DNA from: a virus
Reading direction: 5' to 3' (one strand)
IMG/VR virus record: IMGVR_UViG_3300035201_000198
Span: 1 to 37,067 of that record
DNA length: 37,067 nucleotides
Shown here: positions 1-37,067 of the stretch, in pieces
How positions within the stretch are numbered: the stretch's first letter is position 1
How the letters are laid out: every line of letters begins with the position of its first letter
Made by a program: the position numbers and the translations under genes
Notes under the pieces: model-generated
The model's input: only the letters and a program-made list of their open reading frames with translations
The model's database searches: none
Told to the model about the DNA's origin: nothing

Positions 1-63
1 ATCATTTATATATAGATGAGATAGGACACGATAAAACCAGTTGAAAAAGTGGCACAAGAACCA

Positions 64-91
64 TTGTTTTTTCTAGGAAATCGTGTATAGT
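64..91 (+). promoter_or_regulatory. Candidate host sigma70-type early promoter
   Basis: TTGTTT at 64-69 and TATAGT at 86-91 are separated by 16 bp, with a TG just before the -10, upstream of the first ORF. In T7-like phages the left-end genes are read by the host polymerase, so this is the expected place for such a promoter. Bases 1-144 hold no ORF I can support. A short hairpin (AAAGG/CCTTT) lies further down in the leader. This is a consensus match by eye only. Confidence 0.4.
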
Positions 92-144
92 ACATTATGA
101 AAGGGGTAAAGCCTTTTCTATCCACTTATTAAACTATTTCAACT

Positions 145-387
145 ATGAAAATAGTATTCCAATTTCTCAAGGGTTTATTTTTTTCTCAAACTAAGAAAGA
201 AAGAGCCCTAGATATAGCTAGAGACCTTGAGCCAACAGCCGACCATCTCGAAGCTATAGAAAGAGAAATGATTGATCTTTCAGATAGTGCCTATGCTGCA
301 TTATGTGAAGAAATCATTAAGAATGAGAACATCAGTATACAAGAATATGACTTTCTTACTGATGAAATCGAGTCTTATTCTTACTAG
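145..387 (+). CDS. Hypothetical early protein (80 aa)
   Basis: This is the first ORF of the window, in the position of T7 class I early genes that modify host functions. The 80-residue product is acidic (many Glu/Asp, DEIESYSY end) with a short hydrophobic, basic N-terminus (MKIVFQFLKGLFFSQTKKER). I see no catalytic motif. It starts at the only upstream ATG that gives the full frame. Its TAG stop is the first strand of the structured RNA element that follows. I do not recognise the family; small acidic early proteins in T7-like phages are often host inhibitors, but nothing here shows that. Confidence 0.7.
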   Translation: MKIVFQFLKGLFFSQTKKERALDIARDLEPTADHLEAIEREMIDLSDSAYAALCEEIIKNENISIQEYDFLTDEIESYSY

Positions 388-429
388 TCAGTGGGTTTTA
401 AAGCTTGGTTCAACTCCAAGCTCTGACTA
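385..429 (+). other. Structured RNA element with tRNA T-arm/acceptor-like fold
   Basis: An outer perfect 7-bp stem, TAGTCAG (385-391) with CTGACTA (423-429), encloses an inner perfect 7-bp stem, AGCTTGG (402-408) with CCAAGCT (416-422). The two 3' strands are contiguous and a 10-nt bulge lies on the 5' side. The inner loop TTCAACT, closed by G-C, matches the tRNA T-loop pattern TTCRANY. Possible readings are a tRNA remnant or attP-like piece, an RNase III processing site as between T7 early genes, or chance. No anticodon or D arm is present, so it is not a functional tRNA. Confidence 0.5.
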
Positions 430-430
430 T

Positions 431-451
431 TAGGTAGAGTAATTCTACCTA
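431..451 (+). other. 8-bp perfect RNA hairpin in early transcript
   Basis: TAGGTAGA (431-438) and TCTACCTA (444-451) form a perfect 8-bp stem with a GTAAT loop. It begins two bases after the T-arm-like element. No T-run follows, so it is not a classical terminator. With its neighbour it makes a tandem hairpin between the first two early ORFs, where T7 carries RNase III cleavage sites. Confidence 0.5.
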
Positions 452-476
452 TTCCTTCACCTTATAGATTTCTTAA

Positions 477-722
477 ATGAAACTAATCCCATTAGGATCA
501 AATAAAACTGTAATTAGTTTTTTAAATGGTCTTGAGATCTTTTTCAGTTATCAAACACCAGTAGCGGCTAACTTGCCAGATAGAGGCTATGTAAGGACCT
601 CTACAAGCTGGAGCCAAACAACTTCAAGACATATTAACCAATGGCTTGAAGGTGTGACAGCTGAGAAAGTATCACAAACTTTCCTTGATTCTTTGGTTGA
701 ATTAAAACCTGTTCAAGCTTAA
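477..722 (+). CDS. Conserved phage early protein (DUF8033-like, 81 aa)
   Basis: The 81-residue product has the pattern GSNKTV...FFSYQTPVAA...YVRTSTSWSQTTSRHINQWL. I recognise this as a small protein conserved in many phages (N-x-T, FSYxTPVA, W-S-x-T-T-x-x-H-I-N-x-W-L). The family name DUF8033 is from memory and its function is unknown. It is transcribed downstream of the tandem hairpins and ends six bases before the next small ORF. The length looks complete for the family. Confidence 0.75.
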   Translation: MKLIPLGSNKTVISFLNGLEIFFSYQTPVAANLPDRGYVRTSTSWSQTTSRHINQWLEGVTAEKVSQTFLDSLVELKPVQA

Positions 723-727
723 TTATT

Positions 728-868
728 ATGTCTTTTATTTCTTATCAATCACCAACAGTTTTATTTCCTAAAGCTGCAAAGATTGAAGCAATAAGACAGA
801 AACAAGAATTAAAACTTGTTAAACAAATTAAACCTATTTGGACAGATTCACGTTATGCCAACCGCTAA
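728..868 (+). CDS. Small hypothetical early protein (46 aa)
   Basis: An ATG at 728 opens a 46-codon frame (begins MSFISYQSPTVLFPK, ends DSRYANR) that fills the gap between the upstream and downstream early ORFs. It overlaps the next ORF's proposed start (855) by 14 bp, the dense packing used throughout this genome. The product is basic and lysine-rich. I do not recognise it. Support rests on position, packing and lack of any better frame. Confidence 0.55.
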   Translation: MSFISYQSPTVLFPKAAKIEAIRQKQELKLVKQIKPIWTDSRYANR

Positions 869-1046
869 CTATCAATCAAAAACAAAAGCTTCATTAATAA
901 AAATAATTGAAGCTAAGGAAAAAAACTATGATCACCTTCTCTCTGATGCTTTGACATGGGGAAAAGAAAATGATGATCTTAAACAACAACAACAAATATT
1001 AATTTATTTGTTAGTATTGATCTTTACTTATGGAGTTTTCTTTTAA
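855..1046 (+). CDS. Small early membrane-anchored protein (63 aa)
   Basis: I chose the ATG at 855 (MPTANYQSKTK) over the in-frame ATG at 816, because 816 lies deep inside the preceding ORF. The product is mostly polar and helical with a KENDDLKQQQQ stretch, then a hydrophobic C-terminal segment (ILIYLLVLIFTYGVFF) long enough for one tail-anchored membrane helix. The stop overlaps the next start by one base (TAATG), which suggests translational coupling. Function is unknown; an early inner-membrane-targeted inhibitor is possible but speculative. Confidence 0.6.
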   Translation: MPTANYQSKTKASLIKIIEAKEKNYDHLLSDALTWGKENDDLKQQQQILIYLLVLIFTYGVFF

Positions 1047-1306
1047 TGTCTTGTTCAACTCACCCTGAATATTTCACTCTAAGTTCTATTGATTGTTATG
1101 ACGGTAGACCTACTGTCCTAGGTATCTTTGAGAACATGGAAGCCGTGACAGCTAGATTAAGTTTGATACATTCTAGTTGTGGTGATGAGTATCACATTGA
1201 ATGCTTCCACTTATCGAAACAGAGCGAAGAGGAGAAGAGATTAAAAGATGTACTCAAACAAAGAAGGGAAGTGAAAAAGAAAAGGGAAGAGCTTAAAGCA
1301 GCTTAA
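1046..1306 (+). CDS. Hypothetical early protein with basic coiled C-terminus (86 aa)
   Basis: The 86-residue product has several Cys and His residues in its first 55 residues (CSTHPEYF, SSIDCYDG, HSSCGDEYHIECFHL), which could bind a metal. A strongly charged helix (EEEKRLKDVLKQRREVKKKREELKAA) follows. It starts at a TAATG overlap with the upstream ORF and is the last gene before the early terminator. No known family recognised. Confidence 0.7.
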   Translation: MSCSTHPEYFTLSSIDCYDGRPTVLGIFENMEAVTARLSLIHSSCGDEYHIECFHLSKQSEEEKRLKDVLKQRREVKKKREELKAA

Positions 1307-1344
1307 CCCTAGATTACAACTAGCCTTAAAGCTCCTAGAATTGA

Positions 1345-1389
1345 GGGCTGGCTGAGTAGTACAGATGTATTACTTAACCAGTCCTTTTT
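1345..1389 (+). terminator. Strong intrinsic terminator ending the first early gene block
   Basis: Bases 1345-1362 and 1367-1384 form an 18-bp stem (14 Watson-Crick pairs, three G-U pairs, one C-A mismatch) closed by an AGAT tetraloop. A run of five T follows (1385-1389). This is the form of a factor-independent terminator, 38 bp after the last early ORF. It could also serve as an RNase III site. Its apex (AGTAC...GTATT) resembles the palindromic repeats just downstream. Confidence 0.75.
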
Positions 1390-1409
1390 CTTTGTGCTTA
1401 TAAAAAAGT

Positions 1410-1470
1410 AGTACTAATGTACTAATCCAATAGTATGTTTGTATTATATAGTACATATGTACTCATCCAA
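1410..1470 (+). promoter_or_regulatory. Tandem palindromic repeats, probable promoter/operator of the RNAP operon
   Basis: Two 21-bp copies start at 1410 and 1450, exactly 40 bp apart and differing at only 3 positions. Each begins with an inverted repeat: AGTACTAATGTACT (AGTAC/GTACT arms) and AGTACATATGTACT (a perfect 14-bp palindrome). Both are followed by [AC]ATCCAA. They lie between the early terminator and the gene block that includes the RNA polymerase. Four helical turns of spacing suggest binding of a dimeric protein on one face of the DNA, or tandem phage promoters. The match TATAGTACAT occurs here (1447-1456) and at 86-95. Confidence 0.5.
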
Positions 1471-1492
1471 ATGACAGTGCCTTTTCACAATC

Positions 1493-1672
1493 ATGGACGC
1501 CAGAAAAGTTTCCTTAACAGAAACTGAAGCGCAATTATTCTATGACGGTCTAGTTCGTAGACGCTTCTATAAAGGCATGGACTGCCCATTAGGTAATCCG
1601 TGGTCAGACTGGATGCAAGATACCATTGATAAACTTAAACCACTTGTAAGGAGAACTTATGACAAAGTATAG
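1493..1672 (+). CDS. Small hypothetical protein (59 aa)
   Basis: An ATG at 1493 opens a 59-codon frame (begins MDARKVSLTETEAQLFYDGL, ends RRTYDKV). It is the first gene after the tandem palindromes. It resembles no enzyme I know; it is mixed-charge with aromatic residues (DCPLGNPWSDWMQD), consistent with a small folded protein. Its end overlaps the next start by 14 bp. Together with the three following ORFs it forms a chain of overlapping small genes running into the RNA polymerase gene. Confidence 0.6.
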   Translation: MDARKVSLTETEAQLFYDGLVRRRFYKGMDCPLGNPWSDWMQDTIDKLKPLVRRTYDKV

Positions 1673-1808
1673 GGTAACTTTAGAAAGTGGTAGGGATCTC
1701 ATACTTAACTCAGGTTATGATGTGTATGAAGTTGCCTATGAAGCTTATGAAGAAGCTTGCTTACACGATGATTACTTAGTAAATGTAGAACCTATTTACG
1801 ATGCCTAA
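1659..1808 (+). CDS. Small acidic hypothetical protein (49 aa)
   Basis: An ATG at 1659 is preceded by AAGGAG at 1648-1653, a good ribosome binding site five bases upstream. The 49-residue product (begins MTKYRVTLESGRDLILNSGY) has a short beta-like N-terminal half and a very acidic second half (YEVAYEAYEEACLHDDYL). It overlaps the upstream gene by 14 bp and the downstream gene by 8 bp. Function is unknown. Confidence 0.6.
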   Translation: MTKYRVTLESGRDLILNSGYDVYEVAYEAYEEACLHDDYLVNVEPIYDA

Positions 1809-2142
1809 TAAAAAACCTTATTACCCTAATAACTGGAAAGCAATCAAGGACGCAGAGGAAGCTTTCTTTATCTCCATGCCATTTGAACAATTCATGAGCT
1901 GGAAAATGTCAGGATGGGAGATTCCATCTTCGATAGCTGCTATTATAAGAGAGACAAACTTAGAGACTGGTAAAGTATCTGAGTATGTTTATCAAAGACA
2001 TTCAGCAGCTGAAGCTAAGGTTAGAAAGATTATGGCTAAAGGAGAGAGTGAGTTTATTGTTTGTGACCATGATGAAATCCACCACCTATTCCCTAGAGGA
2101 TTACACGATGATCAGGAGTATGATTATGAGATCGAACAGTGA
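1801..2142 (+). CDS. Hypothetical protein (113 aa)
   Basis: The 113-residue product starts MPNKKPYYPNNWKAIKDAEE and ends in an acidic stretch (DDQEYDYEIEQ). Tryptophans and aromatics in the first half (NNWKAIKD, FMSWKMSGWEIP) and a VCDHDEIHHLF segment suggest a folded alpha/beta protein, perhaps binding a metal through the His/Asp cluster. I recognise it only as the sort of conserved small protein found ahead of RNAP in cyanopodoviruses. It overlaps its neighbours by 8 and 17 bp. Confidence 0.7.
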   Translation: MPNKKPYYPNNWKAIKDAEEAFFISMPFEQFMSWKMSGWEIPSSIAAIIRETNLETGKVSEYVYQRHSAAEAKVRKIMAKGESEFIVCDHDEIHHLFPRGLHDDQEYDYEIEQ

Positions 2143-2287
2143 AGTCTACACTTACTACCAGCAAGCGTTAGACTTACTTGATATAGATCACCCACATTAC
2201 GATGAAATTCGTAAACTATTAACCGATCAAGTAAACGATGAGCTAGAAACCTATGCCAACTCCCGACCAAATAAGCAAACAAGTTGA
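2126..2287 (+). CDS. Small hypothetical protein (53 aa)
   Basis: The frame is open much further upstream, but AGGAG at 2114-2118 is spaced correctly (7 nt) for the ATG at 2126, and an upstream start would lie far inside the preceding gene. The 53-residue product (begins MRSNSEVYTYYQQALDLLDI) looks helical. It overlaps the RNA polymerase gene by 35 bp. No function recognised. Confidence 0.55.
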   Translation: MRSNSEVYTYYQQALDLLDIDHPHYDEIRKLLTDQVNDELETYANSRPNKQTS

Positions 2288-4586
2288 GTTTGAAAGGGAT
2301 CAAATCCGTAAAGGGATTGAAAGGCTTCGAGATAACACAAGTAATCTTGAAGACAGATCATATGCTTCTGCTACGGTATACGGTATAACTTCTATGGACG
2401 TTTTAATCCCTTTAATGATTAAACGTATGAAGGATACTGCAAATCGTATTAAAGAAGGAGCAACAGGCAAATCATTTAGAGAGATCAAAGTCTATTTAGC
2501 AGACTTAGAACCATTAGCAGCTGCTACTATTGCCTGTAAGATTACCTTTGATAGGGTATTTAGTTACAGAGATAGTGAGAAAACAGTAGTTAATGTATGT
2601 GCTGCTATAGGTAATGGTCTGGAAGATGAATGTCAAATGAGGTACTATGAAAAAAATGTACCTGCTTTATTAACAACTCTAAAGAAAAACTACTGGCATA
2701 AATCCATAGGAACCAAACAAAAAATCGTAGTGATTCAGACATTAATGAATCGTTATGGTGTGGAACCGTGGAAAGCTTGGGGTCGATCTAATAGAGTTAA
2801 GCTTGGAGCATGGTTATTAGATTGTATCATGCAAGAAAGTCATTGGTTTTATCGTCAAATGTCTCAAGAAGGCAGGAAAAGAGTTAATTATGTAGCTCCT
2901 ACTCCTGAATTTCTAGAGATTAAAGATGATATCATGGCTCAAAGTGAATTATTTGCACCACTTGCATGGCCAATGCTAATTGAACCTAATGATTGGGGTG
3001 AAAAACCAGGTGGTTACTTACTTAATGAGGTAATGCGTGGTCACGATATGGTTAGGCGTGGCGATAACACGTGTATACAGGGGGAAACACCAATAGCGTT
3101 TCTCAATAAGATACAGAAAGTGGGTTATCGCTTGAACCCCTTCATAATAGATATGGCAGAAATGCTTTATCGACAAGGTATATCAGTGGGAAAATTTATT
3201 CCTATTGTTGACATACCCCTGCCTCCAAAACCTCCAGACATAGCAGATAATAAGGAAGCTCGTAAGAGTTACCGTAGAGCTGCTGCAGAGGTACGAAATA
3301 AGAACGCTAATGCATTTAGACGTTCATGTCGTACAAGAATGACAATGGAGGCTGTTAGAAGATTCAAAGGTAAGGAGTGGTTCGTGCCGTGGTCTTTCGA
3401 TTACCGTGGAAGAGCATACCCTATACCTGCATTCTTGACACCTCAAGATACTGACTTTGGTAAAGCTTGTATAAAGTTTTCTAAAGAGTCAGTAATAACA
3501 GATAAGGCAGAGGAATGGTTAGCCTTTCAAGTAGCTACCTGCTATGGGTTGGATAAGTCTACGATTGAAGAAAGGTTAAACTGGACTAAAGATAATATTA
3601 ATCTAATAGCTAAAATTGCTAATAATCCTAGAAGATGCTTACCAGATTGGGAAGCTGCAGAGGAACCATGGCAGTTTTTAGCGGCAGTGGATGAATACTA
3701 CCATTGCGTTTTAATTAAGGACAGAAAGACAACTGGACTACCTGTGGCTGTAGACGCTACATGTAGTGGTCTCCAGATTCTAGCTGGATTAGCTAGGGAC
3801 CGTAGTACAGCACAACTCGTCAATGTGCTTCCTTCTGACAGACCACAAGACGCCTACGCAGTAGTAGCTAATAAATCCAAAACGTCTATACCTGAAACCC
3901 TGCATGAACACTGGGATAGGAAGTGTGTTAAAAGGGTTGTCATGACCTTACCATATAACGCTAAACCTTTCAGTAATAGATCCTACATAAGGGACGCATT
4001 AAAGGAGAAAGGTATAGAGATAGATAAGGATGATCTCACAATCACGGTTGCTGCTGTAAGGGAAGCTATGCATTCTGTAGCTCCAGGACCAATGGCAGTA
4101 ATGAAATGGATTGAAGATGAAGTTTCTAAAGCTATTAACCGTGGTGTTACCAAGTTAAGTTGGACAACTCCTTCTGATTTCATTGTCAATCAAAAGATAA
4201 TGAAGAAACAAGTACAAGAACTACAACTACAGTTATTAGGTCGTTGTCGTATTCATGTTGCTACTGAAGATGGAGAGAAAGTAGATAGAGCTAGACACAA
4301 AGCTGCTACTGCACCTAATCTAATACATTCATTAGATGCAAGTCTCTTACACTTGGCTGTTAAACGATTTGATTATCCTATTGCTTTGATACATGATAGT
4401 GTCTTATGTCGAGCAACCGATATGCCTATATTGTCTAGTATAGTTAGAGAAACTTATATGGATCTCTTTACTAAACAAGACTATTTAAAAGACTTTGCCA
4501 CACAAATTGAGGCAGAGACTGAACCACCGATCATTGGTGATCTGAAACCAGAAACCGTGATTGATTCCACTTATTTCTTTTGTTAA
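2253..4586 (+). CDS. T7-type single-subunit DNA-dependent RNA polymerase
   Basis: Transcribes the middle and late phage genes from phage promoters. At 777 aa it is shorter than T7 RNAP (883). The polymerase core is clear: DYRGRAYP before motif A; motif A VAVDATCSGLQ with catalytic Asp at about residue 501; motif B RKCVKRVVMTLPY with the equivalents of T7 Arg627, Lys631 and Tyr639 at about residues 556, 560 and 568; motif C LIHDSVL with catalytic Asp at about 715. The gene ends directly against the next ATG. The preceding tandem palindromes may control it. Its promoter sequence cannot be named from this window. Confidence 0.97.
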   Translation: MPTPDQISKQVEFERDQIRKGIERLRDNTSNLEDRSYASATVYGITSMDVLIPLMIKRMKDTANRIKEGATGKSFREIKVYLADLEPLAAATIACKITFDRVFSYRDSEKTVVNVCAAIGNGLEDECQMRYYEKNVPALLTTLKKNYWHKSIGTKQKIVVIQTLMNRYGVEPWKAWGRSNRVKLGAWLLDCIMQESHWFYRQMSQEGRKRVNYVAPTPEFLEIKDDIMAQSELFAPLAWPMLIEPNDWGEKPGGYLLNEVMRGHDMVRRGDNTCIQGETPIAFLNKIQKVGYRLNPFIIDMAEMLYRQGISVGKFIPIVDIPLPPKPPDIADNKEARKSYRRAAAEVRNKNANAFRRSCRTRMTMEAVRRFKGKEWFVPWSFDYRGRAYPIPAFLTPQDTDFGKACIKFSKESVITDKAEEWLAFQVATCYGLDKSTIEERLNWTKDNINLIAKIANNPRRCLPDWEAAEEPWQFLAAVDEYYHCVLIKDRKTTGLPVAVDATCSGLQILAGLARDRSTAQLVNVLPSDRPQDAYAVVANKSKTSIPETLHEHWDRKCVKRVVMTLPYNAKPFSNRSYIRDALKEKGIEIDKDDLTITVAAVREAMHSVAPGPMAVMKWIEDEVSKAINRGVTKLSWTTPSDFIVNQKIMKKQVQELQLQLLGRCRIHVATEDGEKVDRARHKAATAPNLIHSLDASLLHLAVKRFDYPIALIHDSVLCRATDMPILSSIVRETYMDLFTKQDYLKDFATQIEAETEPPIIGDLKPETVIDSTYFFC

Positions 4587-4823
4587 ATGTACGATTCTTT
4601 TTTTGATAGCTTCTTTGCTCCTACACGAGTTATTGTAGTCACTGAAGAAAGCTTAAAACAAGCTAGAAAAAAAGCTGCTGAAGATCAACTGCTTGCTATT
4701 GATAACCGCATTGATGAATTAACTAAAGCTAGACTTAAAGTTAATCAGGAATTAGAAGCTTATGATGTTAAGCCTATTGAAGCTGGTAAAGCTGCAAAGG
4801 CAACAAAAACAGGAGCTAAGTAA
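4587..4823 (+). CDS. Small coiled-coil protein downstream of RNAP (78 aa)
   Basis: Starts at the base after the RNAP stop and ends in a TAATG overlap with the SSB gene, so it is translated as part of the same message. The N-terminus is aromatic (MYDSFFDSFFAPTR). A long charged helix follows (ESLKQARKKAAEDQLLAIDN...ELTKARLKVNQELEA), then an Ala/Lys-rich tail. This is compatible with a coiled coil or a nucleic-acid-associated accessory protein. No enzyme motif; function unknown. Confidence 0.75.
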   Translation: MYDSFFDSFFAPTRVIVVTEESLKQARKKAAEDQLLAIDNRIDELTKARLKVNQELEAYDVKPIEAGKAAKATKTGAK

Positions 4824-5395
4824 TGCCACGTAACATTCATGTAACGCAAAAGCCAGTAACTCTTGAAGGCTTCCAAGCTATATTGGAACCTGGAAAGTTT
4901 GGTTACTCTCTATCCGCTGTTGTTGAAAGTGATGTTATTGACAAACTTGAAGACGAACGCCAAGATGTATTGAAATGGTGTGAGTCTAAACTCAAGAACC
5001 CCAAACGATCCGTACTTAAGCCCGAACCATGGGAAGAAGTATCTGAGGGTAAGTATAAAATTAAATTTTCTTGGAATGATAAAAGTAAGCCTCCCGTAGT
5101 AGATACAGAAGGCTCCGCTATAACCGATACAAAAACACCATTATATGGAGGATCTACGGTTAAGCTTGGTTTTTATCAGAAACCTTACATCCTAAATGAT
5201 AATGTTACTTATGGAAGTACATTAAAATTAGTTGGTGTACAAGTTGTATCAGTAAAATCTACAGCTGGAATAGATTCAGGTGATTTAGATGATGATGCTG
5301 TAGCAGAATTATTTGGTAAAACACAAGGATTCAAAACAAGTGATCCAAATGTAATATCAGCAGAAACCACATCAGATGATGATGTAGATTTCTAA
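4823..5395 (+). CDS. Single-stranded DNA-binding protein (T7 gp2.5-like)
   Basis: Binds ssDNA at the replication fork and contacts the phage polymerase and helicase through its C-terminal tail. The 190-residue product fits the OB-fold gp2.5 class (T7 232 aa). It has a beta-rich core (KYKIKFSWND, TVKLGFYQKPY, GSTLKLVGVQVVSV) and a disordered acidic tail ending DDDVDF, with the terminal Phe that is the hallmark of gp2.5-type SSBs. It sits in the T7 order immediately before endonuclease gp3, with TAATG overlaps on both sides. Confidence 0.9.
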   Translation: MPRNIHVTQKPVTLEGFQAILEPGKFGYSLSAVVESDVIDKLEDERQDVLKWCESKLKNPKRSVLKPEPWEEVSEGKYKIKFSWNDKSKPPVVDTEGSAITDTKTPLYGGSTVKLGFYQKPYILNDNVTYGSTLKLVGVQVVSVKSTAGIDSGDLDDDAVAELFGKTQGFKTSDPNVISAETTSDDDVDF

Positions 5396-5748
5396 TGGCT
5401 TTTAGATCACAGTTAGAAGAAAATGTTGCTGATCTTTTAGTAGGTCTTGGTGTGTCTTATGATTATGAGCCGCACCAAGTACCCTATACAATCATGCATC
5501 ATTATACACCTGACTTTTTATTACCGAACGGTGTATTTTTAGAATGCAAAGGTTATTGGGATCCAAAAGATAGACGCAAGATCAAACAAGTTAAGTCAGA
5601 TAATCCTGATTTAGATTTAAGAATGGTCTTTCAATCTCCCTATAACAAGATTTCAAAACGTTCTAAAACAACGTATGCCAAGTGGTGCGAAAAGCATAAA
5701 ATCCCTTGGTGTGCCTATCATACGATACCTATTGAATGGTTGACATGA
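5395..5748 (+). CDS. Endonuclease I (T7 gp3-like Holliday-junction resolvase)
   Basis: Resolves branched DNA and helps break down host DNA in T7-like phages. The 117 residues align with T7 gp3: FRSQLEENVADLL at the N-terminus, VPYTIMHHYTPDFLLPNG, then FLECKGYW. The PD-(D/E)xK catalytic set is visible as Glu8, Asp40, Glu50 and Lys52 (T7 Glu20, Asp55, Glu65, Lys67). Length is close to the T7 enzyme (149) minus terminal extensions. Its TGA overlaps the primase-helicase ATG (ATGA at 5745-5748). Confidence 0.95.
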   Translation: MAFRSQLEENVADLLVGLGVSYDYEPHQVPYTIMHHYTPDFLLPNGVFLECKGYWDPKDRRKIKQVKSDNPDLDLRMVFQSPYNKISKRSKTTYAKWCEKHKIPWCAYHTIPIEWLT

Positions 5749-7325
5749 CAGAAAGTGAATTCGTAAGGCATGAACCTTGCGTTAAGTGTGGCTCATCAGA
5801 TGCTAATTCAGTTTATACTGATGGCCACATGTTCTGTTTTTCATGCCAGACTTACACACCCGCAGAGGGTATAAATCTAACTTATCAAATGTCACAACAT
5901 GTCGAACTTAAAGGACACGCACAAGAACTCAGAAGGCGAGGACTATCTCACAAAACTTGCGAGTTCTTCAGGATTTTCAGAGAAGGAGATACTCTACGCT
6001 TTCCATATTTTACAAGCGATGGAGTACTTAAAGGAATCAAAATAAAAAATAAACAGAAGGAATTCTATTATGAAGGAGTTTCCACTGATACCTTATTCGG
6101 TCAGCATTTGTTTCCTAATACTGGTAAACGTATTGTTGTTACTGAAGGTGAACTAGATGCAGCATCGTGTTATGAAGCTATGCCAGGATGGCCTATGGTT
6201 TCCTTACCACATGGCGCTGCTAGTGCGAAGAAAGATATTCAAAAGCAGATACCTTTATTCCAAGGTTATGAAGAGATTGTCCTATTCTTTGATGGGGATG
6301 ATCCAGGACGTAAAGCATCTGAGGAGGCAGCAACAGTACTCCCACCTGGTAAAGTCAAGGTCGCTAGACTTGATGGTTATAAAGATCCATCAGAAGCGTT
6401 ACAAGCCAACGACTCGGAGGCGATTAGAAAAGCTATTTGGGATGCAAAACCTTACAGACCTGATGGAATAATTGACGGTAAAAATCTACTACAAGTAGTT
6501 ACTACACCACAAGCCCCATTTGATCATGAATACCCATTCCAAGGACTCAATAAGAAACTACACGGGATCAGGTATGGCGAACTTGTCACATTTACTGCTG
6601 GCTCTGGTTCAGGAAAAACCTCTATCATGCGCCACATTGCAACTGACTTGCTCCAAAAAGGGGAATCAGTTGGGATCCTGGAACTTGAAGCAAGTAATAG
6701 AAGAACAGCTCTTGGATTGATGTCCACAGCAGTTGGTAAGAATTTACATATAGGAGAACATGAAGAAGATGAATTAACTCATGCTTTTTCACAATCATTA
6801 GACCAGTGGAAGTTATTTTTATTTGATGGATTTGGTTCATTTGAACCTGATTTGATATATAATAGAATAGAATATATGGCAACTGGATTGGAATGCCGTG
6901 TTATATTTCTCGACCATTTATCCATATTATTAAGTGGATTAGAAGGTGATGAGCGTAGAACCATAGATATGACCATGACAAAATTAAGGTCATTAGTTGA
7001 ACGTACTGGCATTTCATTATTTTTAGTATCACATTTAAGGAGAAGTAGTAATGATAGGGCTTCGCACGAAGAGGGTGGAAGAGTTACATTGTCCTCACTT
7101 AGAGGATCTCACAGCATTGCTCAAATATCAGATTCAGTATGTGCCCTCGAAGTCGATCAACAAACCGACTCTGATAGAAAGCTTACGACTCTTAGAGTCC
7201 TTAAAAATCGTTATTCAGGCGAAGTTGGAGTAGCGTGTCAATTATCTTATGATTTAAACACTTGCAGATTTACTGAACATGAAACTAAGGAACCACCAGT
7301 TTTCAACCCAGCCACAGATTTTTGA
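5745..7325 (+). CDS. Primase-helicase (T7 gp4-like)
   Basis: Unwinds DNA and lays down primers at the fork. I prefer the ATG at 5745, which makes an ATGA overlap with the endonuclease stop, over the in-frame ATG at 5736 (three residues longer). Zinc-binding Cys12, Cys15, Cys31 and Cys34 lie in CVKCG...MFCFSC. The TOPRIM primase motifs are VVTEGELDA (Glu134) and FFDGDDPG (Asp183, Asp185). The RecA-like helicase has Walker A GSGSGKTS (Lys291), a Walker B-like CRVIFLDHL and VSHLRR. Length 526 aa compared with 566 in T7. Domain order is intact. Confidence 0.97.
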   Translation: MTESEFVRHEPCVKCGSSDANSVYTDGHMFCFSCQTYTPAEGINLTYQMSQHVELKGHAQELRRRGLSHKTCEFFRIFREGDTLRFPYFTSDGVLKGIKIKNKQKEFYYEGVSTDTLFGQHLFPNTGKRIVVTEGELDAASCYEAMPGWPMVSLPHGAASAKKDIQKQIPLFQGYEEIVLFFDGDDPGRKASEEAATVLPPGKVKVARLDGYKDPSEALQANDSEAIRKAIWDAKPYRPDGIIDGKNLLQVVTTPQAPFDHEYPFQGLNKKLHGIRYGELVTFTAGSGSGKTSIMRHIATDLLQKGESVGILELEASNRRTALGLMSTAVGKNLHIGEHEEDELTHAFSQSLDQWKLFLFDGFGSFEPDLIYNRIEYMATGLECRVIFLDHLSILLSGLEGDERRTIDMTMTKLRSLVERTGISLFLVSHLRRSSNDRASHEEGGRVTLSSLRGSHSIAQISDSVCALEVDQQTDSDRKLTTLRVLKNRYSGEVGVACQLSYDLNTCRFTEHETKEPPVFNPATDF

Positions 7326-7491
7326 TGGAGGGTATGAACATCCATGGTATAAACATCAGAATAAAGATAGATTAATTAGACCTAACCCACCTACTAAAGA
7401 GGCAGTAAGACGTGCCAAATTCAGAGATAAAACCTACCAGTGGAGTAGGTCCAATGATCTTCGATCTGGAAACAAACGGACTTTTAAATAA
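7279..7491 (+). CDS. Hypothetical basic protein between helicase and polymerase (70 aa)
   Basis: This frame overlaps the helicase end by 47 bp and the exonuclease ORF start by 38 bp. It is the only frame filling the 128-bp space between them. The product is basic (about one third Lys/Arg/His; ...KEAVRRAKFRDKTYQWSR...). No motif recognised. The long overlaps make the start uncertain; there is no later ATG in this frame. T7-like phages often carry small unnamed genes at this point, which is modest support. Confidence 0.45.
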   Translation: MKLRNHQFSTQPQIFDGGYEHPWYKHQNKDRLIRPNPPTKEAVRRAKFRDKTYQWSRSNDLRSGNKRTFK

Positions 7492-8011
7492 TACTACACG
7501 TATACACTGTATTTCACTCAACTGGTATGAAGAAGATCGAATTGAATCCTTCAATGACGAGAAGTATGCCTCAGAAGCTAAGGAACTTCCAATGGCAAGT
7601 AATTATTCCATTACAACTGCTCTTAGTTATCTCCAGGATGCTGATTATCTCATTGGTCATAATATCATTGGGTTTGACATTCCTATTATTAAAAAACTTT
7701 ACCCTTATTTCAATCCCAGGGGTATTATCATTGATACTCTTTTGTTATCTAGGTTATATCATCCGAATCTACTCGATATAGATAAGAATCATAATTGGGA
7801 ACATATGCCACTTCAATTATATGGTAGACATAGCTTAGAAGCATATGGTTATAGATTAGGTGAATATAAAGGTAATTTTGCGAAGACTACAGATTGGAAA
7901 GAGTGGTCACAAGAAATGGAAGACTATTGTATACAAGATGTTGCTGTCACCACTAAATTATGCAAACATTTCCTCCCTTACCTGGATGGATCCAAATGGA
8001 ACATCAGGTAG
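7454..8011 (+). CDS. DNA polymerase, 3'-5' proofreading exonuclease domain (split gp5, part 1)
   Basis: Equivalent to the N-terminal domain of T7 gp5. The start at 7454 (MIFDLETNGLL) is preceded by a GGAG/TAGG purine stretch; an ATG at 7412 would add 14 non-conserved residues. All three Exo motifs are present: Exo I DLETNG with the Asp/Glu pair, Exo II LIGHNIIGFDIP, and Exo III YCIQDVAVT with the Tyr-x3-Asp pair. The frame closes at TAG 8011, where T7 gp5 continues into the polymerase domain. The rest is in the -1 frame from 7960. The proofreading centre is complete, so this looks like a functional stand-alone domain. Confidence 0.9.
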   Translation: MIFDLETNGLLNNTTRIHCISLNWYEEDRIESFNDEKYASEAKELPMASNYSITTALSYLQDADYLIGHNIIGFDIPIIKKLYPYFNPRGIIIDTLLLSRLYHPNLLDIDKNHNWEHMPLQLYGRHSLEAYGYRLGEYKGNFAKTTDWKEWSQEMEDYCIQDVAVTTKLCKHFLPYLDGSKWNIR

Positions 8012-9222
8012 CACAAATATTAACACAACAGGAGCTCCATGGATGGTATTTTGATGAACAAGCTGCACGGGAACTTGAATCAACTCTCCGAAAAGAGTAT
8101 GAAGATACTACGAGGTTACTACGAAACAGGCATCCTTTCGTTAAAGGATCAGAATTTACTCCTAAACGATCTAACAAAAGAAGTGGATATGTCGAAGGAG
8201 CAACCCTTACCAAATTAAAGGAGTTTAATCCTACATCAAGGGATCATATATCATGGATCTTACAGACACATTATGGCTGGACGCCTTCATTACTGACGAA
8301 CTCAGGCAAGGCGGTTATAGACGAGACCGTGCTAAAAGAACTTGGGACGGATATTGCTCTTCAGTTTCTGACACTATTGGATCTGACAAAAAAGTTAGGG
8401 ATGATATCAGAAGGCGTGAACGCATGGCAGAAGCTTGTTACGACATCTAGCCGAATACATCACCATTGTGCGGTAGGTACATCTACTCACCGCTGTCACC
8501 ATCGAACTCCAAATTTAGCACAGGTACCTCAAGATGAAAGATTTAGAAAACTATTTACCGCCTCGCCTGGAATGGTTATGTGCGGGGCTGACCTTAGCGG
8601 TATTGAACTCAGGATGCTTGCCCATCATCTCGCCAGATTTGATCAAGGACGCTATGCCGAAATCCTCGTTACAGGAGACATCCATGCCGAAAATGCCAAG
8701 CGCATCGGGATTACTAGAACCCAAGTAAAAACTGTAACTTATGCATTTCTTTATGGGGCTGGAGATCAGCGCATAGGTCAGGCATATGATAAACAATTAT
8801 CAGATGAACTCAAAAAGAAGAAAGGTAAAGAAATCCGTGAAGCATATGTGGCTGCCATTCCAGGTCTTAAAGAACTCTTGGAAGCTGTACACAAAGCTAG
8901 TGAAAGAGGTTTTTTATATGGTTTAGATAATAGACGTATACTTGTCGATTCTAAACATAAAAGTTTAAACTATCTTTTGCAAGGAAATTCAGCCGTTCTC
9001 GCAAAAAAATGGATGATTTTATCTAATGAAAATCCTTTTAAAACCCCTAGACAAGTTGCATTCATTCATGATGAATTACAATTTGAAGTACACCCAACTG
9101 AAGTAAATGACCTTAAATTCCACCTTGAATTATCAGCAGTACAGTCAGGTGAGTCATATGGACTCAGGTGTCCTATTGCCGCAGAATCTAAATCAGGTAA
9201 GACCTGGGCAGAGGTACATTAA
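7960..9222 (+). CDS. DNA polymerase I-type, polymerase domain (split gp5, part 2)
   Basis: Family A replicative polymerase domain. Motif A is GADLSGIELR with catalytic Asp at about residue 211 (numbered from 7960). Motif B is QVKTVTYAFLYGAG with the O-helix Lys257 and Tyr261. Motif C is FIHDELQ with His370-Asp371-Glu372. The C-terminus SGKTWAEVH matches the T7 gp5 end. Similarity to T7 gp5 begins at WIQMEHQVAQI, so the true start may be ATG 7960 or ATG 7996. It overlaps the exonuclease ORF by 52 bp and lies in the -1 frame relative to it. No canonical slippery heptamer is visible in the overlap. Confidence 0.93.
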   Translation: MQTFPPLPGWIQMEHQVAQILTQQELHGWYFDEQAARELESTLRKEYEDTTRLLRNRHPFVKGSEFTPKRSNKRSGYVEGATLTKLKEFNPTSRDHISWILQTHYGWTPSLLTNSGKAVIDETVLKELGTDIALQFLTLLDLTKKLGMISEGVNAWQKLVTTSSRIHHHCAVGTSTHRCHHRTPNLAQVPQDERFRKLFTASPGMVMCGADLSGIELRMLAHHLARFDQGRYAEILVTGDIHAENAKRIGITRTQVKTVTYAFLYGAGDQRIGQAYDKQLSDELKKKKGKEIREAYVAAIPGLKELLEAVHKASERGFLYGLDNRRILVDSKHKSLNYLLQGNSAVLAKKWMILSNENPFKTPRQVAFIHDELQFEVHPTEVNDLKFHLELSAVQSGESYGLRCPIAAESKSGKTWAEVH

Positions 9223-9226
9223 TCTT

Positions 9227-9682
9227 ATGCTTAATTCAGAACATACTATAGAAGATATGTATGCTCTTAAGTATAATACTGAAACTACTAGCAAAAAAGA
9301 TATTGGAGATATTTATGTTGATGGTATACCATGGAATATAAAATCTAATAATATCAATAAAAGCAATTATTCACCAAATTTAATTAGTGCTGATAAATTA
9401 TTCAATCATTTAACAGATGGTAAATTTTTAAAATTCTTATTTGTTGATTATATTGAACCATTAGATATAATCAATGAGCAATTAGTTGATGCTCATCATA
9501 TATCTTGGGACTGTTTAGATATACGTTGCCAAGGTAAAGGTGTTATACAATTAAGTTCAAAATTAATAATTAATGAAAATCAAACTGTAAATGAATTTCT
9601 TAAAGGATTTAGCCCAGCTTATTCTAAATATATTCATAAAGAAAGATTGAAATTAAATAAACTTGAGCAAAAATTCTGTTAA
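9227..9682 (+). CDS. AT-rich inserted ORF, possible PD-(D/E)xK-type nuclease (151 aa)
   Basis: Starts four bases after the polymerase stop (ATG 9227; the frame is open upstream but lies inside the polymerase gene). Sequenced lines in it are about 18-25% G+C, far below neighbouring genes, which suggests recent acquisition. The segment KKDIGDIYVDGIPWNIKSNN has the shape of a restriction-fold core, Asp-x(n)-[N]-x-K, with Asn where Glu/Asp is usual. NYSPNLISADKLFNHL after it also resembles restriction-enzyme helices. T7 has no gene here of this kind. A nuclease or degenerate homing/restriction enzyme is a guess; nothing else was recognised. Confidence 0.75.
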   Translation: MLNSEHTIEDMYALKYNTETTSKKDIGDIYVDGIPWNIKSNNINKSNYSPNLISADKLFNHLTDGKFLKFLFVDYIEPLDIINEQLVDAHHISWDCLDIRCQGKGVIQLSSKLIINENQTVNEFLKGFSPAYSKYIHKERLKLNKLEQKFC

Positions 9683-9689
9683 ACCACCT

Positions 9690-10427
9690 ATGAAATTATT
9701 AATTGATGCTGACTTTATTGTCTATAAGTCATGTGCAGCTGCAGAAACTGAAATAGACTGGGGTGATGATACCATCCTTGTTACAAGTAAATTCAGTGAT
9801 GCATATAAAGCTACAAAAAGAGAATTAAATAAGATCCGAGATAAATTTGGATCCTTTTCTGAAATGATTCTATTCTTTTCTGATAGTAAGAATTTTAGGA
9901 AAGAAATTTTGCCAGAGTACAAGGGGCATAGAAATCGTAAGAAACCTTGTGGTTATATGCGTGTAGTCAATAAACTCAAGACTGAGTTTGAAGTGATTAT
10001 TATGCCTGAACTTGAAGCTGATGATAGTATGGGTATTTATAGTACACAATATCCAGGTAATATGATTATATCTCCTGATAAAGATATGAAACAAATACCA
10101 GGAGAACTATATAATTTCGATGAAACCTTCACAATCACGGCTAATGAAGGTGCTAAATGGCACTTAATACAGACTTTAGCAGGTGATCAAACAGATGGTT
10201 ATGGTGGAGTACCTGGAATTGGTGTTAAACGAGCCGAGGCTCTTTTTTCTAAGGAAGGTTACTCTTGGAAAACAGTTGTAAATGCTTTTGTTGAAAAAGG
10301 TTATTCAAATGTTACTGCTTTAACAAATGCTAGACTTGCAAGAATATTAACCGTAGAGGATTATGACTTCAAAAAGAAAAAACCTAGATTATGGAATCCC
10401 TCCTCCGATTACCAAATTAACGACTGA
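9690..10427 (+). CDS. 5'-3' exonuclease (T7 gp6-like, FEN family)
   Basis: Degrades host DNA and removes RNA primers. I start it at ATG 9690 (MKLLIDADFIVYKSC); a TTG at 9663 in frame would overlap the upstream gene. FEN-family metal-binding motifs are in order: DADF near the N-terminus, LPEYKGHRN, ELEADDSMG, ISPDKDMKQIPG, then the helix-hairpin region GDQTDGYGGVPGIGVKRAEALF. The 245-residue length is a little short of T7 gp6 (300), mainly at the C-terminus. The gene end overlaps the NblA-like ORF by 65 bp. Confidence 0.95.
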   Translation: MKLLIDADFIVYKSCAAAETEIDWGDDTILVTSKFSDAYKATKRELNKIRDKFGSFSEMILFFSDSKNFRKEILPEYKGHRNRKKPCGYMRVVNKLKTEFEVIIMPELEADDSMGIYSTQYPGNMIISPDKDMKQIPGELYNFDETFTITANEGAKWHLIQTLAGDQTDGYGGVPGIGVKRAEALFSKEGYSWKTVVNAFVEKGYSNVTALTNARLARILTVEDYDFKKKKPRLWNPSSDYQIND

Positions 10428-10638
10428 GCAAGATTTCAAATTAAGGCAAATGGAAATATTATTAGAAAAACCAGAAACAAAAAGAGAAGATATAATTACT
10501 TTAATATTAGCCTTACAAAGACAGAACTTTGTCTTATGTAATTCACTCACCAATTTAGTTGACAAATGGCCAAAGGTCCATCCTACTATCAGCGAGGTTC
10601 CTGCGATGTTTGGGATTTTATTAGAGAACAGGGATTAA
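10363..10638 (+). CDS. nblA: NblA-like phycobilisome degradation adaptor
   Basis: NblA is a small helical cyanobacterial protein that binds phycobiliproteins and directs them to Clp protease. Residues 19-69 (LTTEQDFKLRQMEILLE...REDIITLILALQRQ...LTNLVDKW) follow the NblA pattern: L-[ST]-x-E-Q-x-F-x-L-R in helix 1, then an acidic turn, then a hydrophobic helix with LxRQ and a terminal Trp. The 20-residue N-terminal extension is longer than in most host forms (about 60 aa total). NblA genes are known in freshwater cyanophages and have been reported in marine ones. It overlaps both neighbours (65 and 73 bp). I judge it homologous by pattern only. Confidence 0.72.
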   Translation: MTSKRKNLDYGIPPPITKLTTEQDFKLRQMEILLEKPETKREDIITLILALQRQNFVLCNSLTNLVDKWPKVHPTISEVPAMFGILLENRD

Positions 10639-10859
10639 ATTTCCACCTCGGTAATGCTATTAAATATATAGCAAGAGCAGGACACAAAACACAAAGCAAA
10701 ATTGAAGATTTAGAAAAAGCTATTCATTATTTAGAAAATGAACTCCACCATGAAAAAGACATTTATTTCAGAGCAAGCCAAGGAATTCCGTACCAAATAC
10801 AACCTGACGAACGGGACGGATCGTACCAAACGCTCATATCAGAAAAATCTGATTGTTGA
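10566..10859 (+). CDS. DUF3310 family protein (97 aa)
   Basis: Residues 7-61 match the DUF3310 pattern well: YYQRGSCDVWDFIREQGLNFHLGNAIKYIARAGHK followed by EDLEKAIHYLENEL (given here as separate motifs YYQRG, DVWDFI, GNAIKYIARAG, EDLEKAIHYL). The family occurs in many phages beside nucleotide-metabolism genes and is related to the T7 gp1.7 region; a nucleotide-kinase role has been described for T7 gp1.7, but I cannot confirm it for this protein. Its C-terminal 35 residues lie in the overlap with the MazG-like gene and are probably unstructured. Confidence 0.8.
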   Translation: MAKGPSYYQRGSCDVWDFIREQGLNFHLGNAIKYIARAGHKTQSKIEDLEKAIHYLENELHHEKDIYFRASQGIPYQIQPDERDGSYQTLISEKSDC

Positions 10860-11130
10860 GGAGTTTAAAGAATTCCTTGAAGCTGAAGGGTTCTTATTCA
10901 TGCACGGTAAGAACCATCAAGAACATGCATTAAAAGAATTAGCTGATCTGGTTTATGTCTGCTATCAGTACGCTGAGAGTATGGGTTGGTTCTTAGATGA
11001 AGCATTAGATAGAGTGCATAATAGTAATATGTCTAAGCTAGGAGACGATGGACATCCAATATATAGAGAAGATGGTAAAGTTTTAAAAGGACCAAATTAC
11101 AAGCCACCAAATTTAGAAGACTTATTTTGA
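10750..11130 (+). CDS. MazG-like nucleotide pyrophosphohydrolase (all-alpha NTP-PPase)
   Basis: Members of this superfamily hydrolyse NTPs or dNTPs to monophosphates; cyanophages often carry one, perhaps to recycle nucleotides or change nucleotide signalling. The metal-binding signature is visible: IVEEFKEFLEAE (Glu-x-x-Glu at about residues 38-41) and KELADLVYVCYQYAES (Glu-x-x-Asp). The tail SKLGDDGHPIYREDGKVLKGPNYKPPNLEDLF is typical of phage versions. ATG 10750 (MKKTFISEQAKEF) is chosen; ATG 10738 would add four residues. It overlaps DUF3310 by about 110 bp. Confidence 0.85.
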   Translation: MKKTFISEQAKEFRTKYNLTNGTDRTKRSYQKNLIVEEFKEFLEAEGFLFMHGKNHQEHALKELADLVYVCYQYAESMGWFLDEALDRVHNSNMSKLGDDGHPIYREDGKVLKGPNYKPPNLEDLF

Positions 11131-11131
11131 A

Positions 11132-12499
11132 ATGACAGCAGAACTAATCTCCCGCACTGGTCGGGTCCAATCATGGTTGGATAACCCAGAATCTCGCCTC
11201 CCAGTGAGTTGCACTGTCTTTGTAGTAGAAGACTCAATGGAGGGTAAAAATGGAATCGAAGCGTCCTGGAGATATGTATCTCATGGACTCAGATTTGGCG
11301 CAGGAGTTGCGGTCCATTTATCTAAGCTCCGACCCAAAGGAAGTGAAAACGGAAAAGGTCTTACGGCTTCTGGCCCAGTATCGTTCGGTAGAATCTACTC
11401 AACATTAAATGAAACACTTAGAAGGGGTGGTCATTATAAAAACGGTGCTTGCGTTTTGCATTTGGATATCGACCATCCTGATATTATCGAATTTATTACA
11501 ACACCGAGATCTGAACTCCCATGGGTTAAACGGTGTGTCAATCTTAACAACGAAAAATGGGAGAGTGCTAATCAGACAACACGGGAAGCCGTAATTTATG
11601 GAATCAAATCAGGAGATATCTGGCTCAACAAGATCAGATATGACAAGGACGGCAGACGTATTTTCGGCAATGTGTGCCTTGAGGTTTACCTGCCTTCACG
11701 AGGAACATGCTTGCTCCAGCATATCAATTTGTCTGCCTGTAGAGTCGGAGATCTCAAAAAAGCTTTCGCTCAAGGTATGTCCGAGTTGTGCGATCTTCAT
11801 AGCAGAACAGGTGTTGGAGGGTCTGGAGAATACTTACCCTCGGAGACGGATAGGCAAGTCGGGCTCGGAATGCTTGGATTGGCCAACTTTCTCAGAAGGA
11901 ATGAGGTAACATATGCTGACTTTGCTGATGCTTTAGAAAATAATACAAACAATAGAAAAGCCCAAGAAATTGTTTGGAATTTAGAAGAAGCAATAGAAGG
12001 AGCTGCTTATATAGCAAAAAATAATAATATGGTAAGAGCTTTTGCTATAGCTCCTACTGCCTCCTGTTCATATAGGAGTGAAGATTTGGATGGCTTTACA
12101 GCTACTCCTGAGATAGCACCTCCAATAGCACGCTCTGTAGATAGAGATAGTGGTACTTTTGGAGTACAACACTATGATTATGGCGATGTTGAGATCGCCT
12201 CAGAAGTTGGCTGGGACGTTTATAAGCGTGTAGCAGACGGCATTATGATACTTCTCAATTCCACGGGACTTCTTCACGGCTATAGCTTCAACTCATGGAG
12301 TGATGTTGTAGAATACGATGAAACATTCGTTGAAGAGTGGCTGCAATCACCGCAGACCTCCCTTTACTATAGCCTACAAGTAATGGGCGATGTACAGGAC
12401 AAGAGTGATGCGTATGCAGCATTAGATAAAGCCGAAGTCGATGATTACTTGCAGGACATTCTCGGAAACGAGCCAATAACCTGTGACTGTCAAGAATAA
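11132..12499 (+). CDS. nrdA: Ribonucleotide reductase large (alpha) subunit, compact class I type
   Basis: Converts ribonucleotides to deoxyribonucleotides for phage DNA. At 455 aa it is far shorter than NrdA (about 760), because it starts just before the first redox cysteine: there is no N-terminal ATP-cone domain. Visible catalytic residues are Cys27 (PVSCTV), Asn180-x-Cys182-x-Glu184 (NVCLE, the radical loop), Cys203 and a Cys-x-Cys tail (ITCDCQE). SLYYSL at residues 410-415 supplies the Tyr412-Tyr413 pair of class I enzymes (Tyr730/731 in E. coli), so it is not class II. It is translated just before the small subunit with a TAATG overlap. Confidence 0.88.
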   Translation: MTAELISRTGRVQSWLDNPESRLPVSCTVFVVEDSMEGKNGIEASWRYVSHGLRFGAGVAVHLSKLRPKGSENGKGLTASGPVSFGRIYSTLNETLRRGGHYKNGACVLHLDIDHPDIIEFITTPRSELPWVKRCVNLNNEKWESANQTTREAVIYGIKSGDIWLNKIRYDKDGRRIFGNVCLEVYLPSRGTCLLQHINLSACRVGDLKKAFAQGMSELCDLHSRTGVGGSGEYLPSETDRQVGLGMLGLANFLRRNEVTYADFADALENNTNNRKAQEIVWNLEEAIEGAAYIAKNNNMVRAFAIAPTASCSYRSEDLDGFTATPEIAPPIARSVDRDSGTFGVQHYDYGDVEIASEVGWDVYKRVADGIMILLNSTGLLHGYSFNSWSDVVEYDETFVEEWLQSPQTSLYYSLQVMGDVQDKSDAYAALDKAEVDDYLQDILGNEPITCDCQE

Positions 12500-13221
12500 T
12501 GAGAAAACATCCTTATACAAAATTATTAGAACGTAAACGTACTTGGACACCAGTACAACCAACCAAAGGGGAGGTGAAAGAAGGTGCAGAAGAAACCATC
12601 AAACGTGCGCTCGCAGTACGTCATATGGAGCTCCCTGTTGGAAGCTTCATTCGTGAAGGTTTGGAGAAAAGTGTTCCCGATAATGCCAGGGAACTCCTTG
12701 AATCAAATGTTAAAGATGAGGAAAAACATGATATAGCTTTACAATATATAGTAGATGTTAATGGTGCTGATGAAATTGCAGAAAAGGAGGGGAAGTTATT
12801 AAGAGATGCTTGGATTGAACATCCTGATCATTGTCTTCTTAAAGCACTTGTCGCAGAAAGAGCTATATTCTTTGTTCTACTCCCTTTCTTTCGGTTTAAT
12901 GGGGATGCTGCTCTTAGAACGGTATCTATGGATATCTCAAGAGACGAACAGGTACATGTCGGATGTAATAGTCTTGTATGTGCAGAGTTGGGTCTTTCTG
13001 TTAGTCCTAGCTTGGATAAGCTTCGGAAGGCAACTATTAACTGGATAATGCAACCTCTAGGTACAAATACCTACGATAAATATTTGGACAAAAAATTTTG
13101 GCTAGATGCGAGTGACAGATTAATGTATGAGGGTAAAGCCCCAGAGTTTTCTGAGACACAGAGAGCCAGAATGCCCGCCTTTTTTGAACATGCAAACACA
13201 AATCTCCCTAAGTACGCTTAG
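12499..13221 (+). CDS. nrdB: Ribonucleotide reductase small (beta) subunit, divergent ferritin-like
   Basis: Houses the metal cofactor that supplies the radical to the alpha subunit. It has two helix motifs of the di-metal fold: Glu74-x-x-His77 (EEKH) and Glu150-x-x-His153 (EQVH), with Glu44 and Glu120 as the remaining likely ligands. The residue four after His77, the position of the radical Tyr122 in E. coli NrdB, is Leu81 here. A Tyr is present at 83. At 240 aa it is shorter than typical NrdB (320-375). Position after nrdA with a one-base overlap supports the pair. The family resembles the small RNR of cyanosipho- and cyanopodoviruses once annotated as class II. Confidence 0.8.
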   Translation: MRKHPYTKLLERKRTWTPVQPTKGEVKEGAEETIKRALAVRHMELPVGSFIREGLEKSVPDNARELLESNVKDEEKHDIALQYIVDVNGADEIAEKEGKLLRDAWIEHPDHCLLKALVAERAIFFVLLPFFRFNGDAALRTVSMDISRDEQVHVGCNSLVCAELGLSVSPSLDKLRKATINWIMQPLGTNTYDKYLDKKFWLDASDRLMYEGKAPEFSETQRARMPAFFEHANTNLPKYA

Positions 13222-13381
13222 GTTGCACAACCAAAGATTGGATGACCTCATCAATAGATTAGATGAGAACTTTGGTTGGAAGCCCGTTCATCCTAAAGAA
13301 AACATCGAATCAATAATGTACCGAGCTGGACAAGCCAGTGTTATTGAATATATTAAATCTATTATGGAGGAAGAAATCTAA
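13190..13381 (+). CDS. Small hypothetical protein (63 aa)
   Basis: The frame is open from 13127 but an internal ATG at 13190 (MQTQISLSTLRLHNQRLDDL) gives the smaller overlap (32 bp) with nrdB and is preferred. The product is helical and slightly acidic (NIESIMYRAGQASVIEYIKSIMEEEI). It ends in a TAATG overlap with the proline-rich gene. Function unknown; it is the last gene before the head module. Confidence 0.6.
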   Translation: MQTQISLSTLRLHNQRLDDLINRLDENFGWKPVHPKENIESIMYRAGQASVIEYIKSIMEEEI

Positions 13382-13641
13382 TGTGCGGAGGAGGACCCCC
13401 ACCTATGCCAGCACCACCACCTGTTGCGCCACCACCACCACCACCTGAAGCTCCAAGGTCACCTTTACCTGAGCCAGAACCAGTTGTAAGAGATGTAAAT
13501 CCAAAGGTTCGTAAGGCAAAATCAGCTAAAGCTAAGAATCCACAAGCTAAAGGAACTCAAGCTTTAAGAATACCTCTTAAACCTAGTGTTAATACAGGCG
13601 CAGGAGGCGGACCTGCTGGCGGATTAAATCAAGGACAATGA
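13381..13641 (+). CDS. Proline-rich small protein ahead of the portal (86 aa)
   Basis: The first 35 residues are dominated by Pro (APPPVAPPPPPPEAP), followed by an alkaline Lys/Ala segment (KVRKAKSAKAKNPQAK) and a Gly-rich C-terminus (GAGGGPAGGLNQGQ). It is low complexity and probably disordered. It occupies the position of T7 gp6.7/gp7.3, small virion proteins encoded before the portal, so a head or tail-assembly role is likely by context. There is no sequence proof. It overlaps the portal start by 4 bp (ATGA). Confidence 0.7.
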   Translation: MCGGGPPPMPAPPPVAPPPPPPEAPRSPLPEPEPVVRDVNPKVRKAKSAKAKNPQAKGTQALRIPLKPSVNTGAGGGPAGGLNQGQ

Positions 13642-15263
13642 ATACGGCACGTGAACGTTATGTACAATTAGCTGGGGATCGTAGACAATTTCTAGATACT
13701 GCAGTTGAATGTTCAGAACTCACGTTACCTTATTTAATTACTGATGACTTAAGTACAAATCCAAATCATAAGAAACTTATTAAACCCTGGCAAAGTGTCG
13801 GTGCGAAGGCAGTAGTAACGTTAGCAGCTAAGTTAATGTTAGCGTTACTACCACCTCAAACAACGTTTTTTAAGTTACAGATTAGAGATGATAAAATTGG
13901 TGAAGAAATACCTTCTGAAATTAGAAGTGAATTAGATCTATCCTTCTCCAAGATGGAGAGAATGGTGATGGATTATATTGCAGCTTCTAATGACAGAGTA
14001 GTAGTACATCAAGCTTTAAAACATCTGATTGTGAGTGGTAATGCACTTATTTATATGGCTAAGGATGGTTTAAAAAACTTTCCTTTAAATAGATATGTCA
14101 TTAGTAGAGATGGTAATGGTAACGTTTTAGAAATAGTTACAAAAGAATTAATTAGTCGTAAGGTACTAGAGTTTGAACTGCCAGTACCTGATCCAGATAA
14201 AACAAATGAATTTGGACCGACAAGTTCAGATGGAGACGATGTAGAAGTATACACATATGTTAAATTGGACGAGAAAAGTGGACGCTGGGTTTGGCATCAG
14301 GAATGCATGGATTGTATTATACCTGGTACTAGAGGAACAGCTCCAAAGAAAGCAAGTCCATGGTTAGTTCTCCGATTCAATACAGTTGATGGTGAAGATT
14401 ACGGAAGAGGAAGAGTAGAAGAGTTTCAGGGGGATCTAAGATCTCTTGAAGGACTCTCTCAGGCACTCGTAGAAGGCTCTGCAGCAGCCGCTAAGGTTGT
14501 GTTCCTTGTATCACCCTCATCAACAACAAAACCGAAGGCTATAGCCGATGCTGGAAACGGTGCTATAGTTCAAGGACGCCCAGAAGATGTAGCAGTTATC
14601 CAAGTAGGTAAAACTGCTGATTTTCAAACAGCTTCTCAGTTAGCTCAACAATATGAGAGAAGAATTGCAGAAGCATTTATGCAATTAAACATCCGTCAAA
14701 GTGAACGGACAACTGCGGAAGAGGTACGCCTCACGCAGATGGAATTAGAACAACAGTTAGGTGGTTTATTCTCACTATTAACTGTTGAATTTTTAATACC
14801 ATATTTAAATAGAACTTTATTAATATTACAACGTACTAAAGAGATACCAAATATCCCTAAAGATTTAGTACGTCCACAAATTGTTGCTGGTATTAATGCA
14901 TTAGGTAGAGGTCAAGACCGTGAAAGCCTAACAACATTTATTGGTACTATTGCTCAGACATTAGGACCAGAAGCATTAATGAAATATTTAAATGCTGATG
15001 AAGCTATTAAGAGATTAGCAGCTTCACAAGGTATTGATATATTAAATCTTGTTAAATCTGAAGAACAGATGGCACAAGAAATGCAGCAACAAATCCAGAT
15101 GCAACAACAGCAATCTCTGTTAAGTCAAGCTGGACAACTTGCAAAATCTCCTTTAATGGATCCTGATAAAAACGAGGCAGTAGCTCAGTCTATGGCTAAC
15201 GTTGCTGCACAAGCAGATCAACCAGGTGATGAAGGAGATGTACCACCTCAACCTGAACAGTAA
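13638..15263 (+). CDS. Portal protein / head-tail connector (T7 gp8-like)
   Basis: Forms the dodecameric ring at the head vertex through which DNA is packaged. The 541 residues match gp8 in length (T7 536) and pattern: an N-terminal RERYVQLAGDRRQFLDTAVECSELTLPYLI, WQSVGAKAVVTLAAKLMLALLPP, then VLRFNTVDGEDYGRGRVEEFQGDLRSLE and NIRQSERTTAEEVR. A Gln-rich helix (QEMQQQIQMQQQQSLLSQ) precedes an acidic tail. It overlaps the upstream gene by 4 bp and the scaffold gene by 1 bp. Confidence 0.95.
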   Translation: MNTARERYVQLAGDRRQFLDTAVECSELTLPYLITDDLSTNPNHKKLIKPWQSVGAKAVVTLAAKLMLALLPPQTTFFKLQIRDDKIGEEIPSEIRSELDLSFSKMERMVMDYIAASNDRVVVHQALKHLIVSGNALIYMAKDGLKNFPLNRYVISRDGNGNVLEIVTKELISRKVLEFELPVPDPDKTNEFGPTSSDGDDVEVYTYVKLDEKSGRWVWHQECMDCIIPGTRGTAPKKASPWLVLRFNTVDGEDYGRGRVEEFQGDLRSLEGLSQALVEGSAAAAKVVFLVSPSSTTKPKAIADAGNGAIVQGRPEDVAVIQVGKTADFQTASQLAQQYERRIAEAFMQLNIRQSERTTAEEVRLTQMELEQQLGGLFSLLTVEFLIPYLNRTLLILQRTKEIPNIPKDLVRPQIVAGINALGRGQDRESLTTFIGTIAQTLGPEALMKYLNADEAIKRLAASQGIDILNLVKSEEQMAQEMQQQIQMQQQQSLLSQAGQLAKSPLMDPDKNEAVAQSMANVAAQADQPGDEGDVPPQPEQ

Positions 15264-16132
15264 TGGCAGAAACAATGACATACGACCCTGGTACTGATAC
15301 AATTACCACGGGTGACAGCTTAACACCTGATGAGCAAGAGTCTCTGAAGGTTGGTGAAGCAATGGAAGCAGAGCAAGAACAACTTCTTGCTGGTAAATAT
15401 AAGGATGCTCAAGAATTAGAGAAAGCTTATGTAGAACTTCAGAAGAAACTTGGTGAACAAGAATCAAATACTGAAGAAACTACAGAAGAAGTAGATAGTG
15501 AAGTAGCCCCTGCTGATGGTTACAAAGAAGATGGAAGTGTAGATTATGATTCTGTTAATAATACCTATGGAGATAAATTAGGTAATTTATTCAAGGAAAA
15601 CAATGTTAATCCTTGGGAAATTAGTAAGCATTTCCACGAAACTCAAGGTGAAATAACAGAAGATATGAATCAAACTTTACTTGATACAGGATTATCTCAA
15701 GCATCTATTGATTCTTATTTAGCAGGTAGAGCTGCTCAAATGGGTTATAATTCAGAAGCTGTTTCTGATTTATCTGATCGTGAAGTACAGTCTGTACAAG
15801 ATTCTGTTGGAGGTTCTGCAGAATATAATAATATTGTAGAGTGGGCTTCTGATAATTTAGATGCTGATGCTCTTGCAGCTTATGATAATGTTGTAAGTTC
15901 AGGGAATGCAGCCAGTATTAAATTAGCTGCAGCTGGGCTTAAAGCACAATATGAAAATGCTAATGGTTATGAAGGAAGAATGTTAACAGGAAAACCACCT
16001 AGATCTAGTGGAGATGTCTTTAGAAGTCAACCTGAATTAGTTGAAGCTATGAGTGATCCTAGATATGATAGAGATCCTGCTTATCGTCAAGATGTTATAA
16101 ATAAACTTGATCGTTCTGATTTGAATTTTTAA
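15263..16132 (+). CDS. Capsid scaffold/assembly protein (T7 gp9-like)
   Basis: Guides assembly of the capsid shell and leaves before maturation. It is strongly acidic and Gln/Glu-rich in the first third (EQEQLLAGKYKDAQELEKAYVELQKKLGEQ), then helical, with a C-terminal patch DPRYDRDPAYRQDVINKLDRS, a conserved end of gp9-type scaffolds that contacts the capsid protein. 289 aa compared with T7 307. It sits between portal and capsid as in T7, although photosynthesis genes separate it from the capsid gene here. Confidence 0.9.
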   Translation: MAETMTYDPGTDTITTGDSLTPDEQESLKVGEAMEAEQEQLLAGKYKDAQELEKAYVELQKKLGEQESNTEETTEEVDSEVAPADGYKEDGSVDYDSVNNTYGDKLGNLFKENNVNPWEISKHFHETQGEITEDMNQTLLDTGLSQASIDSYLAGRAAQMGYNSEAVSDLSDREVQSVQDSVGGSAEYNNIVEWASDNLDADALAAYDNVVSSGNAASIKLAAAGLKAQYENANGYEGRMLTGKPPRSSGDVFRSQPELVEAMSDPRYDRDPAYRQDVINKLDRSDLNF

Positions 16133-16134
16133 TC

Positions 16135-16275
16135 ATGCCTAAAAAGAAAAAAACAAAACCAGGTCCAGCTCCTACTTGGGAGTTACCACATGGTAAAGGT
16201 CAAGGACCACGACCTGGAGATCATACACTACCACCTTTAGCTAATAAGAAAACTATAAATTCAGTTAACGCTTAA
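16135..16275 (+). CDS. Small basic protein ending NSVNA (46 aa)
   Basis: ATG 16135 opens 46 codons two bases after the scaffold stop. The N-terminus is basic (MPKKKKTKPGPAP) with a Pro/Gly-rich middle (GKGQGPRPGDHTLPPL). It ends INSVNA. The same last five residues end the third ORF of this trio, with mostly different codons. Probably a small structural or assembly protein; no family recognised. Confidence 0.6.
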   Translation: MPKKKKTKPGPAPTWELPHGKGQGPRPGDHTLPPLANKKTINSVNA

Positions 16276-16279
16276 AGCA

Positions 16280-16453
16280 ATGCCTTTATTAAAAAAATTA
16301 GCGGCAAGAAAAGCTGCAACAGACAAAGCTACTAAATCTCTTGAGAAAAAATCAAATAAAAAAAGAGAAAAATTAAAGCCTTGCCCTCCAGGACACAAAA
16401 GAGTTAATGGAAAATGTGTCCAAAAGGGTGTAGGTCCAGAATATAAACCTTAA
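16280..16453 (+). CDS. Small basic protein with Cys-Pro motif (57 aa)
   Basis: ATG 16280 opens 57 codons, four bases after the previous stop. The first half is a basic helix (MPLLKKLAARKAATDK...KKSNKKREKLK) and the second holds CPPGHKRVNGKCV, two cysteines 12 residues apart with Gly and Pro, the look of a small loop held by metal or a disulphide. The family is not recognised, though such tiny Cys-Pro proteins recur in cyanophages. Confidence 0.6.
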   Translation: MPLLKKLAARKAATDKATKSLEKKSNKKREKLKPCPPGHKRVNGKCVQKGVGPEYKP

Positions 16454-16459
16454 TTTATC

Positions 16460-16618
16460 ATGCCTACACCTAATTACACTGCTGATAAAGCAAGATATGG
16501 AGCTTCTGATGCTCGAATTAGAGCAGCTGGAAAAGATAAAGATAAATTATTAGATGCGGCTAGACAACATCCTGATAGAGCATCTAAAAGAAAAGAAGTG
16601 AATAGTGTAAATGCATAA
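16460..16618 (+). CDS. Small basic protein ending NSVNA (52 aa)
   Basis: ATG 16460 opens 52 codons, six bases after the preceding stop. The product is a helical, charged protein (ADKARYGASDARIRAAGKDKDKLLDAARQ) ending KRKEVNSVNA. The final NSVNA repeats the end of the 46-aa ORF two genes upstream. With its two neighbours it forms a trio of tiny genes between scaffold and the photosynthesis block. Confidence 0.6.
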   Translation: MPTPNYTADKARYGASDARIRAAGKDKDKLLDAARQHPDRASKRKEVNSVNA

Positions 16619-16620
16619 GC

Positions 16621-16660
16621 GGCTGACCCGAAAGATCGTCCTCGGCCCAATGTACTTTTA
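16621..16660 (+). terminator. Hairpin followed by T-rich tract before hli; weak terminator or processing site
   Basis: GGCTGA (16621-16626) pairs with TCGGCC (16642-16647) with one G-U pair. Inside it, CGA (16629-16631) pairs with TCG (16636-16638) around an AAGA loop. The sequence then runs through AATGTACTTTTATT. The hairpin is G+C-rich against AT-rich flanks. It could end head-gene transcripts partly, or form the leader of hli-psbA. The whole hli upstream gap is only 54 bp. Confidence 0.35.
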
Positions 16661-16672
16661 TTCTATTTATTA

Positions 16673-16858
16673 ATGACAACTACAACTGAACCAGGCAACA
16701 GACAAAACAGATTCGCTACCGAACCACAAGTACAGGTAATCGACAGTGATTATTTTGATAACGCTGAACGTGTAAACGGTCAACTAGCTATGCTAGGTTT
16801 TGTGGCTGCCCTTGGTTCATACATAATAACTGGACAAATAATCCCTGGCATTTTTTAA
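16673..16858 (+). CDS. hli: High-light-inducible protein (HLIP, chlorophyll-binding)
   Basis: Small one-helix chlorophyll-binding protein that protects photosystems from excess light; phage copies help keep host energy supply running. The 61-residue product carries the Lhc-type motif AERVNGQLAMLGFVAAL with Glu32 and Asn35 as chlorophyll ligands and one transmembrane helix (about residues 36-55), then the common TGQ end region. It is immediately followed by psbA with no gap (TAA ATG), so the two are co-translated from one message. No SD sequence is obvious. Confidence 0.92.
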   Translation: MTTTTEPGNRQNRFATEPQVQVIDSDYFDNAERVNGQLAMLGFVAALGSYIITGQIIPGIF

Positions 16859-17917
16859 ATGGCAACTACAGTAACAATTACAAAACCATCTAACAACTGG
16901 CAGAGTTTTTGTGACTGGGTTACTAGTACCGACAACCGACTTTACGTTGGTTGGTTCGGTGTCCTAATGATCCCTGCACTACTAACAGCAACAACAGCAT
17001 TCATTCTTGCGTTTATTGCGGCTCCTCCAGTTGACATAGATGGTATACGAGAACCCGTAGCGGGCTCCCTACTCTATGGAAACAACATCATCTCAGGGGC
17101 AGTCGTCCCGTCATCTAACGCAATCGGTCTTCACTTCTACCCAATCTGGGAAGCTGCAACCCTCGACGAGTGGTTGTATAACGGAGGACCATATCAACTT
17201 GTTATATTCCACTTTCTCATCGGTATCGCAGCATACATGGGACGACAATGGGAACTTAGTTATCGACTAGGTATGAGACCGTGGATATGTGTAGCATATT
17301 CAGCCCCAGTCTCAGCAGCATTCGCTGTATTCTTAGTCTATCCCTTTGGACAAGGAAGTTTCTCTGATGGAATGCCGTTAGGTATATCAGGAACCTTTAA
17401 CTTCATGTTTGTCTTTCAAGCAGAACATAATATATTAATGCATCCCTTCCACATGGCTGGGGTAATTGGTATGTTTGGTGGTGCTTTGTTTGCTGCAATG
17501 CATGGTTCATTAGTAACGTCCTCATTGATACGTGAGACAACTGAGAATGAGTCTCAGAATTATGGTTATAAGTTTGGGCAAGAAGAGGAAACATATAATA
17601 TTGTTGCCGCCCATGGATATTTTGGACGCTTAATATTTCAATATGCCTCTTTTAATAATAGCCGTTCTTTACATTTTTTCTTGGCTATATTCCCAGTGGT
17701 TTGCATATGGCTTACCTCCATGGGAATCAGTACAATGGCATTCAACCTCAATGGTTTCAACTTTAATCAATCCGTTGTTGATTCAAACGGTAGGGTTGTC
17801 CCTACTTGGGCGGATGTTTTAAATCGTGCTAATTTAGGTATGGAAGTGATGCATGAAAGGAACGCTCATAATTTTCCGCTTGACCTAGCGGCTAAAGAGG
17901 TCAAGTCAATCGGTTAA
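16859..17917 (+). CDS. psbA: Photosystem II reaction-centre protein D1
   Basis: Replaces the short-lived host D1 so light reactions continue during infection. The 352 residues number like standard D1: Tyr161, Asp170 (GQGSFSDG), Glu189-His190 and His198 ([14 protein letters not shown]), and the manganese ligands His332, Glu333, His337, Asp342 and Ala344 ([15 protein letters not shown]). Residue 130 is Gln (MGRQWELS), the form usually linked to low-light D1. The C-terminal extension after Ala344 is only eight residues (AKEVKSIG) compared with up to 16 in hosts. G+C falls from about 52% early to about 33-40% late in the gene, which hints at mosaicism. No intron. Confidence 0.98.
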
Positions 17918-17920
17918 CAC

Positions 17921-17981
17921 TACGTCCGTTCAACCTTCTTTGAAGGTCGCATGAAACCACAGCATGGAACGGGGTTGTGGT
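17921..17981 (+). ncRNA. Glutamine-riboswitch-like aptamer (glnA / downstream-peptide type)
   Basis: The fold is explicit in sequence. P1 is CCGTTC (17926-17931) with GAACGG (17967-17972). P2 is ACCTTC (17933-17938), loop TTT, with GAAGGT (17942-17947), followed by CGCATGAAACC. A pseudoknot joins ACCACA (17956-17961) to TGTGGT (17976-17981). The CGTTCA...GGAACG frame with an internal stem and a 3' pseudoknot is the known architecture of the cyanobacterial glutamine riboswitches (glnA and downstream-peptide motifs). The pseudoknot ends four bases before GGAG (17986-17989), the RBS of the micro-ORF, so ligand binding could control its translation. No expression platform terminator seen. Confidence 0.78.
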
Positions 17982-17996
17982 ACTTGGAGATTACTA

Positions 17997-18038
17997 ATGG
18001 TAACACTTAAGTATCGTGGTGTAACTTACACAAAATAA
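17997..18038 (+). CDS. 13-residue micro-peptide with DUF4278-like YRG-x-x-Y core
   Basis: ATG 17997 follows GGAG by seven bases and encodes MVTLKYRGVTYTK. L-x-Y-R-G-V-x-Y is the core of DUF4278, the small cyanobacterial proteins usually found directly behind downstream-peptide/glutamine riboswitches. Host versions are longer; some regulate nitrogen metabolism (GS-inactivating factors lie behind the related glnA-type switches, and DUF4278 protein PirA binds PII). A phage version of only 13 residues would be a stripped-down form, or merely a leader peptide. It is too short to be sure it is a functional protein. Confidence 0.6.
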   Translation: MVTLKYRGVTYTK

Positions 18039-18054
18039 CATTTAATTAATTTAC

Positions 18055-18411
18055 ATGAAAAAAATTGCACTAGCCCTAGCGGCAACTCTCGCTTCGACTC
18101 CTGCAATGGCTGGCGTCTATATAAACGCTGAGTCAAACGCATCTTATACAGGAAATAATTTTACAGGTAGAGCAACTGATCTTCATCTAGGTTATGAAGG
18201 CGATGTAGGTGCTCTTGGATATTACATTCAAGGTGGTCCTGCTTTCACTTCTCCTGATGGAGCTGATGGTAATACAGATTTCTCAGGCAAAGGCGGAGTA
18301 TCCGTTGCTGCTTCTGAGAAGTTAGACATCTACGGTGAGATCTCATTCCTCACAGATGAAGTGAATGACACAGCTTATGGTACAAAAATAGGTGCCAAGT
18401 TTAAATTCTAA
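18055..18411 (+). CDS. Secreted beta-barrel-like outer-membrane protein (118 aa)
   Basis: A signal peptide is clear: MKK, a hydrophobic core ALALAATLA, and an AMA|G cleavage site after residue 19. The mature part is Gly- and aromatic-rich with alternating short beta-strands (TDLHLGYEGDVGALGYYIQGG, KLDIYGEISFL, YGTKIGAKFKF). It ends in Phe, as most outer-membrane barrel proteins do for insertion. About 99 mature residues is only enough for a small barrel or an oligomer. Function unknown; exclusion of other phages, lysis aid or host-envelope change are possibilities. It lies between the micro-peptide and the capsid block. Confidence 0.75.
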   Translation: MKKIALALAATLASTPAMAGVYINAESNASYTGNNFTGRATDLHLGYEGDVGALGYYIQGGPAFTSPDGADGNTDFSGKGGVSVAASEKLDIYGEISFLTDEVNDTAYGTKIGAKFKF

Positions 18412-18420
18412 AAACGAAAC

Positions 18421-18567
18421 ATGACTCATCAAAGTGATAAAGAAAAAGCTTTTATAACTTCTTATACACCAATACCTGAGCCTGTTGATACTAATCCTAG
18501 TGATGTTCAGCCGCCAGGTGTTGATGAAGAATATCAATCGCTTGAAGAAGCCCTCTTGGGTGAGTAA
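18421..18567 (+). CDS. Small acidic hypothetical protein (48 aa)
   Basis: ATG 18421 opens 48 codons nine bases after the preceding stop. The product is acidic and proline-rich (SYTPIPEPVDTNPSDVQPPG) and ends EEALLGE. It is likely disordered and has no recognised family. It overlaps the next ORF in another frame from 18524. It lies just before the capsid gene, so a role in head assembly is conceivable but unproven. Confidence 0.5.
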   Translation: MTHQSDKEKAFITSYTPIPEPVDTNPSDVQPPGVDEEYQSLEEALLGE

Positions 18568-18682
18568 AATTAATGAATTATGGATAGTAGTTTTTATGCT
18601 GCTATCCTTTATTCTATTGGTAGAAACATTACATTTAAACTACCATAGGGAAGAGACACCTCAGAGTCGGACCTCTTCCTAA
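18524..18682 (+). CDS. Small single-span membrane protein (52 aa)
   Basis: The frame is open from 18485 but ATG 18524 (MKNINRLKKPSWVSKI) is the likelier start. A basic N-terminus leads into one strong transmembrane helix (ELWIVVFMLLSFILLVETLHL), then a short polar tail. The shape (N-terminal positive charges, one span, 52 aa) would suit a small holin-like or membrane accessory protein, but holins have no fixed sequence signature. It overlaps the preceding ORF by 44 bp. Confidence 0.55.
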   Translation: MKNINRLKKPSWVSKINELWIVVFMLLSFILLVETLHLNYHREETPQSRTSS

Positions 18683-18805
18683 TTGGCTTTTGGCCTCTAC
18701 GGAGATACCCTTAAGCTGTCTAGACGGTGGGAAAGACCACATATATTTTAATCAAAAAAATTTTCTAAGATCTTAGAGCAAGTCAATACAAAACTTACTC
18801 TTTAA
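18683..18805 (+). promoter_or_regulatory. Capsid gene leader: late promoter/structured 5' region
   Basis: These 123 bp hold no gene. They contain the palindrome GTCTAGAC (18718-18725), a GTGG/CCAC hairpin around GAAAGA (18727-18740), a -10-like TATATT and a perfect 14-bp palindrome TCTAAGATCTTAGA (18764-18777) located 28 bp before the capsid ATG. A strong late phage promoter is expected before the most abundant protein (T7 phi10), but I cannot assign the promoter sequence. Confidence 0.35.
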
Positions 18806-19954
18806 ATGGCACATCAAAGTTCCGTTAACCCGTCCCAGGTTGTCCAGTTAGGACAAGCTAACCTGACGGGTGATACCAGAGCTCTTTATCTTAAGCTGTT
18901 TTCGGGTGAGATGTTCAAAGGATTCCAGCGCAATACTATTGCAAGGGATCTAGTTATGAAGCGTACCTTGAAGAACGGTAAATCTTTACAGTTCATTTAC
19001 ACAGGTCGCACCACAGCTGAATATCATACACCAGGTAACAGTATATTAGGTAATAGCGACAAAGCTCCTCCAGTAGCTGAAAAGACCATCACTATTGATG
19101 ATCTACTTGTCAGCTCCGCATTCGTTTATGAATTAGATGAGACACTTGCGCATTATGACTTAAGAGGTGAAATCTCTAAAAAAATCGGTTACGCTCTAGC
19201 TGAGAAGTATGACCGTCTAATCTTCCGTAGTATCGTTCGTGGTGCTCGTAAGCCTAGCCCTGTATCTGCGACTAATTTCGTAGAGCCAGGTGGTTCTCAG
19301 ATACGTGTCGGTACAGGTAATGCTGACGATGCAATCAATCCAGATCTTCTAGTAGCAGCCTTCTATGATGCCGCTGGAGCCCTAGATGAGAAGGGAGTCA
19401 GTTCTGATGGACGTGTAGCTGTCTTAAATCCAAGGCAATACTATGCTCTTATCAAAGGACTAGACGGAGCTGGACTAGGAGCTTACCTAGTTAATCGTGA
19501 TAAGCAAGGGGATGCTCTACAATCAGGTAAGGGTATCTATGAGATTGCTGGAATCAAGATCTACAAGTCTATGAACGTACCTTTCTTCGGAGAGTACGGT
19601 ACTAAGCTTGGTGGAGCTGCTTCTGGTACTAACCCTGGCATCACTGATGTAGGAAACAAAGGTTCCTTCACACAAGTATCCGTTGAAGATGCACGTAACT
19701 CTGTTACAGGTATCAACAATGAGTATGGTACACAAAGTAACTTCATGAACTCATGCGGAATCATCTTCCAGAAGGAAGCTGCAGGGGTTGTAGAAGCTAT
19801 TGGACCTCAAGTCCAAGTTACCAGCGGGGACGTATCAGTCATCTACCAAGGTGATGTTATCCTCGGACGTTTGGCAATGGGAGCGGATTATCTTAATCCA
19901 GCTGCTTCTGTTGAACTATATGCAGGAACAGGTACTGCACCTGCTGCATTCTAA
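18806..19954 (+). CDS. Major capsid protein (T7 gp10-like)
   Basis: Forms the icosahedral shell. The 382 residues match gp10 in length (T7 gp10A 345 aa) and pattern: an N-terminal DTRALYLKLFSGEMFKGFQRNTIARDLVMKRTLKNGKSLQFIYTG, TIDDLLVSSAFVYELDETLAHYDLRGEISKKIGYALAEKYDRLIFRSIV, and a C-terminal VYQGDVILGRLAMGADYLNPAASVEL. The gene is flanked by an upstream structured leader and the downstream terminator at 19962. I see no slippery site indicating a gp10B-type frameshift product. Confidence 0.96.
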   Translation: MAHQSSVNPSQVVQLGQANLTGDTRALYLKLFSGEMFKGFQRNTIARDLVMKRTLKNGKSLQFIYTGRTTAEYHTPGNSILGNSDKAPPVAEKTITIDDLLVSSAFVYELDETLAHYDLRGEISKKIGYALAEKYDRLIFRSIVRGARKPSPVSATNFVEPGGSQIRVGTGNADDAINPDLLVAAFYDAAGALDEKGVSSDGRVAVLNPRQYYALIKGLDGAGLGAYLVNRDKQGDALQSGKGIYEIAGIKIYKSMNVPFFGEYGTKLGGAASGTNPGITDVGNKGSFTQVSVEDARNSVTGINNEYGTQSNFMNSCGIIFQKEAAGVVEAIGPQVQVTSGDVSVIYQGDVILGRLAMGADYLNPAASVELYAGTGTAPAAF

Positions 19955-19961
19955 TGTACAT

Positions 19962-19990
19962 AAAGGAGGTCTTCGGATCTCCTTTTTTTT
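19962..19990 (+). terminator. Strong intrinsic terminator after the capsid gene (T7 T-phi analogue)
   Basis: AAAGGAGGTC (19962-19971), a TTCG tetraloop, and GATCTCCTTT (19976-19985) form a 10-bp stem with a single G-U pair. A run of eight T (19983-19990) overlaps the end. This is a canonical factor-independent terminator, in the same place as T7 T-phi, just after gene 10. It would reduce transcription into the tail genes relative to the capsid. Confidence 0.93.
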
Positions 19991-20002
19991 ATTTATAATT
20001 TT

Positions 20003-20611
20003 ATGGCTACCACGACAGTTGAAATCGATACCGAACTATCCGCAGTTAACTCCATACTGGGAGCCATCGGTCAAGCTCCAGTTACCACACTAGATTTTGA
20101 TAATCCAGAAGTGGCATTTGTATATAATATATTAGCTGAAGTTAATAAAGATGTTCAAAATGAAGGATGGCATTTTAATACTGAATACCATGTAGAAGTT
20201 ATTCCTGATGGAAGTAAAAATATAACAATTCCTAATAATTATTTACGTTATGATTTACATGGTCCTCATGATAAGACTATGGATCTAGTTAGAAGAAATG
20301 GAAAATTATATGATTTAGTAGATCATACCGATGAATTTGATAATAATTTAGATTTAGACATTGTTTATCTTTATGCTTTTGAAGATGTACCACCAGTTTT
20401 CCAAAGATATATAATAGCTAGAGCTGCCTCAAGAGCCGCTGCACAGTTAATAGCTAATCCACAATTAGTACAATTATTAAAAACAGAAGAGTCAGTTGCA
20501 AGAGCTTCTATTATTAATTATGAATGTGAACAAGGAGATCATTCATTTCTTGGGCATAGACATGACACTGCTTATAAATCTTATCAACCGTTTGATGCAC
20601 TTAGACGCTAA
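20003..20611 (+). CDS. Tail tubular protein A (T7 gp11-like)
   Basis: Forms the upper ring of the tail (gatekeeper) between portal and nozzle. The 202 residues match T7 gp11 (196) in length and in motifs: ELSAVNSILGAIGQAPVTTLD at the N-terminus, NEGWHFNTEYHVEV, NYLRYD, and FQRYIIARAASRAAAQL. First gene after the terminator. It ends in a TAATG overlap with the nozzle gene, so the two are coupled. AT-rich spacing before it contains no promoter I can name. Confidence 0.94.
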   Translation: MATTTVEIDTELSAVNSILGAIGQAPVTTLDFDNPEVAFVYNILAEVNKDVQNEGWHFNTEYHVEVIPDGSKNITIPNNYLRYDLHGPHDKTMDLVRRNGKLYDLVDHTDEFDNNLDLDIVYLYAFEDVPPVFQRYIIARAASRAAAQLIANPQLVQLLKTEESVARASIINYECEQGDHSFLGHRHDTAYKSYQPFDALRR

Positions 20612-23600
20612 TGGCAAGCTTATCACAAACTATACCTTCATTAACAGGAGGCATATCACAACAACCTGATGAATTAAAAGTACCTGGACAAGTTAAAGAT
20701 ATGGTAAATGCATATCCAGATATAACAGAAGGTTTATTAAAACGTCCAGGTGGAAGATTAATTAAATCATTAAGTGATGATGGAACTGCTTCAAATAATT
20801 CTGTAACAAATGGTAAGTGGTTTCATTATTATAGAGATGAAACAGAACAATATATAGGACAAATAGCTAGAAATGGTACTGTACGAGTTTGGAGATGTAG
20901 TGATGGACAACCGATGTATGTTGAAAAACTTGCTTCTCAAGCATCAGATTTAACAACATACTTAACTCATACAGTAGATGCTGATGTACAAACTTTAACA
21001 TTGAATGATTATACATATATTTGTAATCGTACAATAGCTACTGAAATGGCAGGTACTCTTGAACCTACTAGGAATCCTGAGTTATTTATTGATGTTAAAA
21101 AGATAGCATATTCTAGACAATACGCATTAAATTTATATGATGATACAGCCTTAACTACTACATATACAGCTACTAGAGTCAGTGTTTTAAGATTAGTAGA
21201 TAGTAAAAATATGTGTAATAATAGTGACGGAGGTTATCCATCTAATGGAACTGAACCTGGAACATCAGGATATCAAACTTTATGTGATGCTACTGCTGGA
21301 GAAAAAAGAGATTCTTATTGTCCAAATGTAGGTACTGCAGTTGTAAAAATAACAGCAGGAGCTAATGAAGAACATTTTGGTACTAATGGTGATGCTATTA
21401 ATGGAGTTGATCTAGGTAATTTTGCAGTTAATGATGCTAGTAATAGCGCAGTAACAGATAGAAAAAATTTAATTGTAAGAATTGAAACACTAGGTCAATC
21501 AGTAGCAGAAGGTTTATCTAATGCACCTGACTATAGATGTAGATATACTACCACGCATGATTTATTATATGGTGGTGAAGGTTGGAGAACAGGAGATTAT
21601 GTAAACATTTGGATGCATGGAGCTAAATATCAAATTAGAGTAGAAGAGCATAGTAGTACACAAGTACAATGTACTATGAATAGTAGTAATGGCTCTGGTC
21701 TTATACGACCTGATCCTACACCATTTGAATCTAATACTACTATTACCATGTCAGCTATTCTTGGTGATATTAGACAAACAATTATTGATCAAAATAATGG
21801 TTTAACTGCAAGTAATATAGAACAAATTGGAAACGGTCTTTATATAACAAGATCTTCTGGTAGTTTTAATGCTAACTCACCAACAGGAGATTTACTTAAT
21901 GTTGTCTCAGATAGTATTCAAGATGTAGCTGATTTACCTAAACAGTGTAAACATGGTTATGTTGTAAAAGTAAAGAATAGTGAAGCTAATGAAGATGATT
22001 ATTATTTAAAATTCTTTGGTAATAATGATAGAGATGGTGAAGGTACTTGGGAAGAATGTGCTAAACCTGGTAGAAAAATAGCTTTTAATGCAGCTAAAAT
22101 GCCACTACAGATGATTCGTCAAGGATCTACTATAGCAGATGGTAGCGGTAATACACATGCTAATGGATGGTTTCAAATTAAACAAGTTGATTATGAGAAC
22201 TGTTTAGTAGGAGATCCTGTTACAAACCCAAAACCTAGCTTTATATCTACTGTTAGTGGTACTGATGAAGATGATGTAACTGCTACTAGATATATTAATA
22301 AGATGCTATTCTGGAGAAATAGATTAGCATTTTTAAGTGATGAAAATGTAGTCCTTTCTCAACCTGGAGAATTTTTTAATTTCTGGGCAAAGAGTGCTAT
22401 TACTTTTTCACCTACTGATTGTATTGATTTATCTTGTAGCTCAGAATATCCTGCTATTATTTATGATGGAATACAAACAAATAGTGGTTTAGTCTTATTT
22501 ACAAAAAACCAACAGTTCTTACTTACTACAGATAGTGATGTACTAAGTCCTCAAACTGCAAAAATAAATTCTTTATCTACTTATAATTTTAATTTTGGTA
22601 CGAATCCTATTTCTTTAGGAACTACTATTGCTTTCTTAGATAACGCTGGTAAATATACTCGTTTCTGGGAAATGGCTAGAATATTAAGAGAAGGTGAGCC
22701 TGATGTTGTAGAACAAAGTAAAGTCGTACCTAAATTATTTAATAAAGATATAGATTTGATATCTAATTCAAGAGAAAATTCTATTATTTTCTTCAGTGAA
22801 AAAGGTAAAAATATTCTATATGGGTATAAATACTTTGCTTCTTCTGATAAAAGGCTGTTACAAGCATGGTTTAAATGGGAAACAACAGGTAATGTTCAGT
22901 ATCATTGTATGTTAGATGATGCTTTATATGCTGTTTTGAGAGATAATAATAAAGATGTATTAGTTAAATATGCTATGAAACTAGATGATACTGGTCACTT
23001 TGTAACAGATCATAATAATACATTTAGCGATACATCTGATGATATTATACATAATGTACATTTAGATAATAGTAAAGTAATAAGTGCATCTTCATTGGGA
23101 TATTCATCAGCAACTGGTCGTACAGGATTCACAAAACCTGATGGATTTAATAGCAGTAATCAATTAGCTGTATTTGTCCATACAAGTAGTCCAAACGGTA
23201 ATCAAGATAATATTGGTCTATATGCTAAAGCTAGTATTGTAGGTACAAATATCGAATGGGATGGTGATTTTACTGATAACGATTTAATTGTTGGTTATTT
23301 ATATGATATGGAAGTTGAACTTCCTACTTTATATGTAACGCAACGTGCAGGAGATGGAAGTAATGCTGATGTACATAATTCTCTAATATTACATCGTTTA
23401 AAAATAAGTTTAGGTCCAGTAGGTACTTATGATACATCTTTAGAAAGATTAGGTAAATCTACTTATACTCAAACACATGAAGGTAAATTAACTAATCAGT
23501 ATTTAGTCAGTAGAATACCTATTCAACCTGATGATCTACAAACTATACCTATATATGAAAAAAATATAAATGTAGGTATTAAAATTAAATCCACACACCC

Positions 23601-23670
23601 AACCCCAGCTACTTTATATTCTGTAACTTGGGAAGGAGATTCTAATCGTAAATACTATCAACGTGTCTAA
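20611..23670 (+). CDS. Tail tubular protein B / nozzle (T7 gp12-like)
   Basis: Forms the six-fold nozzle at the end of the tail. It starts with the typical SQTIPSLTGGISQQPDELKVPGQ and a LLKRPGGRLI segment, followed by WFHYYRD. Later FWRNRLAFLSDENVVLSQPGEFFNFWAKSA is diagnostic for the gp12 family. At 1019 aa it is longer than T7 gp12 (794), with extra beta-rich material in the first half (about residues 200-430). It overlaps the internal virion protein A start by 8 bp. Confidence 0.95.
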   Translation: MASLSQTIPSLTGGISQQPDELKVPGQVKDMVNAYPDITEGLLKRPGGRLIKSLSDDGTASNNSVTNGKWFHYYRDETEQYIGQIARNGTVRVWRCSDGQPMYVEKLASQASDLTTYLTHTVDADVQTLTLNDYTYICNRTIATEMAGTLEPTRNPELFIDVKKIAYSRQYALNLYDDTALTTTYTATRVSVLRLVDSKNMCNNSDGGYPSNGTEPGTSGYQTLCDATAGEKRDSYCPNVGTAVVKITAGANEEHFGTNGDAINGVDLGNFAVNDASNSAVTDRKNLIVRIETLGQSVAEGLSNAPDYRCRYTTTHDLLYGGEGWRTGDYVNIWMHGAKYQIRVEEHSSTQVQCTMNSSNGSGLIRPDPTPFESNTTITMSAILGDIRQTIIDQNNGLTASNIEQIGNGLYITRSSGSFNANSPTGDLLNVVSDSIQDVADLPKQCKHGYVVKVKNSEANEDDYYLKFFGNNDRDGEGTWEECAKPGRKIAFNAAKMPLQMIRQGSTIADGSGNTHANGWFQIKQVDYENCLVGDPVTNPKPSFISTVSGTDEDDVTATRYINKMLFWRNRLAFLSDENVVLSQPGEFFNFWAKSAITFSPTDCIDLSCSSEYPAIIYDGIQTNSGLVLFTKNQQFLLTTDSDVLSPQTAKINSLSTYNFNFGTNPISLGTTIAFLDNAGKYTRFWEMARILREGEPDVVEQSKVVPKLFNKDIDLISNSRENSIIFFSEKGKNILYGYKYFASSDKRLLQAWFKWETTGNVQYHCMLDDALYAVLRDNNKDVLVKYAMKLDDTGHFVTDHNNTFSDTSDDIIHNVHLDNSKVISASSLGYSSATGRTGFTKPDGFNSSNQLAVFVHTSSPNGNQDNIGLYAKASIVGTNIEWDGDFTDNDLIVGYLYDMEVELPTLYVTQRAGDGSNADVHNSLILHRLKISLGPVGTYDTSLERLGKSTYTQTHEGKLTNQYLVSRIPIQPDDLQTIPIYEKNINVGIKIKSTHPTPATLYSVTWEGDSNRKYYQRV

Positions 23671-24112
23671 TTACATTCACCCAATCACAGTGGAGGCTGC
23701 TCAAGAAGTAGCCTCTAATTTGCTTCCAGATGACCGTAGAGAGATCGAAGAAGGCTGGGGGCTAGATCCATTATTAAGTATACTACAAGCATGTCAGAGT
23801 GGATCCTCTGTCTATTTCACATCGCCTAGCAGCAAGACTGCTGGTATGGCAGGTATAAATGATAATGGACAAATATGGATGCTGTGTACACCTGTAATTT
23901 TTGAAAACCGATCCTTATTTGTAAGACAAGCAAAGCGTTTCATTAAGAGTAGAAAAGAACCGCTATTATGGAATTATGTTGACAAACGTAATGAAGTCCA
24001 CTTAAAACTACTCAAATTTTTAGGTTTTAAATTTCTTCGGGAAGTACCCTTTGGACCTAATCAATTACCCTTTATCGAATTTTGTAAATTATGTGTGCAC
24101 CCGCAGTCGTAG
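23663..24112 (+). CDS. Internal virion protein A-like (T7 gp13 position)
   Basis: Starts with GTG at 23663, inside the last codons of the nozzle gene (stop TAA 23668-23670). The 149 residues resemble the gp13/GNAT-like small proteins of podoviruses: CQSGSSVYFTSPSSKTAGMAGINDNGQIWMLCTPVIFENRSLFVRQAKRFI, then NEVHLKLLKFLGFKFLREVPFGPNQLPFIEF, in which the HLKLLKFLGFK segment is like the acetyl-CoA-binding end of GNAT folds. T7 gp13 is needed for morphogenesis. It overlaps gp14 by 22 bp. Confidence 0.85.
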   Translation: MSNYIHPITVEAAQEVASNLLPDDRREIEEGWGLDPLLSILQACQSGSSVYFTSPSSKTAGMAGINDNGQIWMLCTPVIFENRSLFVRQAKRFIKSRKEPLLWNYVDKRNEVHLKLLKFLGFKFLREVPFGPNQLPFIEFCKLCVHPQS

Positions 24113-24738
24113 CTGGAGTAGCATCAGCTGGTCAAGGTATTATTGGAGCTTTTGGAGCCAATAGACAAAGACAAGCTCGTAACCAAGCTAGAGCTAACGA
24201 ATATAAACGAGCTCTTGAAGAGAGAAAACGTAGATGGTTACAAGCTACTAGCCAGTATTCAGCAAAAAAAGTTGCCTATTCTAAAAATATTGATGAAGCT
24301 ACTATGGCCGAACGAAGAGGTTATACTCAAGGTCAAGAGTTTATGAATAGAAAAATAGCAACAGCTAATCAGAAATTTGTAGAACGAATTGCTAAAAACC
24401 TTCAAGAACAAAAAGGATTTGAACAAACAGGTAAATCATCTGAAAGATTAGCAGCAATGCAATTTGCTCAACAAGTAGGTCGTCCAACAGGTGAAGATAC
24501 TTACCAATTAATTAGAAGTGGAGAAGCTGTTGCAGAAAATAATCGTGGTATTAGAAGAAGAGCTATGGCTAAACGTAGTGAGTTATTCACTAAAGTAGCA
24601 TTTGCTCCTCAACAAGATATAGCACCTCCTCCACCTGTTATGGAAAGATCAAACCTTGGACTAAATATAGCTGGTGCTGTACTTGGTGGAGTTGGTTCTT
24701 ACTATAGTGCTGGTGGTACATTTGGCTTTAAAGAATAA
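24091..24738 (+). CDS. Internal virion protein B (T7 gp14-like)
   Basis: Component of the DNA-ejection machine; T7 gp14 goes to the host outer membrane. The 215-residue product has a hydrophobic N-terminus (PAVVAGVASAGQGIIGAFG) followed by a long basic helical region (RQRQARNQARANEYKRALEERKRR) and a Gly-rich hydrophobic C-terminus (LNIAGAVLGGVGSYYSAGG), matching gp14 in length (196) and arrangement. The N-terminal MCAPAVVAGVASAGQG start is typical of marine podoviruses. Fourteen bases separate it from the next gene, with GGAG in the gap. Confidence 0.88.
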   Translation: MCAPAVVAGVASAGQGIIGAFGANRQRQARNQARANEYKRALEERKRRWLQATSQYSAKKVAYSKNIDEATMAERRGYTQGQEFMNRKIATANQKFVERIAKNLQEQKGFEQTGKSSERLAAMQFAQQVGRPTGEDTYQLIRSGEAVAENNRGIRRRAMAKRSELFTKVAFAPQQDIAPPPPVMERSNLGLNIAGAVLGGVGSYYSAGGTFGFKE

Positions 24739-24752
24739 CGGAGTAACAGCTA

Positions 24753-27182
24753 ATGGTATACAATCCTGAATCTATGGGCTCTTTTGATTATATAGAGCAA
24801 TCTGATTATACACCTGTATTAATCGAAGAAAATAATCGAACTAATTCTGGTTTTGATAGAGCTTATCAACAAGAACGTTTAAATGATGAAGCAACAGTAA
24901 GAGATGTTACTAATAGATGGTCGTCTATTGCTGCTTTATCTGGAACAGCTAAAGATTTAATAGTTGAAAGAACTGAGCATGTTGCTAAAATGCAAACAGC
25001 TGAAGGCTATGCTTGGTGGTATAAAGGAGGTTTAACTAAAGAACAAGAAGAAGATTTTAATAATGAAGAAGAGAAGGAAACAAAGAAACAGAAAATAGGA
25101 TTAGAAGCTGGTAATGATCCAGAAATTAATCCAGATAAAGATCCTTTTGTTACTGATTATTTTAATAAACAATCTAGTAATTTCAAAAAAGGAGCTATGG
25201 AAGCTCGTGCTGCTGATATAGCTAATGGATATAATCCTTTAGGTAATCCTCAACTTATTGGTGCTGCTGATGAAGCTGAATACGAGGCTATTCAGAATAA
25301 AATTAGATTAGAATTACTTGGAAACTTTGCTGGTAACGATAAAAGAGATGCTTATCCAGTAGAAATTTTAAATAAAGTTGTCTTTCCTGTATTAAGACAG
25401 CGTGAACAACAAGCTAAACAAGCATGGTTAACATCAAGAAACAAAGAATTAGAAGAGGGTAGAACAGATTCTACTTTAACTAGATTTGATACTGATGTGA
25501 CAGCTGCTGGTGGATTTACTAAGAAAAATGAGAAGCACGGATACACAGCTAATTACTGGCAAAATACAATAGATCTATTAACACCAGATTATGGTATAGT
25601 TGGTGCACGTAATAAGGTTACAACTCATTTAGTTGAAAATTTTAAAGCAGGTGTGTATGGAGAAAACGGTGATCAAATGCTACAAAACGTTTATAATATA
25701 CCAGTAAAAGATAAAGATTCTGGTAAAGTGTATAAATTTGGAGAAAGATATAAAAAAGATTATAATAAAATGTTAGTAGCCAATGCTGCTTGGAAAGATG
25801 GTCAAAAGAATATAGAGGATAATGAGACTCAAGAAGATTTAGAAGAAATGCGTGATGACTTATTAGCGAAAGCATCGACAGATGGATATACACAACAAGA
25901 AATAATTGATATTAAAAATAAAATAGCAACAGATCCAAGATTTGTAGGAATGAAAACTCCTATTTTAGATTATATTTATACCAATGCTACTCTAGAAGGA
26001 CTGCAAATTAATGCCCAAAGAGCAGAATTAATGGGTATGGCAACTAATGGAACTCTAACTAAAGCAGAAGTTCAAGATAGACACCCTTCATTACATAAAG
26101 AATTTATTAGTCTAGCTGAAGCTATAGAAGAAGCTAAACCTGGAGTATCTACATATCTAACTGCTATATCAGAGAAAGTTAAAGTTGATGCAGGTGTAAA
26201 TGCAGTTAATCCAGGTAATGCTACTATTACAGCAAAAATAGATCAATTACAAAATAAATATAGAGCAAAAGTTGCTTATTATCTTCGAGAAGGACCAAAT
26301 AAATTACCACCTGGTCAAGCTGCAAAACAAGCATATACTGATCTACAAAAGGAAGAAGTAGATGATCAAGGTTATTATAAAGGACTATCAACTAACTCCA
26401 AAAATGGACAAGTAGAATATGCTGGTGTCTTACCAAATGTACATGCTGAAGGTTTTAAAAGTCCTAATGATTTAAATAAAGAATTTCAAAAAATAATACA
26501 AGACTTAGGTCCAGAAGCTTTTAAAGAAGCTAAAGTTGATGATCAAGGTAATGTTACTGGAAGTTTATTCTTTACTAAAAAAGAATTAAACACAATAGGA
26601 GCTTTATATCAAAGAACTGGAGGTAAAGGTTCAGCTTGGGTTCATAATGAATTAGTTGAACGTGCACAATATTTAGGTCAAGAGCACGGTCTTACAGCTT
26701 TGGATGTTCTTAATTTAGCTGCTCTGGCAGTAGATCCAGAAGGATTGAATCCAGAAAATTTAGATGACACAGAAGCTCCTGTATGGTTATCACCAACAAA
26801 TGATGAAATACATAGATTAGATCCTGCGAATCGGTCTAAACTTCTAACATATAATAATGCATTAGCTAATATATCAATTTTTGGACAAACAGATAACGCT
26901 TTTAATAGCTTTCTGGTTGAGGATGGTAGTGGAGAAGAAATTCTTGATGAGTCAATATTATACGGAGCTGACGCCCCAAAAGTTGCAGCTATGTATGAAT
27001 TAATAATAAACAATCCAGATGCCTGGAATTTTAATAATAGTTACGGTGCATTAGATATAGACAATCATATTGATTTTTGGAGGACATCATACAAGTATGG
27101 TGATAAAACAGCTCTAAAATTCTTATCTAATAAGTATTTAAATGAGATGATAAAACAACTTGAACCATCAACTAAAAAATAA
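24753..27182 (+). CDS. Internal virion protein C (T7 gp15-like)
   Basis: Forms part of the periplasmic ejection channel. 809 aa compared with 747 in T7. The sequence is mostly charged and helical (GKDKDPEINPD-like loops, long Lys/Glu-rich helices) with no enzymatic motif, as expected for the gp15 class. Assignment rests on length, composition and its place between gp14 and gp16; I recognise no strong motif of my own. ATG 24753 follows GGAGTAACAGCTA closely, a good RBS. Confidence 0.88.
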   Translation: MVYNPESMGSFDYIEQSDYTPVLIEENNRTNSGFDRAYQQERLNDEATVRDVTNRWSSIAALSGTAKDLIVERTEHVAKMQTAEGYAWWYKGGLTKEQEEDFNNEEEKETKKQKIGLEAGNDPEINPDKDPFVTDYFNKQSSNFKKGAMEARAADIANGYNPLGNPQLIGAADEAEYEAIQNKIRLELLGNFAGNDKRDAYPVEILNKVVFPVLRQREQQAKQAWLTSRNKELEEGRTDSTLTRFDTDVTAAGGFTKKNEKHGYTANYWQNTIDLLTPDYGIVGARNKVTTHLVENFKAGVYGENGDQMLQNVYNIPVKDKDSGKVYKFGERYKKDYNKMLVANAAWKDGQKNIEDNETQEDLEEMRDDLLAKASTDGYTQQEIIDIKNKIATDPRFVGMKTPILDYIYTNATLEGLQINAQRAELMGMATNGTLTKAEVQDRHPSLHKEFISLAEAIEEAKPGVSTYLTAISEKVKVDAGVNAVNPGNATITAKIDQLQNKYRAKVAYYLREGPNKLPPGQAAKQAYTDLQKEEVDDQGYYKGLSTNSKNGQVEYAGVLPNVHAEGFKSPNDLNKEFQKIIQDLGPEAFKEAKVDDQGNVTGSLFFTKKELNTIGALYQRTGGKGSAWVHNELVERAQYLGQEHGLTALDVLNLAALAVDPEGLNPENLDDTEAPVWLSPTNDEIHRLDPANRSKLLTYNNALANISIFGQTDNAFNSFLVEDGSGEEILDESILYGADAPKVAAMYELIINNPDAWNFNNSYGALDIDNHIDFWRTSYKYGDKTALKFLSNKYLNEMIKQLEPSTKK

Positions 27183-27188
27183 CTAATT

Positions 27189-30100
27189 ATGGATCCTGAA
27201 GAATTAGAAGAGAGTAAAGAAAATGCTGGTACGCCAGCGTCTCTTTTAGAAAAATTAAATCAAAACTTTGATTCTAATGCAGCTCAAGAAGTACTAAATA
27301 CATTAGACAGTAATGCAAGAGAATTAGAAGAGAATAGCAGTGAACCTGCTACTGTATCTCCTGAAAAACCTAAAAAAAATAAAACTCCTGATTGGGATCC
27401 TCCTGAAGATCAAAGTAAATTACGAACTGTTTGGGATTGGACATTAGGTGTCCAACGAGATAAAGATTTACCAGAAGGAGCTTTTTATAGAAAAGGTCAT
27501 GGGGATAAAATTTTTAGAGCCAGAACTGATTCTGAAATTCTACAGTTACTTAAAGGATTAGGTACAGGAGATAAAAAAACATGGGAGGAATTTAGAAAAT
27601 CAGGTGCTGATGAATTTGCTTCTACATCTGGTGATGTAAGTAATCCTTTAAAAGGTTTTACTGGAATTTCTAGATATGGTGCTGCAATGGGAGCTGGCTG
27701 GACTGATAGTATGATTGGTCTAGTTAATCTAGCATTAAAACCTTTACCTGGAGATACTAAAATACCAACATTACCTAAATATGAATCTGAAAGTTTACAA
27801 GCTGTAAGAGATCTTTCTTCTCTTGTTATACCTGGATTACAACTATCTAAATATGGTAAATTAGGTTGGGGTAAAGTCGTTGATAAAACTAAATGGGGTT
27901 TTGGTAAACGTAAAATAGTAGGATGGGGAGCAGGTGCTGGTATAACTACAACAGCAGGTTGGTTAGTAGATACAGTTGCCCCTAGTAATTATGAAGATCA
28001 TAATTTACAAGGAATGTTGAAAAAGAATTGGCCAAGATTCTGGGGATGGTTACCTGAAGATTGGGCGACTTTAGATGGTGATTCTCGTGAATTAAAAATG
28101 ATCAAGAATCGCAATGAAGGTATAGGATTAAATTGGATAGGAGAATTATTAGATGCTACCCTTATTATAGGCAGACTTCAACGAGGAATTGATACAGCTA
28201 CAAAAACCACTAGAATAGTATCAGAAGATACTCAGTCTTTAAAATATATGAATAATATTAAGGCTGAAAGAGAAGTTCTTTCTGAGAATGTTGTTGAAAA
28301 TGATTTATTAAATAATAAACTTAGAAAAGAAAAACAACGTAAATTATATGGTGAAGAAGTATTAAAAGATAATCCTAATACAACTAAACCTATACAAGGA
28401 CTCCAAGATTCTTTAATAGACCCTGCAGAACAAGGTATATTATATAAATCTGAATATGGTATGGCAGAGTCTGCTGTAGATGCAGCAAGAAGAGAATTAA
28501 ATGTTGATAGTGGTCTTTCAAAAAGAATTGCTAATGGTATAGGTGAAGCTGATTTAAAATCTTCTCTTAGATCATCTGAACAAGCAAAAAAAATTTTTCA
28601 AAAAGCTAAAGAAGAATTACTTAAGGCAGGTAAATTTGGATTTGTTACTCCAAAAGGTAAAACACTATTAAATTCAAAACAAATTGGTGATGTAGGTAGA
28701 AAATTAGCAGCTGACTTATATGATTTAGATGTTGATAGTATGGCAGATATATTAAGACCATTATCAGGTTTAGATATAAATACAGGAGCTAGAGTATTAA
28801 AAGATGAAGCTTATGTAGCTGTATTTGAAAATATTAGAAAATATTTAGATGACTATTTAAATCTAGATTTAGCTAAAGCACAAGCTTTATTAGCAGATTC
28901 TATAAGTGGTCAAGTATCTGATCTTGCTGAAGGTGCTAGATTAATGGAAGATACTTTAGCTATGTCACGTGCTCAAGATTTAATATTAGATAGGTTAGAA
29001 TTCTTAATGACATTAAAAGGTCAGACCTCTTATGCAAGAGGTAGAGGACTATCAATGTTAGGCTGGTTTAAAAGATGGGCAACTGCAACAACTAATATTC
29101 AAAAACATGGATCAAAAACAGCTAGGTTTGATTTTGAGACAGCTTTAGCAGCTTTAGCACAAGAAAATAGTACAGTTTTAGATGATTTAGCTGAAATATC
29201 TGCTGAAGCAAAAAGAACTATTGATACATTAAGAGAAGTAAAAGCAGAAAGACCGCATTTCTTAAAACCATTAGCATTAGCATATGAAATGACTGATGGT
29301 AATATAAAGAATATAGCAGATTTAAATAATTATGTAAGAAATTCTACTGGTATAATAAGAAAAGCTTTTATAGATGGTCAACCAGAAGTACCATCAATGT
29401 GGGTTCAAGGTGCTTGGGCTACTATTTATAATTCAGTATTATCAGGTTTAGGTACTCCATTAAAAGCTTTTGCTGCAAATACAGTTCTTTTAGTTGAACG
29501 TCCACTAGCTACATATGCAGGGGCTATGCTAACAGGAGATATGCATACTATGAGAAGAGCTATGTATATGTATAATTATGGTTTTTTAGATTCTGTTCAA
29601 AAATCTTTTAGCCATATGGCACAAATTATGCGTAGATCTTGGCAAGATCCTAATTCAATTAGATATGTATTACGTGATGATATTGCTCGTAAAAATGCCA
29701 ATCAAATTAAATTAAATAAAGAAATTGGTAAAGCAATGGAAGAAGAAGGTGATTATGCCTTAAGTACTTTCATGAATGATGTCATCGAACCAATGAATGA
29801 TTTTGGTGAACATCCTTGGATGAGATTCAGTGCAAATGCAATGGGTGCTTATGATGGTTTTACTAGATCTATGGTAGCATCAGCAGAAGCACGTGGTAGA
29901 GTATTTGATGAATTAGTTAATATTGGTGATGAATTTACAGATGATATATTCAACAAAACTTGGAAAGGTGTCTATGATGAAATGTTTGATGATAACGGAT
30001 TCATTGTAGATAAAGCAATTGATAATGCTAGTAGAGAAATTGCTATGAATGCTAATAGCAAAACTATGGATGGTGTTAATGCTGTAATGAAACGAGCACC

Positions 30101-31478
30101 TGTTCTAAGAGCATGGTTTATGTTTTCAAAAACAACCACTAATATAATCAAATTTGCTGGAAGCCATAATCCTGCAACTGTACTTCCATTTATTAATAGA
30201 GTTCAAAAATATAGATTACCTTGGGAAGACTTAGTTGATTCTGATGAAGTTTTAAAACGTTATAATAAAGGTACTGAAATATTAAATATAAATGATGCTA
30301 AAAGAACTTTAGCAGCTGATGGTCTTGATATCAATAAAAAAGGTATTGATTTAAGAGCTGAATGGAATACAAGACGAGCTGAAATGCTTGGTAGAAAAGC
30401 TATAGGAACCTTAGCTGTTTTAGGTGCTATTGGACTATTCTCTCAAACTGCTATTAGAGGTAACGGTATTTATGATAAAACAAGACAGAAAGTAAGGGAT
30501 TCTCTTGGATATAAAAAACGTACTATTAAAGGCTGGGATGGGAAATGGTATAGTTATGATGGCATACCAGGTATAAGTGATTGGTTAGCACTTACTGTTG
30601 ATGTAATGGATAACTTTGATGTTGGTGGTGATGCATTTGATCTTGGTGGTAATTATGCAGGTACACTACAAGAAGATACAGAAATGTTATCTAAATTAAG
30701 TTGGATATTAGCTACTAATTTAACTAATAAATCTTTTACTTCACAAATAGAACCTTTATTTGATATATTAAGTGGTAATCCAAGTTCTATTGCAAGATGG
30801 AGTGCTTCATTTGGTAGTGGTTTATTACCTTTCAGTGGATTTAGAAGAGAACAATCTCAACTATGGACTAAAGGTATGGTTGAAATAAATCAAGAATTTG
30901 CTGATTTAGTTGCTGCTAGAAACCCTGGTGCAAGAAATAAATTAGCACCTAAGTATGACTGGATTACAGGAGAACGTATTGGTGAAGATGTAGGTTTCTG
31001 GGAAAGAGCTAATAATGTCTATAATTTCATGATGAAAACAGGTCCAAGTATAACTCCAGAAAAAGAATTTTTAATGGGAATTGAATATGATGCTAGACCT
31101 ATTTTAAAAACATTAAAAGGAGTTAAATTAACTACAGACCAAAGAAGTGAAATGATGAGAATAATGGGTGAATCTGGTATTTTCAAAAGAGCTATAGAAC
31201 GTGAAATGAGAAGACATAGTTCAAAAGAATTTAGAAAGTTATTTAGGGAAGTTAATAGAGGTGGTGTTAAAACTGTTAATATTAGAGAAGAATTATTAAA
31301 TACACATAATAATTTAAATGTTGCTTTAAGGACAGCTGTTAAATATGCTCTAAGTCAGTTATCAACTAGAGGAGAAATTTATGAGCAAAAGTCTGAAGCA
31401 GGTCAATTTAAATCACGTCTAAAAGGTATCACACCTGGATCAGACCTTGATCGTATTCATGAATTACAACGACAATAA
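27189..31478 (+). CDS. Internal virion protein D (T7 gp16-like)
   Basis: The largest gene in the window (1429 aa; T7 gp16 1318), the ejection-channel protein that spans the inner membrane in T7. It has a disordered acidic N-terminus, hydrophobic stretches (RYGAAMGAGWTDSMIGLVNLAL, KAIGTLAVLGAIGLFSQTAIRG) and a beta/helix-mixed centre (VPSMWVQGAWATIYNSVLSGLGTPLKAFAANTV). I see no lytic transglycosylase signature, unlike the N-terminus of T7 gp16, so peptidoglycan cleavage may be supplied elsewhere. It is followed three bases later by the fibre gene. Confidence 0.9.
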   Translation: MDPEELEESKENAGTPASLLEKLNQNFDSNAAQEVLNTLDSNARELEENSSEPATVSPEKPKKNKTPDWDPPEDQSKLRTVWDWTLGVQRDKDLPEGAFYRKGHGDKIFRARTDSEILQLLKGLGTGDKKTWEEFRKSGADEFASTSGDVSNPLKGFTGISRYGAAMGAGWTDSMIGLVNLALKPLPGDTKIPTLPKYESESLQAVRDLSSLVIPGLQLSKYGKLGWGKVVDKTKWGFGKRKIVGWGAGAGITTTAGWLVDTVAPSNYEDHNLQGMLKKNWPRFWGWLPEDWATLDGDSRELKMIKNRNEGIGLNWIGELLDATLIIGRLQRGIDTATKTTRIVSEDTQSLKYMNNIKAEREVLSENVVENDLLNNKLRKEKQRKLYGEEVLKDNPNTTKPIQGLQDSLIDPAEQGILYKSEYGMAESAVDAARRELNVDSGLSKRIANGIGEADLKSSLRSSEQAKKIFQKAKEELLKAGKFGFVTPKGKTLLNSKQIGDVGRKLAADLYDLDVDSMADILRPLSGLDINTGARVLKDEAYVAVFENIRKYLDDYLNLDLAKAQALLADSISGQVSDLAEGARLMEDTLAMSRAQDLILDRLEFLMTLKGQTSYARGRGLSMLGWFKRWATATTNIQKHGSKTARFDFETALAALAQENSTVLDDLAEISAEAKRTIDTLREVKAERPHFLKPLALAYEMTDGNIKNIADLNNYVRNSTGIIRKAFIDGQPEVPSMWVQGAWATIYNSVLSGLGTPLKAFAANTVLLVERPLATYAGAMLTGDMHTMRRAMYMYNYGFLDSVQKSFSHMAQIMRRSWQDPNSIRYVLRDDIARKNANQIKLNKEIGKAMEEEGDYALSTFMNDVIEPMNDFGEHPWMRFSANAMGAYDGFTRSMVASAEARGRVFDELVNIGDEFTDDIFNKTWKGVYDEMFDDNGFIVDKAIDNASREIAMNANSKTMDGVNAVMKRAPVLRAWFMFSKTTTNIIKFAGSHNPATVLPFINRVQKYRLPWEDLVDSDEVLKRYNKGTEILNINDAKRTLAADGLDINKKGIDLRAEWNTRRAEMLGRKAIGTLAVLGAIGLFSQTAIRGNGIYDKTRQKVRDSLGYKKRTIKGWDGKWYSYDGIPGISDWLALTVDVMDNFDVGGDAFDLGGNYAGTLQEDTEMLSKLSWILATNLTNKSFTSQIEPLFDILSGNPSSIARWSASFGSGLLPFSGFRREQSQLWTKGMVEINQEFADLVAARNPGARNKLAPKYDWITGERIGEDVGFWERANNVYNFMMKTGPSITPEKEFLMGIEYDARPILKTLKGVKLTTDQRSEMMRIMGESGIFKRAIEREMRRHSSKEFRKLFREVNRGGVKTVNIREELLNTHNNLNVALRTAVKYALSQLSTRGEIYEQKSEAGQFKSRLKGITPGSDLDRIHELQRQ

Positions 31479-31481
31479 CAA

Positions 31482-34076
31482 ATGGCAATAGTACAACAAC
31501 TACGAAATGGGGATGGATCTGCTCTAACTGGTTTCACCTTTACCTTTCCCTCAATAAAAAAAGAAGACATTAAAGTATCCATTCTTACCACCTCTCCTGA
31601 TGTCTGGACAGATACTACTAATTTTACAGTAGCTAATTATACCTCTACTGGTGGAGGTGAAGTACAATTTACTGCAGGTAATGCACCAGCAAGCGGTTCA
31701 AATAATGTTAGAATATATCGTGATACAGATGTAGATACATCTAAAGCAACATATCAAGCAGGTTCATCAATTAGAGCTCTTGATTTAAATTCTAATAAAG
31801 ATCAAGATATATATGCTTTACAAGAATTAAAAGATGGAGGAATTAATACTGCTAGTTTATTAGATGGAGCTGTAACAAGAGAAAAAATCCGTGGAGATGC
31901 AGTAAATGGTGATAAGATAGCCGATGATTCTATCAATTCTGAGCATTATGTTGATGGTTCTGTTGACCTTGCTCACCTATCTGCAAACTCTGTAGATTCA
32001 TCTAAAATTGTAGATGGATCTATTGTTAATGCAGATGTAAATGCTAGTGCTGCTATTGAATTTACTAAACTAGAGAACCTAGATAGTGGTAGAATACTAG
32101 TTGGTAATGGTTCTAATAAAGCAACTGAAGTTGATATGTCTGGTGATGTCACCATAGACAATGCTGGGGCTACAACCATCACTGCTAATGCTGTACAGAT
32201 AGGAAATATATCAGATACAGAAACTACTCTTACTAGTAATAGCGATGCAAAGATTCCTACATCTAAAGCTGTAGCAGATCACGTTGTTGATGTTGTTAAC
32301 TCAGTTGGTGGTTTCGTTATCGTTCCTGATAAAGATAACTTCCCAACTAGTAACCCTGATCCTAATAACGATTCTGGTACTGTTTTAAGTATCACCAATC
32401 CAAATGGACTTACTGTTTCTAGTGGTACAAGTTCCAACGGAACAAGAGCAGGTGGAAGTAGTACTGTAACAATTACAGGTATACCAACAGATGCTGGTTC
32501 AACATTAAGTGCTAACTACACAATGTTAGTCCAGACAACCACTACAGCTCATACTTATACCTTCTATAAATTCTTAGCTAAAGATGGTGATGTCTTAAGT
32601 TTAAGTAATGATATAAATGACTTTGCTGCAAGATATAGAGTAGCAGCTTCTGCACCTGTAACTGGTTTATGTGATGCTAATGGTGCTAATACTGGTGCAT
32701 ATCCTTGTGATGGGGACATGTATTTCAACACATCTGATAATAAGATGTACGTCTTTGGTGCTCCAGCTGATAGTACAAGTACTTCAGATTTACAAGCAGC
32801 TTGGGCGCAGGTTACATCAACAGGTGAGTTTAAATCATTAACTGTTAAAACAAATGGTCAACCACATGATGGTACTCTAACCTTTGATGGATCTGCTACT
32901 CAATTTGATTTATTTGATGGTACGTCTGCAGCAAGTGTAACTAATAGGAATCAACTATTAGTTGTCTTAAATGGTGTTGTTCAAAAGAGTAATGCTGGTT
33001 CTTGGAGTTCTAGTAATGAAGGATTCCATATGGATGGAACTGATGGAATTAAATTCTGTACTGCTCCCCCTGCTGACTCAACTATATTTGTAACCCTAAT
33101 GGGTTCAGCTGTTGAAATACCTACTCCAGGTGATGAGACAGTTACTGAAGCAAAGTTAAATGCTAATGCTCCAACTAATGATTATGTCCTAACAGCAGAT
33201 AGTACTGCTACAGGAGGATTTAAGTGGGCAGAAAATGTACCAATTGGTGGTGATACTGGAGTACGGTTTAACGATAATGTTTCTGTTGCCTTTGGAACAG
33301 GAACAGATAACGATATGTTAATAAAACATACTCCTGAAGTAACTGTACTTGAAGCCAACGATGGTGGTATTGCTATCAATGCTGATGAGATTCAACTTAT
33401 TAGCAATGATACTGCAGGAAGAGCTTTATTTTTAGACGGTGCAAATGACAGATTAGAGTTAGGTTATGATGGAAACCATAGTGTTCATATCACTAGCACT
33501 GGAGTTACTTTTCTAAAAACTCAATCGTCTAATGATGATATACATACTTACTGGGGTGATGATTCTGATTTAAGTATAAATTATGATGGTACTGCTAATT
33601 TAGGTCAAATTGAAATTAATAATGTACCTTTACAAATACTAACTGGTACTGGTAGAGATGTTGAATTTTGGCACGATGACAGTGGTGATAATGATGCACA
33701 GTTTGCACATATCAAAGATACTGATATCTGGTGTAAAGGACACTTCGTTACTGGTGATCAAGGTGAAGTCAGATTAAATGATGCTAACTCTTCAAATTAT
33801 GTAGGATTTAAAAGTCCTGCAACAGTAGCATCTAATAAAGTTTGGACACTTCCAGCAGCAGATGGTTCTGCAAACCAAGCTCTCACTACTGATGGAGCTG
33901 GAGCACTTGCTTGGTCTGATGTCTCAAGTACTGTAGCGAATGATGCTATCTATATAAATGATGATGAAATAACTGATGACTACACTGTAGCAGCAGGAAA
34001 AGGGGCACACAGTGTCGGTCCTATAACCCTAACGGGATGCACTGTAACTGTAAACGGACGTTGGGTGATTAGCTAA
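31482..34076 (+). CDS. Tail fibre protein (T7 gp17-like N-terminus)
   Basis: Binds the tail through its N-terminal domain and the host surface through its distal end. Residues 1-125 carry the gp17 attachment fold (LTGFTFTFPSIKKEDIKV, DVDTSKATYQAGSSIRALDLNSNKDQDIYALQELKD). A repeat-type shaft follows (GDAVNGDKIADDSINSEHYVDGSVDLAHLSANSVDSSKIVDGSIVNADVNASAAIEFTKL), then beta-rich domains and a C-terminal ITLTGCTVTVNGRWVIS. 864 aa compared with 553 in T7. It ends in a TAATG overlap with the next fibre-like gene. Confidence 0.93.
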   Translation: MAIVQQLRNGDGSALTGFTFTFPSIKKEDIKVSILTTSPDVWTDTTNFTVANYTSTGGGEVQFTAGNAPASGSNNVRIYRDTDVDTSKATYQAGSSIRALDLNSNKDQDIYALQELKDGGINTASLLDGAVTREKIRGDAVNGDKIADDSINSEHYVDGSVDLAHLSANSVDSSKIVDGSIVNADVNASAAIEFTKLENLDSGRILVGNGSNKATEVDMSGDVTIDNAGATTITANAVQIGNISDTETTLTSNSDAKIPTSKAVADHVVDVVNSVGGFVIVPDKDNFPTSNPDPNNDSGTVLSITNPNGLTVSSGTSSNGTRAGGSSTVTITGIPTDAGSTLSANYTMLVQTTTTAHTYTFYKFLAKDGDVLSLSNDINDFAARYRVAASAPVTGLCDANGANTGAYPCDGDMYFNTSDNKMYVFGAPADSTSTSDLQAAWAQVTSTGEFKSLTVKTNGQPHDGTLTFDGSATQFDLFDGTSAASVTNRNQLLVVLNGVVQKSNAGSWSSSNEGFHMDGTDGIKFCTAPPADSTIFVTLMGSAVEIPTPGDETVTEAKLNANAPTNDYVLTADSTATGGFKWAENVPIGGDTGVRFNDNVSVAFGTGTDNDMLIKHTPEVTVLEANDGGIAINADEIQLISNDTAGRALFLDGANDRLELGYDGNHSVHITSTGVTFLKTQSSNDDIHTYWGDDSDLSINYDGTANLGQIEINNVPLQILTGTGRDVEFWHDDSGDNDAQFAHIKDTDIWCKGHFVTGDQGEVRLNDANSSNYVGFKSPATVASNKVWTLPAADGSANQALTTDGAGALAWSDVSSTVANDAIYINDDEITDDYTVAAGKGAHSVGPITLTGCTVTVNGRWVIS

Positions 34077-34678
34077 TGGGATTAGTATTAAATGGATCAG
34101 CTGGTACTTTAACTGGATTAGCTGAAGGCGGATTAGAAGACGCAAAAATTTTACCTGCTGATCTTAAATCAACCAGTGGTACAGCAGGTACTGGTACTTT
34201 TTATAGAGGTGATGGTGCCTGGGTCGAAGCTGGTGGAGGAAAAATCCTTGGAGTAGCTACTGGTAGTTTTCCAGAAACACAAAGAGCTGTTACTAGCACA
34301 AGTTGGGTAGATAGTGGTATAGAAGTTACTTATACTCCTGTTGCTAGTGATAGTACAGCTTTGATACATGTTAAGACAGAAGCTCTTGGAAACTCTGGTA
34401 ATTACATGTACCTGGCAATAAGACAAGATGATGCTATCTTAGGTGGTGGGTCTGCTGATACTGAATTCATGGGTACATCACAAGGTAATACTTATACTTG
34501 GATGAATTGCAGTTTTTCTGCACATGTAACACCGACTTGGACAGCAGGTACAGCTACAACTTTCAATCTTTACTGTGCTCGTCATTCAACTAGCACAACT
34601 CTTTATTTAGGTTGGGGAGATACAGGCACTTTTGGTCATAGTGCTGATTGGATAACTATTCAGGAGGTAGCAGCATGA
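34076..34678 (+). CDS. Fibre-like receptor-binding protein, copy A (200 aa)
   Basis: Starts in a TAATG overlap with the tail fibre gene. It has a short N-terminal tether rich in Gly/Ser (MGLVLNGSAGTLTGLAEGGL), a conserved linker GAWVEAGGGKIL (about residues 47-58), and a beta-rich C-terminal domain of about 140 aa (TSTSWVDSGIEVTYTPVASDSTALIHVKTEALG) that looks like a jelly-roll adhesin. It ends IQEVAA, whose codons carry the GGAGGT ribosome site for the next gene. Function as an accessory receptor-binding or head-decoration protein is inferred. Confidence 0.75.
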   Translation: MGLVLNGSAGTLTGLAEGGLEDAKILPADLKSTSGTAGTGTFYRGDGAWVEAGGGKILGVATGSFPETQRAVTSTSWVDSGIEVTYTPVASDSTALIHVKTEALGNSGNYMYLAIRQDDAILGGGSADTEFMGTSQGNTYTWMNCSFSAHVTPTWTAGTATTFNLYCARHSTSTTLYLGWGDTGTFGHSADWITIQEVAA

Positions 34679-34950
34679 TAAATAGATGTACAATAATTAC
34701 TGAATTATATCCAGAGGCTGTAATAGTTTTTAATAAAGCAGGTACTTATTCAGCTAAGGATAAAGATGGTAATCTAATAGATATCGACATGTCTGCTGTT
34801 AACATTGAATTTGACAAGCAGGATTATCACAATAAAAGAGAAAAAGAATATCCCTCTGTGGTCGATCAGTTGGATGACATCTACCATAACGGTATAGATG
34901 CATGGAAAGCTACCATAAAAGCTACAAAAGATAAATATCCTAAATCATGA
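34675..34950 (+). CDS. Small fibre-associated protein, putative chaperone copy 1 (91 aa)
   Basis: ATG 34675 is in an ATGA overlap with the fibre-like gene and has GGAGGT upstream (34663-34668). The C-terminal half YPSVVDQLDDIYHNGIDAWKATIKATKDKYPK is of a type common in phage tail regions (YPs..DQLD.IY...W...I...K..YPK). The ORF at 35558 has the same pattern. Genes of this shape next to fibre genes are often assembly chaperones, but that is an inference from position. Confidence 0.72.
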   Translation: MINRCTIITELYPEAVIVFNKAGTYSAKDKDGNLIDIDMSAVNIEFDKQDYHNKREKEYPSVVDQLDDIYHNGIDAWKATIKATKDKYPKS

Positions 34951-35561
34951 GTGGAGTAAAAATTAAAGCAGCAGCTGGCGGTGGTTCAACAGAACTACAA
35001 GGACCAGCTAGTACAGCAGACAATACAGTACTAAAGTTACCATCAAATATAGTGGCTGATCAGTTCTTAACAACTGATTCAAATGGAGCCATGAGTTGGG
35101 CTGAAGCTGGTGGAGGAAAGATTTTACAACTTCAGTATGCTACAACAACTACAGGTCAAAAAACCCATACAGCTGATATTTGGGAAGCTAGAACACCTAC
35201 TGTATCTATAACACCTACAAGTAATACAAGTAAAATATTAATTCAACATTATGCACATGGTATCGTTTATTACTGTAACCATGCTGAATTAAAACTTTCA
35301 AGAAAAATAGGTACAGGTTCCTATACAGATTTAACTGGTTTATCTGGATATGGTAATGCTTATGACTGGACATCCATAAACTGGAGCTACACATTCGTAG
35401 ATGATCCTTATGGTGGTAGTGGAACAGTTGAAGAATTAACCTATCAAACTAGTCAATGGACTGATCAAAACCCTACTTATGCCCATTATAATTATGGTGG
35501 ACAAGGAGCAGCAAGTCAGTCAAATAAAGCAATTATGATAGCTATGGAGATAGGAGCATGA
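34947..35561 (+). CDS. Fibre-like receptor-binding protein, copy B (204 aa)
   Basis: ATGA overlap with copy-1 chaperone. It begins MSGVKIKAAAGGGSTELQGP, has DNTVLKLPSNIVADQFLTTDSNGAMSW (a repeat-like shaft tail), then the same linker AEAGGGKIL and a different beta-rich C-terminal domain (Tyr/Trp-rich: YGNAYDWTSINWSYTFVDDPYGG). It ends AMEIGA, with GGAGATAGGAG acting as the RBS for the following gene. The shared linker with a different C-terminus suggests domain swapping with copy A. Confidence 0.75.
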   Translation: MSGVKIKAAAGGGSTELQGPASTADNTVLKLPSNIVADQFLTTDSNGAMSWAEAGGGKILQLQYATTTTGQKTHTADIWEARTPTVSITPTSNTSKILIQHYAHGIVYYCNHAELKLSRKIGTGSYTDLTGLSGYGNAYDWTSINWSYTFVDDPYGGSGTVEELTYQTSQWTDQNPTYAHYNYGGQGAASQSNKAIMIAMEIGA

Positions 35562-35728
35562 CAATTTACAATCCTCCTGAATCTGAACCAGATTGGTCAG
35601 TAAAACGTAAATTCACCTTTCCCGATATATTCACACAACTGGATATGATTTATTGGGATAAGAAAAATGGTACTAACAAGTGGGTCGAAGCCATTGATAA
35701 AGTAAAAGCAGACAATCCTAAGCCATGA
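35558..35728 (+). CDS. Small fibre-associated protein, putative chaperone copy 2 (56 aa)
   Basis: ATG 35558 lies in an ATGA overlap and opens 56 codons (begins MTIYNPPESEPDWSVKRKFT). Residues 20-55 (FTFPDIFTQLDMIY...KWVEAIDKVKADNPKP, shown in parts) share the pattern FP/YP-x3-x-QLD-x-IY-x(n)-W-x3-I-x2-x-K with the 91-residue protein at 34675. It appears to be a shortened paralogue. It ends in an ATGA overlap with the next fibre-like gene. Confidence 0.72.
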   Translation: MTIYNPPESEPDWSVKRKFTFPDIFTQLDMIYWDKKNGTNKWVEAIDKVKADNPKP

Positions 35729-36318
35729 GTGAAGTAATCGTAGATACCCTGAAACATTCAGGGAATACTGGAACAGCAAATTTAACGTTAGCTAGTAATG
35801 GTAATGTTACGGTAGCTGGGGCATTAAGTGCTAATAGTATTACTGGAGGAGGTATATTACTGAAAAAAACATATCTTGAAATTCCTAGAAATACTTGTAC
35901 TGCTACCTATTTTCCTCATGACGATACAGCACCTCAGATAACTGAAGGTGCGGAAGTATGGAGTGGGAATTATACTCCTAGTACCGCTAGTTGTGATTTA
36001 TATATAACAGCTCATTTTAGTCAATCAGAACAAGTCAATAATTCAGATGCAATGAGTTGTGCATTATTTGTATCTGGTACAAATGACGCTTTACAAGTCC
36101 GAAGTCATTATACAAGTTCTAGTGGTTGGGAACATAACCATGCAATGTCCTTTATATATAAGATGGCATCTTGGGGTACAACTCAAAAAACCTTTTCAAT
36201 TAGATTTGGTGGAGGAGATTCCATAAATTATACTTATCCAGGAACTGGTGCATCAGGAAGTTACTATTCAGCAGCTGCCTGTAAAACAGGATTCGTAATA
36301 GAGGAGATAGCGACCTAA
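35725..36318 (+). CDS. Fibre-like receptor-binding protein, copy C (197 aa)
   Basis: Starts MSEVIVDTLKHSGNTGTANLTLASNGNVTVAGAL, a segment typical of phage fibre or baseplate-attached adhesins. It then has SITGGGILLKKTYLEIP in place of the linker of copies A and B, followed by a beta-rich domain with several His and Ser/Gly-rich loops. It ends IEEIAT, again coding GGAGATAG before the next start. It belongs to the same series as copies A and B. Specific receptor unknown. Confidence 0.72.
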   Translation: MSEVIVDTLKHSGNTGTANLTLASNGNVTVAGALSANSITGGGILLKKTYLEIPRNTCTATYFPHDDTAPQITEGAEVWSGNYTPSTASCDLYITAHFSQSEQVNNSDAMSCALFVSGTNDALQVRSHYTSSSGWEHNHAMSFIYKMASWGTTQKTFSIRFGGGDSINYTYPGTGASGSYYSAAACKTGFVIEEIAT

Positions 36319-37067
36319 TGGCATTAACAGAAATTAATTCAAAATCCATTAAAGATGGTGAAATCATTAATGCTGATGTTAATGCTTCAGCAGCTATTGC
36401 TGGAAGTAAATTAGCAGACGATTCTATAGCAGAAGCTAAACTAGATATTAGTAATGCGCCTTCTGATGGTAAATTCTTACAATATAAAGATAGCTCAGAT
36501 AAATTAACCTGGGCTGATGTAGATACAACTACTATTCCAGTAGCTGATGAAAGCTCAGATACCACATGTTTCCCTGTATTTACTACAGCGGCAACAGGAG
36601 ATCAAGCTCCTAAAACTGGTGATAATTTATTATTTAATTCAAGTACTGGAACTTTCCAAGCAACTCATCTATCTACTATTGCTAGTGGAGGTAAGATAAC
36701 TGCTTATGGTGCTGCTGTAGGGAGTGGTATTACTGAAGCATGTTCCTTAAGTGCTACTGGTGTAAATATCAGTGCTACTGCATCTGGAGCATGTGATATA
36801 AGGTTTGGTGGGACAACTGTTAATGACTATGTTGCTTTCAAATCTGATGGAGCATTCTCAGGGACAACTACATTTATCCTTCCAGACGGTGATGGTTCAG
36901 CAGATCAAGTTTTAAAAACTGATGGATCGGGAAATTTAGATTGGACTGATGCTGGATCTGGAGCAACTGGCGGAGGAACTGAGAAAATATTCTGGGAGAA
37001 TGGAACAACAATAGATACTGACTATACAGTTGGGACTTCATTTGGTGCAGCATGTAATGCTATGTCA
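36318..37067 (+). CDS. Fibre-like protein, copy D, 3' end outside window (partial)
   Basis: Runs open for 250 codons to the end of the window from ATG 36318 (TAATG overlap). It starts MALTEINSKSIKDGEIINADVNASAAIAGSKLADDSIAEAKL, repeating the shaft unit ADVNASAAI of the tail fibre gene. The C-terminal part (DSGTEKIFWENGTTIDTDYTVGTSFGA-like) resembles the fibre's DDYTVAAGKGAHSVGPIT, a common fibre-end motif, so little of the gene is probably missing. A fibre-tip or second fibre is likely. Confidence 0.85.
   Translation, partial: MALTEINSKSIKDGEIINADVNASAAIAGSKLADDSIAEAKLDISNAPSDGKFLQYKDSSDKLTWADVDTTTIPVADESSDTTCFPVFTTAATGDQAPKTGDNLLFNSSTGTFQATHLSTIASGGKITAYGAAVGSGITEACSLSATGVNISATASGACDIRFGGTTVNDYVAFKSDGAFSGTTTFILPDGDGSADQVLKTDGSGNLDWTDAGSGATGGGTEKIFWENGTTIDTDYTVGTSFGAACNAMS

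Follow-up and report, generated by a model that had tools for sequence, protein, structure and literature searches.

The virus record analysed here, a stretch of 37,067 bases referred to below as the window, has its genes arranged as in T7-like cyanophages. On its forward strand a small, NblA-like open reading frame lies between an exonuclease gene and a DUF3310 gene, the latter overlapping a gene for a MazG/PRA-PH-like nucleotide pyrophosphohydrolase, after which comes a ribonucleotide reductase gene (Table 1). The first-pass annotation, made from the sequence alone, had described this frame as nested between the exonuclease and DUF3310 genes; the frame itself is present at the coordinates given there, begins with ATG and codes for 91 residues, and both neighbours are confirmed by Pfam matches, but it is not nested, since it overlaps the two of them. 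The overlap with the exonuclease is arranged likewise in the phages P-SSP7, NATL1A-7, S-CBP1 and S-TIP37. The DNA polymerase of the window occupies two overlapping open reading frames in different frames (7412-8011 and 7960-9222), representing either a split gene or a programmed frameshift, and the records of S-TIP37 and P-SSP7 note the same two-frame polymerase.

Table 1. Features at and around the nblA-like gene, in window coordinates
Feature	Position	Strand	Basis
T7-like 5'-3' exonuclease gene (gp6-like)	9663..10427	+	PF02739, 42.3 bits
nblA-like gene, 91 aa	10363..10638	+	ATG-initiated ORF; same-position orthologs; family profile matches NblA
Overlap of nblA-like start and exonuclease end, 65 nt, different frame	10363..10427	+	ORF coordinates
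NblA core (residues 17-69), with a short helix (21-34) and a long helix (41-68) that has W69 at its end	10411..10569	+	hhalign; AlphaFold2 core model
Overlap of nblA-like end and DUF3310 start, 73 nt, coding for the tail ending EVPAMFGILLENRD	10566..10638	+	ORF coordinates
DUF3310 gene (named 'nucleotide kinase' by several phage records)	10566..10859	+	PF11753, 49.8 bits
MazG/PRA-PH-like nucleotide pyrophosphohydrolase gene, overlapped by the DUF3310 gene	10738..11130	+	PF01503, 30.8 bits

A conserved gene at the exonuclease-DUF3310 junction

Relatives of the frame occupy the same position in 17 cultured T7-like cyanophages, a few uncultured records and 53 IMG/VR contigs. They include P-SSP7, P-SSP3 and NATL1A-7, which were isolated on Prochlorococcus. 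The orthologous group of T7-like cyanophage nblA is delimited by its position between the exonuclease and the DUF3310/MazG/nrd genes together with a conserved core motif, and the window has both.

That the two ends of the frame overlap annotated genes, and that several phage records leave it unannotated, would be compatible with a chance open frame produced by the exonuclease/DUF3310 overlap rather than a gene, a reading that the comparative data make extremely improbable. The part of the frame that is exclusive to it amounts to 138 nt, and a codon comparison of this part over 33 sequences found that in every one of the 33 the nblA-like frame is open and the two alternative frames are closed. 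Conservation is strongest at codon position 2, with 0.15 substitutions per site, and weakest at position 3, with 0.51; position 1 has 0.33. The median pairwise dN/dS of 0.21 corresponds to purifying selection. The codon-position pattern and the dN/dS contradict a chance frame, which we reject. Moreover, the related Prochlorococcus phages 9515-10a and NATL2A-133 have the exonuclease directly next to the DUF3310 gene, with no nblA-like frame in between, and the family profile has no match in the rest of these two genomes. The junction can thus exist without the frame, which argues for an inserted gene and against a by-product of the junction, and indicates that the gene is optional at this site.

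Within the DUF3310 overlap, all three codon positions show suppressed substitution. The nblA tail encoded there (EVPAMFGILLENKD) is strongly conserved, and P-SSP7 retains it, yet has no annotated DUF3310 gene following it. In Synechococcus phage S-RIP1 (L057 1501-1757) the ortholog is split across two frames in mid-core, which points to disruption of the gene or else to an error in the sequence.

Relationship of the product to NblA

The residue pattern on which the first-pass annotation had based its assignment (LTTEQDFKLRQ...LQRQ...DKW) is found at residues 19-69 of the window protein. The PF04485 match expected from it was not obtained when the protein was scanned alone (hmmscan, six-frame search), and direct searches of Pfam and the PDB with the single protein likewise gave no match. 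The curated PF04485 cut-off of 25 bits is a threshold of detection and does not describe the biology of the protein; the case for membership is made here on the family as a whole. Two of the same-position orthologs score above the cut-off, that of S-TIP37 with 27.9 bits, the single PF04485 match in its genome, and that of S-SRP01 with 25.1 bits, and 15 of the 43 phage family members match PF04485 at some level. Some members also have weak Pfam matches to DUF2420, BBS2_Mid or Dicty_REP; these are below cut-off and not reciprocal, and were set aside.

Short helical proteins often yield weak chance matches, and the want of a direct PF04485 match for the window protein, together with a Foldseek search that returned none, could be taken to mean that this small, helical phage protein has an origin of its own, its likeness to NblA being due to chance or convergence. 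We consider this very improbable, in view of the orthologs above the curated cut-off and of reciprocal searches and shuffle controls. A phage family profile containing no host sequence was searched against all six frames of 292 cyanobacterial genomes, and all 13 of its 13 best places proved to be nblA genes, independently located with PF04485 (E 3.6e-4 to 6e-3 per genome). Against all PDB sequences, the same profile ranked the NblA structures 3cs5, 2q8v and 2qdo first to third, albeit weakly (E 0.04 to 0.5). Alignment by hhalign of residues 17-68 of the phage family with residues 5-54 of 45-odd host NblA sequences gave a probability of 92.4% (p 5e-7) and a score of 37.8, compared with 21.8 for the best of 200 column shuffles and 10.0 for the reversed profile; with viral contigs only, the score against host NblA was 31.7. 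When a host-NblA HMM was run without filters on the 265 open-frame fragments in the window, the single protein came first, with 14.1 bits (E 7.7e-4) against 5.3 bits for the second-best fragment, and its sequence was shuffled 20,000 times without any shuffle attaining 14.1 bits (17,330 scored; top shuffle, 10.5 bits). Both sets of shuffles speak against a chance resemblance, and we reject it. The family-level evidence, comprising the PF04485 matches of orthologs, the reciprocal search, the hhalign comparison and the PDB profile search, thus upholds the proposal that this T7-like cyanophage encodes a homolog of NblA, and we identify the open reading frame, by its sequence, as a divergent member of that family.

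The AlphaFold2 model of the full protein contains helices at residues 21-34 and 41-68 and a weak one at 79-88 (pLDDT 71, pTM 0.39), and that of the core has helices equivalent to 21-34 and 41-67 (pLDDT 89.2), so that the window protein is predicted to have the layout of NblA, a short helix and then a long one. Searches with the full and core monomer models (Foldseek against the PDB and BFVD, and VIA-align) returned no NblA chain, and as a two-helix monomer carries little information we draw no conclusion from them. Bienert et al. are said to have found in 2006 that K53 of Anabaena NblA is needed for phycobilisome binding, the phycobilisome-binding residues being L51 and K53 (Anabaena numbering). 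In our alignment, the L51 position corresponds to L65 of the window protein, which is invariant across the phage family, and the K53 position corresponds to D67, which is variable.

The window protein also matches PHROG 27006 over residues 22-91 (E 1.2e-28), and this group, labelled as of unknown function, is the same NblA family, which allows it to be given a name. The ortholog frame is open and not annotated in S-TIP37, NATL1A-7, P-SSP3, DSL-LC07 and S-SBP1. As Pfam fails to detect the window gene and several reference phages carry the gene without an annotation, surveys that use Pfam only will undercount it.

Proposed function and likely host

By homology and by analogy with published relatives, the product would be a small two-helix protein that forms dimers, and the NblA dimer would serve as an adaptor linking the host Clp protease with host pigment proteins, binding both Clp and phycobiliproteins. 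In the course of infection, antenna and other proteins would then be broken down, which would release amino acids and reduce light harvesting, presumably to the benefit of the phage. Such an antenna-dismantling role is plausible for the window protein. Viral nblA genes in T7-like cyanophages have been published: Nadel et al. (2019) are credited with predicting the gene in one myovirus and in 14 isolates of cyanopodoviruses (PMC9602691), and Nadel et al. (2025; Nature 648:434), as cited in PMC12892361, report that host light-harvesting complexes are degraded by viral NblA. The discovery is therefore not new, and the window gene is a diverged copy. It enlarges a viral family known to accelerate infection and to reduce host light harvesting. 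S-TIP37 is said to be the phage tested in the 2025 work. As the sole PF04485 match of S-TIP37 sits at the present locus, we infer that the published podovirus nblA is this same locus; a gene-deletion system exists for that phage (PMC8776855). Taken together, the window very probably carries a divergent nblA of the described T7-like (clade B) marine cyanophage lineage, most likely acting as other NblA proteins do.

The gene had further been read as a sign of a phycobilisome-bearing host. This does not hold, as orthologs are present in P-SSP7, P-SSP3 and NATL1A-7, and both phycobilisomes and nblA are lacking in Prochlorococcus (PMC7439483); the nearest isolates of the window phage are themselves Prochlorococcus phages. 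Its DNA polymerase is closest to that of NATL1A-7 (73%) and its psbA to those of 9515-10a and NATL2A-133 (81%), and its G+C content (0.37 overall, 0.39 in the core) is below that of every comparison phage, the nearest being Prochlorococcus phages (0.405-0.424). On these grounds Prochlorococcus appears to be the likelier host. The nearest relative of the polymerase frame at 7960-9222 bears nblA and those of psbA (16859-17917) do not, a discordance which suggests that the genome is mosaic. The earlier statement that the gene would be expressed with the middle genes and not with psbA is unsafe, since in P-SSP7 the transcription of psbA is contemporaneous with that of the ribonucleotide reductase and replication genes (PMC2570332).

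The occurrence of nblA in Prochlorococcus phages raises the question of what a phycobilisome-degradation adaptor has as its substrate in a host devoid of phycobilisomes. One possibility, which we hold only tentatively, is that the protein, although an NblA homolog by descent, was retargeted in the Prochlorococcus-phage branch and would bring a non-phycobilisome host protein to the Clp protease, candidate cargoes being remnant phycoerythrin or other host proteins. Consistent with this are the lack of phycobilisomes and nblA in Prochlorococcus, the orthologs in P-SSP7, P-SSP3, NATL1A-7 and the low-G+C window genome, and the purifying selection still acting on the gene. The scores against host NblA point the same way, being 26-30 bits for the Synechococcus phages S-TIP37, S-SRP01, KBS-P-1A and S-SBP1 and lower, at 14-18 bits, for P-SSP7, P-SSP2/3 and the window, or 14-19 bits once NATL1A-7 is included. 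However, the Synechococcus phages S-B28 and WH11-B have scores as low as that of the window, which rules out a clean tracking of host genus by profile score, and which host the window phage infects is itself inferred. As some Synechococcus phages are equally low-scoring, we put retargeting forward as a hypothesis only, and consider it unlikely that viral NblA has been retargeted across the T7-like Prochlorococcus phages, carrying other host proteins to the Clp protease; the reading preferred here is that of a divergent nblA with the function of other NblA proteins.

Comparison with known systems

From PHROG 27006 the window protein shows no difference that we could see, the family merely being without a functional label. 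With cyanobacterial NblA (PF04485; PDB 3cs5, 2q8v, 2qdo) it shares the length of the core, the order of the helices, short before long, and the conserved L-xx-E-Q, R and Leu positions. It differs in that core identity is about 18%, two residues are inserted between the helices, extensions are present at the N- and C-termini, and the NF, NxxNL and WP motifs of the phage protein are absent from host NblA. The freshwater cyanophages Ma-LMM01, MaMV-DC and PaV-LD resemble the window phage in bearing nblA with the same proposed role, but are phages of other types with other hosts, and in the tree described in PMC9602691 their NblA is reported to lie far from the marine podovirus cluster. A close parallel is the nblA of T7-like marine cyanophages, for example that of S-TIP37. 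The S-TIP37 protein ends about 10 residues past the core and scores above the PF04485 cut-off, whereas that of the window has a longer tail, overlapping the DUF3310 gene, and is too diverged for Pfam; the two genes nevertheless lie at the same locus, overlap the end of the exonuclease in the same manner and have in common the core motif LTxEQxxKxR...LALQxQNF...NLVxKW, the proteins being 53% identical.
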